A stretch of DNA of 64,000 bases from Paenibacillus ottowii. GTDB taxonomy: Bacteria > Bacillota > Bacilli > Paenibacillales > Paenibacillaceae. This document shows positions 1 to 64,000 of this stretch, in pieces. The notes beneath the pieces are model-generated. The model saw only the letters and a list, made by a program, of their open reading frames with translations, was not told the DNA's origin and did not search any database. Positions within the stretch are counted from its first letter, which is position 1, and each line of letters begins with the position of its first letter. A program made the position numbers and the translations under genes. The stretch covers positions 1 to 64,000 of the forward strand of contig NZ_VIJZ01000004.1 in the NCBI RefSeq assembly GCF_006874425.1, given 5' to 3'.

Positions 1-247
1 TCATAGTAGAGCGACCTCCTAGATGATGGGCTTTTTAGGGCATTGACCCGTGACGTAACCCCATCGTACCGAGGCGCTCGTTTTTGTGCAAAGACCATAT
101 TATTCGTTTTACAGGAATTCTAACGGGCAGGTTAACCTAACAAGCAGACTGCCAATTACGTTTGAAAATACCCAAACGTGCTGCCGGGTTGACATTCAGA
201 ACTGGTCTTGTAAATCTGGTGGAGTTAAAGGGAGTGCTAGTTGTGTC
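1..247. other. left margin, no gene recognised
   Basis: Both strands were read. A 76-codon open frame starts at 86 on the + strand, but it has no convincing ribosome site, overlaps the 3' end of the next gene and resembles no family I know. The minus strand is broken by stops. It may be the downstream part of something cut off by the window edge. Confidence 0.4.
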
Positions 248-1192
248 TCATCTATTATTTTGAACAAGCATTGTATTGAAGAGCCAGCGAAAATTCCATC
301 TGAAATACTGAGCTAGATGCCAATCTTCATAGCCATTTAATACACCTTCATTTAACCAGTAAGACTCTGGTTTTCCGCTCGTCGCAGCTTCAGACACATA
401 AGCGATCGTTTTTTCTAAAAAGCGAATGACATCTAGGATTTTATCTGGAGTGGACACATCTCCATGCCCGGGAATTACAGTATCTACCTTCAGATCTCTT
501 TGAATGCGTCTAAGGATGCGTATCCAAGCGTATGGATTACCGTGTGGCATGACCGGAATCGTCTTGTTGGTTATTAAATCACCAGCAATCAAGGTTCGTT
601 CTTCAGGCACGTAAATAACGGCATCGCTTAAAGAATGGCCGCCTCCGTAGGATAAAACTTCGACTGTGCGTTTTGCCCCTTTTATAACTAGTTTATCGTC
701 AAAAGTTATCGTGGGTATCACCCTACGAAGGGAAGGGATAGCATCATACAGGGCTCTCTGCACGGAAAGATCATAGCCGATTTCGGTTAACATGTGCGGA
801 TTTTTTTCTTGTGAACGTACTTGATGTAGGCTATTTATTAACTTCTGAATGTTTTGTTGCATTAGATCAATATTCACTTTACCCATTTCAGATAGCAAAT
901 CTCTTGTCCAAACGGTAGATATAAAATCACTTTCCATGAATTCCTGATTGCCGTTGACATGATCTCCATGAAAATGGGTATTGATCACATATTTAATTGG
1001 TTTATTCGTTAATTGTTCTGCGGTTTGACGTAACAAAGCACCAGAATGCGGTAGGTTGGTTGTGTCCACAACAACGGTCAAATCCCCAATGTCAATAATA
1101 GCCGCATTCCCCAGCGAACCACTACCAGGTACCGAAATAGCACCCCAGATACCTTCCGCTGCTTGTTGAATCGTGAAATATTTGTTGTTCAT
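248..1192 (-). CDS. MBL-fold metallo-hydrolase
   Basis: A 314-residue metallo-beta-lactamase-fold hydrolase. The zinc signature HFHGDH is at residues 73-78, and further ligand candidates follow in order: GGGHS (H186), AGDL (D205) and PGHGD (H243). No signal peptide is visible, so it is probably cytoplasmic. The start has an AUGGAGG site 8 bases upstream. The substrate cannot be read from the sequence; the family includes lactonases, glyoxalase II-like thioesterases and SoxH/QsdR-type hydrolases. It is divergent from a MerR regulator, and a copy of a shared sequence motif lies in front of each gene, so the regulator probably controls it. Confidence 0.85.
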   Translation of the reverse strand: MNNKYFTIQQAAEGIWGAISVPGSGSLGNAAIIDIGDLTVVVDTTNLPHSGALLRQTAEQLTNKPIKYVINTHFHGDHVNGNQEFMESDFISTVWTRDLLSEMGKVNIDLMQQNIQKLINSLHQVRSQEKNPHMLTEIGYDLSVQRALYDAIPSLRRVIPTITFDDKLVIKGAKRTVEVLSYGGGHSLSDAVIYVPEERTLIAGDLITNKTIPVMPHGNPYAWIRILRRIQRDLKVDTVIPGHGDVSTPDKILDVIRFLEKTIAYVSEAATSGKPESYWLNEGVLNGYEDWHLAQYFRWNFRWLFNTMLVQNNR

Positions 1193-1286
1193 TGTTTATG
1201 CCTCCATCAAAATAAGTTTGACACCATTTCCTTTTATCTTTAGTTTTTTATGTTTCATGTATATCAATTAACAACTTTAGCTTACA

Positions 1287-1376
1287 ATTTAGAGTCAACT
1301 AGAAATCAAGCACAAATTTTTGAAATGAAGTTAGAGGTGCAAATATCGACTTCGAGTTGACTTAAAGATGTATAAT
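1287..1376. promoter_or_regulatory. divergent MerR-type operator/promoter region
   Basis: Two copies of AGTTGACTYTAAA-like sequence face away from each other: AGTTGACTTAAAGA at 1355-1368 (+) and AGTTGACTCTAAAT on the minus strand at 1300-1287. On the + strand the motif is an imperfect dyad (CTTCGAG, TTGA, CTTAAAG, 1350-1367). It lies between a TATAAT at 1371-1376 and a TCGACT at 1346-1351, which gives a 19-base spacer. MerR-family proteins typically bind dyads inside over-long spacers. The assignment to the adjacent MerR protein is inference. Confidence 0.5.
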
Positions 1377-1420
1377 AGTTTTAAATTTTGGTTTAGAAAA
1401 AAGGAGTGACATAAAAAACA

Positions 1421-1828
1421 ATGCTTACTATAAGTCAAGTATCAGAAAGAACGGGGCTAACTCCTTATACCATTCGCTATTATGAAAAAATTGGAGTGCT
1501 ACAGGAACCGAATCGAAGAAATGGAAGGACACGCATTTATACCGAAAGTGAGGTTTCATATATACAATGTTTAATTAGATTAAAAAAATTGGGATTGTCG
1601 CTTGAGGAGATTACGGAATTTACTCGTGACGGATGTGTACTGGATAAAATTCAAAAAGGAGAAGAAGTCGCTAATTTTACTCCTGCCTTACATATACGGA
1701 TAGAAATTCTTGAAAAGCATCTGGTGGAACTGGAATCCAAGCGGCAGGAACTTGAGTGCATGATTTCCCTTGCTAACGAGAAGATAGCCCTGTACCAAAA
1801 ACTTACGAAAGACGATATAGTAATGTAG
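1421..1828 (+). CDS. MerR-family transcriptional regulator
   Basis: A 135-residue MerR-family regulator. The N-terminal winged helix-turn-helix (about residues 1-70) shows the usual order: ISQVSERTGLTPYTIRYYE, then a GRTRIY wing and the LGLSLEEI helix. A heptad-rich dimerisation helix follows at about 80-125. Cysteines are at 50, 72 and 112, but no clustered metal-binding motif is visible; the protein looks closer to the AdhR/YraB type than to metal sensors. The GGAG site lies 14 bases before the ATG, which is long. It is divergent from the MBL hydrolase and probably autoregulates through the dyad ahead of its start. Confidence 0.85.
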   Translation: MLTISQVSERTGLTPYTIRYYEKIGVLQEPNRRNGRTRIYTESEVSYIQCLIRLKKLGLSLEEITEFTRDGCVLDKIQKGEEVANFTPALHIRIEILEKHLVELESKRQELECMISLANEKIALYQKLTKDDIVM

Positions 1829-1832
1829 AAGA

Positions 1833-2088
1833 GCTGATTCGCCACCAGCATATACGATGGCAACAGAATTGATTGAACTAACTGGAAACATTAGTTCAAT
1901 GACAACAGGGACGGCCACAAGATTATATTTATCAAGTTTTGTGTCCGCCGCTGCTCCTTTATTATACTGGTCCATATTTAGCTGGTGTTAGATTTGGAAG
2001 AGAAGAATTATGGTTTTTTCGTGATGGTTGCAAAAAGGAAAAAGCTCCTTTATTGAAATTTCTCTCCATGACGACCCCCCTAGCATGA
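1833..2088 (+). pseudogene. degenerate coding remnant, identity unknown
   Basis: Two adjacent frames read like one broken protein. One runs 1833-1991 (hydrophobic, ending PLLYWSIF just before a stop) and continues after a frame change from 1981 to 2088 (GVRFGREELWFFRDG and on). There is no start codon with a ribosome site. It sits directly after the MerR gene and could be the remains of a membrane protein. I do not recognise the family. Confidence 0.3.
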
Positions 2089-2134
2089 TTACATCTTCAG
2101 ATGGGTCTATTATCTGGAAAAATGTAGCCTAGAC

Positions 2135-2185
2135 CATCCTCAATTGAGTAGTTTTCATTGAATTGAGGATGATCCTTTCGTTTTT
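2135..2185. terminator. rho-independent terminator
   Basis: Perfect 11-bp stem CATCCTCAATT (2135-2145) / AATTGAGGATG (2161-2171), then a T-rich stretch to 2185. The hairpin lies just past the stop of the minus-strand small gene and may work in both directions. Confidence 0.75.
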
Positions 2186-2507
2186 ATTTGTTTTCATGAT
2201 GTTTATAATTATAAGTACCATCATCTACTCCTTTAATAGGGGCTTGGTTATACTGAATAATTTTACCTTGCTCCTTTTTATAAAAATACCTTGCATTAAT
2301 TTCGTCCTTAAATATAACTTGTGTACTAACTAAGGGAGCTTTAGCTATTTGAGTTTCAACTGAATAAATTTCAGATGGTTTGTATCCTTGAGCTTTTACA
2401 AGATAGCTGAATACTTCGTTTTGGGTATAACTTTTAGTGTAACTACTAAGTATCCAAATGCTCGCAATTAGAGTTACTATAAAGATTGCTATTCCATATT
2501 TCTTCAT
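2184..2507 (-). CDS. small membrane-anchored protein, DUF3139-like
   Basis: A 107-residue protein with one N-terminal transmembrane or uncleaved signal segment (about residues 4-24), then a small extracytoplasmic domain. The order of short motifs (KAQGY..SEIYSV, VIFKDE, ARYFYKKEQGKIIQY) resembles the Gram-positive DUF3139 family, whose role is unknown. The start has an AAAGGAG site 5 bases upstream. It stands alone between a terminator and a divergent secreted protein gene. The family assignment is from memory of the pattern and is moderate. Confidence 0.6.
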   Translation of the reverse strand: MKKYGIAIFIVTLIASIWILSSYTKSYTQNEVFSYLVKAQGYKPSEIYSVETQIAKAPLVSTQVIFKDEINARYFYKKEQGKIIQYNQAPIKGVDDGTYNYKHHENK

Positions 2508-2635
2508 ACGATCTCCTTTTTTTAATTGAAAAAATAGAAATAATTCAGTTTTTCTTCTAATGCTTTTTAATTGTATTTACTCATACCTTTATTTCCCTTA
2601 TGATAATTGTAATACTAGCAGATAAGGGGATACAT

Positions 2636-3181
2636 ATGAAGAAAGCTATTTTATTAATGCTCATGTTTGTTGTTTTAATTCCATCACAAGTATTGGCAGC
2701 AACATCTACAAAAGCTATGTCAACTAGTGAAATCGAAAGAATATATTTTGAGAATTACAAAGATCGTGTAAAAGAAATTAAAGCTGCACAAAAAAAGCTT
2801 AATGCTGTTCTAGGGGCAGAAGTTCGTGAGCTAACTCAAAGATTAAACCAAGCCTCTGCAAGTTATAAAAATGAAGTGAAAAATAAGTCTAGTAAAGCAG
2901 TAATAGCTCAAGCCAAGGCTGATTGCGATAAATTAAAGAAACAGCTCAGCGTGGCGAAGGTGGAACTAAGTAAAAGTATTAAAAATTACAAACGAGAAAG
3001 TGACCAAATTTTAAAGGATATTGCAAAACAGAAAGCAGGTCTTATAAAATTTATTAAGAATCACACGGCAGGAAAAGATAAACTTACGGAATCTCAATTT
3101 AGCCAACAAGTTAATGGAGAAATTATGTCAATCGACAATTCATTTACTGAAGCTTTAAAAACAATTGCGGAAGCTGAATAA
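2636..3181 (+). CDS. secreted coiled-coil protein
   Basis: A 181-residue secreted protein. The ATG at 2636 is chosen because AAGGGG lies 6 bases upstream and the protein then opens with a classical signal peptide (MKKAILLMLMFVVLIP, AXA-like site at VLAA). The rest is Lys/Ala/Glu-rich and strongly helical with heptad character (about residues 35-150), so it probably forms an extended coiled coil. No cell-wall anchor or enzymatic motif is visible. A strong terminator follows, so it is monocistronic. Function unknown. A decayed Ala/Lys-rich tail at 17.7 kb may come from a similar type of protein. Confidence 0.7.
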   Translation: MKKAILLMLMFVVLIPSQVLAATSTKAMSTSEIERIYFENYKDRVKEIKAAQKKLNAVLGAEVRELTQRLNQASASYKNEVKNKSSKAVIAQAKADCDKLKKQLSVAKVELSKSIKNYKRESDQILKDIAKQKAGLIKFIKNHTAGKDKLTESQFSQQVNGEIMSIDNSFTEALKTIAEAE

Positions 3182-3190
3182 TAGGGTGTA

Positions 3191-3222
3191 AGGCAGCAGG
3201 ATTACCTGTTGCCTTTTTTATT
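3191..3222 (+). terminator. rho-independent terminator
   Basis: Stem AGGCAGCAGG / CCTGTTGCCT (3191-3200, 3205-3214, one wobble pair), four-base loop, then a T6 run. Confidence 0.8.
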
Positions 3223-3337
3223 TAGGCTCTTTTTTGTTTCTAATTCACTATATTTATAAATTTCATGGGAAGTTGTACCTATTTGTTGTATTATAAGCAA
3301 GTGTGGAAAAGAGTTGAATAGCTAAGGAGGAGCAGGG

Positions 3338-3988
3338 TTGTACATATTTATAGTTGTTGGTGTCATTGCTGTATTACTTGCTTTGGCGCTGTTACGTTTT
3401 CTTAAAAAGCCTAAAGTCCAAGAGCGATATAAAGTAACGCAGGATATTGATCCTTACAAAATCGGCATAAGTGAGATAGATCGTATGGAAGATGGCAAGG
3501 ATTTTGAAATTTATTTGTGCAAGCTGTTCAATTGCTTGGGTTATAGTGATGTGTATAAGACACAAGATAGTAGAGATTTTGGAGCAGATTTGGTATTTAC
3601 AGATCGTGAGGGATACCGTAATGTCCTTCAGGCCAAACGGTATGCAGTCACCAATCCTGTTGGGTTGGGTGCGGTTCAAGAAGTGTATAGCTGTATGCGA
3701 TTTTACAGAGCTAAGAAATCTATTGTGATTACTTCAAGTAAATACACAAGCTCGTGTGAACAGTTAGCCAGTTATAATGGAGTGAAGCTGCTGGATCGCA
3801 ATGATTTAATTCGAATGATCGAGCTATTCCAAGAACAACAGCACAGCAAAGTAAAAGATATCATCGAAGCAGAGCCTTACTTGAGTCTGGATTCATGGGA
3901 TGATTATAGGAATAACAGTAAAGTGATTAAAAGGATCGTAAGACTGAAAAATACGAGAAACAAACTGTGTTGTAACGAAGGAAAATAG
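3338..3988 (+). CDS. membrane-anchored Mrr-like restriction endonuclease
   Basis: A 216-residue protein: one N-terminal transmembrane helix (about residues 3-21), then a PD-(D/E)xK nuclease domain of the Mrr_cat type. The core is visible as E57 in the first helix, D84 in DFGADLVF and Q98-x-K100 in LQAKRY, the usual Mrr arrangement with Q in place of the acidic residue. The start is TTG, with AAGGAGG at 3324-3330 seven bases upstream. Such proteins cut modified or foreign DNA, or act in DNA turnover near the membrane. No methylase is adjacent. Confidence 0.8.
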   Translation: MYIFIVVGVIAVLLALALLRFLKKPKVQERYKVTQDIDPYKIGISEIDRMEDGKDFEIYLCKLFNCLGYSDVYKTQDSRDFGADLVFTDREGYRNVLQAKRYAVTNPVGLGAVQEVYSCMRFYRAKKSIVITSSKYTSSCEQLASYNGVKLLDRNDLIRMIELFQEQQHSKVKDIIEAEPYLSLDSWDDYRNNSKVIKRIVRLKNTRNKLCCNEGK

Positions 3989-4037
3989 GACCGGAACGGA
4001 TAGGGATACCCCCTTACCAGTCCGGTTTTCACTTTTT
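3988..4037 (+). terminator. probable terminator
   Basis: Short stem ACCGGA (3990-3995) / TCCGGT (4021-4026) with a long internal region, followed by T-rich sequence. Weaker than the others in the window. Confidence 0.45.
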
Positions 4038-4226
4038 TCATGCAAAAACTGTCTATGATCGAAGAAAAACTACTTTTGGAAGAGATCCATTTGTAGACAA
4101 ACAAATTGCAGAAGGCAGAAGTTACAAAAACGCTTTCCTTCATATAACAATTAGGAATTAAGTTTATTTTCCATAAATCGGAATAGTGTTACTATGTCAT
4201 AACGAACTCATGACTAGAGGTAAACT

Positions 4227-5390
4227 ATGACAACTATTAAAGTGACACCTGAGCAACTTATGACTGTCTCCAAGCAGTTTGAGTTAGCACAGCAAACGAC
4301 AACTCAAATGAACAGCAATTTAGTACAACAAATTTCATCTATGGGACAATTGTGGGAAGGACTGACTAAAGAGCACTTTTACTATTCCTTCCAGGCCTCT
4401 CAGAAGAATATGAATGACTTTGTTACCCTGATGGATTCTATTGCTAGGGAGTTACTTCACCATGCAGATAAATTCAGATTAGCGGACCTGATGGAAGCAG
4501 GTAATATTGATGCAAGTTGTTTACCGCCTCCGCCGAATTCATGTGCTGTTCCTTCTCCAGATACACGAAATGCATTCCAGAAATCGGTAGATAGCTTAAC
4601 TGAACTAGGTCAGGATTTTGTAGATGCTAATTCAGTACGGTATGAGAAAAAATTTGATTCGGTTTGGAGCTTTTTAGATTATATGTCGTATGGTATTCCA
4701 AAAGGAATGTATCAAGGGTACATGGAACGAGCAGCTAAACAAAACGATTCGTGGAATGACATGCTCAATTTCGGTACATTTGGAATAACGGGCATGATTC
4801 AGGGAGCATTTAATCCTACCAATGCGTGGTCAAAGGAACACTGGGCTAATATGATCGGTACAGCAGGACTGTTTGGAGGAGTCAGCTCAGTTATTAAGCC
4901 TAAAATTGGTTTGACACCATCTATTCAGTATGAGATTCCGAAGAATAATACGAGTTCCAATTTACGGAATTCAATAGAATCTGAACCTAAAACAGAAGTA
5001 CAAACAGGTGGGAGAAACGATCTTTCAATTGATGAATATTTTCGTAGAGAAGCTGAAGCAGATGAGATGTATGATCAAATCAGAGCTTCAGATAGTGATG
5101 TAAGAGCAATAGCTGAAAATTCTGGAATGAAGGAAAGTAGGATTCAAAGAATCAAAGAACACGTTTTCATAAAAGAACACATAAAATCAAGTGGTTATGG
5201 CAGATTTCATTCTGATTACGAAATAGCTCAAGCATGGGATAGATTACAAAAAGGGATACAAACAGAAAAAGATATGGATTTGCTTAACCATGAATTGTTT
5301 GAATCTAGATTTGAGGGTATATTTAAAACAGACTATGAGACTGCTCATAACGCTGCGGTAAGGTCGGGTCGTCCATGGGAAATAGAATAG
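4227..5390 (+). CDS. WXG100-type polymorphic toxin (ESX/T7SS effector)
   Basis: A 387-residue protein. Residues 1-95 form a helical WXG100-like hairpin with the turn W43-E44-G45. A linker/pre-toxin region follows (about 105-250; PKGMYQGYMERA and a Gly-rich hydrophobic stretch at GTAGLFGG). The C-terminal module (about 265-387) is hydrophilic and contains HELFESRFEGIF and DYETAHNAAVRSG; this HE...E plus AH...A pattern recurs at the ends of Bacillus and Paenibacillus toxins, but I cannot assign an activity. WXG100/LXG effectors leave by the type VII secretion system; none of its components are in this window. The next gene, 13 bases downstream, has the place and size of an immunity gene. Confidence 0.65.
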   Translation: MTTIKVTPEQLMTVSKQFELAQQTTTQMNSNLVQQISSMGQLWEGLTKEHFYYSFQASQKNMNDFVTLMDSIARELLHHADKFRLADLMEAGNIDASCLPPPPNSCAVPSPDTRNAFQKSVDSLTELGQDFVDANSVRYEKKFDSVWSFLDYMSYGIPKGMYQGYMERAAKQNDSWNDMLNFGTFGITGMIQGAFNPTNAWSKEHWANMIGTAGLFGGVSSVIKPKIGLTPSIQYEIPKNNTSSNLRNSIESEPKTEVQTGGRNDLSIDEYFRREAEADEMYDQIRASDSDVRAIAENSGMKESRIQRIKEHVFIKEHIKSSGYGRFHSDYEIAQAWDRLQKGIQTEKDMDLLNHELFESRFEGIFKTDYETAHNAAVRSGRPWEIE

Positions 5391-5403
5391 AGGAGATTTT
5401 ATA

Positions 5404-5655
5404 ATGGGAGCATTTGTTTTACTTTTTAAAGAACATGAAGATGATACAGTAGTTATTTATAAATATGGTCCAAACGAACACACTATGGGGAAAATTCAAT
5501 TAAACAAGGATACTAAGCTGTTCTCTGAAATTGAACCTTTACCAGATTCGAATCATTCAAACAAATTTTATTTTGATAGGGCTGCACAGCGGATGGTACG
5601 TTGCTTCGTTAAAGAAGGTGGTATATTTCCTGACAAGATGACATTTGAATCATAA
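5404..5655 (+). CDS. probable immunity protein
   Basis: An 83-residue acidic, soluble protein with no signal peptide, starting 13 bases after the toxin-like gene behind an AGAGGAG site. Beta-rich repeats (TVVIYKYGPNE, MGKIQLNKDT) and a C-terminal FYFDRAAQRMVRCFV segment are seen. Position, size and composition fit a cognate immunity protein. That role is inferred from context only; I recognise no named immunity family. Confidence 0.5.
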   Translation: MGAFVLLFKEHEDDTVVIYKYGPNEHTMGKIQLNKDTKLFSEIEPLPDSNHSNKFYFDRAAQRMVRCFVKEGGIFPDKMTFES

Positions 5656-5795
5656 AGTAGCTTCAGGAATACGAACCGAGCATGCTCCATTGATAATAAA
5701 ATGAGAGTAAGCTTTTTTCATTGCAATCTATCTGATTAAAGAGGAAAATTTTTATCCACCCTAGAATTAAGAGACGATTTTAGAAGGAGCATACC

Positions 5796-6343
5796 ATGTT
5801 AACGCCAAAACAAGAAGAGAGCCTAAGCAAATTTATGAGTAAGATTCTTAGGCATACACCAGAACAGTTTGGTCTTGAGCTGGATCATGAGGGTTATTGT
5901 GACATTCAAGACCTGCTTCGGGGAATAAGATCAGAGGATAGATGGTCAAATGTCAGGGAGTCGGATATCAAGCAAGTAGTAGGCCATTGTCCCAAACAAA
6001 GATATGAGATTGTTAATGGGTACATAAGAGCTAATTATGGGCACAGTGCGGGCAGATTAAATTATGAGGAAGCCACTCCACCAACGATTCTCTATCACGG
6101 TACAAACACAAAGGTAATTCATAACATTTTCACTGAAGGAATTAAGCCAATGGGCAGAAAGTATTACATCTGTCTGAATCCGTTGAGTTTGCCATTTTAG
6201 CAGGCAAAAGACTTGGAGAACTAGTGATCCTCGAAGTAGACACAGCAAAGGCATTAGCTAATCAAGTGAGGTTTTATAAAGCTAACGATGGTGTTTGGCT
6301 TGCTGATCTTGTACCCCCACAGTACTTAAAGAAATTTGAATAG
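5796..6343 (+). pseudogene. kptA: RNA 2'-phosphotransferase KptA/Tpt1, frameshifted
   Basis: The first frame (5796 to about 6160) encodes the KptA/Tpt1 N-terminal half: LSKFMSKILRHTPEQFGL, a winged-helix-like segment and ILYHGTN. It then shifts at an A-run near 6157-6160, and the first frame stops at 6200. The continuation is in another frame (6161-6343) with the expected C-terminal motifs: LHLSESVEFA, FYKANDGVWLADLVPPQYL. Restoring one A rebuilds a 182-residue protein, the usual family length. KptA moves the 2'-phosphate of RNA to NAD; its role in bacteria is unclear, and related enzymes ADP-ribosylate nucleic acids. The shift may be real decay or a homopolymer error. Confidence 0.85.
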
Positions 6344-6376
6344 AGCGTAACCCTAGACCATTAACGATGATGACAG

Positions 6377-6410
6377 AGACTAGATGGAAAAAATCCGTCT
6401 GGTCTTTTTA
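6377..6410 (+). terminator. rho-independent terminator after kptA
   Basis: AGACTAGATGGA (6377-6388) pairs with TCCGTCTGGTCT (6394-6405) with two G-T pairs, followed by a T run. Confidence 0.75.
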
Positions 6411-6538
6411 ATATCGCTTATTTTGCTGTACATATATCTCCCTCTAATATTTTGAATGTATCCACGGGTGTCCACACTTACCCGCAAATGCCGCATAAAA
6501 TATCCCGGATGAACAAAGAGGAGGTGCATGAAATCACC

Positions 6539-6841
6539 ATGATACACATGGAACCTATTCAAGTGGGTGAGCATACATTTATCGGAGTTGAGGTCAAACT
6601 GCCAAAAACAACGCTGTTGACGATCTCTAACTCCCGTGGTTACATCATGTGTGGTGCGCTGGATGTCGGATTGCTTAATGAACGGCTGGCCGATCGGAAA
6701 ATTCTGGCTGCACGAGCTGTGGGGGTAAAGACGCTGAAGGAACTGTTAGAGGCACCGATGGAGTCGGTGACGACGGAAGCCGAGGAACTTGGAATTAAGC
6801 CGGGGATGCCAGGTTATGAGGCACTATTGAAACTGGTGTAA
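6539..6841 (+). CDS. yunC: DUF1805 protein YunC
   Basis: A 100-residue DUF1805 protein. The open frame extends upstream to 6452, but family length and the typical opening (IHMEPIQVGEHTFIGVEVKLPKTTLL) favour the ATG at 6539. GAGGAGG at about 6518 is rather far from it (14 bases). The diagnostic core is RGYIMCGALDVGLLNERL followed by RAVGVKTLKELLEAP. The function is not established; in Bacillus subtilis yunC lies next to yunD, and a yunD-like gene occurs in this window at 32 kb but is not adjacent. Confidence 0.8.
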   Translation: MIHMEPIQVGEHTFIGVEVKLPKTTLLTISNSRGYIMCGALDVGLLNERLADRKILAARAVGVKTLKELLEAPMESVTTEAEELGIKPGMPGYEALLKLV

Positions 6842-6880
6842 GAAGCTTAGAAATAGTTATTGAATAAAGCAAAAAATTAA

Positions 6881-6909
6881 AAAACCGGGCGCTACGGCTC
6901 CGGTTTTTT
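6881..6909. terminator. bidirectional terminator between convergent genes
   Basis: AAAACCGG (6881-6888) / CCGGTTTT (6900-6907) with an A-run before and T-run after, placed between yunC (+) and mtnA (-). Confidence 0.75.
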
Positions 6910-6980
6910 CTATGAGAAGTTTCATTTTATCGGGTAGAACCATTTGAATTTTATACGAAGTGTATGACCTGTAAGAACGA

Positions 6981-8090
6981 TTAATCTGCAAACAAAGCGG
7001 TGAGATTCTCGTTAAAAGGGGCTTGCACAATTCCTTTTTCGGTAATGATGGCGGTAACGTACTCATGAGGTGTAACGTCGAAAGCTGGGTTGTAGACTTT
7101 AATGCCTTGCGGGGCAGTTCTTTTGCCAAAGCTCTCGGTCACTTCCTCCGCAGGGCGCTCCTCAATCGGAATATCTGCACCTGTGGCAGTCTTCAAATCA
7201 ATGGTAGATAACGGCGAAGCAACATAAAAAGGGATACCATGCGCCTTCGCCAGTACAGCCAGGCTGTAGGTGCCGATTTTGTTGGCTACATCCCCATTAG
7301 CAGCGACTCGATCCGTGCCGACGATGACAGCTTGCACCCATCCTTTGGCCATGACCATGCCTGCCATATTGTCACAGAGCAGGGTGATATCTATACCTGC
7401 CTGCTGAAGCTCAAAGGCGGTCAGACGTGCACCCTGCAATACAGGGCGAGTTTCGTCAGCAAATACTTTCAGATGGATGCCGTTCTCCTGTGCAAGGTAC
7501 ATTGGTGCGAGTGCTGTCCCGTATTTAGCTGTTGCCAAGCCGCCTGCATTGCAATGAGTAAGCACGCCCATCCCGTCCTCGAACAGAGGTAAAGCATGGA
7601 TGCCGATTTGGCGACAGACTTCTTCATCCTCTGCCTGAATGGCCATAGCTTCACACTCCAGCCCTGCATTCCAGTCTTCGATCTGGCCTCCCTCAGCCTC
7701 TGTGATGAGTTCGCCGGCTCGCTTCTTCATGCGGTCCAGAGCCCAGAACAGATTCACAGCCGTCGGCCGTGAGGTGGCTAAATGCCCGCATACCGCGTGT
7801 ACATGCTCCAGCCATCCAGCAGCGTCGGTGCCGCGATAGGAGGTAGTCCCCAGCACAACACCATAGGCTGCGGCCATCCCAATAGCGGGGGCACCTCGTA
7901 CCTTCATGGCATGGATGCCATCCCACACTTCCTCAGTTGTGAACAAATCCAGCATGACTATCGTTTCAGGCAGTAGACGCTGATCCAGCATGGACAAGTG
8001 GTTACCCTTCCACACCAGCGATGACAGAGCCTGTCTGGATACAGCTGATTTTCGGGAGGATGCAGGGAGAGATTCCTTATTTTCACTCAT
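6981..8090 (-). CDS. mtnA: methylthioribose-1-phosphate isomerase MtnA
   Basis: A 369-residue methionine salvage enzyme converting 5-methylthioribose-1-phosphate to 5-methylthioribulose-1-phosphate. It belongs to the eIF2B-alpha/beta/delta-like fold. Visible motifs are RGAPAIG (65-71), [10 protein letters not shown] with the catalytic Cys180, and [10 protein letters not shown] with the catalytic Asp260; these stand 80 residues apart, as in the characterised B. subtilis enzyme (Cys160/Asp240). The start codon ATG overlaps the mtnK stop by four bases (ATGA), so the two genes are translationally coupled. The later salvage genes (mtnW, X, B, D) are not in the window. Confidence 0.95.
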
Positions 8091-9319
8091 ACTCTTGATG
8101 CTCCTTTAGTTTGGGTCACTGTCGCTGTCCGAACAATGTCTCCTAGTTCCCGGATCGAATGAAGCTCACGATTGTGTAGAACCAGGGTTTTTCCGATCGA
8201 TAAAGCCAGACGTTCCGCGGCTTCCTTGATGTCAGGATCGGCAATAGTTTCGATATCCGCCACATGCGACAGACTGATGATCCGGCGGATCACTTTGCAA
8301 CCTGCAAAACCAATCGTATCTTGCAGCACTTTCTGGAGATACAAATCCTGATACCCGGCTGTACGTGCCAAATGATCGGTGACATGCTCGTCCCACAGTG
8401 TACGGAACCTGCTCTCAAACTGCTCCCATACTTGCATGGCAGTCTCCAGGAGCCAGTCACGTCGTTCCTTTAGCTCCTTTTCGCCAGAAGTCCATCCAGG
8501 CTGTGCTGCATAGTTCAACAGCAAATTGGCGATAACCGCTCCGATATCAAACCCCATGGGACCGTAGTAGGCAAATTCAGGATCAATGACTTTAGTCGAT
8601 TCAGTCGTGACAAAAATGCTGCCAGTATGAAGGTCACCATGCAGAAGCGCTTCTGTTCGTGTCATGAACTTTTCTCGCAGTAAAGCCACTTCCAGGTGAA
8701 GCGCCTGATTTGAACGGAGTGCCTCTGCTTCGTCTTCGATGTACTCACCGTAGTTGTTATTATCGGAAAAACGATACGGTTCATCCAAAATCAGATCCTC
8801 AGTTATTTTACAAAGTTCAGGATTGATAAAGCGTTTGACCAGTTCTTTTTTATCCTGCTGATTCATGCCCAAATCTGAGGTGAAAAAGAGTGTGCGTGCC
8901 AGAAATTCCCCGATATGATTAGCAAAAAGAGGATATGTGTTGCCTTCTATTAGCCCCTTGCGCATGATAGTGTGGGAGCTAAGATCCTCCATTACGGTTA
9001 ACGCAAGCTCATCGTTATAGCCCAGAACTGCAGGAACTAATTCGGGACAAAGCTGGTGTTCCTGCTGAAGTGCCTCGCGTTCAATACGGGCGCGATCCAG
9101 CGACAACGGCCAGGATTCACCCACAATTTTTACATAGGGAAGTGCCTGCTTGGCAATGATACTTTTGTTAGAGTTGGAATCCTTAATATGAAAAACCAGA
9201 TTTAAGTTGCCATCACCGATTTCTCGGCATTCCAGATGAGCTTCCTGACTAAAAAATCCGGGGATGTTCTTCACAAATTCGATTGCTTCTTCAGTCGTTA
9301 AAGGATGATATTTGGACAA
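8087..9319 (-). CDS. mtnK: methylthioribose kinase MtnK
   Basis: Phosphorylates 5-methylthioribose, the step before MtnA. About 410 residues, the usual family size. Motifs are [13 protein letters not shown] (nucleotide-binding loop), [32 protein letters not shown] (catalytic loop) and [17 protein letters not shown] (DPE metal-binding). The frame opens at a GTG (9328), but ACGGAGG sits immediately before that codon; the TTG at 9319 is 8 bases from it and gives the better start. Upstream I looked for, and did not find, the S-box SAM riboswitch that precedes mtnKA in B. subtilis. Confidence 0.93.
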
Positions 9320-9477
9320 TGAGGTCACCTCCGTAAATTGTGCACATGTAAATGGTTGATCAATATCACAATATTAAACCAAGTATTTTGATAGGATAGA
9401 ACAAGTATAACGAAAATCACTGAATATTTGTACATTTTTTTTATGATGAATTAGAAGCGAAGGCAACTCTTCTTTTT

Positions 9478-9503
9478 GTTTCGTCTCTGTATTGAAAGGG
9501 TAA
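9478..9503 (+). promoter_or_regulatory. sigma-B-like promoter candidate for dps
   Basis: GTTTCG (9478-9483), 14-base spacer, GGGTAA (9498-9503), close to the sigma-B consensus GTTTAA-N12-14-GGGTAT. dps is a sigma-B gene in B. subtilis. Whether this organism has a matching sigma factor cannot be seen here. Confidence 0.4.
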
Positions 9504-9512
9504 ATATGAAAC

Positions 9513-9570
9513 AGACGTCCGGCAGGTGATATTCAACTACCCGCTGGCGTCTTACCGTCAACAGTACGGT
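9513..9570 (+). promoter_or_regulatory. two consecutive hairpins in the dps leader
   Basis: First hairpin: AGACG-t-CCGGCAGGT (9513-9527) with ACCCGCTGG-CGTCT (9539-9552), one bulge and one mismatch. Second: ACCGT (9554-9558) / ACGGT (9566-9570). No T-run follows, so these are not ordinary terminators. They match no riboswitch class I know. A transcript from the GGGTAA box would begin almost exactly at the first stem. The rest of the gap between mtnK and dps shows no gene. Confidence 0.5.
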
Positions 9571-9622
9571 GATGGATACTTAAAGGCTTCTGAAAGTCAA
9601 TTTGATAAAAAGGAAGGGATTT

Positions 9623-10096
9623 ATGATGGCTAAAACAACAAGTAACTCGAAAAATACGCAAACCAAATCGGTGGAGGAACTGTTAAACCGTCAAGTCGCT
9701 AACCTCAATGTGTTATATGTAAAAATTCATAACTATCACTGGTACGTGAAGGGCTCCAGTTTTTATACACTCCATGTCAAATTCGAAGAATTATACAATG
9801 AAATAACATTAAAAATGGACGAGATTGCCGAGCGTCTGCTCGCCTTGAAAGGTTCTCCTTCCGCAACGTTGAAGGAATACCTGGAACTGTCCTCAATTGA
9901 CGAGGCCACTGGCAATGAAGATGCACCAAAAATGGTACAAACCCTGATTGAGGACTTTGCGACTGTATGTGAGGAGTTTCAAGAAGGGATCGAAATGGCG
10001 GAAAGCAATTCCGATCAGCCTACTGCAGATTTGCTGATCGGCTTTAAAGCCGATCTGGAGAAACATATGTGGATGCTCCGCTCTTATTTGGGCTAA
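9623..10096 (+). CDS. dps: Dps/ferritin-like DNA-binding protein
   Basis: A protein of about 157 residues of the Dps branch of the ferritin superfamily. The four-helix-bundle ferroxidase signature shows as HNYHWYVKGSSFYTLHVKFEELYNEI, then MDEIAERLLALKGSPSATLKEYLE. Dps proteins form dodecamers, oxidise and store iron with peroxide, and can protect DNA; the Lys/Asn/Thr-rich tail (residues 2-18) could bind DNA. The frame opens at TTG 9602, but AGGAAGGG at 9611-9618 points to ATG 9623 or 9626. It is monocistronic with its own terminator and sits upstream of the SUF operon, a sensible iron/oxidative-stress context. Confidence 0.88.
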   Translation: MMAKTTSNSKNTQTKSVEELLNRQVANLNVLYVKIHNYHWYVKGSSFYTLHVKFEELYNEITLKMDEIAERLLALKGSPSATLKEYLELSSIDEATGNEDAPKMVQTLIEDFATVCEEFQEGIEMAESNSDQPTADLLIGFKADLEKHMWMLRSYLG

Positions 10097-10160
10097 CTCG
10101 TCAAGTTTTGGCTCAATCGCACAAGGTTTAGTTTGACGAATATGAAACCCCTACATGTAA

Positions 10161-10195
10161 AACGCTACTGACGTCATGCTGTCAGTAGCGTTTTT
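10161..10195 (+). terminator. rho-independent terminator after dps
   Basis: Near-perfect stem CGCTACTGAC / GTCAGTAGCG with an 8-base loop, then T5. Confidence 0.92.
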
Positions 10196-10370
10196 ATGGC
10201 TAAAAGAGATGATGATATCTCATGGTTTTTTGTACTACACTATAACGATATAATCATTCGCAGGATGTATTTTGTCATTTGTGCGCTTGATAGGATGAAC
10301 ATTTTATGAAGAAAGGTGGATAACGTGCGTCTGTTGGTTGCACCCTTAAAGATATTTATTATAAAATAAC

Positions 10371-10408
10371 TTGAGAATCATTGAGAATCAGTTTAGAATG
10401 ATTATAAA
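10371..10408 (+). promoter_or_regulatory. suf promoter with Fur/PerR-type operator
   Basis: TTGAGAATCA occurs twice in tandem (10371-10380, 10381-10390). TTGAGA at 10381-10386 is a good -35, with a 16-base spacer to TATAAA at 10403-10408. Overlapping the -10 is TTAGAATGATTATAA (10393-10407), which differs from the PerR box TTATAATNATTATAA at one position and also resembles Fur boxes. A small GGGG/CCCC hairpin (CAGGGG 10440-10445, CCCCTG 10449-10454) lies in the leader. Which Fur-family protein binds is not decidable here. Confidence 0.6.
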
Positions 10409-10512
10409 TAAATTTTTAAATATTACATTTGCTTGAAATCAGGGGGCTCCCCTGTTTAAATATACTTTCTGATTTCGACACCACACTACATTTTTTGGAG
10501 GGTATTGCGAAT

Positions 10513-11295
10513 ATGGCTACAAACTTTAAGATTGAAGGTCTCAAAGCGACCATCGAAGGCAAGGAAATTTTGAAAGGTATTAACCTCGAAATGAAGGGCG
10601 GAGAAATCCATGCCATCATGGGTCCTAACGGAACGGGTAAAAGTACACTTGCGTCTGCTTTGATGGGTCATCCTAAGTATGAAGTCACAGATGGCAAAGT
10701 AACTTTGGATGGAGAAGACGTACTGGATATGGAAGTGGATGAGCGTGCACGTGCAGGATTGTTCCTGGCGATGCAGTATCCAAGTGAGATTGCAGGGGTA
10801 ACAAACTCCGACTTTTTGCGTAGTGCAATCAACGCGCGCCGTGAAGAAGGACAAGAGATTTCCCTGATTAAGTTTATCCGTCAAATGGAAGGCAAAATGA
10901 AAGAGCTTGAAATGAATCCTGAGTTTGCTCACCGTTACCTGAACGAAGGTTTCTCCGGTGGTGAGAAAAAGCGGAATGAAATTCTGCAAATGATGATGCT
11001 TGATCCGAAAATTGTCGTTCTGGACGAAATTGACTCCGGTCTGGACATCGATGCTTTGAGAATCGTAGCTAACGGTGTAAATGCTATGCGTTCTGAAGAT
11101 CGTGGCTTCCTTGTGATTACTCACTACCAACGTCTGTTGAACTACATCAAACCAGATTTTGTACACGTAATGATGCAAGGGCGTATCGTTAAATCCGGTG
11201 GTCCTGAGCTTGCAGAGCGTCTGGAAGCGGACGGTTACGACTGGATCAAGGAAGAACTGGGTATCGTTGATGAAACTGTAGGACAAGAGGCGTAA
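10513..11295 (+). CDS. sufC: SufC, Fe-S assembly ATPase
   Basis: A 260-residue ABC-type ATPase of the SufBCD scaffold that builds Fe-S clusters. Walker [10 protein letters not shown] is at 37-45, the signature [11 protein letters not shown] is mid-protein, Walker B is [12 protein letters not shown], and the switch histidine is in VITHYQRLL. The frame is open upstream to 10429, but ATG 10513 with GGAGGG about 10 bases ahead gives the conserved opening [20 protein letters not shown]. First gene of sufCDSUB, behind the Fur/PerR-type box. Confidence 0.96.
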
Positions 11296-11318
11296 GCCGG
11301 AAGCGAGGAGGAAAACTG

Positions 11319-14255
<2,937 letters not shown>

Positions 14256-14285
14256 TTTAAATAGGACAGAGGAGGTTTGAGAAAC

Positions 14286-15683
14286 ATGGCCAAGAAAGCA
14301 CCGGAAATGGAAGAGTATAAGTATGGCTTTCGTGACGAGCACAAGTCCATTTTCCAAACAGGTAAGGGTCTCACTCCGGAAATTGTAAAAGAAATCTCCA
14401 AAATTAAGGGTGAACCGGATTGGATGTTGGAGTTCCGTCTGAAAGCATTGAAGCAATTTGAAAAAATGCCAATGCCAAAATGGGGCGGAGACATGGATGA
14501 ACTGGATTTCGATGATATCCAGTACTATGTAAGACCTTCCGAAAAACAAGGGAAAACGTGGGAAGAGGTTCCTACAGAAATTAAGGAAACCTTTGATAAG
14601 CTGGGAATTCCTGAAGCGGAGCAAAAGTTTTTGGCTGGTGTATCCGCACAGTATGAATCCGAGGTTGTCTACCACAGCATGCAAAAGGATCTAGAAGAGC
14701 AGGGTGTCATTTTCATGGATACCGATACGGCGTTGCGTGAGCATCCTGAGATTCTGAAAGAGTACTTTGCAACAGTTGTACCTCCTGCGGACAATAAGTT
14801 TGCAGCACTGAACAGTGCGGTATGGTCAGGCGGTAGTTTTATCTATGTGCCTAAAGGTGTAAAATGTGAAATTCCATTGCAGGCTTACTTCCGTATCAAC
14901 TCGGAAAATATGGGTCAATTTGAGCGTACGCTCATTATTGCTGACGAAGATAGCTTTGTGCATTATGTAGAAGGCTGTACAGCTCCAATTTACAGCACGA
15001 ACTCGTTGCATAGTGCCGTGGTGGAAATCATTTGTAAGAAGAACGCACGCGTTCGTTATACAACGATCCAGAACTGGGCGCCTAACATCTACAACCTGGT
15101 AACCAAACGTGCGGTTGCTGAAGAAAATGCAACGATGGAGTGGGTCGATGGAAACATCGGTTCCAAGCTGACAATGAAATATCCTGCCGTTGTATTGAAA
15201 GGCCGTGGCGCGAAAGGGATGGTCTTGTCCATCGCGGTTGCAGGCAAAGGCCAGCACCAGGATGCTGGTGCGAAAATGATCCACTTGGCACCAGATACTA
15301 CATCCACCATTGTATCCAAATCGATCAGTAAGCACGGTGGTAAAGTAACATACCGCGGATTAGCTTCCTTTGGCCGTCAGGCTCAAGGTGCAAAATCGAA
15401 TATTAAGTGTGATACGTTGATTTTGGATAATCAATCAACTTCGGATACAATCCCTTATAATGAGATCATGAATGACGATATCACGCTTGAGCACGAAGCA
15501 ACGGTGTCCAAAGTATCGGAAGATCAGCTGTTCTATCTGATGAGCCGTGGTCTGACCGAAGCAGAGGCTACACAGATGATCGTTATGGGCTTTATCGAGC
15601 CGTTCACCAAAGAACTGCCGATGGAATATGCGGTAGAAATGAACCGTTTGATCAAGTTCGAAATGGAAGGTTCTATCGGTTAA
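14286..15683 (+). CDS. sufB: SufB, Fe-S scaffold subunit
   Basis: A 465-residue SufB, the scaffold subunit on which the cluster forms. Conserved segments: [83 protein letters not shown] and the C-terminal [21 protein letters not shown]. The cysteine in IKCDTLIL is in the region of the catalytic SufB cysteine. The start ATG 14286 has GAGGAGG 9 bases upstream; the upstream in-frame TTG is too close to it. Last gene of the operon, followed directly by the first recombinase remnant. Confidence 0.96.
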
Positions 15684-15735
15684 AATGCGGTAAGCCTTGG
15701 TGAGACAAGGTACTAGCGGTAATTAAGCTGTTAAA

Positions 15736-15775
15736 CCGGAGTCGTGCCGATTTTGTGCCGACTCGGATTTCCTTT
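15736..15775 (+). terminator. probable terminator of the suf operon
   Basis: Imperfect hairpin around AGTCG-TGC / GC-CGACT (15740-15763) with flanking CCGG/TCGG pairing, then T-rich sequence. Overlaps the integrase remnant. Confidence 0.5.
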
Positions 15776-15785
15776 TAGTATAGGA

Positions 15786-15821
15786 GGCGAACTTTTTAAG
15801 TTCGTCTTCTTTTATTTTTTC
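15786..15821. repeat. 36-bp direct repeat, left copy
   Basis: Identical over 36 bases to 28834-28869 in the same orientation, with weaker similarity just outside. It contains the palindrome CGAACTT-TTT-AAGTTCG followed by a T-rich tract, and lies in the 3' end of the integrase remnant. The two copies bracket the 13-kb accessory block. Confidence 0.9.
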
Positions 15822-16055
15822 AGTGATGTCTAAGTATGTGACTGCTGTGGTTTTAATGGTCTTATGACCTAATCGTTTCGATACAAATTTAATAGTAGCT
15901 CCAGATTCTAGTAAGAGTACAGCATGAGTATGTCTAAATGCATGAGTTCCATATCTAAATATAAGACTGAACTAGAACAAATAAATAAAGCTATAGCTTC
16001 CCTTAAATAAAATCCGTAGTTATCCAGCAACAAACAAATTATATACTGTATACAC

Positions 16056-16088
16056 AAAAGCCCTCTAAACAGAGGGCTTTTACTTTTA
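16056..16088. terminator. bidirectional terminator
   Basis: Perfect 11-bp stem AAAAGCCCTCT / AGAGGGCTTTT with loop AAAC. Serves the minus-strand GyrI-like gene and possibly + strand transcripts. Confidence 0.88.
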
Positions 16089-16149
16089 TAAAAGGGAATT
16101 AGTATTAGACTGCCTTCAATAACAGAAACAACCCTATGCCTTAATACGT

Positions 16150-16605
16150 CTATTGAACCGGAACGCAAATTTCGCAATAATGATTATTAATAAGTTCAAC
16201 TGTATATCGCTCCAAGATAGGTCTGGTATCATCTAAGCTGAACCCTTGATTTTCCAACTCCAGGAATATCTCAGTCCAAGCCTTTTGAACAGCTTCAGCT
16301 GTATGATTTATTTTAAAAACAGCGTATCTTCCTCCACTAATGTTGCTCAAGTTTACTTCATCAGTATTAGCACAGTAATCATCAGGAAGAACCAAACATG
16401 CATCGTAGCGACAATTTTCCGGTTTCACAAATGCAGGATTATCTTGGGCAATACCAAGAATAATAGACGTCTTATTAAATAATTTATTCGATTTAACCCA
16501 ACATTTAAATTTCTCCATTAGTTGCGAATTTGCAATCCCATAAGGACCAATCTGTCTCATGTATGCAATTCTACAAGACGGTATTTTTTCAATTTTAGTC
16601 TTCAT
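16150..16605 (-). CDS. GyrI-like (SbmC/AraC effector-binding) domain protein
   Basis: 151 residues made of one GyrI-like small-molecule-binding domain. Seen: a first half (IEKIPSCRIAYMRQIGPYG) and a second (YDACLVLPDDY, then ISGGRYAVFKINHTAEAVQKAWTEIF), the repeated SHS2-type pattern of the family, ending with ERYTVELI and CEICVPV. Stand-alone GyrI-like proteins bind hydrophobic or toxic ligands, and some protect gyrase. There is no DNA-binding domain. The ribosome site is poor. Not part of an obvious operon. Confidence 0.8.
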   Translation of the reverse strand: MKTKIEKIPSCRIAYMRQIGPYGIANSQLMEKFKCWVKSNKLFNKTSIILGIAQDNPAFVKPENCRYDACLVLPDDYCANTDEVNLSNISGGRYAVFKINHTAEAVQKAWTEIFLELENQGFSLDDTRPILERYTVELINNHYCEICVPVQ

Positions 16606-17004
16606 ATTTTCTTCGCTTTCTTTTTAAAGTACATCGATGTCTGAAACCATCATATAATGCTTTAAAATTAGAAACAAATCAATTTTTAAAAATAGTCAAT
16701 GAATAAATTTAGATTTCAGCCTGTTAGTTGAGAAAACGGCAGTCACTTTAATCGGCTACCGTCTGTTCATGTTTATTGAGTTATTGTTCACGTTAGCTCT
16801 ATATAAATTCATAATAATAGTCCGTTGGATATTGTATAGGGAGTTTTAAACGGTATAATCCAAACATTAAGCTTCACAGTCGTAACGAACGTGCTAACTT
16901 CTTCTACTAATAAGGCTAATTCTTTTATAACTTCATTTTCTCCAGGTTCAATAACTCATCGGTAAAAACATAAAGGATTGACGCACTAAAAGGAATAGGT
17001 ATAT
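16606..17004. other. intergenic, no gene
   Basis: AT-rich stretch without a supported gene on either strand. One imperfect hairpin is seen, ACGGCAG (16736-16742) / CTACCGT (16756-16762), with one wobble pair. It probably marks a terminator from lost sequence. Confidence 0.4.
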
Positions 17005-17610
17005 TTATTGCCTTAAATAAATAAGAATATTATAGACACTATGTGCAATCGTTGGAGCCCATATCGAAGAAGTCTTTTTATATATAAATCCAAGAATGTA
17101 TCCTACGAGAAATATGGTCACATAGTTAAGAAGTGAATATCCTGAAATAATACCTATTGGAAAGTGTATGCCCATAAAAAGTATGGCTTGTATAAAGTTA
17201 TATCCTTTTACCCGATGGTCTCTTAGTTTATTCATAACGAATCCCCGGAACACTACTTCTTCAGAAAATGCAGTTAACGGTGTAATGATCCATCTGATTC
17301 CTATGTCCAATCTAAAACCATTAAAGATAGTAACCTCGATTGCTACCAATAATAATCCAATAATTCCGCCAGTAAATACTCCCTTGATGATATTTTGTTT
17401 TAATTTTATGTAGTCAATGATTTGTTGCAACTTTACTCGATCGATATATACGAAATAAATGACCACCAGCCCAATCCAAAAAATCATTTTTATCAAGAAG
17501 GATATCAAATAAAGCTCCAAATCAGTTATTTTTGGATGGAATGTTAGCTCCTTAATTGTCCAGCCTATATAAAAAAACAATATAAAGAGAATAAGTTTAC
17601 TTTTAGCCAT
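17005..17610 (-). CDS. CPBP-family intramembrane metalloprotease
   Basis: 201 residues from ATG 17610, chosen over upstream ATGs because GAGGG lies 10 bases ahead and the protein then opens with a membrane segment. A polytopic membrane protein (about six helices) with the ABI/CAAX protease motifs EEVVFRGF (glutamate pair and arginine), FMGIHF (His) and a C-terminal APTIAHSVYNIL (second His/Asn). Members process peptides at the membrane, including in bacteriocin self-immunity. No bacteriocin gene is seen nearby, so the substrate is unknown. Confidence 0.82.
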   Translation of the reverse strand: MAKSKLILFILFFYIGWTIKELTFHPKITDLELYLISFLIKMIFWIGLVVIYFVYIDRVKLQQIIDYIKLKQNIIKGVFTGGIIGLLLVAIEVTIFNGFRLDIGIRWIITPLTAFSEEVVFRGFVMNKLRDHRVKGYNFIQAILFMGIHFPIGIISGYSLLNYVTIFLVGYILGFIYKKTSSIWAPTIAHSVYNILIYLRQ

Positions 17611-17729
17611 CTTTTTGTTTCCCTCAATAAATTTCAGCTGATAGTTTGATATTACCATAAAATGTTCAGAAACTCTAATATCTGTAGTGGTCTTGGATTG
17701 GAGTATCGTATTATCCTAAGTAGAGTTAA

Positions 17730-17906
17730 GGCCCTGCAATTGAGAAGGCATATCTAGAGTATAAGGCCAAAACAAAAGCGCTACTGGCTACTGACCAGCC
17801 AAACAAGAATGCAGCACAGGCAGCAGCTAAGGAAGCTGTATCTGGTCTGGCTGCAAAGCTTAATGATTTCTTGGCGCAGGCTACTGCAGAGGTATCATCC
17901 GGCTAA
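17730..17906 (+). pseudogene. C-terminal remnant of an Ala/Lys-rich protein
   Basis: After a stop at 17727 an open frame of 58 codons runs to TAA 17904-17906 with no start codon or ribosome site. The peptide (IEKAYLEYKAKTKALL, then AAQAAAKEAVSGLAAKLND) is coiled-coil-like, has clear coding character and is followed by a strong terminator. It is the tail of a lost gene. Confidence 0.5.
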
Positions 17907-17935
17907 AGTTACAAAGTAAACACTAAACAGATAAG

Positions 17936-17979
17936 GAAAGCCGGAAAGATAGCGTAAACTTGCTCCTTTCCGGCTTTTT
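17936..17979. terminator. rho-independent terminator
   Basis: Stem AAGCCGGAAAG (17938-17948) / CTTTCCGGCTT (17966-17976), T5 on the + side and an A-rich 5' side. Lies between the remnant (+) and the lipoprotein gene (-). A decayed second copy is at 20398. Confidence 0.85.
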
Positions 17980-18001
17980 GGCATGTTGCTAATCAGAACA
18001 A

Positions 18002-19084
18002 TTACTTGTTCAGCAGCATGAAGTTATTGATGAAACCCTCTTCTTGTATAAAGATGGGGGTTTGAATTTTCGATGTGAAATCATAATAATATACGCCGCG
18101 CCCTTCCTCCTCATTTTTCTCAGAGGCGCTACCCAAATAGTAGACACCCTTGCCGTCGGGGGACATATAGACAAATTGGCGGGTTAAAATAGGCAACTTT
18201 ATTTTGGTACGTTTACCTGTTGCAATATCAACCAGACTATACTCGGGTTTGCTGTGATTAGTTAGATTGGTAGTTACGAGAAGTAGTTTATCATTACTGC
18301 TGGACATTGATGATATTTTCTCTTTTTTCAGTGTGATGATAGAGCGTTCTTGCTTGGTGACGCTATTGATTTCTGTAACCTTGTTGTCCGGAGGGGCCAT
18401 GATGGTTTGTGTTCGGTTTGAGAGGATTCTTTGTTTCTCGTGCTCCTTATCTGAATACTGTGAACTGTAAATTGTTTTTTTGGCTGGATTATAGGTGATA
18501 GACCAAGTGGTAGTATCATCCTGATTTTCATCATGCATAATTTGCATGGTACGGGTTGCTTTATTATAGAACATAGTCTTAAGTATCCGCTCTCCTTTTT
18601 TGACTGCAACCAGAACAAGGGGACCATCCGGAGTGGTTGGTACGATATCATTGATGGCAAACAAATTATCGGTAAGCTGTTCGTTTTTTTTGGTATTCAA
18701 GTCATACGAAAATAATTGGTCTCCCTTATCACCGACATCAGCAGAATAATAAATTTTGTGATCAGGCAAGGATACCACAGAAAGCGGGTATTGAGAGGTA
18801 TACGGAACATCAGCCAGCTTGGTTATTTTTTTACTGCTTAAGTCGTACGTCATAACTCGCATAACCATGCCTTGATCTGTGTTCTTCCCATTCACATATT
18901 CTGTATAGGTCATGGATAGATATTGGCCCTGACCGGCTAGAGCTGTCTTTTCCCCTGATTGGGTCTTTTGGGGTACAGCAGATTCTGCTGGTGGGGTAGA
19001 AGAAGGGGAGCAGGATGACAATAAAGCTGGCACGAGCAGGGAAAGTATAAAGATTCTAAAAAATTTGTAGCTGCTTGTTCTCAA
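18002..19084 (-). CDS. lipoprotein with beta-propeller-like repeats
   Basis: About 360 residues. A TTG at 19084 with AAAGGA 9 bases ahead gives a compact lipoprotein signal (positive start, hydrophobic core, lipobox LLSSC), so this start is preferred over the upstream ATG at 19120. A Ser/Pro linker follows, then repeated four-strand blades of the TolB/WD40-like kind (YDLSSKKITKLADV, YDLNTKKNEQLTDN, VDIATGKRTKIKL, YYYDFTSKIQTPIF). Probably anchored outside the membrane. Function unknown. Its 3' end is duplicated at 20.45-20.61 kb. Confidence 0.7.
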   Translation of the reverse strand: MRTSSYKFFRIFILSLLVPALLSSCSPSSTPPAESAVPQKTQSGEKTALAGQGQYLSMTYTEYVNGKNTDQGMVMRVMTYDLSSKKITKLADVPYTSQYPLSVVSLPDHKIYYSADVGDKGDQLFSYDLNTKKNEQLTDNLFAINDIVPTTPDGPLVLVAVKKGERILKTMFYNKATRTMQIMHDENQDDTTTWSITYNPAKKTIYSSQYSDKEHEKQRILSNRTQTIMAPPDNKVTEINSVTKQERSIITLKKEKISSMSSSNDKLLLVTTNLTNHSKPEYSLVDIATGKRTKIKLPILTRQFVYMSPDGKGVYYLGSASEKNEEEGRGVYYYDFTSKIQTPIFIQEEGFINNFMLLNK

Positions 19085-19186
19085 AACGAAGCATCCTTTC
19101 TGAGATAAGTGATGAATCAAACTGAAGATGATAACGAAAAGGAAAAGAATAGGACACGATACCCTATCCTTTTTGCTATAAAGATA

Positions 19187-19717
19187 TTAGAAATTATAGG
19201 AGTATCTACCTAAAAATGAAGTATACGAATGCCATGTTAAACCTAGATCCTCTACACCCGTTTTCCAAATATCAATGATTGCATCTGGAAGAGACCCATT
19301 ATCGGCCTTCGTAAATTCGTGGACTATATCCCTATCAGTATTCCTTACCCGAATTATTGTCCCAAACTCCGGATTATCAATGGCTCCTTTTGTTGTACAG
19401 TCACCTCTTCGGAGAGTATTTTCATTCTCACCTTGCTCGTCCGTGAAGTTGGTTCCTCTCCCTGTGCCTATAACAGAGCCATGCTTGTCTCCACTAATAG
19501 AAATTACATTATTAGATGCTCCGTATCTGTAATCCCCAGCTGGGTTTCGTGTTCCGTGTGGCAATGCATTAAGTCCATAAACATCCGAAGACAGTCTATT
19601 TTCTTTTGGCAGGATCATGTCCTTGATAAGACCTTCACCATCATAAGTTACTTTTAGTCCAGGTTGTGGGGCAGGGTTTTCAAAATGGTATACGGGCCGG
19701 GGTGTCTTGTCTTTTTC
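19187..19717 (-). pseudogene. 5'-truncated secreted protein, DPBB-like C-terminus
   Basis: The frame is open from 19717 (just after a stop) to 19187. Its beginning (RPVYHFENPAPQPGLKVTYDGEG) matches the intact paralogue at 20648-21085, but signal peptide and first half are missing. The downstream part has GDCTTKG, FGTIIRVRN and KADNGSLPDAIIDIW, a pattern like RlpA/3D double-psi beta-barrel domains. It keeps the C-terminal domain that the other copy has lost. The internal ATG at 19618 has no good ribosome site. Confidence 0.65.
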
Positions 19718-19775
19718 TCACAAATGGGGGTCAGTCCCGAAAGCTCTTGTTAAACGATGAGTAGGAAATCATAAA

Positions 19776-19970
19776 TCAATGTGATTTACTTCGTCTTTTC
19801 AAAAAATTTACAAAAAGCATAACAAGCAGTATACAGAAAAATACTGCAAAAGCAATCACGATCCACCACTGAGGGTCAATTATATACAACACGATTCCAA
19901 TAAGAAGAACTATTGTTGTTATTGCAATTCTCACTTTCAACATTGTGCTTTTACTTATCCGAGGCTCCAA
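19776..19970 (-). CDS. small membrane protein, possibly truncated
   Basis: 64 residues from ATG 19970 with two hydrophobic helices (about 11-31 and 34-54) and a basic tail KRRSKSH. The frame stays open upstream to about 20066 with a third hydrophobic segment (FFIVLAIIIQITI) but no usable start codon there, so the N-terminus may have been lost. No family recognised. Confidence 0.4.
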   Translation of the reverse strand: MEPRISKSTMLKVRIAITTIVLLIGIVLYIIDPQWWIVIAFAVFFCILLVMLFVNFLKRRSKSH

Positions 19971-20397
19971 TTTTCGTATTGTAATTTGAATTATTATAGC
20001 AAGTACAATGAAAAATATTGAAGTGAATGAATTATAGATAATACCAGCTCCATTTAGTCATTATGCCTATCACATGCTCCAGCGGGGACTGTTAAAGCTG
20101 GGAATTAAGAGTTGCTTGTGATGGAGTATCCTGTCTACATCAAGTTTATCGTAATTCCCTTTCCCCTATCTTGGATTTTAAGGGATTGTGCAAGAAGTCC
20201 TGCTTCTGACCCTGCACCTATTAATGCGCCAACAACACCCGATCAAACAACTGTTATTACGGAATAGACTAATACGGATACAGTTTCTAAGTAAACACTA
20301 AATGCTCTACTGGCTAAGCTAGTAATAGAGGAGCGTACAAAGGTACAACTGTGAGAGAGGTTCCGCAATAGATTTAGTGATGGGTATTAGATAAAGA
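19971..20397. other. decayed intergenic sequence
   Basis: No intact gene. A short + strand frame ending at about 20266 reads SPASDPAPINAPTTPDQTT before a stop and looks like the Pro/Thr-rich end of a lost surface or lipoprotein gene. Start, ribosome site and the rest of the frame are missing. Confidence 0.35.
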
Positions 20398-20432
20398 AAG
20401 CCGGAGAGAGAATCTTCTTTTCCGGCTCTTTG
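20398..20432. terminator. terminator, second copy of the 17.94 kb element
   Basis: AGCCGGA / TCCGGCT stem with flanking AAAG/CTTT, weaker than its counterpart at 17936-17979 and in the same position relative to the duplicated gene end. Confidence 0.55.
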
Positions 20433-20453
20433 GCATGGCGACAATCAGTACAA

Positions 20454-20606
20454 TTACTTGTTCAGCAGCATGAATTTATTGATGAAACCTTCCTTTTGTA
20501 TAAAGATGGGGGTTTGATTTTCGATGTGAAATCATAATAATATACGCCGCATCCTACTTCCTGATTTTTCTGAGAAGTGCTACCTAAATAATAAACTCCC
20601 TGTGTC
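20454..20606 (-). pseudogene. duplicated 3' end of the lipoprotein gene
   Basis: About 150 bases closely match 18002-18155, the last codons of the intact lipoprotein gene, including the stop at 20454-20456. Small deletions shift the frame (for example one base fewer after GGGGGTTTGA), and the upstream part is absent. Confidence 0.85.
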
Positions 20607-20647
20607 TCGAACATAGTCACTAGATGTTCCACGATTTTTAATTTTTA

Positions 20648-21085
20648 TTATCGTATTCTCCGTATGTATAAGTCCCAGTTGATTTCTTTTTGATCAGGCA
20701 AGATAATATCTTTGATAAAACCTTCGCCGTCATAAATAACTTTTAAACCAGGCTGAGGATCAGGGTTATCAATATGATATACCGGCAGTGATTTGGTTGC
20801 TTCTTCGATCTCTTTATCCTGTTGTTTTTCTTTTTCTAGCTCAACCTGTTGTTCAGCAGTAAGTGGGGCAATAGCAGCTTTAGATTTTTGCTGTTCAGGT
20901 ACTGGAGTTCCTTTTTCCAATACAACCATGTTATTGTTCTCATCATATTGGATGATTGTACCCGCTAACATTTGGTCAGGGATTTTCCCCCCTTTCTCAG
21001 CATGAGAGATTGCCGGGCTGACGACTCCCAAAGAAATGAGTAACGTTGCAGCTAGAAAAGCTTGTGGTAGAAATTTTACTTTCAA
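20648..21085 (-). CDS. secreted protein of the PQPGLKV-YDGEG family, C-terminus altered
   Basis: 145 residues from a TTG at 21085 (AAGGAGG 7 bases ahead), with a good signal peptide (MKVKFLPQAFLAATLLISL, cleavage near SHA-E). A charged helical segment follows (EQQVELEKEKQQDKEIEEA), then VYHIDNPDPQPGLKVIYDGEGF. Compared with the copy at 19.2-19.7 kb, the last ~14 codons are out of phase. The other frame continues TGTYTYGEYDNK before stopping, so an indel in the A-tract near 20690 and a stop have removed the DPBB-like domain. Secreted; function unknown. Confidence 0.65.
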   Translation of the reverse strand: MKVKFLPQAFLAATLLISLGVVSPAISHAEKGGKIPDQMLAGTIIQYDENNNMVVLEKGTPVPEQQKSKAAIAPLTAEQQVELEKEKQQDKEIEEATKSLPVYHIDNPDPQPGLKVIYDGEGFIKDIILPDQKEINWDLYIRRIR

Positions 21086-21227
21086 ACAAACGCCTCCTTG
21101 AAATATTTGTAAATCCATGAATAGCATAAACAGGTCTATCAATATCGTCAACCTTTTTATGGAATATATGAATATATTCAATAGATTCGTAGGTGGGTAT
21201 AGGCTTAAAATGCAAAAAAGAAGGTTA

Positions 21228-21256
21228 TTGACAACTGTTAAATTATGAACAACAAT
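21228..21256 (+). promoter_or_regulatory. candidate aloR promoter
   Basis: TTGACA at 21228-21233 is a consensus -35. At 17 bases the -10 would be AACAAT (21251-21256), which is weak. A small dyad TGTT-N8-AACA (21236-21251) lies in the spacer and could be an autoregulatory site. No binding evidence. Confidence 0.4.
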
Positions 21257-21308
21257 AGAGTGCAATAATAAAAAGTTTTGGAATTTCTGTGTGGAAGGTG
21301 GATATGAC

Positions 21309-22724
21309 ATGAAGCATACACCTACGATTCGAGCAGAATTAGATAGTTACCTACAACAAAAGGGTTTAAGCCTAGCGCAATTCGGACAACTTGCAGGCAT
21401 GAATAGGGGAATAATAAGTGCTATTGTGTCAGGGAATAAGTCTATGTCAGTTAACCAACTTGACCGAATCACTGAGGCTATGGGTTTACCAGAAGGGGAG
21501 TTTTACGATCTGTTTATAGATAACTTCATCATCGACCATCCCCCGAATATGAGGCGAATCGAGCCGTTTTTGTTTCGCTGTGCGGAGTTAGACAGGTTGG
21601 ATGAGATCCGTCGAGTGGTGGGAGCCATCATGGACAATCTCCTGTATTCACCCAAGCTATTTGAAATTGCAGAAGGATTGTTGGAGCAGGGACGATTAGA
21701 AGCGGCATTGATACTCTATGAGGGAGTAGCTGAAACAGAGAGATATCAACACTCTGAACGTTTGGCAGTCTGCCAATATCGTATATTCACGATTCAGATT
21801 GGAGACGATCAAAGCCAGAATCTTAAGGCTGCCACACTATTTGAACCCTTCGTGGAACGTCTGGATGAGATAGACCAGCTTGATGCGTTAAAGGATTTAG
21901 CTAACGTGTACAGGTCTCTGCGTAAATGGGACAAGGTAGAGGAAATAGCAAAATTAATGAGGGCTAAAGCGGAAATTCAATATAATTTGAAACACGAACA
22001 TAAGAGTCGAAAACATACTGAATGTACTGATAAGCTAAACCGTCCATTGTTTGTATACATTTCCTATGCTGACTTGCTGTGTGCAGGTGTCTACGAAGCC
22101 CAAGGCGATTATCACCAAGCTCTACAATATACATACGCCTATGCTAATTTAGATTGGGTTAAAGAGACAGACGAAGATACCCAACACTGGATTGGCTTGT
22201 TTAAGCACTGGTCAAAAGCCAATATTATTGTGAATAAGCTTTTATCCGGAGATATAGAGGTGCTACAAGATTATATTGAATACATCGATGCAGTAGAGGA
22301 TACAAATCAAGAAGATAAGGTCATCCAACTGCTGAATATTATGATAGCGGCTAACCGATATAATATTGATGTTAGTAACATAATTAAACGCTTTGAAGCG
22401 GATATTGTATCATTATCGCAACATTCACCAAGTAATATGTATACTCAACAAGTGGTACCAGATTATTTTGCATGGTGTGGTTACGAGTTGGCTCATTATT
22501 ATTTACATCGAAATTCTTACGATGATGGTTTTAAACATTTGATGTATTCTATGGTAAGTTATCATACACTAAATAATGAGACTTATTTCATAAATTGTAT
22601 GGGGCTATTTTTACATTTTCGAGAACATGCTACTCCTGAAATCAAAGCAAATTTTTTAAATCTTATTGAAAAGGTGTGGATGAACAATGTTGAAAAAAAT
22701 GGCACTGTTGATCGTCGCGGCTAG
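21309..22724 (+). CDS. aloR: AimR-like/AloR peptide-sensing transcription regulator
   Basis: 471 residues. An XRE-type helix-turn-helix is at about 10-65 (LSLAQFGQLAGMNRGIISAIVSGNKSMSVNQLDRITEAMGL). The rest is all-helical with TPR-like repeats (EIAEGLLEQGRLEAALILYEGVAE; DALKDLANVYRSLRKWDKVEEIAKLM; ADLLCAGVYEAQGDYHQALQYTYAY). This is the architecture of RRNPP receptors, close to AimR and the AimR-like orphan (Alo) receptors described in P. polymyxa. ATG 21309 is preferred to GTG 21291 because AAGGTGG lies 7 bases ahead. A pro-peptide gene overlaps its 3' end, as expected of a receptor-peptide pair. Target genes are unknown. Confidence 0.82.
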   Translation: MKHTPTIRAELDSYLQQKGLSLAQFGQLAGMNRGIISAIVSGNKSMSVNQLDRITEAMGLPEGEFYDLFIDNFIIDHPPNMRRIEPFLFRCAELDRLDEIRRVVGAIMDNLLYSPKLFEIAEGLLEQGRLEAALILYEGVAETERYQHSERLAVCQYRIFTIQIGDDQSQNLKAATLFEPFVERLDEIDQLDALKDLANVYRSLRKWDKVEEIAKLMRAKAEIQYNLKHEHKSRKHTECTDKLNRPLFVYISYADLLCAGVYEAQGDYHQALQYTYAYANLDWVKETDEDTQHWIGLFKHWSKANIIVNKLLSGDIEVLQDYIEYIDAVEDTNQEDKVIQLLNIMIAANRYNIDVSNIIKRFEADIVSLSQHSPSNMYTQQVVPDYFAWCGYELAHYYLHRNSYDDGFKHLMYSMVSYHTLNNETYFINCMGLFLHFREHATPEIKANFLNLIEKVWMNNVEKNGTVDRRG

Positions 22725-22797
22725 TTTTTTGTTAATTGTTACTGTACCTATTCACTCGCATGGTATAGAGCCTCAAGTACAGCATGGAGGGGCTTAA
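22687..22797 (+). CDS. aloP: AloP-like signalling pro-peptide
   Basis: A 36-residue ORF overlapping the last 38 bases of aloR in another frame. It opens with two lysines and a hydrophobic core (MLKKMALLIVAASFLLIV), a Sec signal, and ends in a short polar tail. A signal peptidase site after S-H-G would release the ten residues IEPQVQHGGA. That cleavage is my prediction; the extracellular form could be trimmed further. An AAGG-type ribosome site lies 12 bases upstream, and translation is probably coupled to aloR. A terminator follows after 13 bases, so the receptor and peptide form a closed unit. Confidence 0.72.
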   Translation: MLKKMALLIVAASFLLIVTVPIHSHGIEPQVQHGGA

Positions 22798-22810
22798 ACG
22801 TAAGTAAAGC

Positions 22811-22846
22811 AAATCCCCGCTAACCTTAATTGGTCTGCGGGGATTT
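22811..22846 (+). terminator. terminator with the shared TAACCTTAATTGG loop (copy 1)
   Basis: Perfect stem AAATCCCCGC / GCGGGGATTT around a 16-base loop TAACCTTAATTGGTCT. The same loop recurs in four other terminators up to 29.4 kb. Confidence 0.85.
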
Positions 22847-22892
22847 ATACATTGAAGGGATCTCTACACAATCCATCGAATAGCTACTTGAG

Positions 22893-23093
22893 GTGATCAG
22901 CAAGAACTATACATATAAAGTGTTAAAGTCAGATATCAAACAATTTGCAGCTGCTTTAAGCCAGGTAAAGGTATACGTTGTTCAGTCGATGGGAGAAGAT
23001 TTGATATCGATTATAGACTATGGTGGCACTATAGAAAAGTTTTCGCCTTATTCGGTCAAGATTGCTGGAGCGTATTATATGCGGTTGAATTGA
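22893..23093 (+). CDS. small protein of unknown function
   Basis: 66 codons from GTG 22893. The GAGG that could serve as ribosome site touches the start codon, so the true start is uncertain. The peptide (TYKVLKSDIKQFAAAL, VYVVQSMGEDLISIIDYGG, KIAGAYYMRLN) has a mixed alpha/beta character and no signal. A terminator follows directly, which supports a real gene. No family recognised. It lies between aloP and a secreted-protein gene, but terminators separate it from both. Confidence 0.45.
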   Translation: MISKNYTYKVLKSDIKQFAAALSQVKVYVVQSMGEDLISIIDYGGTIEKFSPYSVKIAGAYYMRLN

Positions 23094-23104
23094 GGGTAGA
23101 TATG

Positions 23105-23139
23105 AAAGAACCTACCGGGTTGTAGTCGGTAGGCTCTTT
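23105..23139. terminator. rho-independent terminator
   Basis: AAAGAACCTACC / GGTAGGCTCTTT, 12 bp with one mismatch, 11-base loop. Confidence 0.75.
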
Positions 23140-23176
23140 AAGATAGACTATTTCAAAAAAATAGAAGGGGAAAAAT

Positions 23177-23596
23177 ATGAAGAAAAGAATTTTTCTATTC
23201 TCGGTTTTGTCTTTAAGCATGGCGATTACGGTAGGGGCTACTTCAGCTTCAACAAGTAAAACTAGCGAAAACATCATAATTAATCAAAGATCGAGCGGAG
23301 GCGCAACTGTAGGGGAATCCTTTGTTGTCCCTAAGGGATGGGGACATGTTAAACTTCGTATGAAGAATCACTCTGATCATCCAGTAAAGGTCAGTTTAAC
23401 GCACGACAGATCAAACAAGCTATATATTGATGCATTAGTAATCGCTCCTCACGACACAGTTATCTGGAAAAGCACTGATAAAGGCTTCTCAGACGGTATG
23501 CGTTCTGGAGACTACACACTTCAGTGGAGAGGCAGTGATTATAAAGTTAACGGGGAAACGTGGGGAGTAGCTGACTCACAGCCTGGAGACATCTAA
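23177..23596 (+). CDS. secreted protein, small beta domain
   Basis: 139 residues with a clear signal peptide (MKKRIFLFSVLSLSMAITVGA, cleavage near ATS). The mature part is beta-rich (VGESFVVPKGWGHVKLRMKNHS, VKVSLTHDRS, YTLQWRGS) and has the feel of a small extracellular beta-sandwich, like the minus-strand protein at 24701-25144 (GDYTLQ/NSYKLYI ends, sugar- or cell-surface-facing). AGAAGGGG ribosome site at good distance. The stop TAA is followed after one codon by the GTG of the next gene in the same reading frame. Confidence 0.65.
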   Translation: MKKRIFLFSVLSLSMAITVGATSASTSKTSENIIINQRSSGGATVGESFVVPKGWGHVKLRMKNHSDHPVKVSLTHDRSNKLYIDALVIAPHDTVIWKSTDKGFSDGMRSGDYTLQWRGSDYKVNGETWGVADSQPGDI

Positions 23597-23599
23597 CTT

Positions 23600-24532
23600 G
23601 TGTATGACGATCGATCACCAGAATTAATTTATGGGAATGACATGGTTAAAATAGCGGATGCAGAAGACTGCCACAAGACAGTGTTAGGAGCTGCTCATAA
23701 TAAGCCAAGTACTATTAATTTTAAATTCGATGGAACAAAAATTAGACTGATTATCAATATGTCAGATTCATATACTAAAAAAGTAGGGATTAGCATAGAT
23801 GGTAATGTAGAATACTTTACTGCGTATAGAGAGTCTTGGTCGCATCAACGCTTAGCTTATGAGAAAACAGATCTAAAAAAAGGTGTACACATCGTTAAAA
23901 TTTGGACTGAGACTCCGTCAGAAAACTATGTAGTTTACGATTACCGATTTGATGCTATAGATATAGATTCTGATGGAACGCTCATTGATTACAATGCTTC
24001 ACAAATTAATCTAAATGCTGAGGCAGGGAATAGTCAGGTTACACTGAAGTGGAATCAGGTTAAAGACTCAGAAAGCTATACTATAAAATACGGAACAGAA
24101 TCAGGTAAATACACTGAAACGGTAACTGCTACTAAAGATGCATATGGAAACTTTGTTATTCCCGGTCTGACCAACGGAACAAAATACTACTTTGTTGTAA
24201 GTGCTAAAGTGAACGGTGCCGATTCTGAATATTCCAATGAAACATCTGCAATTCCACAAGGGGGAGACAGTCAAACTGACCCTGAGCAGCCAACGGGTAA
24301 TCGTGCTATTCTGGTAGTCACTATGACAACTGGCTTAGAGAAGGAATTCGACCTAAGCATGAAAGAGGTCAATGACTTTATTGCATGGTACAACAGCAAA
24401 CAGGCTGGTTCTGGATCGGCTTCATACGCCGTTAATAAACATGATAACAATAAAGGGCCGTTCAGCAGCCGAAAGGATTATATGCTGTATGATCGTATTC
24501 TAACGTTTGAAGTAAGTGAATACTCTAAATAA
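23600..24532 (+). CDS. fibronectin type III-containing protein
   Basis: 310 residues. Residues 1-130 are a beta-sandwich resembling carbohydrate-binding modules (GTKIRLIINMSDSYTKKVGISIDG, KGVHIVKIWTET, FDAIDIDSDG). About 138-220 is a fibronectin type III domain (LNAEAGNSQVTLKWNQV, YTIKYGT, GLTNGTKYYFVVSA). A short linker and a C-terminal domain follow (TGLEKEFDLSMKEVNDFIAWYNS). It has no signal peptide and a weak ribosome site. It sits in the same frame as the secreted ORF just upstream, so it probably was, or by readthrough is, the C-terminal part of one secreted protein. Confidence 0.7.
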   Translation: MYDDRSPELIYGNDMVKIADAEDCHKTVLGAAHNKPSTINFKFDGTKIRLIINMSDSYTKKVGISIDGNVEYFTAYRESWSHQRLAYEKTDLKKGVHIVKIWTETPSENYVVYDYRFDAIDIDSDGTLIDYNASQINLNAEAGNSQVTLKWNQVKDSESYTIKYGTESGKYTETVTATKDAYGNFVIPGLTNGTKYYFVVSAKVNGADSEYSNETSAIPQGGDSQTDPEQPTGNRAILVVTMTTGLEKEFDLSMKEVNDFIAWYNSKQAGSGSASYAVNKHDNNKGPFSSRKDYMLYDRILTFEVSEYSK

Positions 24533-24539
24533 ATTTAAA

Positions 24540-24576
24540 GGCTCTGCCAGCCTTAATTGGTCTGCAGAGCCTCTTT
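24540..24576 (+). terminator. terminator with the shared loop (copy 2)
   Basis: GGCTCTGC / GCAGAGCC (24540-24547, 24564-24571) around CAGCCTTAATTGGTCT, then a T-rich run. Confidence 0.85.
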
Positions 24577-24700
24577 TCGCTAATCATTTGAATTTAGAAG
24601 AGAGGCGAAAGAGGACTCCAATGGTTTAGCCGATAGAGTCCTTTTCTTTGTTATGTAAGTCGGATGTATATGAATCCACTTAGTAATTGCTGCAAATTAA

Positions 24701-25144
24701 TTAGAATTGTCTCGCGCTTACCTGGAGGTCCATACTAGAACCGTCCTTGTTATAAATGTATAACTTATATGAATTTGTTTTTTTGGTGTAAACCTGAATG
24801 TTCTTTTGTTTCCCAGGTTCGAGTGATAATTCTAAAGGATCTTTTCCGTCGATACCAAACTCGATATAGACTGTTGAACTTCCATTATTTTTAATGAAAA
24901 CATTGGCGTCTTGTCCATTCCTAGGGTCCATGGTGAAGGTTTTTTCCAATGCTCCTTTTCCAGTGTGATGTATCGGATTAATCAATTGAACATCAAAAGG
25001 AATAATAACATGCCCGTCCTGATTCTCAGTATTTTCAATCACTTTAACGTAACCAATATCAGTTCGATTTGATGAAATTGAATCCTGTGCAAAAGCGGCG
25101 GAGCTTAGTGATAGAAGCAATGATGTGGCGATACCAAAACACAT
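24701..25144 (-). CDS. secreted protein, small beta domain; start region frameshifted
   Basis: 147 residues from ATG 25144: signal peptide (LLLSLSSAAFA-Q), then a beta-rich domain (DGHVIIPFDVQLINP, ANVFIKNNGSSTVYIEFGID, LSLEPGKQKNIQVY). The ATG lacks a ribosome site. AAGAAGGG at 25163-25170 is ideally placed for a TTG at 25155, but that codon is out of frame by one base. Adding one A to the A4 tract (25149-25152) would give an opening M-K-K-I-M-C-F-G in phase. So the start has either decayed or been misread. Related in style to the secreted ORF at 23177. Function unknown. Confidence 0.55.
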   Translation of the reverse strand: MCFGIATSLLLSLSSAAFAQDSISSNRTDIGYVKVIENTENQDGHVIIPFDVQLINPIHHTGKGALEKTFTMDPRNGQDANVFIKNNGSSTVYIEFGIDGKDPLELSLEPGKQKNIQVYTKKTNSYKLYIYNKDGSSMDLQVSARQF

Positions 25145-25296
25145 AATCTTTTCAAATTAAATCCCTTCTTTCTATAATTTAACTGAAAAAATAATTATAT
25201 ATAATCTGTATATCTGTGTACATAGTCACTAAGTACCATATAATTTAGTTGTTAAGAGAATTGAGAAAAGGCAGTCTTATTTGCGTTATATAATAG

Positions 25297-25331
25297 AAAG
25301 CTCTGCCGACAATTAAGGTTAGCAGAGCTTT
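25297..25331 (-). terminator. terminator with the shared loop (copy 3, minus strand)
   Basis: Perfect 10-bp stem AAAGCTCTGC / GCAGAGCTTT. Read on the minus strand its loop is TAACCTTAATTGTCG, the same as the + strand copies. It lies directly after the ligase remnant's stop. Confidence 0.85.
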
Positions 25332-25338
25332 TTGTTTA

Positions 25339-25924
25339 TTAGACTCTAAACTCTGTAAAAACTGGACTTCGTAATAACCCCGCCTTAGTCCAGTTACGCA
25401 TCTTTACGCGAGCCCTTATACGTGGTTCCACATAAACATACTCGCGATCCTCCCCAGTTATCAATGATTTAGACACTCCATAAAACGCCTTCTTATGTGT
25501 CGGCGTTGCACCCAGCTCAATGATACCAGGCGGACGAATTTTACTACTCTCATTCGGTACGCCTGCAAGCCACACGAATTCCTTTTTACGATAACTTGTT
25601 ATAAATACGTCAGCATAGGACCAGTTAATGACCTTTAATTCAGCTACAGGCTTAAAATTTTGTCCGCCTTCTTCGCCTGAAAGCGTGACATAACGGATTC
25701 AAAATCCGATCCACCCGTTGTCGGATCAACGCACGCAATCTCACCGTTCAACACGATGTCATACGGGAATGTAGCGCTACTATCTCCGGGTATTAGCCTG
25801 TGCAGTCGTTATTATGGCGCGTGAATAAGCGTACAATTCCGTTCTGTTGCGAATATATTAAGCGGTGACCGTCTATTTTCGGTTCGAAGATATAGCGCGA
25901 ATCCGAAAAGGGGCAGTCGCTGTT
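25339..25924 (-). pseudogene. ATP-dependent DNA ligase, deleted and frameshifted
   Basis: The minus strand reads in pieces as one ligase. 25924 to about 25800: SRYIFEPKIDGHRLIYS with the adenylation motif KIDG, then RLFTRHNNDC and a stop. After frame changes: YDIVLNGEIACVDPTTGG, SDFESVMSRFQ, KADKI. Then directly LKVINWSYADVFITSYRKKEFVWLAG and the OB-fold end (RIRARVKMRNWTKAGLLRSPVFTEF) to 25339. About 90-100 codons between KADKI and KVINW, which should carry the later nucleotidyl-transfer motifs, are missing. It is a dead LigB/LigD-like ligase. The 78-codon ORF at its 3' end is not an independent gene. Confidence 0.85.
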
Positions 25925-26052
25925 TCAAGTAACATTGGAGAAATAAACAAATAGACCACCTCAAATTAATTATAACGCTCATTTGTACTGCAGTGAGGCG
26001 GTAAGTATTGGTGTCAGCAGAAAATAAAGTATTAGACTGAGCCTAGAAATTG

Positions 26053-26101
26053 AAACAGCGACAGCCAAGGACGAGAAAATAAAGTTAAACTGCCGCTGTT
26101 T
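26053..26101. terminator. hairpin, possible terminator
   Basis: AAACAGCG (26053-26060) / CGCTGTTT (26094-26101) with a 33-base loop region, T/A runs outside, just downstream of the acetyltransferase remnant on the minus strand. Confidence 0.4.
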
Positions 26102-26134
26102 TATTGAACTAAAGTATCCCGTTAGCTCAATGTA

Positions 26135-26458
26135 TTAAGCCATTTTTAGTTTGTATGTAGGATGCTCAAGGCCTGTTGCATCATAATATTCATTATGGGT
26201 GTATTCAAAACCAAGCTTTCCAAGCAATTTTGCGGATGCTGCATTTTCCGGATGATGTCCCGCCACAATGTACTCTGTTTTAAGGTTATTACGGGCGTAT
26301 TCTAACACTGCAGATGCTGCTTCAAATGCATACCCTTTACCCCAGTACTCGTTTTTAAGATGAAAACCTAATTCAAACATTTGTGTTCCTTTATTGTATG
26401 GCCTTAACCCACAACAACCTATCATTCCACCCCTTTCTAATTCATATAAAGGCCAATA
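26135..26458 (-). pseudogene. GNAT acetyltransferase, 5'-truncated
   Basis: The frame is open from 26458 (after a stop) and reads WPLYELERGGMIGCCGLRPY, then FELGFHLKNEYWGKGYAFEA (the acetyl-CoA-binding region, with GKGYA in place of Q/RxxGxG/A) and HPENAASAKLLGKLGF. This is the C-terminal two thirds of a RimJ/RimL-type N-acetyltransferase. The first ~60-70 residues are missing, and the ATG at 26425 has GGGGUGGA immediately before it, too close. Probably non-functional. Confidence 0.75.
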
Positions 26459-26536
26459 TTAGATCTACACTATTCTGTGCTCGTTAGCTTAATGAAGCAA
26501 CGTCAGTCTACAACTTTATTTTCTTTGGATAAATTG

Positions 26537-26574
26537 AAAAGCTCTGCTAACCTTAATTGGTTGGCAGAGCTTTT
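26537..26574 (+). terminator. terminator with the shared loop (copy 4), orphan
   Basis: Perfect 11-bp stem AAAAGCTCTGC / GCAGAGCTTTT around TAACCTTAATTGGTTG. No + strand gene ends upstream of it, so it is left over from a lost gene or arrived alone. The remainder of 26459-26781 holds no gene. Confidence 0.85.
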
Positions 26575-26781
26575 ATCGTTTCTAACAGGTCCGTGTTAAC
26601 TGGTTTATATTTCGTTTTAGCTTCTTCATATAATTTGCCGAGGTACTCAATTGTCGTCCTTTACCAATGTTGAAAATATGTTTACTATTTAATATTTTTC
26701 GTATATATTAATATTTGGAAATTAACTTTTCACAAATATTTCCTACAGAACTAGATTGAATTAACAGAGGAGATTATTTCA

Positions 26782-27927
26782 ATGAGTATTTCATTAAGAA
26801 TAGAACGCAAATCCGGTGGTGAACCAATCGAGTTTGTAAAAGGTGAGGTCATTGGCTTTACTTATAAGAATAATAGTTCCATAAACCTTTCAGCTAAGTC
26901 TCCAAACTTGACTCATTCGCTACATATTCGAAGCAAAATTCCGCTTCATTCGCTTCCTTCAGTTGTAGACAATGCGGATAATTCCAATATGCTGTATACA
27001 TGGGCAAACACAGAATATAAACCTGATATTGAGGATTACTATCGCAAATGTAATATCCAAATCGTTAGAAATGAAAATACAATTCGAGATATTACGTTTA
27101 CACACGCTTATGTAGATGAGTATCAAGAACAGATTGATACCAGCAAAGAGATCCTTGAGTTTGAACTTGTTTTAAAACAAAAAGAAGATCAATTGGGAAA
27201 AATTCAATACAGTCCTCAGTTAGAACCTAAGGAAACAAGAGAAAAGGATCAGTCTGATGTCTCGCAAAAAGTACTGGAAGGCGCATATAGTAAGAATATG
27301 TTAGTGTATGCAGGAAATAATACTTTTCCGTTTGAAAATCCGATGGTAGAACTAGAAAAGACTTGGGTGCGAGGCGTAGAGAAGGTAAAGAATTCAACAG
27401 ATACTGTAATACATTATCCTGATCGTAAAGCATTTACATTAGTAGCTGTTCCTATAGCTCGAAAGAAGTACGGGGACATTACAGCCAATTTACTTCAACA
27501 TTCACTTGACTACAAACCAGGAAATTTACACTTTAACGAGTGGACGTATGAGGCTCAACAAATTAAAAAATCTAAAGAACATAATATGTATGTAATTGAA
27601 AAAGAAGTACAAAAAGCAAACGACAAAAAAGTTAAAGTTTTTTCAAGTTATGGGTCTATTGCAATTGAAAGTGACAAAGATTTATATAACGCTTTTCACA
27701 AAATGAAGTACAAAATAGATGGAACATATGTAAAAGGACAATGGGAAATTACTACAATATATTATGATAAATATAATTTTGAATATAATTTTAAACAAAT
27801 GTTTACTGGGGACAACAAACTCGGTTGGGCTGCGGCCAATCTAACAAATTTAATGGAATCATGGGGAACACTCAATGAGTATACATCTTATGTTACAGTA
27901 ACTGATACAAAAAAGGCTTGGAAGTGA
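26782..27927 (+). CDS. probable two-domain secreted toxin or effector, family unknown
   Basis: 381 residues with no signal peptide. Residues 1-150 are beta-rich (GEPIEFVKGEVIGFTYKN, CNIQIVRNENTIRDITFTHAYVDEY, KEILEFELVLKQKED), reminiscent of phage-tube/Hcp-like beta barrels but not securely so. A charged linker is at about 148-175. The C-terminal part (about 190-381; FTLVAVPIARKKYGDI, KVFSSYGSIAIESDKDLYNAF, TTIYYDKYNFEYNF, LWG-like ESWGTLNEY) looks like a separate domain. The next gene starts 14 bases later and encodes a small membrane-anchored protein, the usual place of an immunity gene. The toxin role is inference from architecture and context. Confidence 0.45.
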   Translation: MSISLRIERKSGGEPIEFVKGEVIGFTYKNNSSINLSAKSPNLTHSLHIRSKIPLHSLPSVVDNADNSNMLYTWANTEYKPDIEDYYRKCNIQIVRNENTIRDITFTHAYVDEYQEQIDTSKEILEFELVLKQKEDQLGKIQYSPQLEPKETREKDQSDVSQKVLEGAYSKNMLVYAGNNTFPFENPMVELEKTWVRGVEKVKNSTDTVIHYPDRKAFTLVAVPIARKKYGDITANLLQHSLDYKPGNLHFNEWTYEAQQIKKSKEHNMYVIEKEVQKANDKKVKVFSSYGSIAIESDKDLYNAFHKMKYKIDGTYVKGQWEITTIYYDKYNFEYNFKQMFTGDNKLGWAAANLTNLMESWGTLNEYTSYVTVTDTKKAWK

Positions 27928-27941
27928 GGTGTGAAGTGCAG

Positions 27942-28328
27942 ATGAAACGCAGCCACATCTATATCTTGATCTCTCTACTAGTTATAACTACTACTATAAT
28001 TTTTCTAGCAAATTCTGGAGATGACACGATGAGGAAGTACCCTTATGGAAAAGATACGCTAGAGTTTTTTGGAGATGGGACTTTTCAGATTTACAGGGGG
28101 GAAGGAGCGGGTGAGCCTCCAATACTATACACTCATCAAATTGAAGCCCCAAATACAGTGATTGATAACGTTCTGTCTTATAAAATAGAAGAAAATATCG
28201 TATACGTGGTTGGTGAAAATAGCTTTATTAAATTAGATTCAAGTACCAACACATACGTGAAAAAGAAACGGATTTCCGATTTTACTCCCAAAGATAGAGA
28301 GATATTTAATGAATTAATGGAAAAATAA
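27942..28328 (+). CDS. membrane-anchored protein, probable immunity partner
   Basis: 128 residues from ATG 27942 (GTGAGGTG 10 bases ahead). One N-terminal transmembrane helix (HIYILISLLVITTTIIFLA), then a small beta-rich domain (DTLEFFGDGTFQIYRG, LSYKIEENIVYVVGENSFIKLDS). A membrane-anchored partner would fit an effector acting at or outside the membrane. The pairing is inferred from the 14-base spacing and shared strand. No family recognised. Confidence 0.5.
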   Translation: MKRSHIYILISLLVITTTIIFLANSGDDTMRKYPYGKDTLEFFGDGTFQIYRGEGAGEPPILYTHQIEAPNTVIDNVLSYKIEENIVYVVGENSFIKLDSSTNTYVKKKRISDFTPKDREIFNELMEK

Positions 28329-28418
28329 AAGTAAAGCCTCCAGACTTACCTAGAGCCTTTTTGTGGTGTAATCTGGATTGTGCGACAAAACGGCTATAAA
28401 GGGCGAGGTGATGCATAG

Positions 28419-28598
28419 ATGCATATTGAATTTATTACGTCTGATTCTAATGATAGATTACGAGCCGCTTGTTATGAGTATAATTATAAAAAATATGAAA
28501 GTGTGCAGTGTGACAGGCGTATATGTAAGAATTTCAACGGAAGATCAGACGTGCAAGATCATCTGGAAAGATCATCGTTTGAAATTGCTGACCAATGA
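28419..28598 (+). CDS. small ORF, uncertain
   Basis: 59 codons with a very good ribosome site (GCGAGGTG, 8 bases before ATG). The peptide (HIEFITSDSNDRLRAACYEYNYKKYESVQ) matches nothing I know and may be the start of a truncated gene. A longer frame (28378-28728) overlaps it but has a poorer start. Confidence 0.3.
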   Translation: MHIEFITSDSNDRLRAACYEYNYKKYESVQCDRRICKNFNGRSDVQDHLERSSFEIADQ

Positions 28599-28764
28599 TG
28601 ATGTTACAAAATACTTGATAATGATTTTTAGGCAATTTCTTAGAGACATTCTTAGTAAAACAATAATGGCTACTAATCGTCAAAAAAACATTATATATAA
28701 TAGTAGAAAAAAATTAAGCTTTCAGTAAAATGTGATACCATTCTTGATAACGAAGCTTTTAAGC

Positions 28765-28885
28765 CTAAAAAACTGTTAATTTAGCTGTGCGTATAAATGC
28801 ATTAATCCCCTCCAATTGAGCGGTAGTGTAGAAGGCGAACTTTTTAAGTTCGTCTTCTTTTATTTTTTCTGTGACCGCAGATAGT
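28765..28885 (-). pseudogene. tyrosine recombinase, extreme C-terminal remnant
   Basis: Minus-strand codons TEKIKEDELKKFA are identical to the end of the remnant at 15.7-15.97 kb. They are followed by a different tail (FYTTAQLEG...) and a stop at 28765. The catalytic boxes are absent. It carries the right copy of the 36-bp repeat. Confidence 0.7.
28834..28869. repeat. 36-bp direct repeat, right copy
   Basis: Identical to 15786-15821, same orientation. Candidate attachment-site or duplication end of the accessory block. Confidence 0.9.
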
Positions 28886-28955
28886 TGCCTAGCACTTATG
28901 TATGTTTGCTTAATAGGATGTTGTGAGACACAAACATAAGGAGGCATACCAACAG

Positions 28956-29318
28956 ATGCAGAAGAATAAAACTGGAGTGAAAAAGAAAACCCTCTCTTCT
29001 AAACAGACACAGAGGCATGTGCACGAATTTGAAGGGAGTACAAAACTGGCTGAAGAAGGCGCAGACCGACATAACCACCGCTTTGCAGGTGTTACTGGGC
29101 AAGCGATTCGAGTTGGGAGAAGTCATGTTCATGAAATTGATCTTACAAAAACTGATTTTCTGAACCACTTTCATAATCTGAAAAAAATTAGAACAGGACC
29201 AGCTATTCCAGTCGGAAATGGAAAACACGTACATTTTGTTACAGGTCAAACTACATTAAATGATGGTCATGTACACCAGTTTAATTTCGCAACACTGATT
29301 CAGGCACCTCTTGTTTAA
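28956..29318 (+). CDS. ymaF: YmaF-family protein
   Basis: About 120 residues from ATG 28956 with AAGGAGG at 28938-28944. Very rich in His arranged as HVHEF, DRHNHRF, RSHVHEI, NHFHN, KHVHFVTG and GHVHQF, spaced 15-25 residues apart, as in B. subtilis YmaF. The His pairs suggest metal binding, but no function is established. It begins directly after the right-hand integrase remnant, outside the accessory block, and ends at a shared-loop terminator. Confidence 0.82.
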   Translation: MQKNKTGVKKKTLSSKQTQRHVHEFEGSTKLAEEGADRHNHRFAGVTGQAIRVGRSHVHEIDLTKTDFLNHFHNLKKIRTGPAIPVGNGKHVHFVTGQTTLNDGHVHQFNFATLIQAPLV

Positions 29319-29340
29319 TGAGCGGTGGTTTGACAAAATC

Positions 29341-29379
29341 AAAAAGCTCTGCTAACCATAATGGGCCGCAGGGCTTTTT
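29341..29379 (+). terminator. terminator with the shared loop (copy 5, diverged)
   Basis: AAAAAGCTCTGC / GCAGGGCTTTTT (one mismatch) around TAACCATAATGGGCC, then T's. Terminates ymaF. Confidence 0.88.
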
Positions 29380-29545
29380 GCTCTTACATTGATATTGTAC
29401 TTCTTGATTTAAGACTAGCTATGATTTAATGCCTTATGATAAGCCGCCTGGTTCCGATTGTAGGTATATATTTGTGTTTCATCTTTTTGGGTTAGTGTCA
29501 CCAATAAGCAAGCTCTAATATTAGGAAGACTCGTCTGCTACTTGT

Positions 29546-30385
29546 TTATTTATCGAAAGTTTTATGGTCTAAGTCATGGTGCAACTCGGTTGCCGGTATT
29601 TTGGCACTATAAATTTGACCTTTGGCAACGGGATTAGAGATGTATACATAGTTTCCAGTTCCATCCGGCGCACTTCCTGTTGCCCACAGGCCTTCACTGG
29701 ATTCTTCGCCTTCAGACAAGTTCCAAAACTCGTATGCTTCAGGTTGAGATTCCTGCTCTGCTTCAGGCGGAAAAGAAGCTGGTACTACAACACCATTTTT
29801 TTCTTCTAATTCTTGGATGGCTGCCATCCATTGATACTGATGATAACGGTCACGTGCTAGCATTTTCCGTAGTGTAGCCCTAACGCTTTCATCTTGCGTC
29901 ATATGATATAGTCTTGCTACCTGCAATCGGCCTTGACTCTCTGCATGCAAATTGGACCGCATATCTGCCAAAAGATTGCCGCTTGCAACAATGTAGGAAC
30001 CGTTCCATGGAACTCCAGTTGAACTAGTAGGCAATCCGCCAAGACCGCTCACCAGTAAATGCTGCGGGTTAATTCCTCCCATAATGGCCGCAGTAACAGG
30101 GTCTTTGGCAGCTTGTTCCTGATCTTCTGGTTTAGCCCCATCAAGTAATTGACTAATTAAAGCACACAGCATCTCCACATGCCCTATTTCCTCTGTTCCA
30201 ATATCCATTAACATATCTTTATATTTTTCATCACCACGACAGTTAAACCCTTGAAACAAATATTGCATCATCACGGTCATTTCTCCAAATTGGCCCCCCA
30301 AAACTTCTTGTACCTGTCGGGCAAATAGAGGGTCAGGTCGCTCTACTTTCACTTCGAACTGCAACTCTTTTTGATGTCTAAACAT
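29546..30385 (-). CDS. manganese catalase
   Basis: 279 residues, full length for the non-haem dimanganese catalase family that breaks down hydrogen peroxide. The ferritin-like bundle supplies the metal ligands, seen as GGQFGEMTVMMQYLFQ (Glu), GTEEIGHVEML (Glu and His) and later NLHAESQGRLQVARLY and RDRYHQYQWM (Glu/His of the second half). The C-terminal extension (GNYVYISNPVAKGQIYSA) is typical of the spore- or stress-associated forms. AGGAGG lies about 7 bases before the ATG. Its small relative CotJC is encoded at 38.4 kb. Confidence 0.92.
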   Translation of the reverse strand: MFRHQKELQFEVKVERPDPLFARQVQEVLGGQFGEMTVMMQYLFQGFNCRGDEKYKDMLMDIGTEEIGHVEMLCALISQLLDGAKPEDQEQAAKDPVTAAIMGGINPQHLLVSGLGGLPTSSTGVPWNGSYIVASGNLLADMRSNLHAESQGRLQVARLYHMTQDESVRATLRKMLARDRYHQYQWMAAIQELEEKNGVVVPASFPPEAEQESQPEAYEFWNLSEGEESSEGLWATGSAPDGTGNYVYISNPVAKGQIYSAKIPATELHHDLDHKTFDK

Positions 30386-30719
30386 AATCAGTCCTCCTAT
30401 AGGTTAAAAGCAGTTTGGTGAATCCTAACTATATTAACCTGTTCAAGATGCTATAAAACGAGGATCTGCCGCATAACAAATACACTAATACTAGACTGAC
30501 GAGAGCCTTCATATTTAATCTTTCGTTTCTTCGGTTCGTATAAAAATAATAAAAGAGGGGAGCATATGGTTCACTTTAAAATAAAAACTCAAAGGAGGCT
30601 TAAGCATTGTATTGTTTGGAGGAATATTCAATGGGCAAACTCCAAGCAGAAACGGTGGGGATTTGAGTGTTACTGACCCTCCGGAATATTGATCGTAATT
30701 AGGCTAATGTCCATAACAA
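30386..30719. other. intergenic; possible very small ORF at 30.6 kb
   Basis: No confirmed gene. AAAGGAGG occurs at about 30591-30598. It is followed by a 28-29 codon frame (about 30605-30690) that would need an ATT or internal TTG start and reads LFGGIFNGQTPSRNGGDLSVTD before a stop; an alternative TTG frame gives 19 codons. The rest appears non-coding. Confidence 0.3.
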
Positions 30720-30770
30720 AAAAAGGCTGTCCTTTGTAGGAAAAACCTACGGATTAAGGACAGCCTCTTT
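30720..30770. terminator. strong two-tier terminator
   Basis: Outer stem AGGCTGTCCTT (30724-30734) / AAGGACAGCCT (30756-30766) and inner stem GTAGG / CCTAC, flanked by an A7 run and T's. Works for the minus-strand HD-GYP gene and may work both ways. Confidence 0.88.
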
Positions 30771-30844
30771 ACATTTGTGTAGCCTGAGCTTCGATAAAAC
30801 ATTTCGTTCAAACAAAGTAACCGGGTGGCGGTGTTAGTGGCAGA

Positions 30845-31909
30845 TTAGGATTCCAGATAAATTTCATCAATGGATACATGGCGTTCCTTGGCCAAATCGA
30901 TATATTCATGATCGTTAATTCTTACTAAGGGTCTGAAGTAATCCACAGGATTGTTCAGAATAATTGTTCCTGTCTGGCCTGTATTCAATAGAACCTGCTT
31001 ATTAATGAAATTCGGAAGCATATGTCTGATGAATACTTGGGTAGTTTCTGGATTCAGATGTCCAAAGCTCATGCTGTGCAGCTCACGTAATACGGTGAGT
31101 AACTCCTGTTTTGTCTGATACACACGATTGGAAATCATCGCACTGTATACGTCGGCAACAGCCGTTATGCTGGCAAAAGGATGAATCTCTTCCTTGAACA
31201 GTCCATGGGGGTACCCGCTTCCGTCTTCGCGCTCGTGATGCTGCAAGGCGACAATTGCTGAAATCTCATCGCTTGTTGAATTGCGAATAATATCATAGCC
31301 ATACTGAGAATGTTTCTTCATCTCATGAAATTCTTCGGGTGTCAGTTTATCCGGTTTATTCAAAATTTCATCCGGGATCATGGACTTGCCTATATCGTGT
31401 AAATATCCAGCTTTACCAGCCGCATATGCCTCTTCCTCTGTATATCCAAGCCATGTGGCAATGTAATATGACAGTATACCTACTTGGAGAGAATGATTAT
31501 AGGTATAGTGATCTCCCCGTTCCATAATTAACAGCAGAGATACGACATCTTTTTGACGAGCCAGTTCTGAAACGAGAGGGCCGAACAGCTCATCAACCCG
31601 ATGTTCATCAAATTTTCCAGTTGAGGAAGCTTTGAGGAACATGCTTTCAAAGCCACTGATCGTTTGCTCCATGAGGGGAACGGCGCGTTTGAGGGACTCG
31701 GGGGAAGCTGGAACATCGGGGGCAAAGCCAACCGGAATGCTCGCAGAACCAGCATCAATGTCAATATAATCGACACCGTGCAAAATGAGCTTGGAAATAT
31801 CATCATGCTGAAGCTCGGTGCCCTGAATCATGACAGGTACACCGTGCCCATTGTATGTATCGGATTTGAGGCGATCTCCCGGCTTGGCATCGGTAACGTG
31901 AACTCTCAT
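30845..31909 (-). CDS. HD-GYP domain phosphodiesterase
   Basis: 354 residues. An N-terminal region of about 120 residues (RVHVTDAKPGDRLKSDTYNGHG) precedes an HD-GYP domain: HSLQVGILSYYIA, AGYLHDIGKSMIPDEIL (HD pair), KKHSQYGYDII, ALQHHEREDGSGYPHGL (HH and GYP motifs) and AVADVYSAMISNR. Such domains hydrolyse cyclic di-GMP or related dinucleotides; all visible metal ligands are intact. AAGGAGG lies 7 bases before the ATG. Divergent from a 5'-nucleotidase-like gene that is followed by a second HD-GYP protein. Confidence 0.9.
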   Translation of the reverse strand: MRVHVTDAKPGDRLKSDTYNGHGVPVMIQGTELQHDDISKLILHGVDYIDIDAGSASIPVGFAPDVPASPESLKRAVPLMEQTISGFESMFLKASSTGKFDEHRVDELFGPLVSELARQKDVVSLLLIMERGDHYTYNHSLQVGILSYYIATWLGYTEEEAYAAGKAGYLHDIGKSMIPDEILNKPDKLTPEEFHEMKKHSQYGYDIIRNSTSDEISAIVALQHHEREDGSGYPHGLFKEEIHPFASITAVADVYSAMISNRVYQTKQELLTVLRELHSMSFGHLNPETTQVFIRHMLPNFINKQVLLNTGQTGTIILNNPVDYFRPLVRINDHEYIDLAKERHVSIDEIYLES

Positions 31910-32182
31910 GTGCTAACCTCCTTATTGTCGTAAATTTGTCGAAAATACGAAACAAACCTAATATATCAAGAATTATATGGGATGACAACGACTAATTTAC
32001 TATTATTCCAAGCTGTAAAATAGGTCCCAAGGACCCGTCTCTTCTGAGTTATATATAGAAGGCAAATGTCTATGATTTCATTATCTATGTCCACCTCATA
32101 TGTACCATATTGCTAAATATCATGGTATGCTTAAACATTAGAAGCTCCAAAGTCGATATATAAAATATAGAGGAGGGCGGTT

Positions 32183-33637
32183 ATGGAGATGACGACACGG
32201 CAAACGTTGACCATTTTGCATACCAATGATATCCATAGTCATTTTGGCAGTATGCCTTCGATAGCCGCGATGATCAATGAACGAAGAGCTGCATTAGGGG
32301 ATGCGCTACTTGTGCTGGACATAGGAGACCACATGGATCGGATGGCCCCCGAGACGGAAGGAACGCTCGGTGGGGCAAATGTGGATGTGATAAATCTGAC
32401 AGGATACGATGCAATTACGATCGGTAACAACGAGGGACTGACTTTTACCCCGGATATGATTGAGCAGGCTTATGCGGGGATCCATTGTCCAGTCGTATGT
32501 GGCAATATTACAGAGCGTGCTACGAGGATGATTCCTTCGTGGATGAAGGAATCCCTTATTTTGAACAAAGCAGGGATCAAGATCGGTTTACTTGGTGTGA
32601 CGGCACCTTTTGCAGAGTTTTACCAATTGTTGGGCTGGGATGTGCTCGATCCGTTTGAGGTGCTGGGGAAGCAGATCGCAGCAATCAGAAAGCAGGTGGA
32701 TGTAGTAGTCGTGATGTCTCACCTGGGGTTACCCTCTGATGAGCAACTAGCGTCTCAGTTTCCTGAAATTGACGTGATCCTTGGCGGTCACACTCACCAT
32801 GTGCTGGAGGAACCGCTGCGGATCGGGAACAGCGTTTTGTGTGGGGCGGGTAAGTTCGGAACGTTGCTTGGTGAAGTGACACTAACCCGTAACCATAGTC
32901 TTGAACCGTTTCGAGTTACCTCAGGCGGCGTAGTTCCTGTGGATCAGACGCTGCTGGACGAAAAAGTGGCATCGGCCATTTTGTTGCATCGAAAACAAGC
33001 AGAACGGGCCATGGAGAGCACAGTGGCAGTAACGGATCGGGAACTGGCGATCGCCTATAATCAGGAGTCCCCTTTCGGGAATTTACTGGCACAATCGGTG
33101 TCCCATTTTACAGGAACCCAAATTGCCCTCGTTAATGCAGGCCAACTGCTCGGACCATTGCCTCAAGGAGATATCAGCAAAGGAATACTGCATTCCTTAT
33201 GCCCATCGCCGATTAATCCCTGTGTGATGAAACTGCGGGGAAGAGACATTCGGTTGGCACTGGAGCAGTCCCTGCTGCCTGAATTTACAGACAAGCCCAT
33301 GACAGGCTTTGGCTTCAGAGGCAAAGTGCTTGGCACGATGTGTGTGGAAGGATTGACCATTCAGTATGATCCAGACCATGCTCCTTATGATAAAGTGACG
33401 GACATTCGTGTAGCGGGTCAATCCTTGGAAGATGATGAGGAATACATAGTGGGCACGTTGGATATGTTCACTTTCAAAGCAGGCTATAAGGTGCTTGCGA
33501 ACGGAACAGTTCTCCGATTTATGCTTCCAGAGTTTTTACGGGATTTGATTGAAATGGAGTTGAAGCGTCCGGGCGCGATGAAAGAATGCTTTGCAGCTAG
33601 GTGGCTTCAGGTATCAAAACAATCGGGAGAGGATTAA
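32183..33637 (+). CDS. 5'-nucleotidase/UshA-family metallophosphatase, YunD-like
   Basis: 484 residues, no signal peptide, so cytoplasmic unlike secreted UshA. The N-terminal calcineurin-like phosphoesterase has LHTNDIHSHFG (metal ligands), VLDIGDHMD, IGNNEG, VVMSHLG and GGHTHH. The C-terminal 5'-nucleotidase domain starts near residue 290 (AYNQESPFGNLLAQS, LVNAGQLLGPLPQGDI) with the nucleotide-stacking region FGFRGK. It resembles B. subtilis YunD. GAGGAGGG lies upstream of the ATG. The second HD-GYP gene follows with its ribosome site inside the end of this frame. Confidence 0.87.
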   Translation: MEMTTRQTLTILHTNDIHSHFGSMPSIAAMINERRAALGDALLVLDIGDHMDRMAPETEGTLGGANVDVINLTGYDAITIGNNEGLTFTPDMIEQAYAGIHCPVVCGNITERATRMIPSWMKESLILNKAGIKIGLLGVTAPFAEFYQLLGWDVLDPFEVLGKQIAAIRKQVDVVVVMSHLGLPSDEQLASQFPEIDVILGGHTHHVLEEPLRIGNSVLCGAGKFGTLLGEVTLTRNHSLEPFRVTSGGVVPVDQTLLDEKVASAILLHRKQAERAMESTVAVTDRELAIAYNQESPFGNLLAQSVSHFTGTQIALVNAGQLLGPLPQGDISKGILHSLCPSPINPCVMKLRGRDIRLALEQSLLPEFTDKPMTGFGFRGKVLGTMCVEGLTIQYDPDHAPYDKVTDIRVAGQSLEDDEEYIVGTLDMFTFKAGYKVLANGTVLRFMLPEFLRDLIEMELKRPGAMKECFAARWLQVSKQSGED

Positions 33638-33638
33638 G

Positions 33639-34751
33639 CTGCGACTGGTACCTGTTACATTATTGAGAGCCGGCATGAAGCTGGGCAAAAAAATATACAA
33701 CGAAAATGGAATGGTGCTGCTCTCGGAAGGTGTTGAGCTTACTTCACGATTGATTGAACGTCTAGGCCAAGTCGGAATTGGATATGTATACATTGAGGAT
33801 GCTGTGACAGAAGATATCGTCATTCCTGAGATGATCCATGAACAGACAAGAGCCGCGGCGCTACAGGAAATCAAAAAGCAGTTCCAGGGTTTGTCATCCT
33901 ACTCCGTAGAGCATAAGCACAAATATTTTGGCAAGTCATTTTATAAGGTAATGGAATCCATTCTGGACGATATTGGAGGCCGCCAGGATGCCGTCATTAT
34001 GTTAATGGATATTGGGGCCGCGGATCAGGATTTGTATCATCATTCTTTGAACGTATGCTTGTATTCACTAGTCCTGGGGATATCCAATGGTTACGATAAT
34101 AACCAGCTCATGGAGTTAGGAATAGGTTCATTACTGCACGATATCGGTAAAATGAAGATTTCACCTCAAGTGCTCTATAAGCCGGGCAAATTGACGGACG
34201 AGGAATATGAGCATATGAAAACACACACAGTCATTGGTTATAAGCTCCTTAAAGACGAACCCGGGATTCCCTTGCTGTCGGCTCATTGTGCATTACAGCA
34301 TCATGAACGTATTGACGGCAGTGGATATCCAAACGGCTGGAAAAAGGATCAAATTCACGAATATGCAAAATGGATCGGTCTGGCGGACTCATATGATGCC
34401 ATGACAGCGAGTCGAATTTACAAGCAGGCTTTGCTGCCTTATGAAGCGATGGAGGTGCTATACGCAGGGGCAGGAACGTTGTATGAGCAACGGATGCTGG
34501 AAGCCTTTCGTGACTGTGTAGCTATTTATCCTCTGGGGCTGTCTGTGGTGCTCAATACGGGAGAAGAGGGAGTCGTAGTGCGTATACATCCCAAAATCCC
34601 GCAAAGGCCTGTCGTTCGTATTGTAAGAGACCGGGATGGGCAGGAACTGAAGGCTCCTTATGATGTGGATTTGTCTGTATCTCTTTCTGTAATGATTACA
34701 AACACATTGGGCGCTGCTACCGGTCCTTTCGGTGGAGTACACGTAGATTAG
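33639..34751 (+). CDS. HD-GYP domain phosphodiesterase, probable CTG start
   Basis: About 370 residues. Motifs: HSLNVCLYSLVLGISNG, GSLLHDIGKMKI (HD), HALQHHERIDGSGYPNGW-type (CALQHHERIDGSGYP), LADSYDAMTASR. The N-terminal part (VTLLRAGMKLGKKIYNENGMVLLSEGVEL) parallels that of the protein encoded at 30845, so they are paralogues. GGAGAGG at about 33626-33632 is correctly spaced for a CTG at 33639, one base after the upstream stop. No ATG, GTG or TTG fits; the TTG at 33591 has no ribosome site. A CTG start is rare, so this is inference. Confidence 0.85.
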   Translation: MRLVPVTLLRAGMKLGKKIYNENGMVLLSEGVELTSRLIERLGQVGIGYVYIEDAVTEDIVIPEMIHEQTRAAALQEIKKQFQGLSSYSVEHKHKYFGKSFYKVMESILDDIGGRQDAVIMLMDIGAADQDLYHHSLNVCLYSLVLGISNGYDNNQLMELGIGSLLHDIGKMKISPQVLYKPGKLTDEEYEHMKTHTVIGYKLLKDEPGIPLLSAHCALQHHERIDGSGYPNGWKKDQIHEYAKWIGLADSYDAMTASRIYKQALLPYEAMEVLYAGAGTLYEQRMLEAFRDCVAIYPLGLSVVLNTGEEGVVVRIHPKIPQRPVVRIVRDRDGQELKAPYDVDLSVSLSVMITNTLGAATGPFGGVHVD

Positions 34752-34848
34752 CAGATGATTTGGAAGAAAGCATGCAGACACTTTACTCATCATGATATGA
34801 TAATTATATGTCTTTTAAGGTTAATAACAGAAATAAGGTGAAAACATA

Positions 34849-35979
34849 ATGACAGTTCTACAAAATAACACGCTGCCCCAAATATCGCCAACCTATGATC
34901 CGTGGGACCCGATTGTCTCACTGCGTACACATGGCCGTCATTTGCTTACCAGTGTGGAAATGACCGTAACACATTTATGTAATATGCGCTGTGAGCATTG
35001 CGCTGTCGGCGACATGCTGGTTATGAAGGAGGCTCCTTTCCTTCCTTTAGACCTAATGCTGAAGCGGCTGGATGAAGTTGAGCATCTGGAGACTATTAGT
35101 ATTACAGGCGGAGAGCCAGCTTTGCTGGATAAAACAGTGGACGAAGTGATTGTGCCGCTGTTGAAATATGCCAAGGAGCGCGGTATTCGTTCGCAAATCA
35201 ACTCCAACCTGACATTGGATATCCGTCGATATGAGAAGATGCTTCCGTATCTGGATGTCATGCATATTTCGTTTAATTATCTGAATGCGGACGATTTTTA
35301 TGAAGTTGGATTTGCCAATACTGGACGTCCGACCCCACGCGCGGGTGCTGTTCGCCTGTATGAAACAATGATCGAGAATGCACGCAGATTGAGCGAAATG
35401 GGCATGTTCATTTCAGCCGAGTCCATGATTAATTATCGGACACACACGAAGCTGGAGGGCATTCATCAGTTGATTAACGAAATGGGGTGCCGACGGCATG
35501 AGGTTCATCCGATGTACGCGTCGAATTTTGCCTCTGCGTTGCCTGTACTTTCTCTCGATGATATGCGGAAATCGATTGATAAGCTGCTGGATGTACGAAA
35601 TCAGGACATGTGGATGTTGTTTGGTACATTACCATTCTTTGCTTGTTCGGACCGGGAGGAAGACCGCAAATTGCTTCGCCGTTTGAGACAGGAGCCGAAT
35701 ATTACGGTGCGTAACGATCCGGACGGAAGAAACCGTGTAAATGTGAATATGTTCACGGGGAGCGTATATGTAACGGATTTTGCAGACATTCCAGCTTTCG
35801 GAAACATTCAGGAAAGCAGTCTGGATAATATCTTTGGTGAATGGCTGAATGAGCATCCGTTGAATCAGACCGTGAACTGTCATTGTGATGCGGCTGCGTG
35901 TTGCGGACCGAATCTACTCGTAGCAGATATGTATTACAAGGGTGTAGACTTTAAATCAAGAAAAGCATTGCAATTATAA
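34849..35979 (+). CDS. yfkAB: radical SAM protein YfkAB
   Basis: 376 residues. The radical SAM cluster motif CNMRCEHC has cysteines at 44, 48 and 51. The SAM-binding ITGGEPALLDK follows. A C-terminal region rich in cysteine (VNCHCDAAACCGPNLLVADMYY) probably binds an auxiliary cluster or metal. It corresponds to the fused YfkA/YfkB protein of B. subtilis, whose reaction is unknown. AAGGTG ribosome site. Stands alone. Confidence 0.88.
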   Translation: MTVLQNNTLPQISPTYDPWDPIVSLRTHGRHLLTSVEMTVTHLCNMRCEHCAVGDMLVMKEAPFLPLDLMLKRLDEVEHLETISITGGEPALLDKTVDEVIVPLLKYAKERGIRSQINSNLTLDIRRYEKMLPYLDVMHISFNYLNADDFYEVGFANTGRPTPRAGAVRLYETMIENARRLSEMGMFISAESMINYRTHTKLEGIHQLINEMGCRRHEVHPMYASNFASALPVLSLDDMRKSIDKLLDVRNQDMWMLFGTLPFFACSDREEDRKLLRRLRQEPNITVRNDPDGRNRVNVNMFTGSVYVTDFADIPAFGNIQESSLDNIFGEWLNEHPLNQTVNCHCDAAACCGPNLLVADMYYKGVDFKSRKALQL

Positions 35980-36085
35980 GCATTTTTACATGATTCCAAT
36001 TACAGTTTCCAATCATAAATACGGAATTGAAAAGCTTGCGAGTCGAATGATGCAGAATGCTAACTAAAGAAATGGGGAGTTCGTA

Positions 36086-37444
36086 TTGGATGGTCATACC
36101 GAGTTTCATTGGGGATTGCTAGGGGTGAATCTCTTCTTGGTACTGCTGCTTGTCTTTCTAAACGGTGTTTTTGTGGCCGCAGAATTTTCGCTGGTCAAAA
36201 TGCGCCAATCCCGATTGACGCAGCTCCAAAGTGAGGGTCATCGCCTGGCAGGCTATGCGTTGAAGGTGAACAAAAAGTTGGATGCTTATCTGTCTGCCAC
36301 CCAATTGGGCATTACGCTGGCTTCATTGGGGTTAGGTTGGATTGGTGAGCCAGCAGTATCCGGCTACCTGATAGAGCCACTCATGCACAAACTCGGTGTA
36401 ACTGACGGTACACTGATTACAACGGTATCCGTTGTCGTCGGATTTTGCGTCATTACTTTTTTGCATATTGTATTGGGCGAGCTGGCTCCCAAGTCTTTGG
36501 CGATTCAAAAAACCGAAGGTGTGGCGTTGGTTTTATCGGCGCCCTTGCTGCTGTTTTATAAGGTCTTTCTGCCTGTAATCTGGGTGTTGAATGCTGCCGC
36601 AAACATGCTGTTACGGGCATTCGGCATTCAGCCGGCGAGTGAAGCTGAAGCGGCACATTCGGAGGAAGAGATCCGGATATTGATGAATCAGAGCGCCAAA
36701 AGCGGTGTAATTGATAAGGATGAAATCAAGCTGATGGATAATATCTTTGATTTTTCCGACTTGCTTGCTCGTGAGATCATGTTGCCGCGTACGGATATGG
36801 ATTGCTTGTACACGAATTTATCGTTTAAGGAAAATCTGAAAATTATCAGTGACACCAAGCATTCCCGTTATCCGGTAGCGGTGGAGGATAAGGATCAGAT
36901 CATCGGTTTTGTCCATATTACAGATCTTCTGTTAGCCGAGCAGGGCGAGCAACTGGATCTGGCCTCGGTGGTGCGTCCTATTCTGAATGTGCCTGAGTCC
37001 ATGGAAGTAAGCCATGTGCTGCGTCTTATGCAGAAAAAACATTCCCAAATGACTCTCGTGGTGGATGAATACGGGGGGACCGCCGGTCTGCTAACAGCGG
37101 AGGAAATTCTGGAGGAAATCGTCGGGGATCTCTATGATGAGTTTGAGGATGAACGTCCAAGCGTGGAAATGAAGGAAGACTTCATCTCGGTGGACGGCCG
37201 TATGCTCATAGAGGATGTGAATGATTTGACTGGAGTGAACATTGAGGACGACGAGGTGGATTCCATCGGAGGTTGGCTGTTCAAGGAATTGGAAGGCAGT
37301 CCGGTGAAAGGGAAGAAAATAGAGTTCTATAATCTGACCTTTGAAGTGGAGGAAGCAACAAGGCTTCGTATCATGAGAGTGAAAATTCACCGCAAACCTG
37401 ATCTGGTCAATGAAGATGAGCTTTCTAGCGATAAGGAATCCTGA
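36086..37444 (+). CDS. CNNM/HlyC-CorC family membrane protein with CBS pair
   Basis: 452 residues from TTG 36086 (GGGG site ahead). Residues 10-190: DUF21/CNNM transmembrane domain with [34 protein letters not shown] and [11 protein letters not shown]. About 215-345: two CBS domains ([59 protein letters not shown]). About 355-440: CorC/HlyC C-terminal domain. Family members export magnesium or affect divalent-cation resistance (B. subtilis YhdP/MpfA). Despite the name hemolysin, a toxin role is unlikely. Confidence 0.9.
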
Positions 37445-37498
37445 TCCACAGAGAATAACATGATCAGTTCAGATAAAAAAGTTATATAGAGTGCTAAG

Positions 37499-37545
37499 AA
37501 AGAGCCTATAAATCCACATTACCGTGGTTTTATAGGCTCTTTTTG
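37499..37545. terminator. rho-independent terminator
   Basis: AAAGAGCCTATAAA paired with TTTTATAGGCTCTTT, 14-bp stem with an inner CCAC/GTGG pairing, T5 tail. Confidence 0.92.
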
Positions 37546-37645
37546 AGTTTTATTTCTTTGAACAAATTTTTCTGTTCGAGACTTGGGCGATGCGGCATAT
37601 GTTGAATAGTAAAGCAGATGGATCAATTAAAGGAGGTCCCGGCCC

Positions 37646-37870
37646 GTGAAATTTCCACAGCAAGGTGAGTATGCCCCGTTTGTCGGCCCGTTCGATCCTT
37701 GTCCGCCCATTCTATGCAAGACTTATGTGCTTCCGCCGAACTTGTTTGTACAATTTCAGCCCCCTGGTCTGCCGCAATTCAGCCCAGAAGAGGCGCTGAC
37801 GAAAGGAACGCTATGGCCATTGCTTTACAGTCCTTATGAGCCTAGGAGAAACCAGGGGGGAGGCGAATAA
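37646..37870 (+). CDS. cotJA: spore coat protein CotJA
   Basis: 74 residues, GTG start at 37646, AAAGGAGG upstream. Pro-rich with the CotJA pattern: FVGPFDPCPPILCKTYVLPPNLFVQFQPPGLPQFSPEEAL and a final GTLWPLLYSPYEP. CotJA, B and C are laid down together in the inner spore coat under sigma-E control. A GGCATATGTT sequence near 37593 could belong to such a promoter but is not a firm match. cotJB starts one base after its stop. Confidence 0.92.
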   Translation: MKFPQQGEYAPFVGPFDPCPPILCKTYVLPPNLFVQFQPPGLPQFSPEEALTKGTLWPLLYSPYEPRRNQGGGE

Positions 37871-37871
37871 C

Positions 37872-38339
37872 ATGGAGAATCCAAATCAAGGTCAGTCCCC
37901 AAATCAATTTCAACAGCAAATTCAGTATGAGAGTGGACATCAACAGCCTAGTCAACCTCAAAGCCCCTATTCAAATTCGTATCAATACCAGAACGAGTAT
38001 CAATATCAAAACCAGTATCAAAGTCAAGCTCAAGACTATAGTCAGCCCAGAATCCCGGTTCAAGGCTATGCGCCTCAAACCAAACCGGGTGATGCTCAAT
38101 TTTACGCGCTATTGGAGAAGCTCCAAGCGGTGGACTTTGTGTTGGTCGAGTTGAATTTGTATCTGAATACACATCCGGATGATTTGCAGGCTATCGAGCA
38201 GTTCAACAAGCTGACACAGGAAAGAACGGCCATTGCTAATGAATACCAACTCCTATATGGACCTTTGCAAAATTTTGGTCGCGCTTATTCCAAGTATCCT
38301 TGGGAGTGGAATCAAGCGCCTTGGCCGTGGCAGGTATAA
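37872..38339 (+). CDS. cotJB: spore coat protein CotJB with long Gln/Tyr-rich extension
   Basis: 155 residues from ATG 37872 (GGGGGGAGG ahead). The C-terminal ~88 residues are the normal CotJB domain (FYALLEKLQAVDFVLVELNL, YLNTHPDDLQAIEQFN, EYQLLYGPL, WEWNQAPWPWQ). Ahead of it is a ~65-residue low-complexity extension of Gln, Tyr, Asn, Ser and Pro with repeated NxYQYQN-like units. CotJB proteins are usually near 87-90 residues, so this extension is unusual and resembles self-assembling coat proteins. Middle gene of cotJABC. Confidence 0.9.
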   Translation: MENPNQGQSPNQFQQQIQYESGHQQPSQPQSPYSNSYQYQNEYQYQNQYQSQAQDYSQPRIPVQGYAPQTKPGDAQFYALLEKLQAVDFVLVELNLYLNTHPDDLQAIEQFNKLTQERTAIANEYQLLYGPLQNFGRAYSKYPWEWNQAPWPWQV

Positions 38340-38372
38340 GCAGGTACAACCATTAATAAAGGAGGAACATGA

Positions 38373-38942
38373 ATGTGGGTATATGAGAAAAAGCTGCAAT
38401 ATCCTGTACGTGTCAGCAAATGCGACCCTCACATGGCCAAGTTGCTTATGGAGCAGTACGGGGGAGCGGATGGAGAGCTCGCAGCAGCTTTGCGTTACCT
38501 GAATCAGCGGTATACCATCCCGGATAAAGTGATCGGTGTACTGAATGACATCGGGACGGAAGAATTTGCCCACCTCGAGATGATTGCAACGATGATTTAT
38601 AAGCTGACGAAGGATGCGAGTGTGGAGCAATTAAAGGCGGCTGGTCTGGGCGAACATTATGCGGCACATGATCGTGCGTTATTTTATGAAAACGCGGCGG
38701 GGGTTCCTTTTACCGCGACCTATATTCAAGCCAAAGGCGATCCCATCGCGGATTTATATGAGGATATTGCGGCAGAGGAAAAGGCGCGAGCTACATACCA
38801 GTGGCTGATTGATTTGACAGATGATGTGGATTTGCAGGATAGTTTAAAGTTTCTGCGTGAACGTGAGATCATTCATTCGCTGCGTTTTCGTGAGTCAGTA
38901 GAAATTTTGAAGGGGGAAAGAGACCGGAAGAAAGTATTTTAA
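38373..38942 (+). CDS. cotJC: spore coat protein CotJC, manganese catalase family
   Basis: 189 residues. Manganese-catalase-like four-helix bundle with the ligand positions GGADGELAAALRYL (Glu), GTEEFAHLEMI (Glu/His), DIAAEEKARATYQWLI (Glu) and REREIIHSLRF (Glu/His). It opens with the typical MWVYEKKLQYPV. Last gene of cotJABC, followed by a terminator. Confidence 0.95.
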   Translation: MWVYEKKLQYPVRVSKCDPHMAKLLMEQYGGADGELAAALRYLNQRYTIPDKVIGVLNDIGTEEFAHLEMIATMIYKLTKDASVEQLKAAGLGEHYAAHDRALFYENAAGVPFTATYIQAKGDPIADLYEDIAAEEKARATYQWLIDLTDDVDLQDSLKFLREREIIHSLRFRESVEILKGERDRKKVF

Positions 38943-38959
38943 GGGAATTTAGCAGGGAG

Positions 38960-38989
38960 GGCCATCTGCAAATGCAGGTGGCCTTTCTG
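38960..38989. terminator. terminator between convergent cotJC and frlR
   Basis: GGCCATCTGC / GCAGGTGGCC with an AAAT loop (one wobble pair) and TTTCTGTTT tail. Confidence 0.85.
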
Positions 38990-38998
38990 TTTATAATC

Positions 38999-39709
38999 TT
39001 AAACAATCAACTCGAACCTATCCCCTAATATCAACTGCTTGGAACGATGGATTTTTTGGCCGTCTGGATTACAAACGGTGCTTTTAATACACAGCAGAGG
39101 ATAGCCTTCCTCAATATTTAAATAGGTGGCTACATCAAAAGAGGCAAATTCCATAACTATATATTTTCTTGATATTCCAAATGTAATCTTATGTTTATTT
39201 TTTAAAATATCATAAAGAGATATATTATTTAAATCCTCTTGTAACAAAAAAGAAAAAGAAGAAGGGAAACGTGAATACTCTACAGATACCGGCACATTGT
39301 CAGCATACCTGATTCTTTCTATATTGATAACTTTATCCCCTGGCATTAAACCTAAATGTTCCTGATCCGATGCTGTAGCATCTTCAATCACGCATTTTAT
39401 TACTTTGGCACCAGGCACTTTATTTTGTAATTTACAAGTATCGCTAAATCCAATGGTCTCTACGACATTTTTTTTAATTTTATCTTTTGTAATAAATGTT
39501 CCTTTTCCCGGAATACGTACCAAATAACCTTCAGAGGTAAGGGAATCCAGTGCCGCACGGACAGTTACACGACTCACATTATTGGCTTCACTTAATTCTA
39601 ATTCTGTAGGGAGTTTGTCTCCTGGTTTTAGGGTACCGTTGTGGATGGAATCTAAAATTTTTTCTTGCAGCTGTCTATATAACGGTGAAGATTCTGAATG
39701 ATCAATCAT
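38999..39709 (-). CDS. frlR: GntR/HutC-family regulator of the fructosamine operon
   Basis: 236 residues from ATG 39709, 9 bases after GGAGG. N-terminal winged helix of the GntR type (PLYRQLQEKILDSIHNGTLKPGDKLPTELELSEANNVSRVTVRAALDSLTSEGYL) followed by a UTRA ligand-binding domain (VINIERIRYADNVPVSVEYS, ISRKYIVMEFASFDVATYLNI). It is divergent from the deglycase gene, as frlR is in other frl loci. It most likely represses the operon until a phosphorylated fructosamine binds. Confidence 0.88.
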   Translation of the reverse strand: MIDHSESSPLYRQLQEKILDSIHNGTLKPGDKLPTELELSEANNVSRVTVRAALDSLTSEGYLVRIPGKGTFITKDKIKKNVVETIGFSDTCKLQNKVPGAKVIKCVIEDATASDQEHLGLMPGDKVINIERIRYADNVPVSVEYSRFPSSFSFLLQEDLNNISLYDILKNKHKITFGISRKYIVMEFASFDVATYLNIEEGYPLLCIKSTVCNPDGQKIHRSKQLILGDRFELIV

Positions 39710-39805
39710 GCAGTTCAACCTCCAAATCAAGTTTTTATAAATGTATTATATTGTTTTATATCAGCATGCTTATATTATAACAGCATATACAATTTATGAA
39801 TAGCT

Positions 39806-39819
39806 TGTAAGCCCTTACA
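39806..39819. promoter_or_regulatory. candidate CcpA cre site
   Basis: TGTAAGCCCTTACA matches the cre consensus TGWAANCGNTNWCA at all fixed positions but one (central CG is CC) and is nearly palindromic. It lies between frlR and frlB, about 175 bases before the frlB start. Confidence 0.45.
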
Positions 39820-39925
39820 ATAGGGGTTTATCCTTTAAAAATCGGGGGGATTGAAGCAGTACTCTAGAAAAAGTAGTAAAGTGTTATTGCCTCATGTATT
39901 GTTTTGTGTTATTGTTTTTTTAGAA

Positions 39926-39954
39926 CATTCCAATACATATACCGGTGTGGAATG
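39926..39954. promoter_or_regulatory. inverted repeat, possible FrlR operator or leader hairpin
   Basis: CATTCCA (39926-39932) / TGGAATG (39948-39954), extendable by weaker pairs, shortly upstream of frlB. Confidence 0.35.
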
Positions 39955-39992
39955 GAAAACAAGAAAATGTATCATACAAGGAGGAAATGATA

Positions 39993-40967
39993 ATGGAAAT
40001 CAAAAAAATTATTGAAGAAATTGTAGCAAATAAACAAGAGGCTGGCGGTATTAAGCAGGTATATTATGTAGCTTGCGGCGGTTCTTATGGTGCTTTTTAT
40101 CCTGCAAAAACATTTCTTGAAAAAGAAGCAAGGGAAGTTAAGGTAGGTCTTTATACCAGTAATGAGTTTGTGCATAACACACCTAGAGCATTTGGAGAAA
40201 ATTCAGTACTGGTAGTGGCATCACATAAAGGGAATACACCAGAGACTGTGAAGGCCGCAGAATTAGGTAAAACAGCAGGAGTTCCAGTTATTGCATTAAC
40301 ATGGGTTGAAGATTCTCCTATTACAGAACAAGCAGACTATGTGGTGAAGTACACATTTGGGGATGGCAAAGATATTGCCCGCGAAAAAACCATGAAAGCA
40401 CTAATGACGGCGGTAGAGGTATTAAATCAGACCGAGGGATATGAGCATTATGAAAAATTCCTGGACGGAGTAGGAAAAATAGATCGAATTGTTAAAAATG
40501 CGTGCAAACACGTGGAAAAACGTGCGCTGGCTTTTGCGAAAAACCATAAAGATGATTCCGTAATCTACACCATGGCAAGCGGAGCTGGCTACGGGGCTGC
40601 CTATATGCAAAGCATCTGCATTTTTATGGAGATGCAATGGATTAACTCTTCCAGCATACATTCAGGTGAATATTTCCATGGGCCATTTGAGATTACTGAT
40701 GCTGAAATACCATTTGTCATTCAGGTCTCTGAAGGAAGTACCCGAGCTTTAGATGAAAGAGCGTTAAAGTTCCTTAACCGTTATACCCAGAGGGTAGAGG
40801 TGTTAGACGCAAAGGATTTGGGACTGTCTACCATTGACAGCTCTGTGGTTGATTACTTCAATCATTCCCTATTTAATAATGTTTACCCCGTTTATAATCA
40901 AGCTTTGGCCGTTGAAAGAGCGCATCCGCTTACAACTCGTAGATATATGTGGAAGGTTGAATATTAA
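39993..40967 (+). CDS. frlB: fructosamine-6-phosphate deglycase (FrlB-like)
   Basis: 324 residues from ATG 39993 (AAGGAGG 7 bases ahead). Two SIS (sugar isomerase) domains: YYVACGGSYGAFYPA, VVASHKGNTPETVKAA, then TMASGAGYGAAYMQ and SSIHSGEYFHGPFEI with the catalytic-region Glu/His. FrlB splits fructoselysine-6-phosphate into glucose-6-phosphate and lysine; FraB does the same for fructose-aspartate-6-phosphate. The sequence alone does not settle which amino acid is released. First gene of the operon. Confidence 0.88.
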   Translation: MEIKKIIEEIVANKQEAGGIKQVYYVACGGSYGAFYPAKTFLEKEAREVKVGLYTSNEFVHNTPRAFGENSVLVVASHKGNTPETVKAAELGKTAGVPVIALTWVEDSPITEQADYVVKYTFGDGKDIAREKTMKALMTAVEVLNQTEGYEHYEKFLDGVGKIDRIVKNACKHVEKRALAFAKNHKDDSVIYTMASGAGYGAAYMQSICIFMEMQWINSSSIHSGEYFHGPFEITDAEIPFVIQVSEGSTRALDERALKFLNRYTQRVEVLDAKDLGLSTIDSSVVDYFNHSLFNNVYPVYNQALAVERAHPLTTRRYMWKVEY

Positions 40968-40998
40968 TCTTTTAGCAACCTTTAGAGGGGATATTCTT

Positions 40999-41886
40999 AT
41001 GGAACAATATAAGGTTATTGGCATTGGTGACAATGTAGTAGATAAATATGTCCACCAGGGTATGATGTACCCTGGTGGAAATGCCTTGAACTTTTGTGCG
41101 TATGCCAGAATGTGTGGGATGGAGGCATCTTATTTAGGAAAGTTTGGTAATGATCCTATAGCTCAGTATATTCAAAAGGTTATAGACGATTTAGAGATTG
41201 AACATAATCATTGCCGGATTTTTGAAGGGGAAAATGGGTATGCACGGGTTACATTGGAAGACGGTGATCGTGTATTTCTGGGCTCCAATAAAGGCGGTAT
41301 TGCAAAGGAAAAGGCATGGGATTTTACGGAAAGTGACTTGAACTACATTAAAAATTTCTCCGTAATTCATACCAGTCTAAATAGCTATATAGAGCAGGAT
41401 CTCGCAACATTAAAAAAAACGAATGTACCTATCTCTTATGATTTTTCGGTACGCTGGAATGATGAATATTTGGAACAAATATGCCGGTATGCGGACATTT
41501 CATTCCTTTCATGCAGTCATTTAACGGAAGCTGAAAGAAAAAGAGAAATGCTAAAAGCGCAGAAATTCGGTTCAAAAATAGTGATGGGTACTGTGGGGGA
41601 AAATGGATCATTTGCTCTCTATAAAGATCACTGGATGCACCAGCCGGCCGTATTGACGGATGCCGTGGATACGATGGGAGCGGGGGACTCTTATATAACC
41701 GCTTTTATTGTAGAGATGATTAGAAGCTCTAAAGCCGGCAAGATTTTCTACAGTGAAGATGAGGATATGCTTCGGAGTATCAAAGCAAGTATGGAAAAAG
41801 GAGCGGTTTTTGCGGCTAAAATATGCCAGATAAACGGAGCTTTTGGCCACGGCACACCCACTCGTTGTTCAGACTCGGAAGAATAG
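40999..41886 (+). CDS. frlD: fructosamine kinase (FrlD-like, PfkB family)
   Basis: 295 residues from ATG 40999 (AGAGGGG ahead). PfkB/ribokinase family: GIGDNVVDKYVHQGMMYPGGNALN at the sugar site and the anion-hole motif DTMGAGDSY near residue 222. The smaller size and the GIGDNVVDKY opening match FrlD, which phosphorylates the imported fructosamine on C6 before the deglycase acts. It starts 31 bases after frlB. Confidence 0.87.
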   Translation: MEQYKVIGIGDNVVDKYVHQGMMYPGGNALNFCAYARMCGMEASYLGKFGNDPIAQYIQKVIDDLEIEHNHCRIFEGENGYARVTLEDGDRVFLGSNKGGIAKEKAWDFTESDLNYIKNFSVIHTSLNSYIEQDLATLKKTNVPISYDFSVRWNDEYLEQICRYADISFLSCSHLTEAERKREMLKAQKFGSKIVMGTVGENGSFALYKDHWMHQPAVLTDAVDTMGAGDSYITAFIVEMIRSSKAGKIFYSEDEDMLRSIKASMEKGAVFAAKICQINGAFGHGTPTRCSDSEE

Positions 41887-41901
41887 GCAGGATAAGAATT
41901 T

Positions 41902-41936
41902 TGTAAGCGTATTCAATGAAGGGCGGCTACGCCCTT
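41902..41936 (+). promoter_or_regulatory. cre-like site and hairpin ahead of the permease gene
   Basis: TGTAAGCGTATTCA (41902-41915) differs from the cre consensus at one position. It is followed by the stem AAGGGCG / CGCCCTT (41919-41925, 41930-41936) with a 4-base loop and no T-run. It could be a roadblock, a processing site or a chance match. Confidence 0.35.
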
Positions 41937-41990
41937 GTAGATAATGAAAGATCGGTAAAGTTCGTAAAATCAAAAAAAGGGAGAATTCTT

Positions 41991-43307
41991 ATGTTTTGGT
42001 TTGAGCTATTGATCATCTTTTTACTCATTTTCTTCGGCGCTAGAGTTGGCGATGTTTTTATGGGCTTGCTCGGTGGAGTGGGCGTAGCGATTTTTGTATT
42101 TATCTTTCATATCCAACCAGCGGCTCCTCCCATTGATGTAATGTTGATTATTTTAGCGGTTGTATTGGCTGCCTCTGCGCTGCAGTCTTCAGGCGGACTT
42201 AACTTACTCGTCCAGATTGCAGAGAAAATGCTTAGTAAGTCACCTAAGAATATTACAATCATAGCTCCAATCATATCCTGGTTATTTACCTTCTTATCAG
42301 GAACCGGGCATGTCGTATATAGTTTATTGCCTATTATCAACAAGCTTGCCATTGATAATGATATCAGGCCGGAAAGACCCATTTCAAATAGTATCATTGC
42401 TTCCCAACAGGCAGTAACTTGCTCGCCGGTTTCAGCAGCTACTGCTGCTATGATTGGATTTATGTCACCCCTTGGAGTAAGTTTGGGAACTATCTTGGTC
42501 ATTTCCATACCTGCTACACTCTTAGGTGTCATTACAAGTGCGGTGTGTACATTGCGTAAAGGGAAAGAATTATCTGAAGATTCGGAATATTTGCATAGAT
42601 TGGCAGAAGGTTTAATTGAAAAATCAGAAAAGAAGGCTGAGAAAAAAGAAACTTCAAAAGGAGCGAAAGCCGCTGTTGTTCTCTTTTTGGTGGGGGTTTT
42701 AGCCATTGTTATTATGGGGATGTTTACTCAGCTGCGTCCATCCTGGGTGCTGAATGGCGAGGTTACTAGTCTATCAATGCCGCATACTATTGAAATGATT
42801 ATGCTAGTCTGCGCTACTATGATTATTATCGCATGCCGTCCTGCGATTGAAACGATTCTTAACGGGCCCATATTCAGGGCAGGGGCGCTGGCTATGGTTT
42901 GTGCCTTTGGGTTAGCCTGGATGAGCAGTACCTTTATTAACGGACAAACCGCTTTTATTCAAGATCATGTTGCTACGATTGTAAATAGCCATCCGTGGAT
43001 GCTTGCTGTTATCATGTTTATCGTTGCTGCTTTAACTACGAGTCAAGGTGTCACAACATTAATTATGATACCTATTGCCATTGCACTTGATTTGCCTACC
43101 TACATCATCATTGGAGCGTGGATGGCTGTAAATGCAAACTTCTTTTTACCAGTATCTGCTCAGTGCCTTGCTGCCATATCTTTTGATACAGCGGGTACGA
43201 CTAAAATTGGTAAATATGTATTGAACCACAGTTTTATGATACCTGGAATGATTAATATTATTTTATCTGTAATATTAGCTACTTTACTTGGAAGCGTTTT
43301 AATATAG
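41991..43307 (+). CDS. Dcu-family permease, probable fructosamine transporter
   Basis: 438 residues from ATG 41991 (AAAGGGAG ahead). About 10-12 transmembrane helices, with Dcu anaerobic C4-dicarboxylate transporter features: ALQSSGGLNLLVQIAEKML, LSGTGHVVYSLLPII, SIIASQQAVTCSPVSAATAAMIG and NFFLPVSAQCLAAISFD. Dcu members exchange aspartate, fumarate and succinate. In Salmonella the fructose-asparagine transporter FraA belongs to this family, while classical frl loci use other transporters. Here it lies between the kinase and the epimerase and most likely imports an acidic or neutral fructosamine. Confidence 0.82.
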   Translation: MFWFELLIIFLLIFFGARVGDVFMGLLGGVGVAIFVFIFHIQPAAPPIDVMLIILAVVLAASALQSSGGLNLLVQIAEKMLSKSPKNITIIAPIISWLFTFLSGTGHVVYSLLPIINKLAIDNDIRPERPISNSIIASQQAVTCSPVSAATAAMIGFMSPLGVSLGTILVISIPATLLGVITSAVCTLRKGKELSEDSEYLHRLAEGLIEKSEKKAEKKETSKGAKAAVVLFLVGVLAIVIMGMFTQLRPSWVLNGEVTSLSMPHTIEMIMLVCATMIIIACRPAIETILNGPIFRAGALAMVCAFGLAWMSSTFINGQTAFIQDHVATIVNSHPWMLAVIMFIVAALTTSQGVTTLIMIPIAIALDLPTYIIIGAWMAVNANFFLPVSAQCLAAISFDTAGTTKIGKYVLNHSFMIPGMINIILSVILATLLGSVLI

Positions 43308-43337
43308 CGTCGTGCAAAAAGGGGGTATCTAATTATT

Positions 43338-44168
43338 ATGGTACAGATATCACAAGTTGCGGCTGCAAACTATCATTATAAAAGATATTCTTTGGAGTAT
43401 TTTTTAGATTCTGTTGCAAAGCTTGGATTCCATAATATTGAATTGTGGGCTTCAGGTCCACATCTCCATTTAGACTATTTTAGGTATCAGGATATAAAAA
43501 AATTAAATACAAAAATAAAAGAAAGAGGGTTAAAGACGATCTGCTTTACCCCTGAACAGTATGTCTACCCGGTAAGCATCAGTCATCCTGATCCGGAGTA
43601 TAGAAAGAGAAGTGTTGAGTTTTTTTGCCGGCATATTGAAGCTGCATCTTTGCCGGAGTGTGACAAAGTGTTGGTGACCACAGGCATCGCCTACTTGGAT
43701 GTTGATGAGACAGAAATGTGGAAATGGTGCAGAGAATCTTTAGGCGAAATATGTAAAACAGCAGAAAAAGAGGGGATTTACCTTCCCGTGGAGGCTTTTA
43801 CCTCTTTTACTACACAGGTGTTTAATAGAGCCGAGCACATTTCCAAGATGATAAAAGAAGTTGGGAGCCCCTATTTAAAAGGTTTAGCGGATACGGATGT
43901 GATGGAAACTACAGGAAAGGATACCATTCATGATTTTATAAGGGAACTGGGAAATAATTTAATGCATATACATTTTGTGGATGGTAATCCTGGAGGACAT
44001 CTGGTGCCCGGAGAAGGCAGATTAGCAATGACGGAAGTGTTAAGGGAACTTAACAGTATAGATTATAAGGGATATCTAGGTCTGGAATTATTGGATAGAA
44101 GGTATGTTATGAATCCAGAAAAAGCCCTGAAAGATTCGCTCACGTGGTTCGAAAAACACCTGGAATGA
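43338..44168 (+). CDS. frlC: sugar-phosphate isomerase/epimerase, FrlC-like
   Basis: 276 residues, xylose-isomerase-like TIM barrel. Likely metal-binding positions: LPVEAFTS (Glu), GLADTDVM (Asp), HIHFVDGN (His) and LGLELLD (Glu). In E. coli FrlC interconverts fructoselysine and psicoselysine. Last gene of the operon, followed by a terminator. Confidence 0.82.
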   Translation: MVQISQVAAANYHYKRYSLEYFLDSVAKLGFHNIELWASGPHLHLDYFRYQDIKKLNTKIKERGLKTICFTPEQYVYPVSISHPDPEYRKRSVEFFCRHIEAASLPECDKVLVTTGIAYLDVDETEMWKWCRESLGEICKTAEKEGIYLPVEAFTSFTTQVFNRAEHISKMIKEVGSPYLKGLADTDVMETTGKDTIHDFIRELGNNLMHIHFVDGNPGGHLVPGEGRLAMTEVLRELNSIDYKGYLGLELLDRRYVMNPEKALKDSLTWFEKHLE

Positions 44169-44217
44169 TAAAGAGGAGCGACTTTTTACTATTTTATATC
44201 ACGAATTTCAAACCAAG

Positions 44218-44252
44218 AAAGTCGGTTCCCTATAGGAGGAATCGACTTTTTT
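44218..44252 (+). terminator. terminator of the fructosamine operon
   Basis: AAAGTCGGTTCC / GGAATCGACTTT with one mismatch, then T6. Confidence 0.85.
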
Positions 44253-44344
44253 AAGTACGCCCAGCACAGCATGAATGTTAACTTCAGAGCAGGAAATCCC
44301 GAACGGGATGGCAAGTCCCTGCCTTTAGCCAGTATTTGTCTTCC

Positions 44345-45421
44345 TTATTTCTGTTGCTCTAGTTGTGCAAAATACTGCTCGTTGTATAAGACGCTTGGAT
44401 GAGTGGGATGGTGCAACTGAGCTATGCGATGATGCGATTTTGCCTGTTCGATGTCGCCGATTCGGTCGTAACACAGGCATAATTGCAAGTGTGGAAACCA
44501 GGTATAGTACGACGAATTGGTTAAGGCCATCACATCTTCCGAGGGCTCGATCAGCGTCGCTTGACGAAACCAATATATAGCTTGAGCATACTGCTCATCT
44601 TCAATGAACAAATTGCCGAAAACACAGCAGAACTGCGCGCGTGGTACATCAAGGGTAAGTGTGCGGAGCAGAGCCATACGTTGCTTCTGTTTTTGTTCTT
44701 GGCGACCGTAGCATTCCGCTAGCTTAAAGCAGGCAGCAATCCGATCTTCTGTCCACCCTCGATTCACCTCCAGATAGTGTTCGTACTGCTGAATGGCTTC
44801 TAGTATACGCCCGTTATCATATAACTCATTGGCGAAGTAGTAGTGATCTCGTTCCGAAAAAACGGTGCCTTTTTCCCGCTGCTTGAGATATATGTTCAAA
44901 TTACGGTCGGAGTGAGGGCGCGTTTTTTTATGAGTCACAGCCATATCACTGTGAAAGGTGCTGCCTGTGACATTCAGAAATTCGTGAACAAATCCGATCC
45001 ATCTGAATCTGCGATCACGCCGTACAATTCGGTTTCTTTTGAGCTTATACAACGGCTGTCCCTGTTCATCTACCGAAAGCACATAATCCATGGTAATACT
45101 GTCATAGGAGAGGGAGGCTTGTTTTTTCCAGTTGAGAAAGGATAATCGATCTTTTTCTTCCAGTATGTCATCGGCATCCAGCCAAAATTGATATTCTTGC
45201 GTTGCCTGATCAAACGCATAATTGCGGGCAGCGGAGAAATCATCGCACCATTCAAAATGGTATATACGAGCGTTAAATGATGCAGCGACCTCTTGGGTTC
45301 TGTCGGTAGAGCCAGTATCCACGATGATCATTTCATCCACCAGATCATGGACTGATTTCAGGCAGGTATGAAGGGCTTCTTCTTCATTTTTGACAATCAT
45401 GCATAAGCTGACAGTTACCAT
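44345..45421 (-). CDS. family 2 glycosyltransferase with TPR tail
   Basis: 358 residues from ATG 45421, preceded by GGGAGGG at about 11 bases. N-terminal GT-A fold: VSLCMIVKNEEEALHTCLKSV, EMIIVDTGSTDRTQEVA, YQFWLDADDIL (DxD). The C-terminal half is helical with TPR-like repeats (NELYDNGRILEAIQQYEHYL, FGNLFIEDEQYAQAIYWFRQA). This organisation is found in SunS-type and spore/cell-surface glycosyltransferases. Convergent to the fructosamine operon; acceptor unknown. Confidence 0.85.
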   Translation of the reverse strand: MVTVSLCMIVKNEEEALHTCLKSVHDLVDEMIIVDTGSTDRTQEVAASFNARIYHFEWCDDFSAARNYAFDQATQEYQFWLDADDILEEKDRLSFLNWKKQASLSYDSITMDYVLSVDEQGQPLYKLKRNRIVRRDRRFRWIGFVHEFLNVTGSTFHSDMAVTHKKTRPHSDRNLNIYLKQREKGTVFSERDHYYFANELYDNGRILEAIQQYEHYLEVNRGWTEDRIAACFKLAECYGRQEQKQKQRMALLRTLTLDVPRAQFCCVFGNLFIEDEQYAQAIYWFRQATLIEPSEDVMALTNSSYYTWFPHLQLCLCYDRIGDIEQAKSHHRIAQLHHPTHPSVLYNEQYFAQLEQQK

Positions 45422-45785
45422 GCTCTTTGTCCCTCCCAAAAAACTAGGTATAATCCCCATTTTATTAGGATAGCTTGCTCATTATGTAGTAATTTCGACG
45501 GCGCGAGTAGAGATGATGTGATGATCATAAATCCAGTTCTGCTCTAATAAAATTAGAAAATCAAAGTTGGATGTTTGGGGGGAGAGTATGGATTGAGCGA
45601 TGTGCGTGACATTCCAGGATAGGACGTGCGACAGGATGGGTTTTATGGTTGAATGGGAAGATTGTATTTGGGATTCATGTCGTTTTCATTGATATTTTCG
45701 GGCGTAAGTCCATTTATACCACGCTCACTCCCATATCGCTTGGTCGAACTTAGGGTATGCGTTAGGACATGGAGGGGGAACGGTT
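45422..45785. other. intergenic region ahead of the large glycosyltransferase
   Basis: No gene supported on either strand. CCCATATCGCTT near 45730 is a possible fragment of a sporulation (sigma-K/E) -10 region, but no convincing pair of boxes is seen. Confidence 0.3.
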
Positions 45786-45830
45786 ATGAGGCTTCCGCCT
45801 GATGGAGGCGTTGACACATGCGTATACTAA
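45786..45830 (+). CDS. 14-codon leader ORF overlapping the next start
   Basis: GGAGGGGG (about 45772-45779) is 7 bases from an ATG that opens a 14-codon frame (MRLPPDGGVDTCVY) ending at TAA 45828-45830. The main ATG at 45818 lies inside it, 13 bases before its stop. This is an arrangement for translational coupling. It could also be chance. Confidence 0.35.
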   Translation: MRLPPDGGVDTCVY

Positions 45831-48664
45831 TCGGCAGCCCGGTGCACCAGAAGCCGGAAATTTTATCTTTGTTTCTTCAAGCCTTGGAGCGTCTGGAGGC
45901 ACCTGAGGTGCTGCCGGATTATTTGTTTGTCGATGATAATGACAATCCGATTTCAAGTCAGTGGCTAGTTGACTTTTCCAATCGGCTTCCAGGTCGGGTT
46001 CTCCCCTTGTTAACAGGCTCACAGCAAGTAGAGCACCGTAGTGATGAGCACACTCATTATTGGCCGCCTGCTCTCGTCTGGAAAGTGGCTGGCTTTAAAA
46101 ATCGTCTTATTGAATATGCGCTTCAGCACAATTATGACGCGTTGTTTCTGGTTGATTCGGACCTGGTTCTTCATTCACGTACCTTGCGCAGGCTGGTGGA
46201 GACGGAAAAAGATATCGTATCAGAAATTTTCTGGACGCGTTGGCAACCGGAAGGACCGCTATTGCCTCAAGTGTGGGTCAGTGATGAATATAATTTGTTC
46301 CACCGCGAAGATGGCGAGGTATTGTCGGCAGAGGAGCGAGCGCAACGTGAGTTACATTTTATACACCAGTTGCATGTTCCAGGTTTGTATGAGGTGGGTG
46401 GGCTAGGCGCTTGTACCCTAATCCGCAGACGGGCGTTGGAAGCAGGAATTCATTTTGGTAAAATCAAAAACGTTTCTTATTGGGGAGAAGATCGACATTT
46501 TTGTATTCGGGCGGCTGCAATTGGGTTTCCACTTTTTGTGGACACACACTATCCGGCAATGCATCTATATCGGGAAGCCGATCGAATGAAGGCAGAACAG
46601 CTATTATCCACCCTAAAGTATTTTATTTCCAAACATCCAGAGCATTTAACACATATGGAACATTCCAATACTTCTCCCAGCGGTTCAGCCTTCAATCATC
46701 CAGCAGATTCAAGCCCCTCTGAGTTCCTTGACCCTCCAGTTATACCCGATCATCTTCGTGAAACTGCTATCTTTGCTAAGTACACGGCGGATTCGTTTGT
46801 AGTACCACCAACGTTCACGGGTCCACGACAAAGCGAGCTTTATACACCGCCTGTCTCTAATCCTAAATTGACGCTGACCATGACGGTATACAATGAGGCA
46901 AATCGCAAGCTTACAGACGTGCTGCTGAGTCACCGGGAATACATTGACGAAGCAGTCATTATTGATGATGGTAGTCATGACAATAGCGCAGAGTTGTGCC
47001 GGGAGATCTTGCAAGGAATCCCACTGCGTCTGATCCGCAATGAAACCCCCTCTTTTACCAATGAAGTCGAACTGCGAAAGCAGCAGTGGAGAGAGACATT
47101 GGCTTCCTCTCCCGAATGGATATTAAGCATGGATGCTGACGAAATGTTTGAATCCCGTTTTGCCCAAGGGGTACATTCTTTGTTAGCGGGAACGAAAGCA
47201 GATACGATTTGTTTCAGGTTATTTGATATGTGGTCTTCCACGCATTATCGTGATGATGATTATTGGCAGGCCCATCGTTATTACCGTCCTTTTTTAATTC
47301 GATATAAAGAAGGGTTCCCTTATAAATGGAAGGAGCAGTCCTTGCATTGTGGGAGATTACCCGAAAATGTACTTGATCTTCCCACTGAGATCAGCAACTA
47401 CCGTATTCAACATTGGGGATGGTATACCCCTGCTATTCGTATGGCCAAATTTGAGCGGTACCAGCTGCTTGACCCAAGTGCTCGTTATGGATGGAAAGAG
47501 CAGTATGATTCCATTTTGGACTCGAACCCACGGCTTACACTCTGGGTGGACCAGGACAACAACAAAAATACAGAAAAAGAACCTGCATCAGAACATGAAC
47601 CTGTCCAGCAGGTACACGCACCGGATGTCGCCAAGGTGGCCAGTGTGCAGGTCATTGACAAACCCGATCTACAAATTAAAAGTGAAATCAAGGACCCATC
47701 TTATGGCAAGGAGAAGGTGAAGGGGGCGGAGCAGAGTGTAAAATGCAAACTGTGTGGCTCATCTGACACGATAGTATTTCATGATTATCAACGCTTTACC
47801 TTGATGGGCTGCGGCTCCTGTGGATTGGTTTTTCGTAAGGATGTGGATCATATTCAGACTGAGGAAATGATAGCAGAGATTTATAATGCCAATTGGGTTG
47901 CTATGCGAGATAGTGCAGCGGCGTCCACCTATGGGGATCATGCCCTTTTTGGACTCATGTTGCTCGATATGTTCAGTCCCGCAAAAGGGAAGCTGCTTGA
48001 GATTGGCTCAGGTACCGGAGAATTTATCCATGCTGCCCTCCAAGCTGGCTGGAATGCAGTGGGTATTGAGCCTTCCAGTGAATCGCGTGCTTATGCCAAA
48101 TGCAATTATGAGGTAGAGCTATTACCCGGCTATTGGAACGGTGAAACAGAATTAGATGCTCAAACAGAACAATCCGTGGAAATTCACCGAGATCACGAAG
48201 ATCAGGAAGGGATTGGGGCCGAAAGTTTAGAGGAAGAACTGGACTTATCGCTGGAGCACCCATACGAAGCCATAGCGTGCTGGCATGTGCTGGAGCATAT
48301 CGCGGACCCGGTCGCATTTTTGACAGATCTGCGCGCACACCTTCAACCTGATGGGACGTTATATATTACGGTGCCTAATAAAAACTCGTTTACCAATGAG
48401 GCTTATGGCGTTAACTCGCCTTTATATACGGAGGAAGATCATTTGTACCATTATTCGGATCATACGCTGACGCTCTTACTGGAAAAGTCCGGCCTGCGTC
48501 CAGTGTCTTTGTTCACCCGTCAGCTTCCCTCTGATCTGGATGCTTTGCTGCAAGCACACCCTTTGTACGGTGAGCTTACTTTTACAGAGCAAATGGGATT
48601 GTTGGCTAAGCTTCAAGGCGAGAAACGGGGTCATGAATTATGCTGTGTAGCAAGGGTAATCTAA
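45818..48664 (+). CDS. fused double glycosyltransferase and methyltransferase
   Basis: 948 residues with three catalytic parts. About 1-270: an ANP1-like glycosyltransferase domain (DYLFVDDND, ALFLVDSDLVLHS with DxD, WGEDRHFCIRA). About 345-590: a GT2 domain (LTMTVYNEANRKL, EAVIIDDGSHDNSAEL, WILSMDADEMFE). A Glu/Lys/Ser-rich linker follows. About 638-948: a methyltransferase of the SAM/zinc-ribbon type (CKLCGSSD and MGCGSCGLVF, LLEIGSGTGEFI, WHVLEHIADPV, PDGTLYITVPN), with an acidic insert near 780-815. Ribosome site GGAGG 10 bases ahead. Probably builds and methylates a surface or spore glycan. Confidence 0.85.
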   Translation: MRILIGSPVHQKPEILSLFLQALERLEAPEVLPDYLFVDDNDNPISSQWLVDFSNRLPGRVLPLLTGSQQVEHRSDEHTHYWPPALVWKVAGFKNRLIEYALQHNYDALFLVDSDLVLHSRTLRRLVETEKDIVSEIFWTRWQPEGPLLPQVWVSDEYNLFHREDGEVLSAEERAQRELHFIHQLHVPGLYEVGGLGACTLIRRRALEAGIHFGKIKNVSYWGEDRHFCIRAAAIGFPLFVDTHYPAMHLYREADRMKAEQLLSTLKYFISKHPEHLTHMEHSNTSPSGSAFNHPADSSPSEFLDPPVIPDHLRETAIFAKYTADSFVVPPTFTGPRQSELYTPPVSNPKLTLTMTVYNEANRKLTDVLLSHREYIDEAVIIDDGSHDNSAELCREILQGIPLRLIRNETPSFTNEVELRKQQWRETLASSPEWILSMDADEMFESRFAQGVHSLLAGTKADTICFRLFDMWSSTHYRDDDYWQAHRYYRPFLIRYKEGFPYKWKEQSLHCGRLPENVLDLPTEISNYRIQHWGWYTPAIRMAKFERYQLLDPSARYGWKEQYDSILDSNPRLTLWVDQDNNKNTEKEPASEHEPVQQVHAPDVAKVASVQVIDKPDLQIKSEIKDPSYGKEKVKGAEQSVKCKLCGSSDTIVFHDYQRFTLMGCGSCGLVFRKDVDHIQTEEMIAEIYNANWVAMRDSAAASTYGDHALFGLMLLDMFSPAKGKLLEIGSGTGEFIHAALQAGWNAVGIEPSSESRAYAKCNYEVELLPGYWNGETELDAQTEQSVEIHRDHEDQEGIGAESLEEELDLSLEHPYEAIACWHVLEHIADPVAFLTDLRAHLQPDGTLYITVPNKNSFTNEAYGVNSPLYTEEDHLYHYSDHTLTLLLEKSGLRPVSLFTRQLPSDLDALLQAHPLYGELTFTEQMGLLAKLQGEKRGHELCCVARVI

Positions 48665-48688
48665 ATATCCCCGAAGGAGGCTACATTT

Positions 48689-49351
48689 ATGGATATGGCT
48701 GACCCGTACCTATCTCGCTTTTTTGTATATTCTGATCCCAACTCGTCCAACATGATTTACAGACTCCCTCAAAGCTGGTGGAGTCGTCCCTATGAGTATG
48801 AATGGTGTCTCCAATTAATGTCCGGGCAAGATACAGTATTGGACGCGGCATGTGGAATCCCTCATCCATTTAAATTTGAGTTGGCCCGTCGTTGCGCTCA
48901 GGTCTATGCCTGTGATCTAGATATACGAATTGTATCTGTGGATGCCATCTTGGCCGAGGTACGGCGGGATATTGGAGAGGAGGCCGCCGAACGCATTCAG
49001 GAGATTTTACCGGTTCGGCTCCACACCGCACATGCCAATCTGACCGCCCTGCCCTATGAGAATGCCAGTTTTGACAAAATTGTATGTATTTCCGTGTTGG
49101 AGCACTTAACGCCTGATGAATCTTTGGCAGCCTTGTGTGAATTTCACCGAACTTTAAGGGATGACGGAATGCTGCTGTTGACGTTTGATTACCCTACAGT
49201 GGATCTTTCGGCGATGGAACAATGGATAGAAAAGGCGGGATTTTCGTATTGGAGTGGTGTAGATCTCCAGCTTCCACGGGGAGCTCTGCACACAGATATG
49301 TGGGGTGGCTTACATTGTTTTAGGACTGTTCTAAAAAAATATAAGAGTTAA
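48689..49351 (+). CDS. class I SAM-dependent methyltransferase
   Basis: 220 residues, AAGGAGG ahead. Motif I is VLDAACGIPHPFKFELARR (an unusual form of D-x-G-x-G), then VYACDLDIRIV, FDKIVCISVLEHLTPDESLAALCEFHR and DGMLLLTFDYPTVDL. It starts 25 bases after the glycosyltransferase-methyltransferase fusion and so probably acts on the same glycan. Its stop overlaps the start of the next open frame. Confidence 0.85.
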   Translation: MDMADPYLSRFFVYSDPNSSNMIYRLPQSWWSRPYEYEWCLQLMSGQDTVLDAACGIPHPFKFELARRCAQVYACDLDIRIVSVDAILAEVRRDIGEEAAERIQEILPVRLHTAHANLTALPYENASFDKIVCISVLEHLTPDESLAALCEFHRTLRDDGMLLLTFDYPTVDLSAMEQWIEKAGFSYWSGVDLQLPRGALHTDMWGGLHCFRTVLKKYKS

Positions 49352-49434
49352 TGGTATGCGCAATGAGGTTTACACGGGCCTCTCTTATTGCTTATCATGA
49401 GAGGGGTCGGAGTGTAAACTTACATAGGAAAGGA

Positions 49435-50136
49435 ATGACTGATAACTACATGAACAATGCACCTGTGTTGAAGAAACCTGAGGCTATGGTATTTGATATG
49501 GACGGAACACTTTTTCAGACGGAGACGCTGCTGCTTCCTGCGTACCACAAGCTGTTTGATACGCTGCGCGCCGAAGGACTTTATGAAGGCGAGACTCCTC
49601 CCGAGGAGCTCATTTTGAATAGTTTGGGTATGCTGCTGGATGAAATCTGGAGAAGAGTAATGCCAGAAGCCAGTGAAGCAGCTCATAGAAGAGCGGACGA
49701 GTTGTTGCTTCAGCTGGAGCTGGAGGGGTTGAAGAATGGAAGTCATGCCCTGTATCCACATGTAAAAGAAACACTCCAGGCACTTCATGAGCAAGGTGTC
49801 CGTTTATTCGTAGCTAGTAACGGGCTGGAGGATTATGTAAAGGGGATCGCTGCTGCGTATGAAATGGTTCCTATTTTTGAAGGCTTGTACAGCGCTGGGG
49901 AATACAGTACGCTTTCCAAGGTGAATTTGCTAGAAATTCTGTTAAGCAAGCACGATATTTCGAATGTATGGATGGTGGGAGATCGTTCCTCAGACGTGGA
50001 AGCTGGCAAAAAGAACGGGCAAACGGTGATTGGCTGCGCTTATGCTGGATTTGGTGTGAATGATGAGTTGGAAGGGTCCGATGCGATTATTACGGACTTT
50101 ACGCAGCTGCTTACGCTTTATAAAAACGCCGAGTAA
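49435..50136 (+). CDS. HAD-superfamily hydrolase
   Basis: 233 residues from ATG 49435; AGGA of AGGAAAGGA is 5 bases ahead (the next ATG, at 49450, is an alternative). HAD motifs in order: VFDMDGTLFQTE (nucleophile Asp), FVASNGLEDY (Ser/Thr), a lysine in STLSKVNLLE, and WMVGDRSSDVEAGKKNG. The helical cap is of the phosphoglycolate phosphatase type. Likely a small-molecule phosphatase. Follows the methyltransferase on the same strand. Confidence 0.85.
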   Translation: MTDNYMNNAPVLKKPEAMVFDMDGTLFQTETLLLPAYHKLFDTLRAEGLYEGETPPEELILNSLGMLLDEIWRRVMPEASEAAHRRADELLLQLELEGLKNGSHALYPHVKETLQALHEQGVRLFVASNGLEDYVKGIAAAYEMVPIFEGLYSAGEYSTLSKVNLLEILLSKHDISNVWMVGDRSSDVEAGKKNGQTVIGCAYAGFGVNDELEGSDAIITDFTQLLTLYKNAE

Positions 50137-50221
50137 CTGTGAAAACACAGATAAGGGTTATAAATAGCTTTGATGTACCCTATAAATAATACATGCAAAC
50201 GATGTAAGACAGACGACAAAA

Positions 50222-50258
50222 CAAAGGAAGGCAGCCACTTACGCGGAGCCTTCCTTTG
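50222..50258 (-). terminator. terminator of the yheCD cluster
   Basis: Perfect stem CAAAGGAAGGC (50222-50232) / GCCTTCCTTTG (50248-50258). The stop codon of the last yheCD gene lies inside it, and T-rich sequence follows on the minus strand. Confidence 0.85.
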
Positions 50259-51417
50259 CTTTACTCTCAGTCTTATCCTCTGTTTGATCTTCTGTTTTTT
50301 GTTCTGCCTGCGGCTTGGGATTAATCTGAGTATGGTAGACCCACAAGGCATACTCCATGGGCCGGGTGATGGCACGACGATAGGTTTCTTTTTCGCCAAT
50401 GCGTGAAAATACTTCGCGGGCCGGCTTCGGATTGACCTCAAGCACGTAGATATGACCGTCCTTATTGATTGCCAAATCGAGCGCAAGCTCACATAATGCC
50501 CCATAGCTTTCTTCCAGATATGCAGCGATGTCCAGTCCGAGCTTTTCCCCTTGCTTAATGATGTTCTCTCTCTGGTCTTCATCCCGAATCCATTGCGTTA
50601 GCAATTCCTTCATCGGTACGGCCTTGCCTCCACCATGCAGGTTGGAAGTGACACTCCGATGTGCTCCGATCCGCCCGGCACATCCCGTTAGCTCCCATAC
50701 GCCTTGGCTATTTTTCTGTACCAGCATACGGTAATCATGGACCCTGCCATTCGGCAACTGCACAGGAATGCCTTCCTGAACAATGTAGTTATCCATGTTC
50801 CAGCTGCTCAGACGCGGCTCCAGACGATCCAGACGTACCCGCTGCTGGGGAATAATATGGCGCTTGTGATTACGCCCTTCAATCAGATACAGGCCGCTTT
50901 GCTTGTTAACAGGTTCAATACGTAAAATGCCGCGACCACCCGTACCATTAATTGGCTTGAGGTATACTAGTGAATTCTGTTTGAGCATTCGCTTTACACT
51001 ATGAAATCCGTCGAACAGATCTGTTGCAGGCAGATGGGGGCGAAAGGCAGCCTTTCTCGCAAGCTGCTGATGAATGGCCCATTTGTTGCTCAGCGGTCGG
51101 TTTAGATACACAAGGTCTGTATACTGCAAGCGAAATTTCTTTAATTGGCGATACCGCTCGCTACGCTGCACCCGGCAGCGGTCAAAAATCATATCGGGAA
51201 ATTGTCGCCATTTACGAGTCCATTTACCACTGTGCGGATCATAAATTTGGGCAAGGAGCAGTCTGCGATCCTTATGGACATCCGCAGGAGTGAATACATA
51301 CATATCCAGTCCCAGCCTTTTCCCTTCTGCAATCATGCGTTCATATATATCGCGTTCCTCCAGTTGCTTCTTACTGTTCAAATACAAAGTCATGATGCCT
51401 AGGACAGGTTTTGGCAC
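50239..51417 (-). CDS. YheC/YheD-family ATP-grasp protein, short form 3
   Basis: 392 residues, GTG start, GGAAGGTGG ahead. It opens directly with the core VLGIMTLYLNSKKQ, then DMIFDRCRVQRSERY (the conserved family segment with NR replaced by DR), LVYLKPINGTGGRGILRIE (ATP-grasp lysine and glycine loop), VQEGIPVQLPNG, DYRMLVQKNSQGVWELTG, SNLHGGG and HIYVLEVNPKPAREVF (metal ligands E and N). It has a charged C-terminal tail (EQKTEDQTEDKTES). YheC/YheD proteins are spore coat-associated and presumably ligate amino acids or peptides; the reaction is not established. Overlaps the acetyltransferase gene by 19 bases. Confidence 0.88.
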   Translation of the reverse strand: MPKPVLGIMTLYLNSKKQLEERDIYERMIAEGKRLGLDMYVFTPADVHKDRRLLLAQIYDPHSGKWTRKWRQFPDMIFDRCRVQRSERYRQLKKFRLQYTDLVYLNRPLSNKWAIHQQLARKAAFRPHLPATDLFDGFHSVKRMLKQNSLVYLKPINGTGGRGILRIEPVNKQSGLYLIEGRNHKRHIIPQQRVRLDRLEPRLSSWNMDNYIVQEGIPVQLPNGRVHDYRMLVQKNSQGVWELTGCAGRIGAHRSVTSNLHGGGKAVPMKELLTQWIRDEDQRENIIKQGEKLGLDIAAYLEESYGALCELALDLAINKDGHIYVLEVNPKPAREVFSRIGEKETYRRAITRPMEYALWVYHTQINPKPQAEQKTEDQTEDKTESKAKEGSA

Positions 51418-51914
51418 AGCATTCCACCTTCCTCTGCCGTCTGCTCATCTTCGGATAATTCCCCACAAAATATCAGCGTGGGCTTCCCTGTCGGTCCAGT
51501 CGTCATTTCATGTGCAATAAGTCCAGCACGGAAACAGGTTTTGAGACTGGCCATATTGTCGGTGGCTACGCTGCACGTCAGACGGCGCAGCTGTTGGAGC
51601 TGGGCGGACAGCAGTCTAGCGCCCAGTCTGCGGCCCCGGTAAAGCGGACGAACAATCACGATGCAAGCATCCTTCCCAAAATTCAGAGCGAGGGAAAATC
51701 CGGCAATCCGCAGCCCCTTCTCCGTGCGCACATATGCGCACAGGAGAGAGGAGCCAGGAGCGTTCAATTGCTCTGGCGTTAAAACAGCCAACTGCCGCAG
51801 AGCATTACGAGTAATGCGCATGCCGCCTGAACTGCGAGCCAGAAACAGCAACTGTCGTCGTCTCAGTACCCAACTGCGGGTAGGCAAATGTTGAACATTG
51901 CTAATTTGCGGCAT
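51399..51914 (-). CDS. GNAT acetyltransferase inside the yheCD cluster
   Basis: 171 residues. GNAT core: LLCAYVRTEKGLRIAGFSLAL, ACIVIVRPLYRGRRLGARLLSAQ (the R-G-R-R-L-G acetyl-CoA loop) and CSVATDNMASLKTCFRAGL. The N-terminus is rich in Arg. AAGGAAG ribosome site. It is co-transcribed with, and overlaps by 19 bases, the next YheC/YheD gene, so it probably modifies the same spore component. No signal peptide. Confidence 0.82.
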   Translation of the reverse strand: MPQISNVQHLPTRSWVLRRRQLLFLARSSGGMRITRNALRQLAVLTPEQLNAPGSSLLCAYVRTEKGLRIAGFSLALNFGKDACIVIVRPLYRGRRLGARLLSAQLQQLRRLTCSVATDNMASLKTCFRAGLIAHEMTTGPTGKPTLIFCGELSEDEQTAEEGGMLCQNLS

Positions 51915-51932
51915 GATTCCACTTCCTTGGTA

Positions 51933-53039
51933 TTAATTCATTCGCTCGGCCAAAAAGGAGCTGTACTGAAAAATACGTCTAAGTGATTTTTGGCGGATAT
52001 CCGGCTCGTCGAATTTCATCGGTTTGGCATTGGCTTCAAAAAACCAGAGGGTTCCGAGTGTATCCACACCCAGATCCATGGACATTTCACCATGAGAAAG
52101 ACCGGATGCGCGTTCAATTTGACGTGCAATCAGAATGGCTGTACTTTTAACCTTATTCAGCAAATCTGTGCTTTCCTCAGGTCCAAAGAGTGAGGATAGA
52201 AGCTTGAACGGGTCCTCTACACTTCCCCCACGCGGAACATGTGTTGTAATACTTCCCTTACCCGCTAATCTTGCACCGACTCCGGTAATGCTCCATGCGC
52301 CACGGGCATTTTTTTGCACCAGAATGCGCAAATCGAACGGCTTTTTCTGATAGGTAGCCAGATCAATCCCCTGTTGAATGATATAGGGCGATTTGCCTGC
52401 CTCCCGGCGAATACGTCCCCATAGCCGAGACAACGATACAGATCGGTAGGTGATGCTTTTTTTGTCATGTTGAATCGTCAAACTGTATGCCATCAGATGC
52501 TCTGGGCTGAATCTGAGAATCATAATCCCTTTCCCTGCTTTGCCGTTTTCTGGCTTGAGATACAGGTATGGATACGCGGACAGCATTTTTCCTAAGGAAG
52601 ACAGATCGCTTAATCGCTTGGTGATCGGAACAAGTTGACGCGTGGATTCCGAGGTACGGAGCCATTTGAACAGCTCCCACTTGTTAAAAAAGCCTGGATT
52701 GTACAGTTCAACGCCTGGGGCGTGCGAAATTTCATCCAACTTTGCGCGCACAGAGGTTTTAAGCTCATAGCTACGATTGGGGATACGATTGTAAATGACC
52801 TGTGGGGTTGGAAAACTTTGTTCCTCCCACGTCTGTGAGTTTTTGTTATAGATGTAGCCCTTCACCGTTTCATCGGTCAGCTTCAAGTCCCTGACAGTAA
52901 CAATGTACACCTGATACCCCATGCGTGTTCCGGTTTCCAGAATATCCCTGAAGTTTCGCTGATTCCCCTTGAAAAGTTGTACCTCGTCGTGCACTGTCAA
53001 TACGGCAACGACTGGTTTTTGCTCCACCTGGGTATTCAT
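51933..53039 (-). CDS. YheC/YheD-family ATP-grasp protein, short form 2
   Basis: 368 residues. Core VAVLTVHDEVQLFKG, QVIYNRIPNRSYEL (the conserved YNRxPxR), YLYLKPENGKAGKGIMIL (ATP-grasp), FDLRILVQKNARGAWSITGVGARLAG, THVPRGGSV and LWFFEANAKPMKFDEPDI (E and N ligands). No N-terminal barrel domain. The ATG overlaps the stop of the upstream long paralogue by four bases, indicating coupled translation. Confidence 0.9.
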   Translation of the reverse strand: MNTQVEQKPVVAVLTVHDEVQLFKGNQRNFRDILETGTRMGYQVYIVTVRDLKLTDETVKGYIYNKNSQTWEEQSFPTPQVIYNRIPNRSYELKTSVRAKLDEISHAPGVELYNPGFFNKWELFKWLRTSESTRQLVPITKRLSDLSSLGKMLSAYPYLYLKPENGKAGKGIMILRFSPEHLMAYSLTIQHDKKSITYRSVSLSRLWGRIRREAGKSPYIIQQGIDLATYQKKPFDLRILVQKNARGAWSITGVGARLAGKGSITTHVPRGGSVEDPFKLLSSLFGPEESTDLLNKVKSTAILIARQIERASGLSHGEMSMDLGVDTLGTLWFFEANAKPMKFDEPDIRQKSLRRIFQYSSFLAERMN

Positions 53040-54406
53040 ATTTCCTCTTTTCTGCGGAATTTACTGAGGTAAAGACAGTGGTCCAAAATATGCTCCACGG
53101 ATGCTTTACCTTCCGCACGCAACGAAGGATGCTGAAAAATGGATCGACCTGGTTTAGAATTGGCTTCAAACATCCATACCTTTTCATCCTGATCGATGCC
53201 CAGGTCAAATCCGATTTCACCCAGTAGATGCTGGTGATGGTATTCTATTGCTTCTGCTAGCGTAACTGCTACATTCTTGGCACGTTGAAGCACTTCACCC
53301 GCCCGGTCACCGAATACACGACCGAGCGCTTGCTCGGGTGTCATAAGGGAACCGCCGTTTTTGATATGGGTTGTGACACTTCCACGTCCGGCTTTTTTGG
53401 CTCCAATGCCAACGACGACCCATTGGTTATTGCCGTCTTTATGCATATGGAACCGGAAGTCAATTGGGCAATTATCAATTTCGATCAGCTGAATGCCCTG
53501 TTGAATGACGTAACCCTTTAGTGTCTGCCCCTTATTAGAGTGGAGCATCCGCAGCATGGAATTAAAAGAGGTGAATCGCAGCAATACATTGCTATTTTTC
53601 TTCCGGTACCTTACAAAATATCCTTGCTTGGGGACATACGACAGGCGATAGATTCCTTTACCGAGACTGCCGCTGCTTGGCTTGTAATAAGCAAATTGAT
53701 GCCGCTCCAGCATACCTCGGATACGTTCAGAGCTAGGATTCATATAGGATTCAGGGACATAGCGGTTAACCTCTGGATTATTTTCCAGTAGATGATAGAT
53801 ATCGGATTTATTGAAAAAACTCCAGTTAAAGAAAGGAATTCGCTTGCGTGAAAAGCGTTCGCGTAGTTGATTGATCGCTGGGGAAAAATCAGAGCGACGG
53901 CTTGGCAAACGATTGTAGATCACGTCCGGCAGAGGTACGATTTTACGTGTAAACTCCCCGCTGGATGACAAAAAATAACCGTTAATCGTATCCGTTTGCC
54001 AGTTGATATCCCTTGGAGTAAAGGCAAAAATATAAGATTTTTTGCTTCCCTCCTTCAGCAGTTGCTTAATAAAACCTGTGCGTGATCCGAAAGGACGGGT
54101 GGTAGAGTTAGTAGCATCAGATAGTACTCCAATCAATGGTCCAAGCTGCACATCTCCATCCTGATTCCGCAAATAGATAGCCCCGCTTTTGGGAACACGG
54201 ATTGCATTGCGTAAGCCGGAGGTCAAGTATAGATGGCGTCCCGCTTTCTGAATGGGTTTTACGGTTGCGGGAATCTGATCCTTGCCAAGGCGCAGACGAA
54301 TGGACTTGGCTCCAGATAACTTAAGGCTTTTCAACAAGGCAGTGGATATATACGCCACCTTGTCGGGCTGCTGTGAGAAATGCACATTGCAATGCGTTAA
54401 ACTCAT
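53036..54406 (-). CDS. YheC/YheD-family ATP-grasp protein, long form 2
   Basis: 456 residues. An N-terminal ~110-residue beta-rich domain (VAYISTALLKSLKL, IRLRLGKDQIPATVKP, LYLTSGLRNAIRVPKSGAIYLRNQDG) precedes the YheCD core (VIYNRLPSRRSDF, AYYKPSSGSLGKGIYRL, DFRFHMHKDGNNQWVVVGIGAKKAG, THIKNGGSL, VWMFEANSKPGRSIF). AGGAGG ahead of the ATG overlaps the stop of the previous gene. Same two-domain layout as the protein encoded at 55617. Confidence 0.9.
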   Translation of the reverse strand: MSLTHCNVHFSQQPDKVAYISTALLKSLKLSGAKSIRLRLGKDQIPATVKPIQKAGRHLYLTSGLRNAIRVPKSGAIYLRNQDGDVQLGPLIGVLSDATNSTTRPFGSRTGFIKQLLKEGSKKSYIFAFTPRDINWQTDTINGYFLSSSGEFTRKIVPLPDVIYNRLPSRRSDFSPAINQLRERFSRKRIPFFNWSFFNKSDIYHLLENNPEVNRYVPESYMNPSSERIRGMLERHQFAYYKPSSGSLGKGIYRLSYVPKQGYFVRYRKKNSNVLLRFTSFNSMLRMLHSNKGQTLKGYVIQQGIQLIEIDNCPIDFRFHMHKDGNNQWVVVGIGAKKAGRGSVTTHIKNGGSLMTPEQALGRVFGDRAGEVLQRAKNVAVTLAEAIEYHHQHLLGEIGFDLGIDQDEKVWMFEANSKPGRSIFQHPSLRAEGKASVEHILDHCLYLSKFRRKEEI

Positions 54407-54418
54407 CTGTTTATCCTC

Positions 54419-55573
54419 CTATACCGTATGTTCAAGGGAGGCGCCCGCGCCCTTTGGCCCTGTCGCTTTGGAATGGGTCATTAAATATCGAGCATATTCG
54501 AGCGGGCGGTTGACCGACCGAAAAGCGGACTTTGGCTGACGAGTCTGAAAAAAGGAGGCTCGACCAGGACGGGAATTAACCTCCAACAGCCAGATATTCC
54601 CACTCTGATCAATACCATAATCGATTCCCAACTCGCCAAGGCGGCCATAGCGTCTCTCCAACGCTCCGGTAATGGTCAAGGACAGCTCCATCATTTGCTC
54701 AATGATGCGACGGGTGCTGTCCACGCCAAATTGTTCACGAAGGTATGGCTCTGCCGGATGGGCTTCCCCCCCACCGTGCAGATTGGAAGTCAGAGTTCCT
54801 TTTCTGCCTTCTCTCACGGCAAAGCCCGTCAGGCGCCAACAACCGTTGCCGTCCTTTTGCATGAGTGCACGAACATCAAAGGGATGATTGCTTTGACTTG
54901 TTAATTTCAAATAAGGCTGCACGATATAGGCGCGTTTGTGTGCAATACCGTCGATCCATGACAATCCTGCATCTAATTCAGAAAACAAGCGACGGAACGG
55001 GCGGTTTTGAGAGTTCCTGCCTTGTACGTACAGTCCTTGGCCACCTTCCGTCAGTCGGAGATACAGCGTGCCCTTGCCATGGGTTCCAGACTGTGGTTTC
55101 ATAAATAGCTCCGAATGGCGTTGCAGCCACTCCACAAGCTGGGTCGTATCCCGGTATGGGGCCGTAGGCGGTACAAAGGGCCGCACTTTATCTACCGTAT
55201 GCAGAGCACGATATACCTGCCATTTGCCAGGCAAGTTACGCGACCAGTAGATGAGCTTGCGCGATTTTCGCTCCGCCATGTCTTCCAGTGTGCGCTTGAC
55301 ATTCAGGCTCTCATGGACATGGAGACAGCGGTTATAAACAATATCCGGCAAGGGAAAGCGGCCGAATGTCCATACTCCAGCACGATAAACATAACCCTGT
55401 ATCGATTGATCTTCAGGTGAAACTCCTTCGGCGGTAAACGCCATTACGCTAATACCAGAGCGCCTGCCCAACAAACTTAGCCTGCGGCAGTAATCAGCTT
55501 CTGTAATAGGGGGAATAGCGTCCTGCTTTCGGCTAACAAGCACGCCGAGCATGCCTGGCATAACAAGGGACAC
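54419..55573 (-). CDS. YheC/YheD-family ATP-grasp protein, short form 1
   Basis: About 384 residues. The first in-frame start is TTG 55579, only 3 bases from AAAGGAG; the GTG at 55573 is 9 bases from it and is preferred. Core: LGVLVSRKQDAIPP, DIVYNRCLHVHESLNVK, LFMKPQSGTHGKGTLYLRL, FDVRALMQKDGNGCWRLTGFAVREG, SNLHGGGEA and IWLLEVNSRPGRASFF. Lacks the N-terminal barrel domain. Its stop overlaps the ribosome site of the next gene. Confidence 0.88.
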   Translation of the reverse strand: MSLVMPGMLGVLVSRKQDAIPPITEADYCRRLSLLGRRSGISVMAFTAEGVSPEDQSIQGYVYRAGVWTFGRFPLPDIVYNRCLHVHESLNVKRTLEDMAERKSRKLIYWSRNLPGKWQVYRALHTVDKVRPFVPPTAPYRDTTQLVEWLQRHSELFMKPQSGTHGKGTLYLRLTEGGQGLYVQGRNSQNRPFRRLFSELDAGLSWIDGIAHKRAYIVQPYLKLTSQSNHPFDVRALMQKDGNGCWRLTGFAVREGRKGTLTSNLHGGGEAHPAEPYLREQFGVDSTRRIIEQMMELSLTITGALERRYGRLGELGIDYGIDQSGNIWLLEVNSRPGRASFFQTRQPKSAFRSVNRPLEYARYLMTHSKATGPKGAGASLEHTV

Positions 55574-55616
55574 CGACAACAGCTCCTTTGGCAGCTGGAC
55601 TCTGGAAAAGATAAAT

Positions 55617-56996
55617 TCATTTGAATCCGGCTGAATAACGGCAATATTCGATCATTTTTTTTACGGACGGACGGGTTTTCTGATCGTTCAATGGCGTATT
55701 GTCATTTTTGGATGGTTTGGAATTGACCTCTAGCAACCAGATACGCCCCGTGCTATCAATCGCCAAATCAATACCAAATTCCGCGAAATGGGCGGGAATC
55801 GCTTTTTCTACTCCGCTTGCGATCTCCAGTGCTGCTGTTTTGAGAGAGGTAAGACCACTCGATTTAACAGCTGCGGGCAGCGTGGTTTTGGCCAGTGCTT
55901 CTTTGACTGTACTGAGCGTACCACCTCTTGCCAGATTGGATACAAAGTGGCTGCCTCCGGCGATCCGAGCGACAATGGAGGTTACGGTCCAGTTTCCAGA
56001 CGCGTTTTTTTGTACAAGCGCGCGAAAATCGACCGGACGCTTACCGTGATCAATCAAGGTAAGACCTTGCTGCAGCTGAAAACGTGTTGATTTCATTTTC
56101 CCCGCCAAGCTTTTGTACAGTTTGTCGACGTTGGCGTATGTTTGCTTACGGGGAGTGCCCGCTGTTGTGGATAGCACCGTAAAGGTACCGTCGGTTTGCT
56201 TGTTAATGCGCATAATGCCTTTACCAAGGCTTCCGCGCACGGGTTTGACAAAAACAGAGGGATACTGGTTGCACATTTTTTTTAAAACAGCAAGGGTTTG
56301 CAGCAAGTGAGACTCGGGTAAATACTTTCGCAGGGAAGAATTAGATTTGAGCGCATCAAACACTTCGTTTTTATCCAAAAACTTTTCATTAAAAATGGCC
56401 GTGCCGTACTGCGATTTTACTTCTTTCATGAAATGCTGTACGCTAGTTCTGTTCTCGAGTTTACGGGAGGTGAGCCGGTTATTGACGACATCGCCAGCAG
56501 GCATGACCGTCTTTTTCCAGTCACCGTCATATACCCATCCCTGAACTCGCCCGGGCTGACTTCCGATATGCTCCGGGGTGAAGAAATACACATATGCTCC
56601 TTGTCTGCGGCATTCCCCGACTAGTTCACGGCAGAACAGGGTGATCGACCCGAAAGGCTTGTCGGGCTGTTCGGGATAGTCCCGACTAACCAGCACGCTA
56701 ATAAGTGGGCCCACTCGAAGTGTCCGGCGGCCTCGGTTGTAGGTTACTCGCAGATCACAACTGGCATGATTGGCATGAAGCCCCATTTTTCGGGCCAGCA
56801 CGCTTCCCACGCGTAGACCGCTGTATCGGGGTACCGATATGACGGTAACCTCTTGGCGGAACGAACCGAAGGCGAGCTGAACGGGGTGGCCTGCGGATAT
56901 CTTCCATTTGCGAAGCAGGGACTCGCCGACCATGAGTACGTCATCCTGCAAGATGCCCGATCCGATGATTTGAATCGTTGTTTTTTTGATGGACAT
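55617..56996 (-). CDS. YheC/YheD-family ATP-grasp protein, long form 1
   Basis: 459 residues from ATG 56996 (AAGGAG 7 bases ahead); the frame is open upstream to 57182, but that part has no ribosome site. N-terminal beta domain (about 1-115: LMVGESLLRKWKISAGHPVQLAFG, VTVISVPRYSGLRVGSVLARKMGL, LRVGPLISVLVSRD) and ATP-grasp core (VVNNRLTSRKLE, VFVKPVRGSLGKGIMRI, DFRALVQKNASGNWTVTSIVARIAG, SNLARGGTL, IWLLEVNSKPSKNDN). First gene of the cluster, divergent from yheA as in B. subtilis. Confidence 0.9.
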   Translation of the reverse strand: MSIKKTTIQIIGSGILQDDVLMVGESLLRKWKISAGHPVQLAFGSFRQEVTVISVPRYSGLRVGSVLARKMGLHANHASCDLRVTYNRGRRTLRVGPLISVLVSRDYPEQPDKPFGSITLFCRELVGECRRQGAYVYFFTPEHIGSQPGRVQGWVYDGDWKKTVMPAGDVVNNRLTSRKLENRTSVQHFMKEVKSQYGTAIFNEKFLDKNEVFDALKSNSSLRKYLPESHLLQTLAVLKKMCNQYPSVFVKPVRGSLGKGIMRINKQTDGTFTVLSTTAGTPRKQTYANVDKLYKSLAGKMKSTRFQLQQGLTLIDHGKRPVDFRALVQKNASGNWTVTSIVARIAGGSHFVSNLARGGTLSTVKEALAKTTLPAAVKSSGLTSLKTAALEIASGVEKAIPAHFAEFGIDLAIDSTGRIWLLEVNSKPSKNDNTPLNDQKTRPSVKKMIEYCRYSAGFK

Positions 56997-57158
56997 CGTG
57001 GATCTCCTTCCGGGCAGCAACTTGATGTCTTGAAAGTAACGGGAAACGTGAATGGGCTGTAATAGCACTGATTCATCATATGAGGACATATATACCTTGG
57101 TGATTGACGGACAATGTGAAATGTTGACACAAAACTTGTAATGGAGGAATGAACAATC

Positions 57159-57503
57159 ATGAATATCTATGACAAAGCCCATGATTTAGCGAAAGCATTG
57201 AAGGAAAGCAAAGAGGTAGAGGAAATTACGTCAGCAATGAAGCTGATTGAAACGGATCCGGAAGCCAAGAAAATGCTCGACGATTTCCGTGAACGCCAAA
57301 TGGAAGTACAACAGCGGATGATGAGCGGCGATATGCCGGCACAGGAAGAGATGGAAAAGATGGAAAAAATGTTCGAGGTACTCAGCTTGAACCTTAACAT
57401 CCGTCGTCTGTTCGACGCTGAACGCCGCCTGAGTGTGATTATTGAGGACGTGAATAAGATTATTGCAGACAGTCTTCAACATTTGTACGGTTCGTCTATG
57501 TAA
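57159..57503 (+). CDS. yheA: YlbF/YheA-family protein
   Basis: 114 residues, all helical: MNIYDKAHDLAKALKESKEVEEITSAMKLIETDPEAKKML-type opening, MSGDMPAQEEMEKMEKM in the turn, and NLNIRRLFDAERRLSVIIEDVNKIIAD at the end. The family forms helical oligomers; the relative YlbF belongs to the Y-complex linked to RNase Y, competence and sporulation. The location beside the yheCD genes identifies it as YheA rather than YlbF. GGAGG 10 bases before the ATG. Confidence 0.9.
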   Translation: MNIYDKAHDLAKALKESKEVEEITSAMKLIETDPEAKKMLDDFRERQMEVQQRMMSGDMPAQEEMEKMEKMFEVLSLNLNIRRLFDAERRLSVIIEDVNKIIADSLQHLYGSSM

Positions 57504-57575
57504 GTTTGTCTCATATTCCTTCCTGTCCTCTCATAGACTAGATACATAGAGTCACAGGGAGAGGAAGGGATACGA

Positions 57576-57860
57576 TTGGGTTCTTTTAAGAAATGGAAAC
57601 ACGGTTTGTACACACTGATTGCATTGGCTATGGTTTTGGTCGCATTACCGCGCATCTCGCTGGCAGGTGGATTGAACTGGGTCAACGGCTTTGGGGTGGT
57701 CTGGGTACTTTTTGCGTTACTTGTCATCGGAGCGAACCTGCATTTTTTGCTGGGTGTGGATGAGGAAAAACGCAAAACGCTGGAGCGTGTGCGACGGGCC
57801 AAAATGCAGCAGTGGCAGATGAAATGGGATAATAAAGCTGATAAGGGAAATACGCTGTAA
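57576..57860 (+). CDS. ytpI: YtpI-like small membrane protein
   Basis: 94 residues, TTG start with GAGGAAGGG ahead. Two hydrophobic helices (about 9-29 and 35-59), then a basic, Gln/Lys-rich cytoplasmic tail (DEEKRKTLERVRRAKMQQWQ). Size, topology and position directly before ytoI match B. subtilis YtpI, of unknown function. The assignment rests more on synteny than on motif. Confidence 0.65.
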   Translation: MGSFKKWKHGLYTLIALAMVLVALPRISLAGGLNWVNGFGVVWVLFALLVIGANLHFLLGVDEEKRKTLERVRRAKMQQWQMKWDNKADKGNTL

Positions 57861-57919
57861 GATATTCTTTCAGTTTGCCTGAAGCTTATGCTCTTAAATT
57901 TCAAATCAACCTAGTTATG

Positions 57920-57955
57920 AAGCGGTCCCTTGTAACAAGAGGGGTCGCTTTTTTG
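57920..57955 (+). terminator. rho-independent terminator
   Basis: AAGCGGTCCC / GGGGTCGCTT stem (two G-T pairs) and T6. Confidence 0.8.
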
Positions 57956-58013
57956 CTATTTCCAAGCAAAAGATATCTTAATGACGAGGGTCTAAAACAA
58001 AGGGATTTTGTGG

Positions 58014-58019
58014 TATAAT
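58014..58019 (+). promoter_or_regulatory. extended -10 promoter of ytoI
   Basis: TATAAT preceded by TGG, giving the extended TGNTATAAT form, 44 bases before the chosen TTG start. Confidence 0.55.
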
Positions 58020-58062
58020 AGATACAGAATGATACAGATTGAACGTTGGGGGTGTAACAGAG

Positions 58063-59397
58063 TTGGACGGGCTAGATGAAACAGTTACGAAGCATGAGCA
58101 GTTATTGCGTCATATCGAGCAGTTGAAAATAGGCTCCAAAATTTCTGTACGCAGGTTGGCTAGAGAAATGAGCGTAAGCGAAGGCACGGCCTATCGGGCT
58201 GTGAAAGAAGCAGAAAATTTGGGAATTGTCATAACCAAGGAACGGATCGGAACAGTACGCGTGGAGAAGCGTCCACGCGGCTTGTCTGAGCAACTGACCT
58301 TTGCGGATGTAGTGAATATTGTAGAGGGACATGTGCTGGGCGGAAGCGAGGGACTGGAGAAACCGTTGCACAAGTATGTGATCGGGGCGATGCGTGAAGA
58401 AGCGATGGCTCGTTATATTGACGCAGGCAGTTTGCTGATCGTAGGTAACCGGGAGGATGCACATTCGCTTGCACTGGAGCAGGGAGCAGGTGTGCTGATT
58501 ACCGGGGGGTTCGGTACGAGTCGGGAGGTTAAGCAGCTTGCAGACCAGATTAGTCTGCCGATTATTTCTTCGCGCCATGATACTTTTACGGTGGCTTCTA
58601 TGATTAATAGAGCGATATTTGATCGCCTGATCAAAAAGAAGATTATGTTGGTTGAAGACATTGCGGCAAGCAAACCGAAGACGCTGACCTTGAAAATCAA
58701 CAGCACGCTTACCGAATTTGAGGAGCTATCGGCGACTACTGGACATCATCATTTTGCCATAGTGGATGAATGGAATCGTTTGATAGGGATCGTCAGCCGT
58801 AAAGACGTGGAAGGGCTTCAACCTGAACATACGATGGATAAATGTATGATCCGTAACCCAATCACGGTCACTTACCAGACCTCGCTGGCTTCTGCCGCTC
58901 AAATGATGGCGTGGGAAGGTGTAGATTACTTGCCAGTCGTGGACCGCAACCGTAAGCTGCTCGGGTCCGTTACACGGCGTGAGGTGCTGGAAGCACTGCG
59001 TAACGCGCAAAAGCAGCCGCAGCTGGGCGAAACGTTCGACCAGTTGATCTGGAACGGATTTGCTGAGGAGCGCAATGAGGACGGATCATTATTCTTTCGC
59101 GGTTTTATCATTCCACAGATGGCTACTAATTTAGGGACGATCTCGGAAGGCGTACTGGTCAACGTGATGACACAAGCGGGTTACCGGGCAGCTAGAGATA
59201 TGAGCGGCAAGGATTATGTGCTGGATAATTTGACGACTTATTTTATTCGACCGGTACAGATTGAGGATGCTGTCGTTCTTCGTCCATTGCTACTTGAGAT
59301 GAGTCGCCGCACCTGCAAGCTGGAAATTGCGATTTCTCGGGAAAATCATTTGGTGTGCAAAGCTGTGATGACGCTTCAATCTATTGAACACGGTTAA
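58063..59397 (+). CDS. ytoI: YtoI: HTH, DRTGG, CBS pair and hotdog domains
   Basis: 444 residues from TTG 58063; GGGGGTG is 8 bases ahead, whereas the in-frame TTG 58039 has no site. Order: helix-turn-helix (KISVRRLAREMSVSEGTAYRAVKEAENLGIV), a DRTGG domain (about 100-180; LLIVGNREDAHSLALEQGAGVLITGGF), two CBS domains (about 185-300) and a C-terminal thioesterase-like hotdog (about 310-440; RGFIIPQMATNLGTISEGVLVNVMTQAGY). It probably senses a nucleotide. B. subtilis YtoI has 439 residues and unknown function. Confidence 0.9.
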   Translation: MDGLDETVTKHEQLLRHIEQLKIGSKISVRRLAREMSVSEGTAYRAVKEAENLGIVITKERIGTVRVEKRPRGLSEQLTFADVVNIVEGHVLGGSEGLEKPLHKYVIGAMREEAMARYIDAGSLLIVGNREDAHSLALEQGAGVLITGGFGTSREVKQLADQISLPIISSRHDTFTVASMINRAIFDRLIKKKIMLVEDIAASKPKTLTLKINSTLTEFEELSATTGHHHFAIVDEWNRLIGIVSRKDVEGLQPEHTMDKCMIRNPITVTYQTSLASAAQMMAWEGVDYLPVVDRNRKLLGSVTRREVLEALRNAQKQPQLGETFDQLIWNGFAEERNEDGSLFFRGFIIPQMATNLGTISEGVLVNVMTQAGYRAARDMSGKDYVLDNLTTYFIRPVQIEDAVVLRPLLLEMSRRTCKLEIAISRENHLVCKAVMTLQSIEHG

Positions 59398-59441
59398 TCT
59401 ACCTCTGGTTGAAGCAGGAAGTGAAGCTAAGTAAGATCGAC

Positions 59442-59939
59442 TTAGTGGCTTTGAGGCAGTCTTTCTTTGGCCTCAAGCCAAATTTGCAGCACGCCTTCCA
59501 TGACAAGCATCGTTTTGACCTGGATTGTATACTCCTTGTCACGAACGGTGTATTTTTTTTGGTTCAGCAGCATACGTACCAGCTTGCTGTCAGAATCAAT
59601 CTCGAACATATCTCTGCCCCGCAGCACCTCCAGATCACGACTGACGCGGCGAAGAAGCTCTTTCAGGTTAATCGCATCAATTTTTTCAGCCGAAGCTTCC
59701 TCCGCGATCAGTTTAATCTCTTTGACAACCGTTTGACGCTTGCTGTATTTACGCAATGTTTTGTTGTCCTCTTCGGCTTGCTGAAGCTTAAATTGCAGGT
59801 CCTGGTTGTTCGTCCACAGCTGGTTAAAGCTGGCATGCCAGATCGCATTATAGATCATTCCTCCCGTAATCATACCGAGGACAAAAACGGAGGATAATTG
59901 CATAAAAGGGCGCAGGCGCTCAAAGGGGGGAACTCTCAT
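59442..59939 (-). CDS. ytrI: sporulation membrane protein YtrI
   Basis: 165 residues: a short Arg-rich cytoplasmic start, one transmembrane helix (about 13-32, FMQLSSVFVLGMITGGMIYN), a coiled coil (about 40-65, NQDLQFKLQQAEEDNKTLRKYSK), then a conserved domain (VVKEIKLIAEE, LLRRVSRDLEVLRGRDMFEIDSD). Matches YtrI, a sigma-E-dependent membrane protein needed for efficient sporulation. Downstream of ytrH by 12 bases with a GAGGTG site. Confidence 0.87.
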   Translation of the reverse strand: MRVPPFERLRPFMQLSSVFVLGMITGGMIYNAIWHASFNQLWTNNQDLQFKLQQAEEDNKTLRKYSKRQTVVKEIKLIAEEASAEKIDAINLKELLRRVSRDLEVLRGRDMFEIDSDSKLVRMLLNQKKYTVRDKEYTIQVKTMLVMEGVLQIWLEAKERLPQSH

Positions 59940-59951
59940 AGTCGTTTCACC

Positions 59952-60281
59952 TCACGACCGTCCATTGCCGCATACCCACTTGACCAGCTCTGCACCCATA
60001 TGAGCGCCTAAAAAAGCGAAAATCAAATACAATATCTGCTTGATGGCAGGTGACAAATTACCATCCAACATATTGCTCTCAATGACCCGGATCGGGTCCA
60101 TCGTTCCCCCTACAGCGGCGGCAAGCGCCCATATTTTAATCCTGCCGGCAACCTCCAGCATCGTCTGGGTAGGTGGCTGAAGCGATACGACAGCTCCCAT
60201 TCCTCCGAGCATGGCTCCTCCGAGCACGATGCCGAAGGCAATGAAGAAGTCGAGAATCGCTTTGGATATAAAAGTGCTCAT
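59952..60281 (-). CDS. ytrH: sporulation protein YtrH
   Basis: 109 residues with three hydrophobic segments (about 8-30, 46-60 and 82-103), including LDFFIAFGIVLGGAMLGGMGAVVS and RIKIWALAAAVGGTMDPIRVIE. AAGGAGG before the ATG. Paired with ytrI and divergent from dnaE, exactly the B. subtilis arrangement. Confidence 0.9.
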   Translation of the reverse strand: MSTFISKAILDFFIAFGIVLGGAMLGGMGAVVSLQPPTQTMLEVAGRIKIWALAAAVGGTMDPIRVIESNMLDGNLSPAIKQILYLIFAFLGAHMGAELVKWVCGNGRS

Positions 60282-60418
60282 GCTCTTTTCCTCCTTAAGT
60301 ATACGAATCAGGACCGCGCTTGTCCGCCCGGGTCTGTACTTTTATTCTATGGGCGCTACTAACGCGGATATGATAAAATAGTTTGAAGAAAATCAAGCGG
60401 TGAAGGGAAGAGAAGCGC

Positions 60419-63400
60419 ATGAGTTCATTTGTGCATTTGCATGTTCACAGCGAGTACAGCCTGCTGGACGGCGCGGCTCGTACCGCGGAATTGGTCAAAC
60501 AGGCATCAGCTTACGGAATGAAGGCGCTGGCCCTTACAGATCATGGGGTCATGTACGGTGCCATTCCTTTTTATAGAGCATGTGTAGAGAACGGCATTAA
60601 GCCGATTATCGGGTGTGAGGCTTATATGACGGCAGGGTCGCGCAAGGAGCGTGGCAGCCGGAAGGATCAGCCCATATATCATTTAATTTTGCTCGCCAAA
60701 AATAAAACAGGCTATCAAAATCTGATGAAGCTGTGCTCCATGGGTCATTTGGAGGGCTTTCACTATAAGCCGCGCATCGACATGGACGCTTTGGCTGCCC
60801 ATCATGAAGGCATCATATGCCTGAGCGCATGCTTGGGCGGTGAAGTGCCGCAGCTTTTGCTGCATGGACGGGAAGCCGAGGCACGACGTGCAGCGGAACG
60901 ATACCGCAGCATTTTTGGCGATGATTTTTATCTGGAGCTTCAGGATCATGGTCTGTCGGAACAAAAACGCGTAAATCCTCAATTGATCGCATTGGCGAAG
61001 GAGCTGGATATTCCGCTAGTGGCGACGAATGACGTACATTACTTAACTGAGCCGGATGCTGACGTCCAAGATGTCCTGATCTGTATCGGGACAGGGAAAA
61101 CCGTTGACGATGAGGAGCGCTTGCGGATACCAACACGCCAGTTGTATCTGAAAAATCAGGAGGAAATGGCTCGTTTATTTCCACATGTAGCAGAAGCCAT
61201 CGCCAATACGGTGCGTATTGCTGAGAAATGCGAGCTGGAGCTGGAATTCGGTCAATCTATTTTGCCTGAATATCGCCCTTTGCCGGAAGGCATGACATCT
61301 TCGTCCTATTTGCGCAGTCTGTGCGTGCAAGGGCTGGAACATCGCTACAGAAGCGATCCTGCATGGGAGCAGCCGGAGGAGCGGGAAAGACTGGACCAGC
61401 GGCTGAGCTACGAATTGAATACGATTGACAGCATGGGCTTCAGCGATTACTTCCTGATTGTATGGGATTTTATTGCTTTTGCTCATAAGCATAAAATTGC
61501 AACAGGACCGGGGCGGGGGTCCTCAGCAGGGAGTTTGGTTGCCTATGTGCTTAATATCACGAATGTCGATCCGATGAAATACAATCTACTATTTGAACGG
61601 TTCCTCAACCCTGAACGGATCAGTATGCCGGATATAGATATTGATTTTAGCGATGAACGCCGCGATGAGGTTATCGACTATGTAGTACAGAAGTACGGAA
61701 ATGAGCATGTAGCGCAAATTATTACCTTTGGTACGTTAGCAGCTAGAGCCGCAGTCCGGGATGTGGGCCGAGCATTGAATGTACCGTATGGCGAGGTGGA
61801 CAAAGCGGCCAAGTTGATTCCAGCTCAGCTTGGCATTAATATCCGGCATGCGTTGGAGATCACCCCCGAGTTGAAGGCACTGTATGACACGAAGCCCAAG
61901 ACACGTGAATTGCTGGATATGGCGATCAAAGTAGAAGGAATGCCTCGTCATGCTTCGACACATGCGGCAGGTGTCGTCATCTCGCGGACTCCATTGACTG
62001 ATGCAGTTCCGCTGCAAGAGGGGAGTGAAGGGGTTCCTCTGACGCAATACTCGATGGAAAATCTGGAGCGCATTGGGTTGCTGAAAATGGATTTCCTCGG
62101 ACTGCGTACACTCTCCATTATAGAACGGTGTATGCGCTGGATTGCAGAACAACATGGAGAAACACCTGATTTTGACTGTGTTCCCGATAATGACCCGCAT
62201 ACCTATGAATTACTGGGTAAAGGGGATACAGGAGGTGTGTTTCAGCTGGAGTCGGCTGGTATACGCCGGGTGCTCAAGGATTTGAAACCAAATGTTTTCG
62301 AAGATATCATTTCTGTCGTGGCTTTGTATCGTCCGGGTCCGATGGGCTTTATTCCTAACTTTATACAGGCGAAGCACGGACAGATCGAGATTTCTTATCC
62401 GCATCCTGATCTTGAACCGATCTTAAAGGACACCTACGGTATTATTGTGTACCAGGAGCAGATCATGCAGATTGCTTCACGTATGGCTGGCTTTTCCCTG
62501 GGAGAAGCTGATCTGCTGCGTCGCGCGGTGTCCAAGAAAAAGCGTGAGGTGCTGGATCGGGAACGTGGCCATTTTGTCGATGGCAGTATCAAGCAGGGCT
62601 ACACGGAGGAGGAAGCTGGAAGGGTTTACGATATGATCGTCCGTTTTGCCGACTACGGTTTTCCGCGTGCCCATGCCGCTGCTTATGGTGTGCTAGCATT
62701 CCAGACGGCTTATCTTAAGGCTCACTATCCGGTACAATTCATGGCTTCCATGCTGACAGCCGTAATGGGAAGTCACCGAAAAGTGGCTGAATATGTTGTC
62801 GAATGCCGTCGCATGAATATTGCAGTGTTGCCGCCTGATGTGAATGAGAGTGGAGTGCTGTTTACCCCATTACAGCAGGGGGATATCCGTTTTGGACTAG
62901 CTGCAATTAAAAATGTTGGTACACAAGCAATGGAAAGCATTCTTACTGTTCGCAAAGAGCGCCCTTTTGACAGTTTGCTCGATTTTTGTCGACGCGTCGA
63001 TTTGAGAGTATGCAATAAGAGAGTAATTGAATCGCTTATTCAGGCAGGGGCATTTGATTCATTGACAGGTCATCGGTCACAGCTGCTTGCTATGTTGGAT
63101 GAGACGGTAGATGCAGCTGCCAAATGGCGTAAAGAACGTGACGATTTGCAAATTGATATGTTTGGGTTTGTAGAAATGCCCAATTGGGACATCGAATATC
63201 CGAATGTACCCCCATTTAGTTCCAGCCAGCAATTAGAGATGGAACGCGAATTGCTGGGACTGTATTTGTCCGGGCATCCGTTAGATGATTTTGAGTCGCT
63301 GCTGGAAAGCAGTCAGGCGGATCGTCTGATGGAGCTGAGCGATGTCCCAGATGAAACGGTTATTGTGACCGCAGGCATGGTGGTGTCACTCAAGACGATT

Positions 63401-64000
63401 ACGACCAAGCAGGGAAAGGCCATGGCTTTCATTGAACTGGAGGATCAGATTGAGCGCTGTGAGGTTGTGCTGTTCCCTGAAGTTTGGAAGCGAAGCCAGC
63501 AGTGGATTGAAAAGGGAGCCTTGCTTGCACTTCGTGCCAAGATGCAGCAGCAGGACGAGCACTTCAAGCTGCTGGCAGATGAGGCAGCTCCGCTAGCGGA
63601 AGATACGCTGGCACGGCTCCTCCAGCGCCGGCGTGCCAGTGCGCGTTCATCCGCAGCCACTGGAGCTTCCGTGCCCGCTGCTGGCAGCCCAGGCGGCAGA
63701 GCACCGCGTGTGTCGCCCTCGGCTTCGGCAGTCGCTACATCAGTGTCGCCGCAGCAGAAGGCAGCTCGTCCTGTGTCGACTCCTTCCCAACGCGGAGGCG
63801 AAGCGGCTCATGTTGAGCAGGCTTCGTCCTCGCGCGGTTCGGAATCGCCCGCCCGTCAGCGGGTGTTTGTCAAAATCACCCGCCAAGCCGAGGAGGACGC
63901 CAGCTTGCTGGTCAGCCTCAAGGCGCTGCTGCAGGAGCACCCCGGTGCTGTGCCAACCGTACTCTTTTACGAGAGCAGCCAGCGACTGCTAGCGTTGAGC
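60419..64000 (+). CDS. dnaE: DNA polymerase III alpha subunit DnaE, 3' end outside window
   Basis: 1194 codons are present and the frame is still open. PHP domain at the start (HLHVHSEYSLLDGAARTAELV, LALTDHGVMYG), then the polymerase III palm with the catalytic acidic triplet (SMPDIDIDFSDERRDEVIDY, about residue 402-410), GPGRGSSAGSLVAYVL, HASTHAAGVVIS, LYRPGPMGFIPNFI, HhH motifs and an OB domain (TVIVTAGMVVSLKTITTKQGKAMAFIELED). After the OB domain comes an Ala/Ser/Pro/Arg-rich stretch of about 75 residues (63630-63850), then KITRQAEEDASLLVSLKALLQ. AAGGGAAG ribosome site. In Firmicutes DnaE extends primers before PolC takes over. Confidence 0.96.
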   Translation, partial: MSSFVHLHVHSEYSLLDGAARTAELVKQASAYGMKALALTDHGVMYGAIPFYRACVENGIKPIIGCEAYMTAGSRKERGSRKDQPIYHLILLAKNKTGYQNLMKLCSMGHLEGFHYKPRIDMDALAAHHEGIICLSACLGGEVPQLLLHGREAEARRAAERYRSIFGDDFYLELQDHGLSEQKRVNPQLIALAKELDIPLVATNDVHYLTEPDADVQDVLICIGTGKTVDDEERLRIPTRQLYLKNQEEMARLFPHVAEAIANTVRIAEKCELELEFGQSILPEYRPLPEGMTSSSYLRSLCVQGLEHRYRSDPAWEQPEERERLDQRLSYELNTIDSMGFSDYFLIVWDFIAFAHKHKIATGPGRGSSAGSLVAYVLNITNVDPMKYNLLFERFLNPERISMPDIDIDFSDERRDEVIDYVVQKYGNEHVAQIITFGTLAARAAVRDVGRALNVPYGEVDKAAKLIPAQLGINIRHALEITPELKALYDTKPKTRELLDMAIKVEGMPRHASTHAAGVVISRTPLTDAVPLQEGSEGVPLTQYSMENLERIGLLKMDFLGLRTLSIIERCMRWIAEQHGETPDFDCVPDNDPHTYELLGKGDTGGVFQLESAGIRRVLKDLKPNVFEDIISVVALYRPGPMGFIPNFIQAKHGQIEISYPHPDLEPILKDTYGIIVYQEQIMQIASRMAGFSLGEADLLRRAVSKKKREVLDRERGHFVDGSIKQGYTEEEAGRVYDMIVRFADYGFPRAHAAAYGVLAFQTAYLKAHYPVQFMASMLTAVMGSHRKVAEYVVECRRMNIAVLPPDVNESGVLFTPLQQGDIRFGLAAIKNVGTQAMESILTVRKERPFDSLLDFCRRVDLRVCNKRVIESLIQAGAFDSLTGHRSQLLAMLDETVDAAAKWRKERDDLQIDMFGFVEMPNWDIEYPNVPPFSSSQQLEMERELLGLYLSGHPLDDFESLLESSQADRLMELSDVPDETVIVTAGMVVSLKTITTKQGKAMAFIELEDQIERCEVVLFPEVWKRSQQWIEKGALLALRAKMQQQDEHFKLLADEAAPLAEDTLARLLQRRRASARSSAATGASVPAAGSPGGRAPRVSPSASAVATSVSPQQKAARPVSTPSQRGGEAAHVEQASSSRGSESPARQRVFVKITRQAEEDASLLVSLKALLQEHPGAVPTVLFYESSQRLLALS

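Follow-up and report, generated by a model that had tools for sequence, protein, structure and literature searches.

An AloR–AloP receptor–propeptide pair in Paenibacillus ottowii and an apparent peptide-recognition code in its clade

The stretch analysed here, positions 1 to 64,000 of contig NZ_VIJZ01000004.1 of Paenibacillus ottowii (the window), carries a gene for an HTH- and TPR-containing receptor whose 3' end overlaps a short ORF for a signal-bearing propeptide. Judged from homology, layout and co-variation, this is a real AloR–AloP pair. It is a new member of an already described family, Alo, and the new part is an apparent recognition code: set beside its relatives, the pair suggests a match between particular receptor positions and the peptide letters they read. 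The pair is very probably a quorum-sensing module that works by the mechanism proposed below. The repeated paired changes in receptor and peptide bear on how so many similar Alo channels stay separate in one cell, since they lead to single-residue predictions of who hears whom.

The receptor and its family

The aloR-type gene lies at 21309..22724 (all features described here are on the forward strand), running from an ATG at 21309 to a TAG at 22722-22724 and encoding 471 aa; translation might instead begin upstream, at the in-frame GTG of 21291. The HTH occupies residues 14-65 in the N-terminal part and is followed by degenerate TPRs in the C-terminal part. For this single protein HTH_3 is only narrowly above the Pfam cut-off (23.4 vs 23 bits) and the TPR match falls under it, but in an alignment of 79 relatives HTH_3 is matched by 57 and TPR_7 by 35 (E<=0.01), so that the window receptor and its relatives have the N-terminal HTH and C-terminal TPR layout expected of Alo. 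Homologues number 981, and among the 120 listed the named hosts are nearly all Paenibacillus. The 5.51-Mb genome of the strain itself has 21 matches, full-length and partial, in keeping with the several paralogues per genome expected of Alo in the Paenibacillaceae.

Alo was described in Paenibacillus polymyxa ATCC 842 by Voichek et al. in 2020 (PMC7425212). The name stands for 'Autoinducer peptide Locus' in that paper, and not for an AimR-like orphan as the first-pass annotation had it. Some Paenibacillus have more than 25 Alo pairs (PMC7425212). Like these P. polymyxa systems, in which the short ORF has 32-50 aa, the window pair combines an HTH-TPR receptor with a signal-bearing ORF of the 30-50-aa class that overlaps or just follows the receptor 3' end, and it has many paralogues in its genome with homologous receptors. 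For Alo13, the mature peptide was tested experimentally and is the 6-aa SHGRGG, cut from a propeptide that ends in NITIGNGSQITVSSHGRGG; free AloR13 activates, and the peptide turns the target off (PMC7425212).

A DNA pattern for SHGRGG was found at 6 places in four of five genomes and at none in the window's own genome; the reversed control pattern was found at 3 places. Two of the sites were looked at, L172 and L173, in P. polymyxa M1 (genome G014) and in genome G004. The receptors beside them, rather than the deposited AloR13, were used to judge homology. In tblastn they align with the window receptor over 443 residues, at 34.5% identity (E 4e-78) and 34.8% identity (E 2e-77). The M1 propeptide has the same C-terminus, NITIGNGSQITVSSHGRGG, as published AloP13. 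Since the receptors beside the AloP13 signal are homologous to the window's, the window pair belongs to the Alo family. Alo13 shares with it this membership and the layout, and differs in its peptide, in the low receptor identity just given and in what lies downstream: a Spo0E-like motif at both SHGRGG loci examined, and a remnant called ORF76 in the window, where the predicted peptide is VQHGGA.

In Rap, NprR, PlcR, Rgg and ComR systems (RRNPPA), an intracellular TPR receptor binds a peptide that is secreted and then re-imported. The first-pass annotation had proposed a search of the receptor against AimR, Rgg, PlcR and NprR; neither these nor the Rap family is among its Pfam, NCBIfam or PDB-profile matches, and ComR is likewise not among them. 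The PHROG matches comprise transcription regulators as well as families without an assigned function; one of the latter, the phage family phrog_32768, covers residues 16-166 (E 3e-7). A relationship to AimR by sequence was thus rejected, no AimR-named family being among the matches. A structure-based phylogeny of 2025 places AloR and AimR in one clan (PMC12700828), so 'AimR-like' is fair for the fold.

The propeptide and its flanks

The aloP-type propeptide gene is at 22687..22797, with its ATG at 22687 and its TAA at 22795-22797, and encodes 36 aa, MLKKMALLIVAASFLLIVTVPIHSHGIEPQVQHGGA. It overlaps aloR by 38 bases (22687-22724) in a different frame. The arrangement noticed at first pass, an HTH-TPR receptor followed by an overlapping 36-codon ORF, is confirmed by these coordinates, and its assignment to Alo agrees with homology, layout and co-variation alike. 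The hydrophobic N-terminus is Sec-like, as had been claimed; the assignment is by composition, and both length and position fit an Alo short ORF. A putative ribosome-binding stretch, AAAGGTGTGG, lies at 22670..22679 within the receptor 3' end and belongs to the piece that is duplicated in relatives with tandem propeptides.

A predicted operon promoter at 21228..21256 consists of TTGACA, 17 bases and AACAAT. In 26 receptors of the clade, counting the window's own site, TTGACA stands 76-82 bases upstream of the start; other members (e.g. L064, L066, L030 and L076) have no TTGACA there and a different upstream type. A 36-base profile of the promoter was also scanned across the window as an operator search. 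It scores 39.8 at the pair's site; the runner-up within the 64,000 bases reaches 4.8, and no score in ten shuffles exceeds 9.4. Apart from the promoter of the pair itself nothing stands out, so that the scan gave no second target in this stretch, and the motif may simply be the promoter rather than an operator.

A hairpin at 22811..22846, 13 bases past the stop, may act as terminator or attenuator. It folds at -22.8 kcal/mol (z -3.5), so the hairpin and the spacing of the terminator annotated there hold up. As a canonical terminator it is more doubtful: the T run is short and interrupted in the window, with longer runs in several relatives, and a consensus terminator scan of 20900-23700 lists none.

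The short ORF is a gene

The strain's own genome and related ones gave 104 distinct loci where a receptor 3' end is present, and at 94 of them the receptor frame is 420 aa or longer. Of these 94 distinct receptors, 73 have a signal-bearing ORF at the 3' end, whereas only 343 of 6640 control anchors (5.2%), random positions on the same DNA, have one. Homologous loci lacking a conserved short ORF, which would have spoken against the pair, are the minority: the same scan gave no qualifying ORF for 21 of the 94. The start of the ORF is placed at precisely -37 for 48 of the 73 receptors, and for 38 of 41 pairs within the clade. The tail is conserved as well, with glycine at position -3 (numbered back from the C-terminus) in 62 of 73 and at -2 in 53 of 73.

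The codons point the same way. Between the window and its paralogue L002, 84% identical, the propeptides differ by five synonymous codons and one non-synonymous, and the receptors by 84 synonymous and 77 non-synonymous. Over the closest group (21 pairs among seven 36-codon sequences) pN/pS of the propeptide is 0.32, and 0.41 outside the overlap. By this measure the propeptide frame is under purifying selection.

These results bear on the suggestion that the receptor is a TPR-containing XRE regulator which binds no peptide, the short ORF being a chance frame or a small membrane peptide with a role of its own. Clustering with XRE regulators of that sort, which the first-pass annotation named as a refutation, was addressed indirectly, by way of the homology to receptors beside AloP13. 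The Pfam TPR matches of the single protein are indeed weak, and the short ORF gives weak matches to Ycf9/PsbZ, an effect of its hydrophobic segment. Such an account is hard to reconcile with an ORF that 73 of 94 related receptors have, when the rate at control anchors is 5.2%, and that is kept by purifying selection, and it is largely contradicted by the co-variation of the ORF with single receptor residues described next. We consider it extremely improbable, and the reading as a receptor and its signalling peptide is retained.

Co-variation of receptor and peptide

Entry to the co-variation sets required an intact receptor, 420 aa or longer, and a qualifying ORF beside it. The training set comprised 41 distinct intact receptors with a propeptide, at least 57% identical to the window's. 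Within it, four of the last six letters of the peptide follow receptor residues. Residue 309 determines position -5 without exception: N goes with Q (23 pairs), Y with T (17) and F with V (1). Position -4 tracks residue 304, A occurring with H or Q in 17 pairs and G with I in 18, while the other 6 pairs have C, V or S beside V. Position -6 tracks residue 389, with W or Y beside V (23), R beside D or E (14) and L beside A (4). Position -1 tracks residue 249, where V stands beside A or S (32 pairs) and G beside F or M (9 pairs). The window's letters, V249, A304, N309 and W389, and its tail VQHGGA match these rules at all four positions.

Neighbouring residues show association as well. Residues 243-249 (22035..22055) co-vary with -1, being mostly L, R and V with A or S and T, G and G with F. 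Within 304-309 (22218..22235), residue 304 co-varies with -4 and residue 309 with -5. In a second segment, 336-346 (22314..22346), residues 340, 336 and 344 are associated with -4, and residues 339 and 346 with -6. Residues 385-389 (22461..22475; D, Y, F, A and W in the window) are associated with -6.

The changes recur on a tree built without the tested columns (63 pairs, 124 branches; the held-out locus L268 excluded). Position -5 changes on 10 branches and residue 309 on 9, with 9 shared (Jaccard 0.90; next column 0.27). Position -4 and residue 304 change on 15 branches each and share 14 (0.88; next column 0.37). For -1 there are 11 changes, for residues 245/243 there are 9, and 8 are shared (0.67; next column 0.42). 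In raw counts, other columns share up to 5 changes with -5 and up to 8 with -1. For -6, 6 of 11 changes are shared with residue 385 (Jaccard 0.43), and 385 and 386 lead; residue 389 is the best partner of -6 by mutual information, yet it is outside the six best columns on the tree. Judged by eye on a separate tree, receptor clades and peptide types concur.

Further up the propeptide, again with L268 excluded, partners comparable to the C-terminal ones were sought for -16 to -11 and -9 to -7 and none was found (best Jaccard 0.26-0.41; 0.28-0.41 for the linker positions -16 to -11). Positions -7 and -8 were considered as receptor-read positions, and co-variation does not support them. Position -10 has one weak partner, residue 310, with 3 of 5 changes shared (Jaccard 0.50, association 0.72). 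In the signal part of the propeptide, position 10 tracks residue 469 (Jaccard 0.56), as expected where the frames overlap, and positions 4 and 14 track residue 266 with 3 changes each, which is too few to be of use.

Linkage or recombination could in principle produce such associations, receptor segments and peptides being inherited together without contact. Pieces comprising a receptor 3' end and a propeptide do move as units (loci L025, L030, L028/L059, L073 and L106). Against linkage, the association is highest within the TPR region, near residues 243-249, 304-309, 336-346 and 385-389, and low (0.18-0.38 for the tested positions, L268 excluded) at residues 421-471, which are nearest to the peptide. 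The letter pairs are also chemically sensible, such as R with D or E and glycines with bulky F. Linkage thus explains the co-variation poorly, and we regard it as very unlikely to be the cause; reading of the peptide by these residues is the preferred explanation. We found no mention of a paired AloR/AloP residue change in the main text of PMC7425212 or in the literature titles and abstracts searched, a collection in which subscription journals are mostly uncovered.

Two asparagines of the receptor, N305 and N349, are invariant and adjoin or lie close to co-varying residues. In RRNPP receptors a conserved Asn touches the peptide backbone (PMC6458997).

Prediction in held-out receptors

The rules were fixed before the sequences of seven further genomes were retrieved, apart from L223-L229, which had been retrieved earlier and left unread. 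Receptors identical to training ones were removed: 75 held-out loci, less 5 duplicates, 6 already in training and 2 broken, gave 62 distinct intact receptors. Twenty-six of these share 57% identity or more with the window receptor and 23 of the 26 have a qualifying ORF, all from the seven genomes.

Where a rule applied, it was right in 21 of 22 cases for residue 309, 23 of 23 for 304, 18 of 20 for 389 and 21 of 22 for 249; there was no rule for 1, 3 and 1 of the 23 at residues 309, 389 and 249, respectively. These counts include L268, whose ORF is probably not a true propeptide and which contributes one right call for 304 and one case without a rule for each of 309, 389 and 249. Leaving L268 out, a look-up from residue 304 gives -4 correctly in 21 of 22, against 15 for the nearest relative, 10 for the commonest letter and 18 for the next column. 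The look-up from residue 309 gives -5 in 21 of 22 (nearest relative 18, commonest letter 16, next column 18). The gain is small for -6 (17 against 16 for the nearest relative) and for -1 (19 against 17), again out of 22.

An extension of the code to receptors less than 57% identical was tried and rejected, as the rules fail there: right, wrong and rule-less cases number 4, 22 and 0 for residue 309, 5, 10 and 11 for 389, 6, 6 and 14 for 304, and 7, 8 and 11 for 249. The code thus applies to this clade only, and other Alo clades use other letters.

The mature signal and its distribution

The predicted mature signal is VQHGGA, codons 31-36 (22777..22794), from the co-varying positions and the 6-aa length of the AloP13 peptide. 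The ten residues IEPQVQHGGA had been proposed earlier. Their C-terminal VQHGGA stands, but strong co-variation with the receptor occurs only at -6 to -1, which makes the hexapeptide the likelier signal; the motif I-x-P upstream of it is also often conserved. In this way co-variation points to a mature signal without mass spectrometry.

Contrary to an earlier suspicion, the pair is not confined to one strain. Six of 75 genomes of the genus encode PQVQHGG, at 10 places in all, of which 2 are in the strain's own genome, and a pair of this type is also present on two large P. polymyxa plasmids. Five of six further sites have a receptor of 86-88% identity directly before the propeptide. At the sixth (L179, the same as L030, in P. 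farraposensis), PQVQHGG belongs to a second propeptide behind a receptor of 71-72% identity, which has R389 and a peptide of its own, YDQHGGA. The last two sites, L034 and L058, are in P. polymyxa M1.

A propeptide of this size was thought too short for most gene finders. Neither of the two P. polymyxa plasmids has its propeptide gene listed (the PLSDB gene tables are incomplete), which agrees, but the propeptide gene of a different pair on the ATCC 842 plasmid is listed. The window thereby gains a function that automatic annotation can miss.

Downstream genes and the state of the locus

Behind aloP lies the remnant ORF76 (22893..23093), in which the ATG has become AAG and the C-terminus is out of frame relative to its relatives. 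A 139-aa protein with a signal-like N-terminus follows at 23177..23596, and the order after alo is the same at the P. terrae locus L023. Intact ORF76 is a 76-aa protein of unknown function for which a search gave 145 homologues (E<=0.001). Those listed, 120 of them, are all hypothetical or unnamed, and their named hosts are nearly all Paenibacillus; Pfam and NCBIfam searches gave no match. Within 700 bases downstream of 92 propeptides, a Spo0E-like motif occurs at 22 loci and an ORF76 homologue or fragment at 11, with no overlap between the two. ORF76 was probably the ancestral local target. In the window, with neither its ATG nor its C-terminal frame, that target is probably gone, which would leave the operon itself, or promoters elsewhere, as targets.

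The locus had been described as part of a decayed island. This holds for the downstream gene but not for aloR and aloP, both of which are intact. The pair might still be a decaying relic, intact by accident, in which signalling has been lost. Besides the broken ORF76, the receptor is interrupted by stops in the P. polymyxa M1 copy whose upstream sequence is similar, and a decayed orphan propeptide adjoins the paralogue. Against these signs stand the two intact ORFs, a promoter common to relatives, a propeptide that differs from the paralogue's by five synonymous changes and one non-synonymous, and receptor letters that fit the peptide at all four positions. We think a relic unlikely and prefer a working module.

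Proposed mechanism

In the mechanism proposed, aloR and aloP would be co-transcribed from the promoter common to many relatives, and translation of AloP would begin within the 3' end of aloR. AloP would be exported by Sec and cleaved to a C-terminal hexapeptide, most likely VQHGGA. This would be re-imported through an oligopeptide permease, for which the strain's genome has eight PF00496 matches (Opp-type binding proteins), and be bound by the TPR region of AloR. Residues 304 (with 336/340), 309, 385-389 and 243-249 would read positions -4, -5, -6 and -1, presumably by contact. Binding would alter the action of AloR at DNA, most likely as a loss of activation by analogy with Alo13.

The arbitrium system of Bacillus phages, AimR–AimP, is similar in having a TPR receptor with an HTH, in the same clan (PMC12700828), and AimP is likewise a hexapeptide with a conserved C-terminal GA (PMC6458997). 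In AimR the C-terminal half of the peptide is a conserved anchor and the N-terminal half confers specificity (PMC6458997), whereas in the window clade the letters at -1 and -4, too, change in step with the receptor.

Shared, foreign and listening receptors

We lean towards a joint reading of the clade. Its receptors would read the hexapeptide through four separable sites (304, 309, 385-389 and 243-249), a repeatedly switched code that predicts from DNA which signals reach which receptor. The window pair and its C41 paralogue L002 would respond to a single common signal, without cross-talk with the other pairs; the tandem second propeptide of P. farraposensis would be a foreign signal, illegible to the receptor of its own locus; and a monophyletic group of receptors with a replaced C-terminus ending FYY, having lost their peptide, would be listeners.

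L002 has the same letters as the window receptor at all 13 tabulated positions. Its propeptide differs at residue 8 only and has the same last 28 residues, and so it should answer to the same peptide. Second or partial propeptides are found at five places, those named above for pieces that move as units (L025, L030, L028/L059, L073 and L106).

The clade's 53 intact receptors divide into 41 with a propeptide and 12 ending FYY, with no others; the 26 held-out ones divide in the same way into 23 and 3. Nine of the FYY receptors were placed on a tree, where they group on a single branch (support 100/100). For other RRNPPA families it has been proposed that receptors lacking a peptide are eavesdroppers (PMC9765709). 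Remnants of an old propeptide lie downstream of some FYY receptors, and the tail is readable in 5 of the 16 listed. It does not fit the receptor letters in L132 and has one mismatch in L137; in L079, L142 and L216, the last with one position for which there is no rule, the remnant tail fits.

Second propeptide-like stretches and receptors without a peptide

Five receptor loci carry a second propeptide-like stretch, namely L030 from P. farraposensis (4382-4643 of that locus), L028 (4376-4689), L025, L073 and L106, and 5' of these stretches lies a duplicated piece of the receptor 3' end that includes the ribosome-binding stretch. The second propeptide of L030 is an intact ORF and encodes IEPQVQHGGA, the tail also found in the window. 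The second copies of L025 and L028 are each in a frame different from that of their first ATG. Doubling is also seen within single propeptides, those of L010 and L053, where the tail unit (GHGNG and SHGDGY, respectively) is present twice; this is compatible with a signal of ~6 residues.

One monophyletic branch of AloR proteins has no peptide (L004 and L005, both from the same genome as the window, and L031, L060, L079, L080, L082, L083 and L084). Its C-terminus has been replaced by one ending LFYY, and some of the loci keep decayed propeptide remnants downstream.

Surroundings of the alo loci

In hairpins downstream of aloP, corresponding to that at 22811-22846 of the window, several relatives keep a loop near CTAACCTTAA(C/T)TGGTC while the stems vary, as judged by eye; the hairpins of L024 and L031 contain, again by eye, an insert resembling transposon DNA. 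The alo cassette of L002, the paralogue in the same genome, lies between similar flanking stretches (about 1275-1370 and 3120-3213 of the locus) that were read by eye as direct repeats with a hairpin, the downstream one starting where similarity to ORF76, the gene for a 76-aa protein, ends.

Decay of the island around alo is indicated by a fragment of the C-terminal region of an ATP-dependent DNA ligase on the minus strand (25339-25575), whose match (E 8e-6) falls narrowly short of the cut-off. The window also contains, ~16 kb upstream of alo, a polymorphic-toxin-like gene for a WXG100-type protein (4227-5390; TIGR03930 above the cut-off). The start of a gene near-identical to it lies <=700 bases 3' of the alo locus in L030.

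AloR-like genes in phages

Residues 16-166 of the window receptor (21354-21806) match phrog_32768 (E 3e-7), a phage family of 446 positions and unknown function; the AloR-like proteins of phages may be an unnamed PHROG. Brevibacillus phage Emery (L222; KC595516.1, 2420-3903) encodes an AloR-like protein, gp60 (23% identity, E 6e-11). The annotated ORF after it, 43 aa long and signal-bearing, has HGGIGW twice in its tail; the two are possibly a phage-borne Alo-like pair. An AgrB-family gene is found nearby. Brevibacillus phage SecTim467 (L218; KT151957.1, 2161-3892) has an AloR-like gene too (26%, E 5e-43), and the 45-aa ORF overlapping the end of this gene is without a signal-like start. Immediately 5' of this receptor gene is one annotated as Spo0E.
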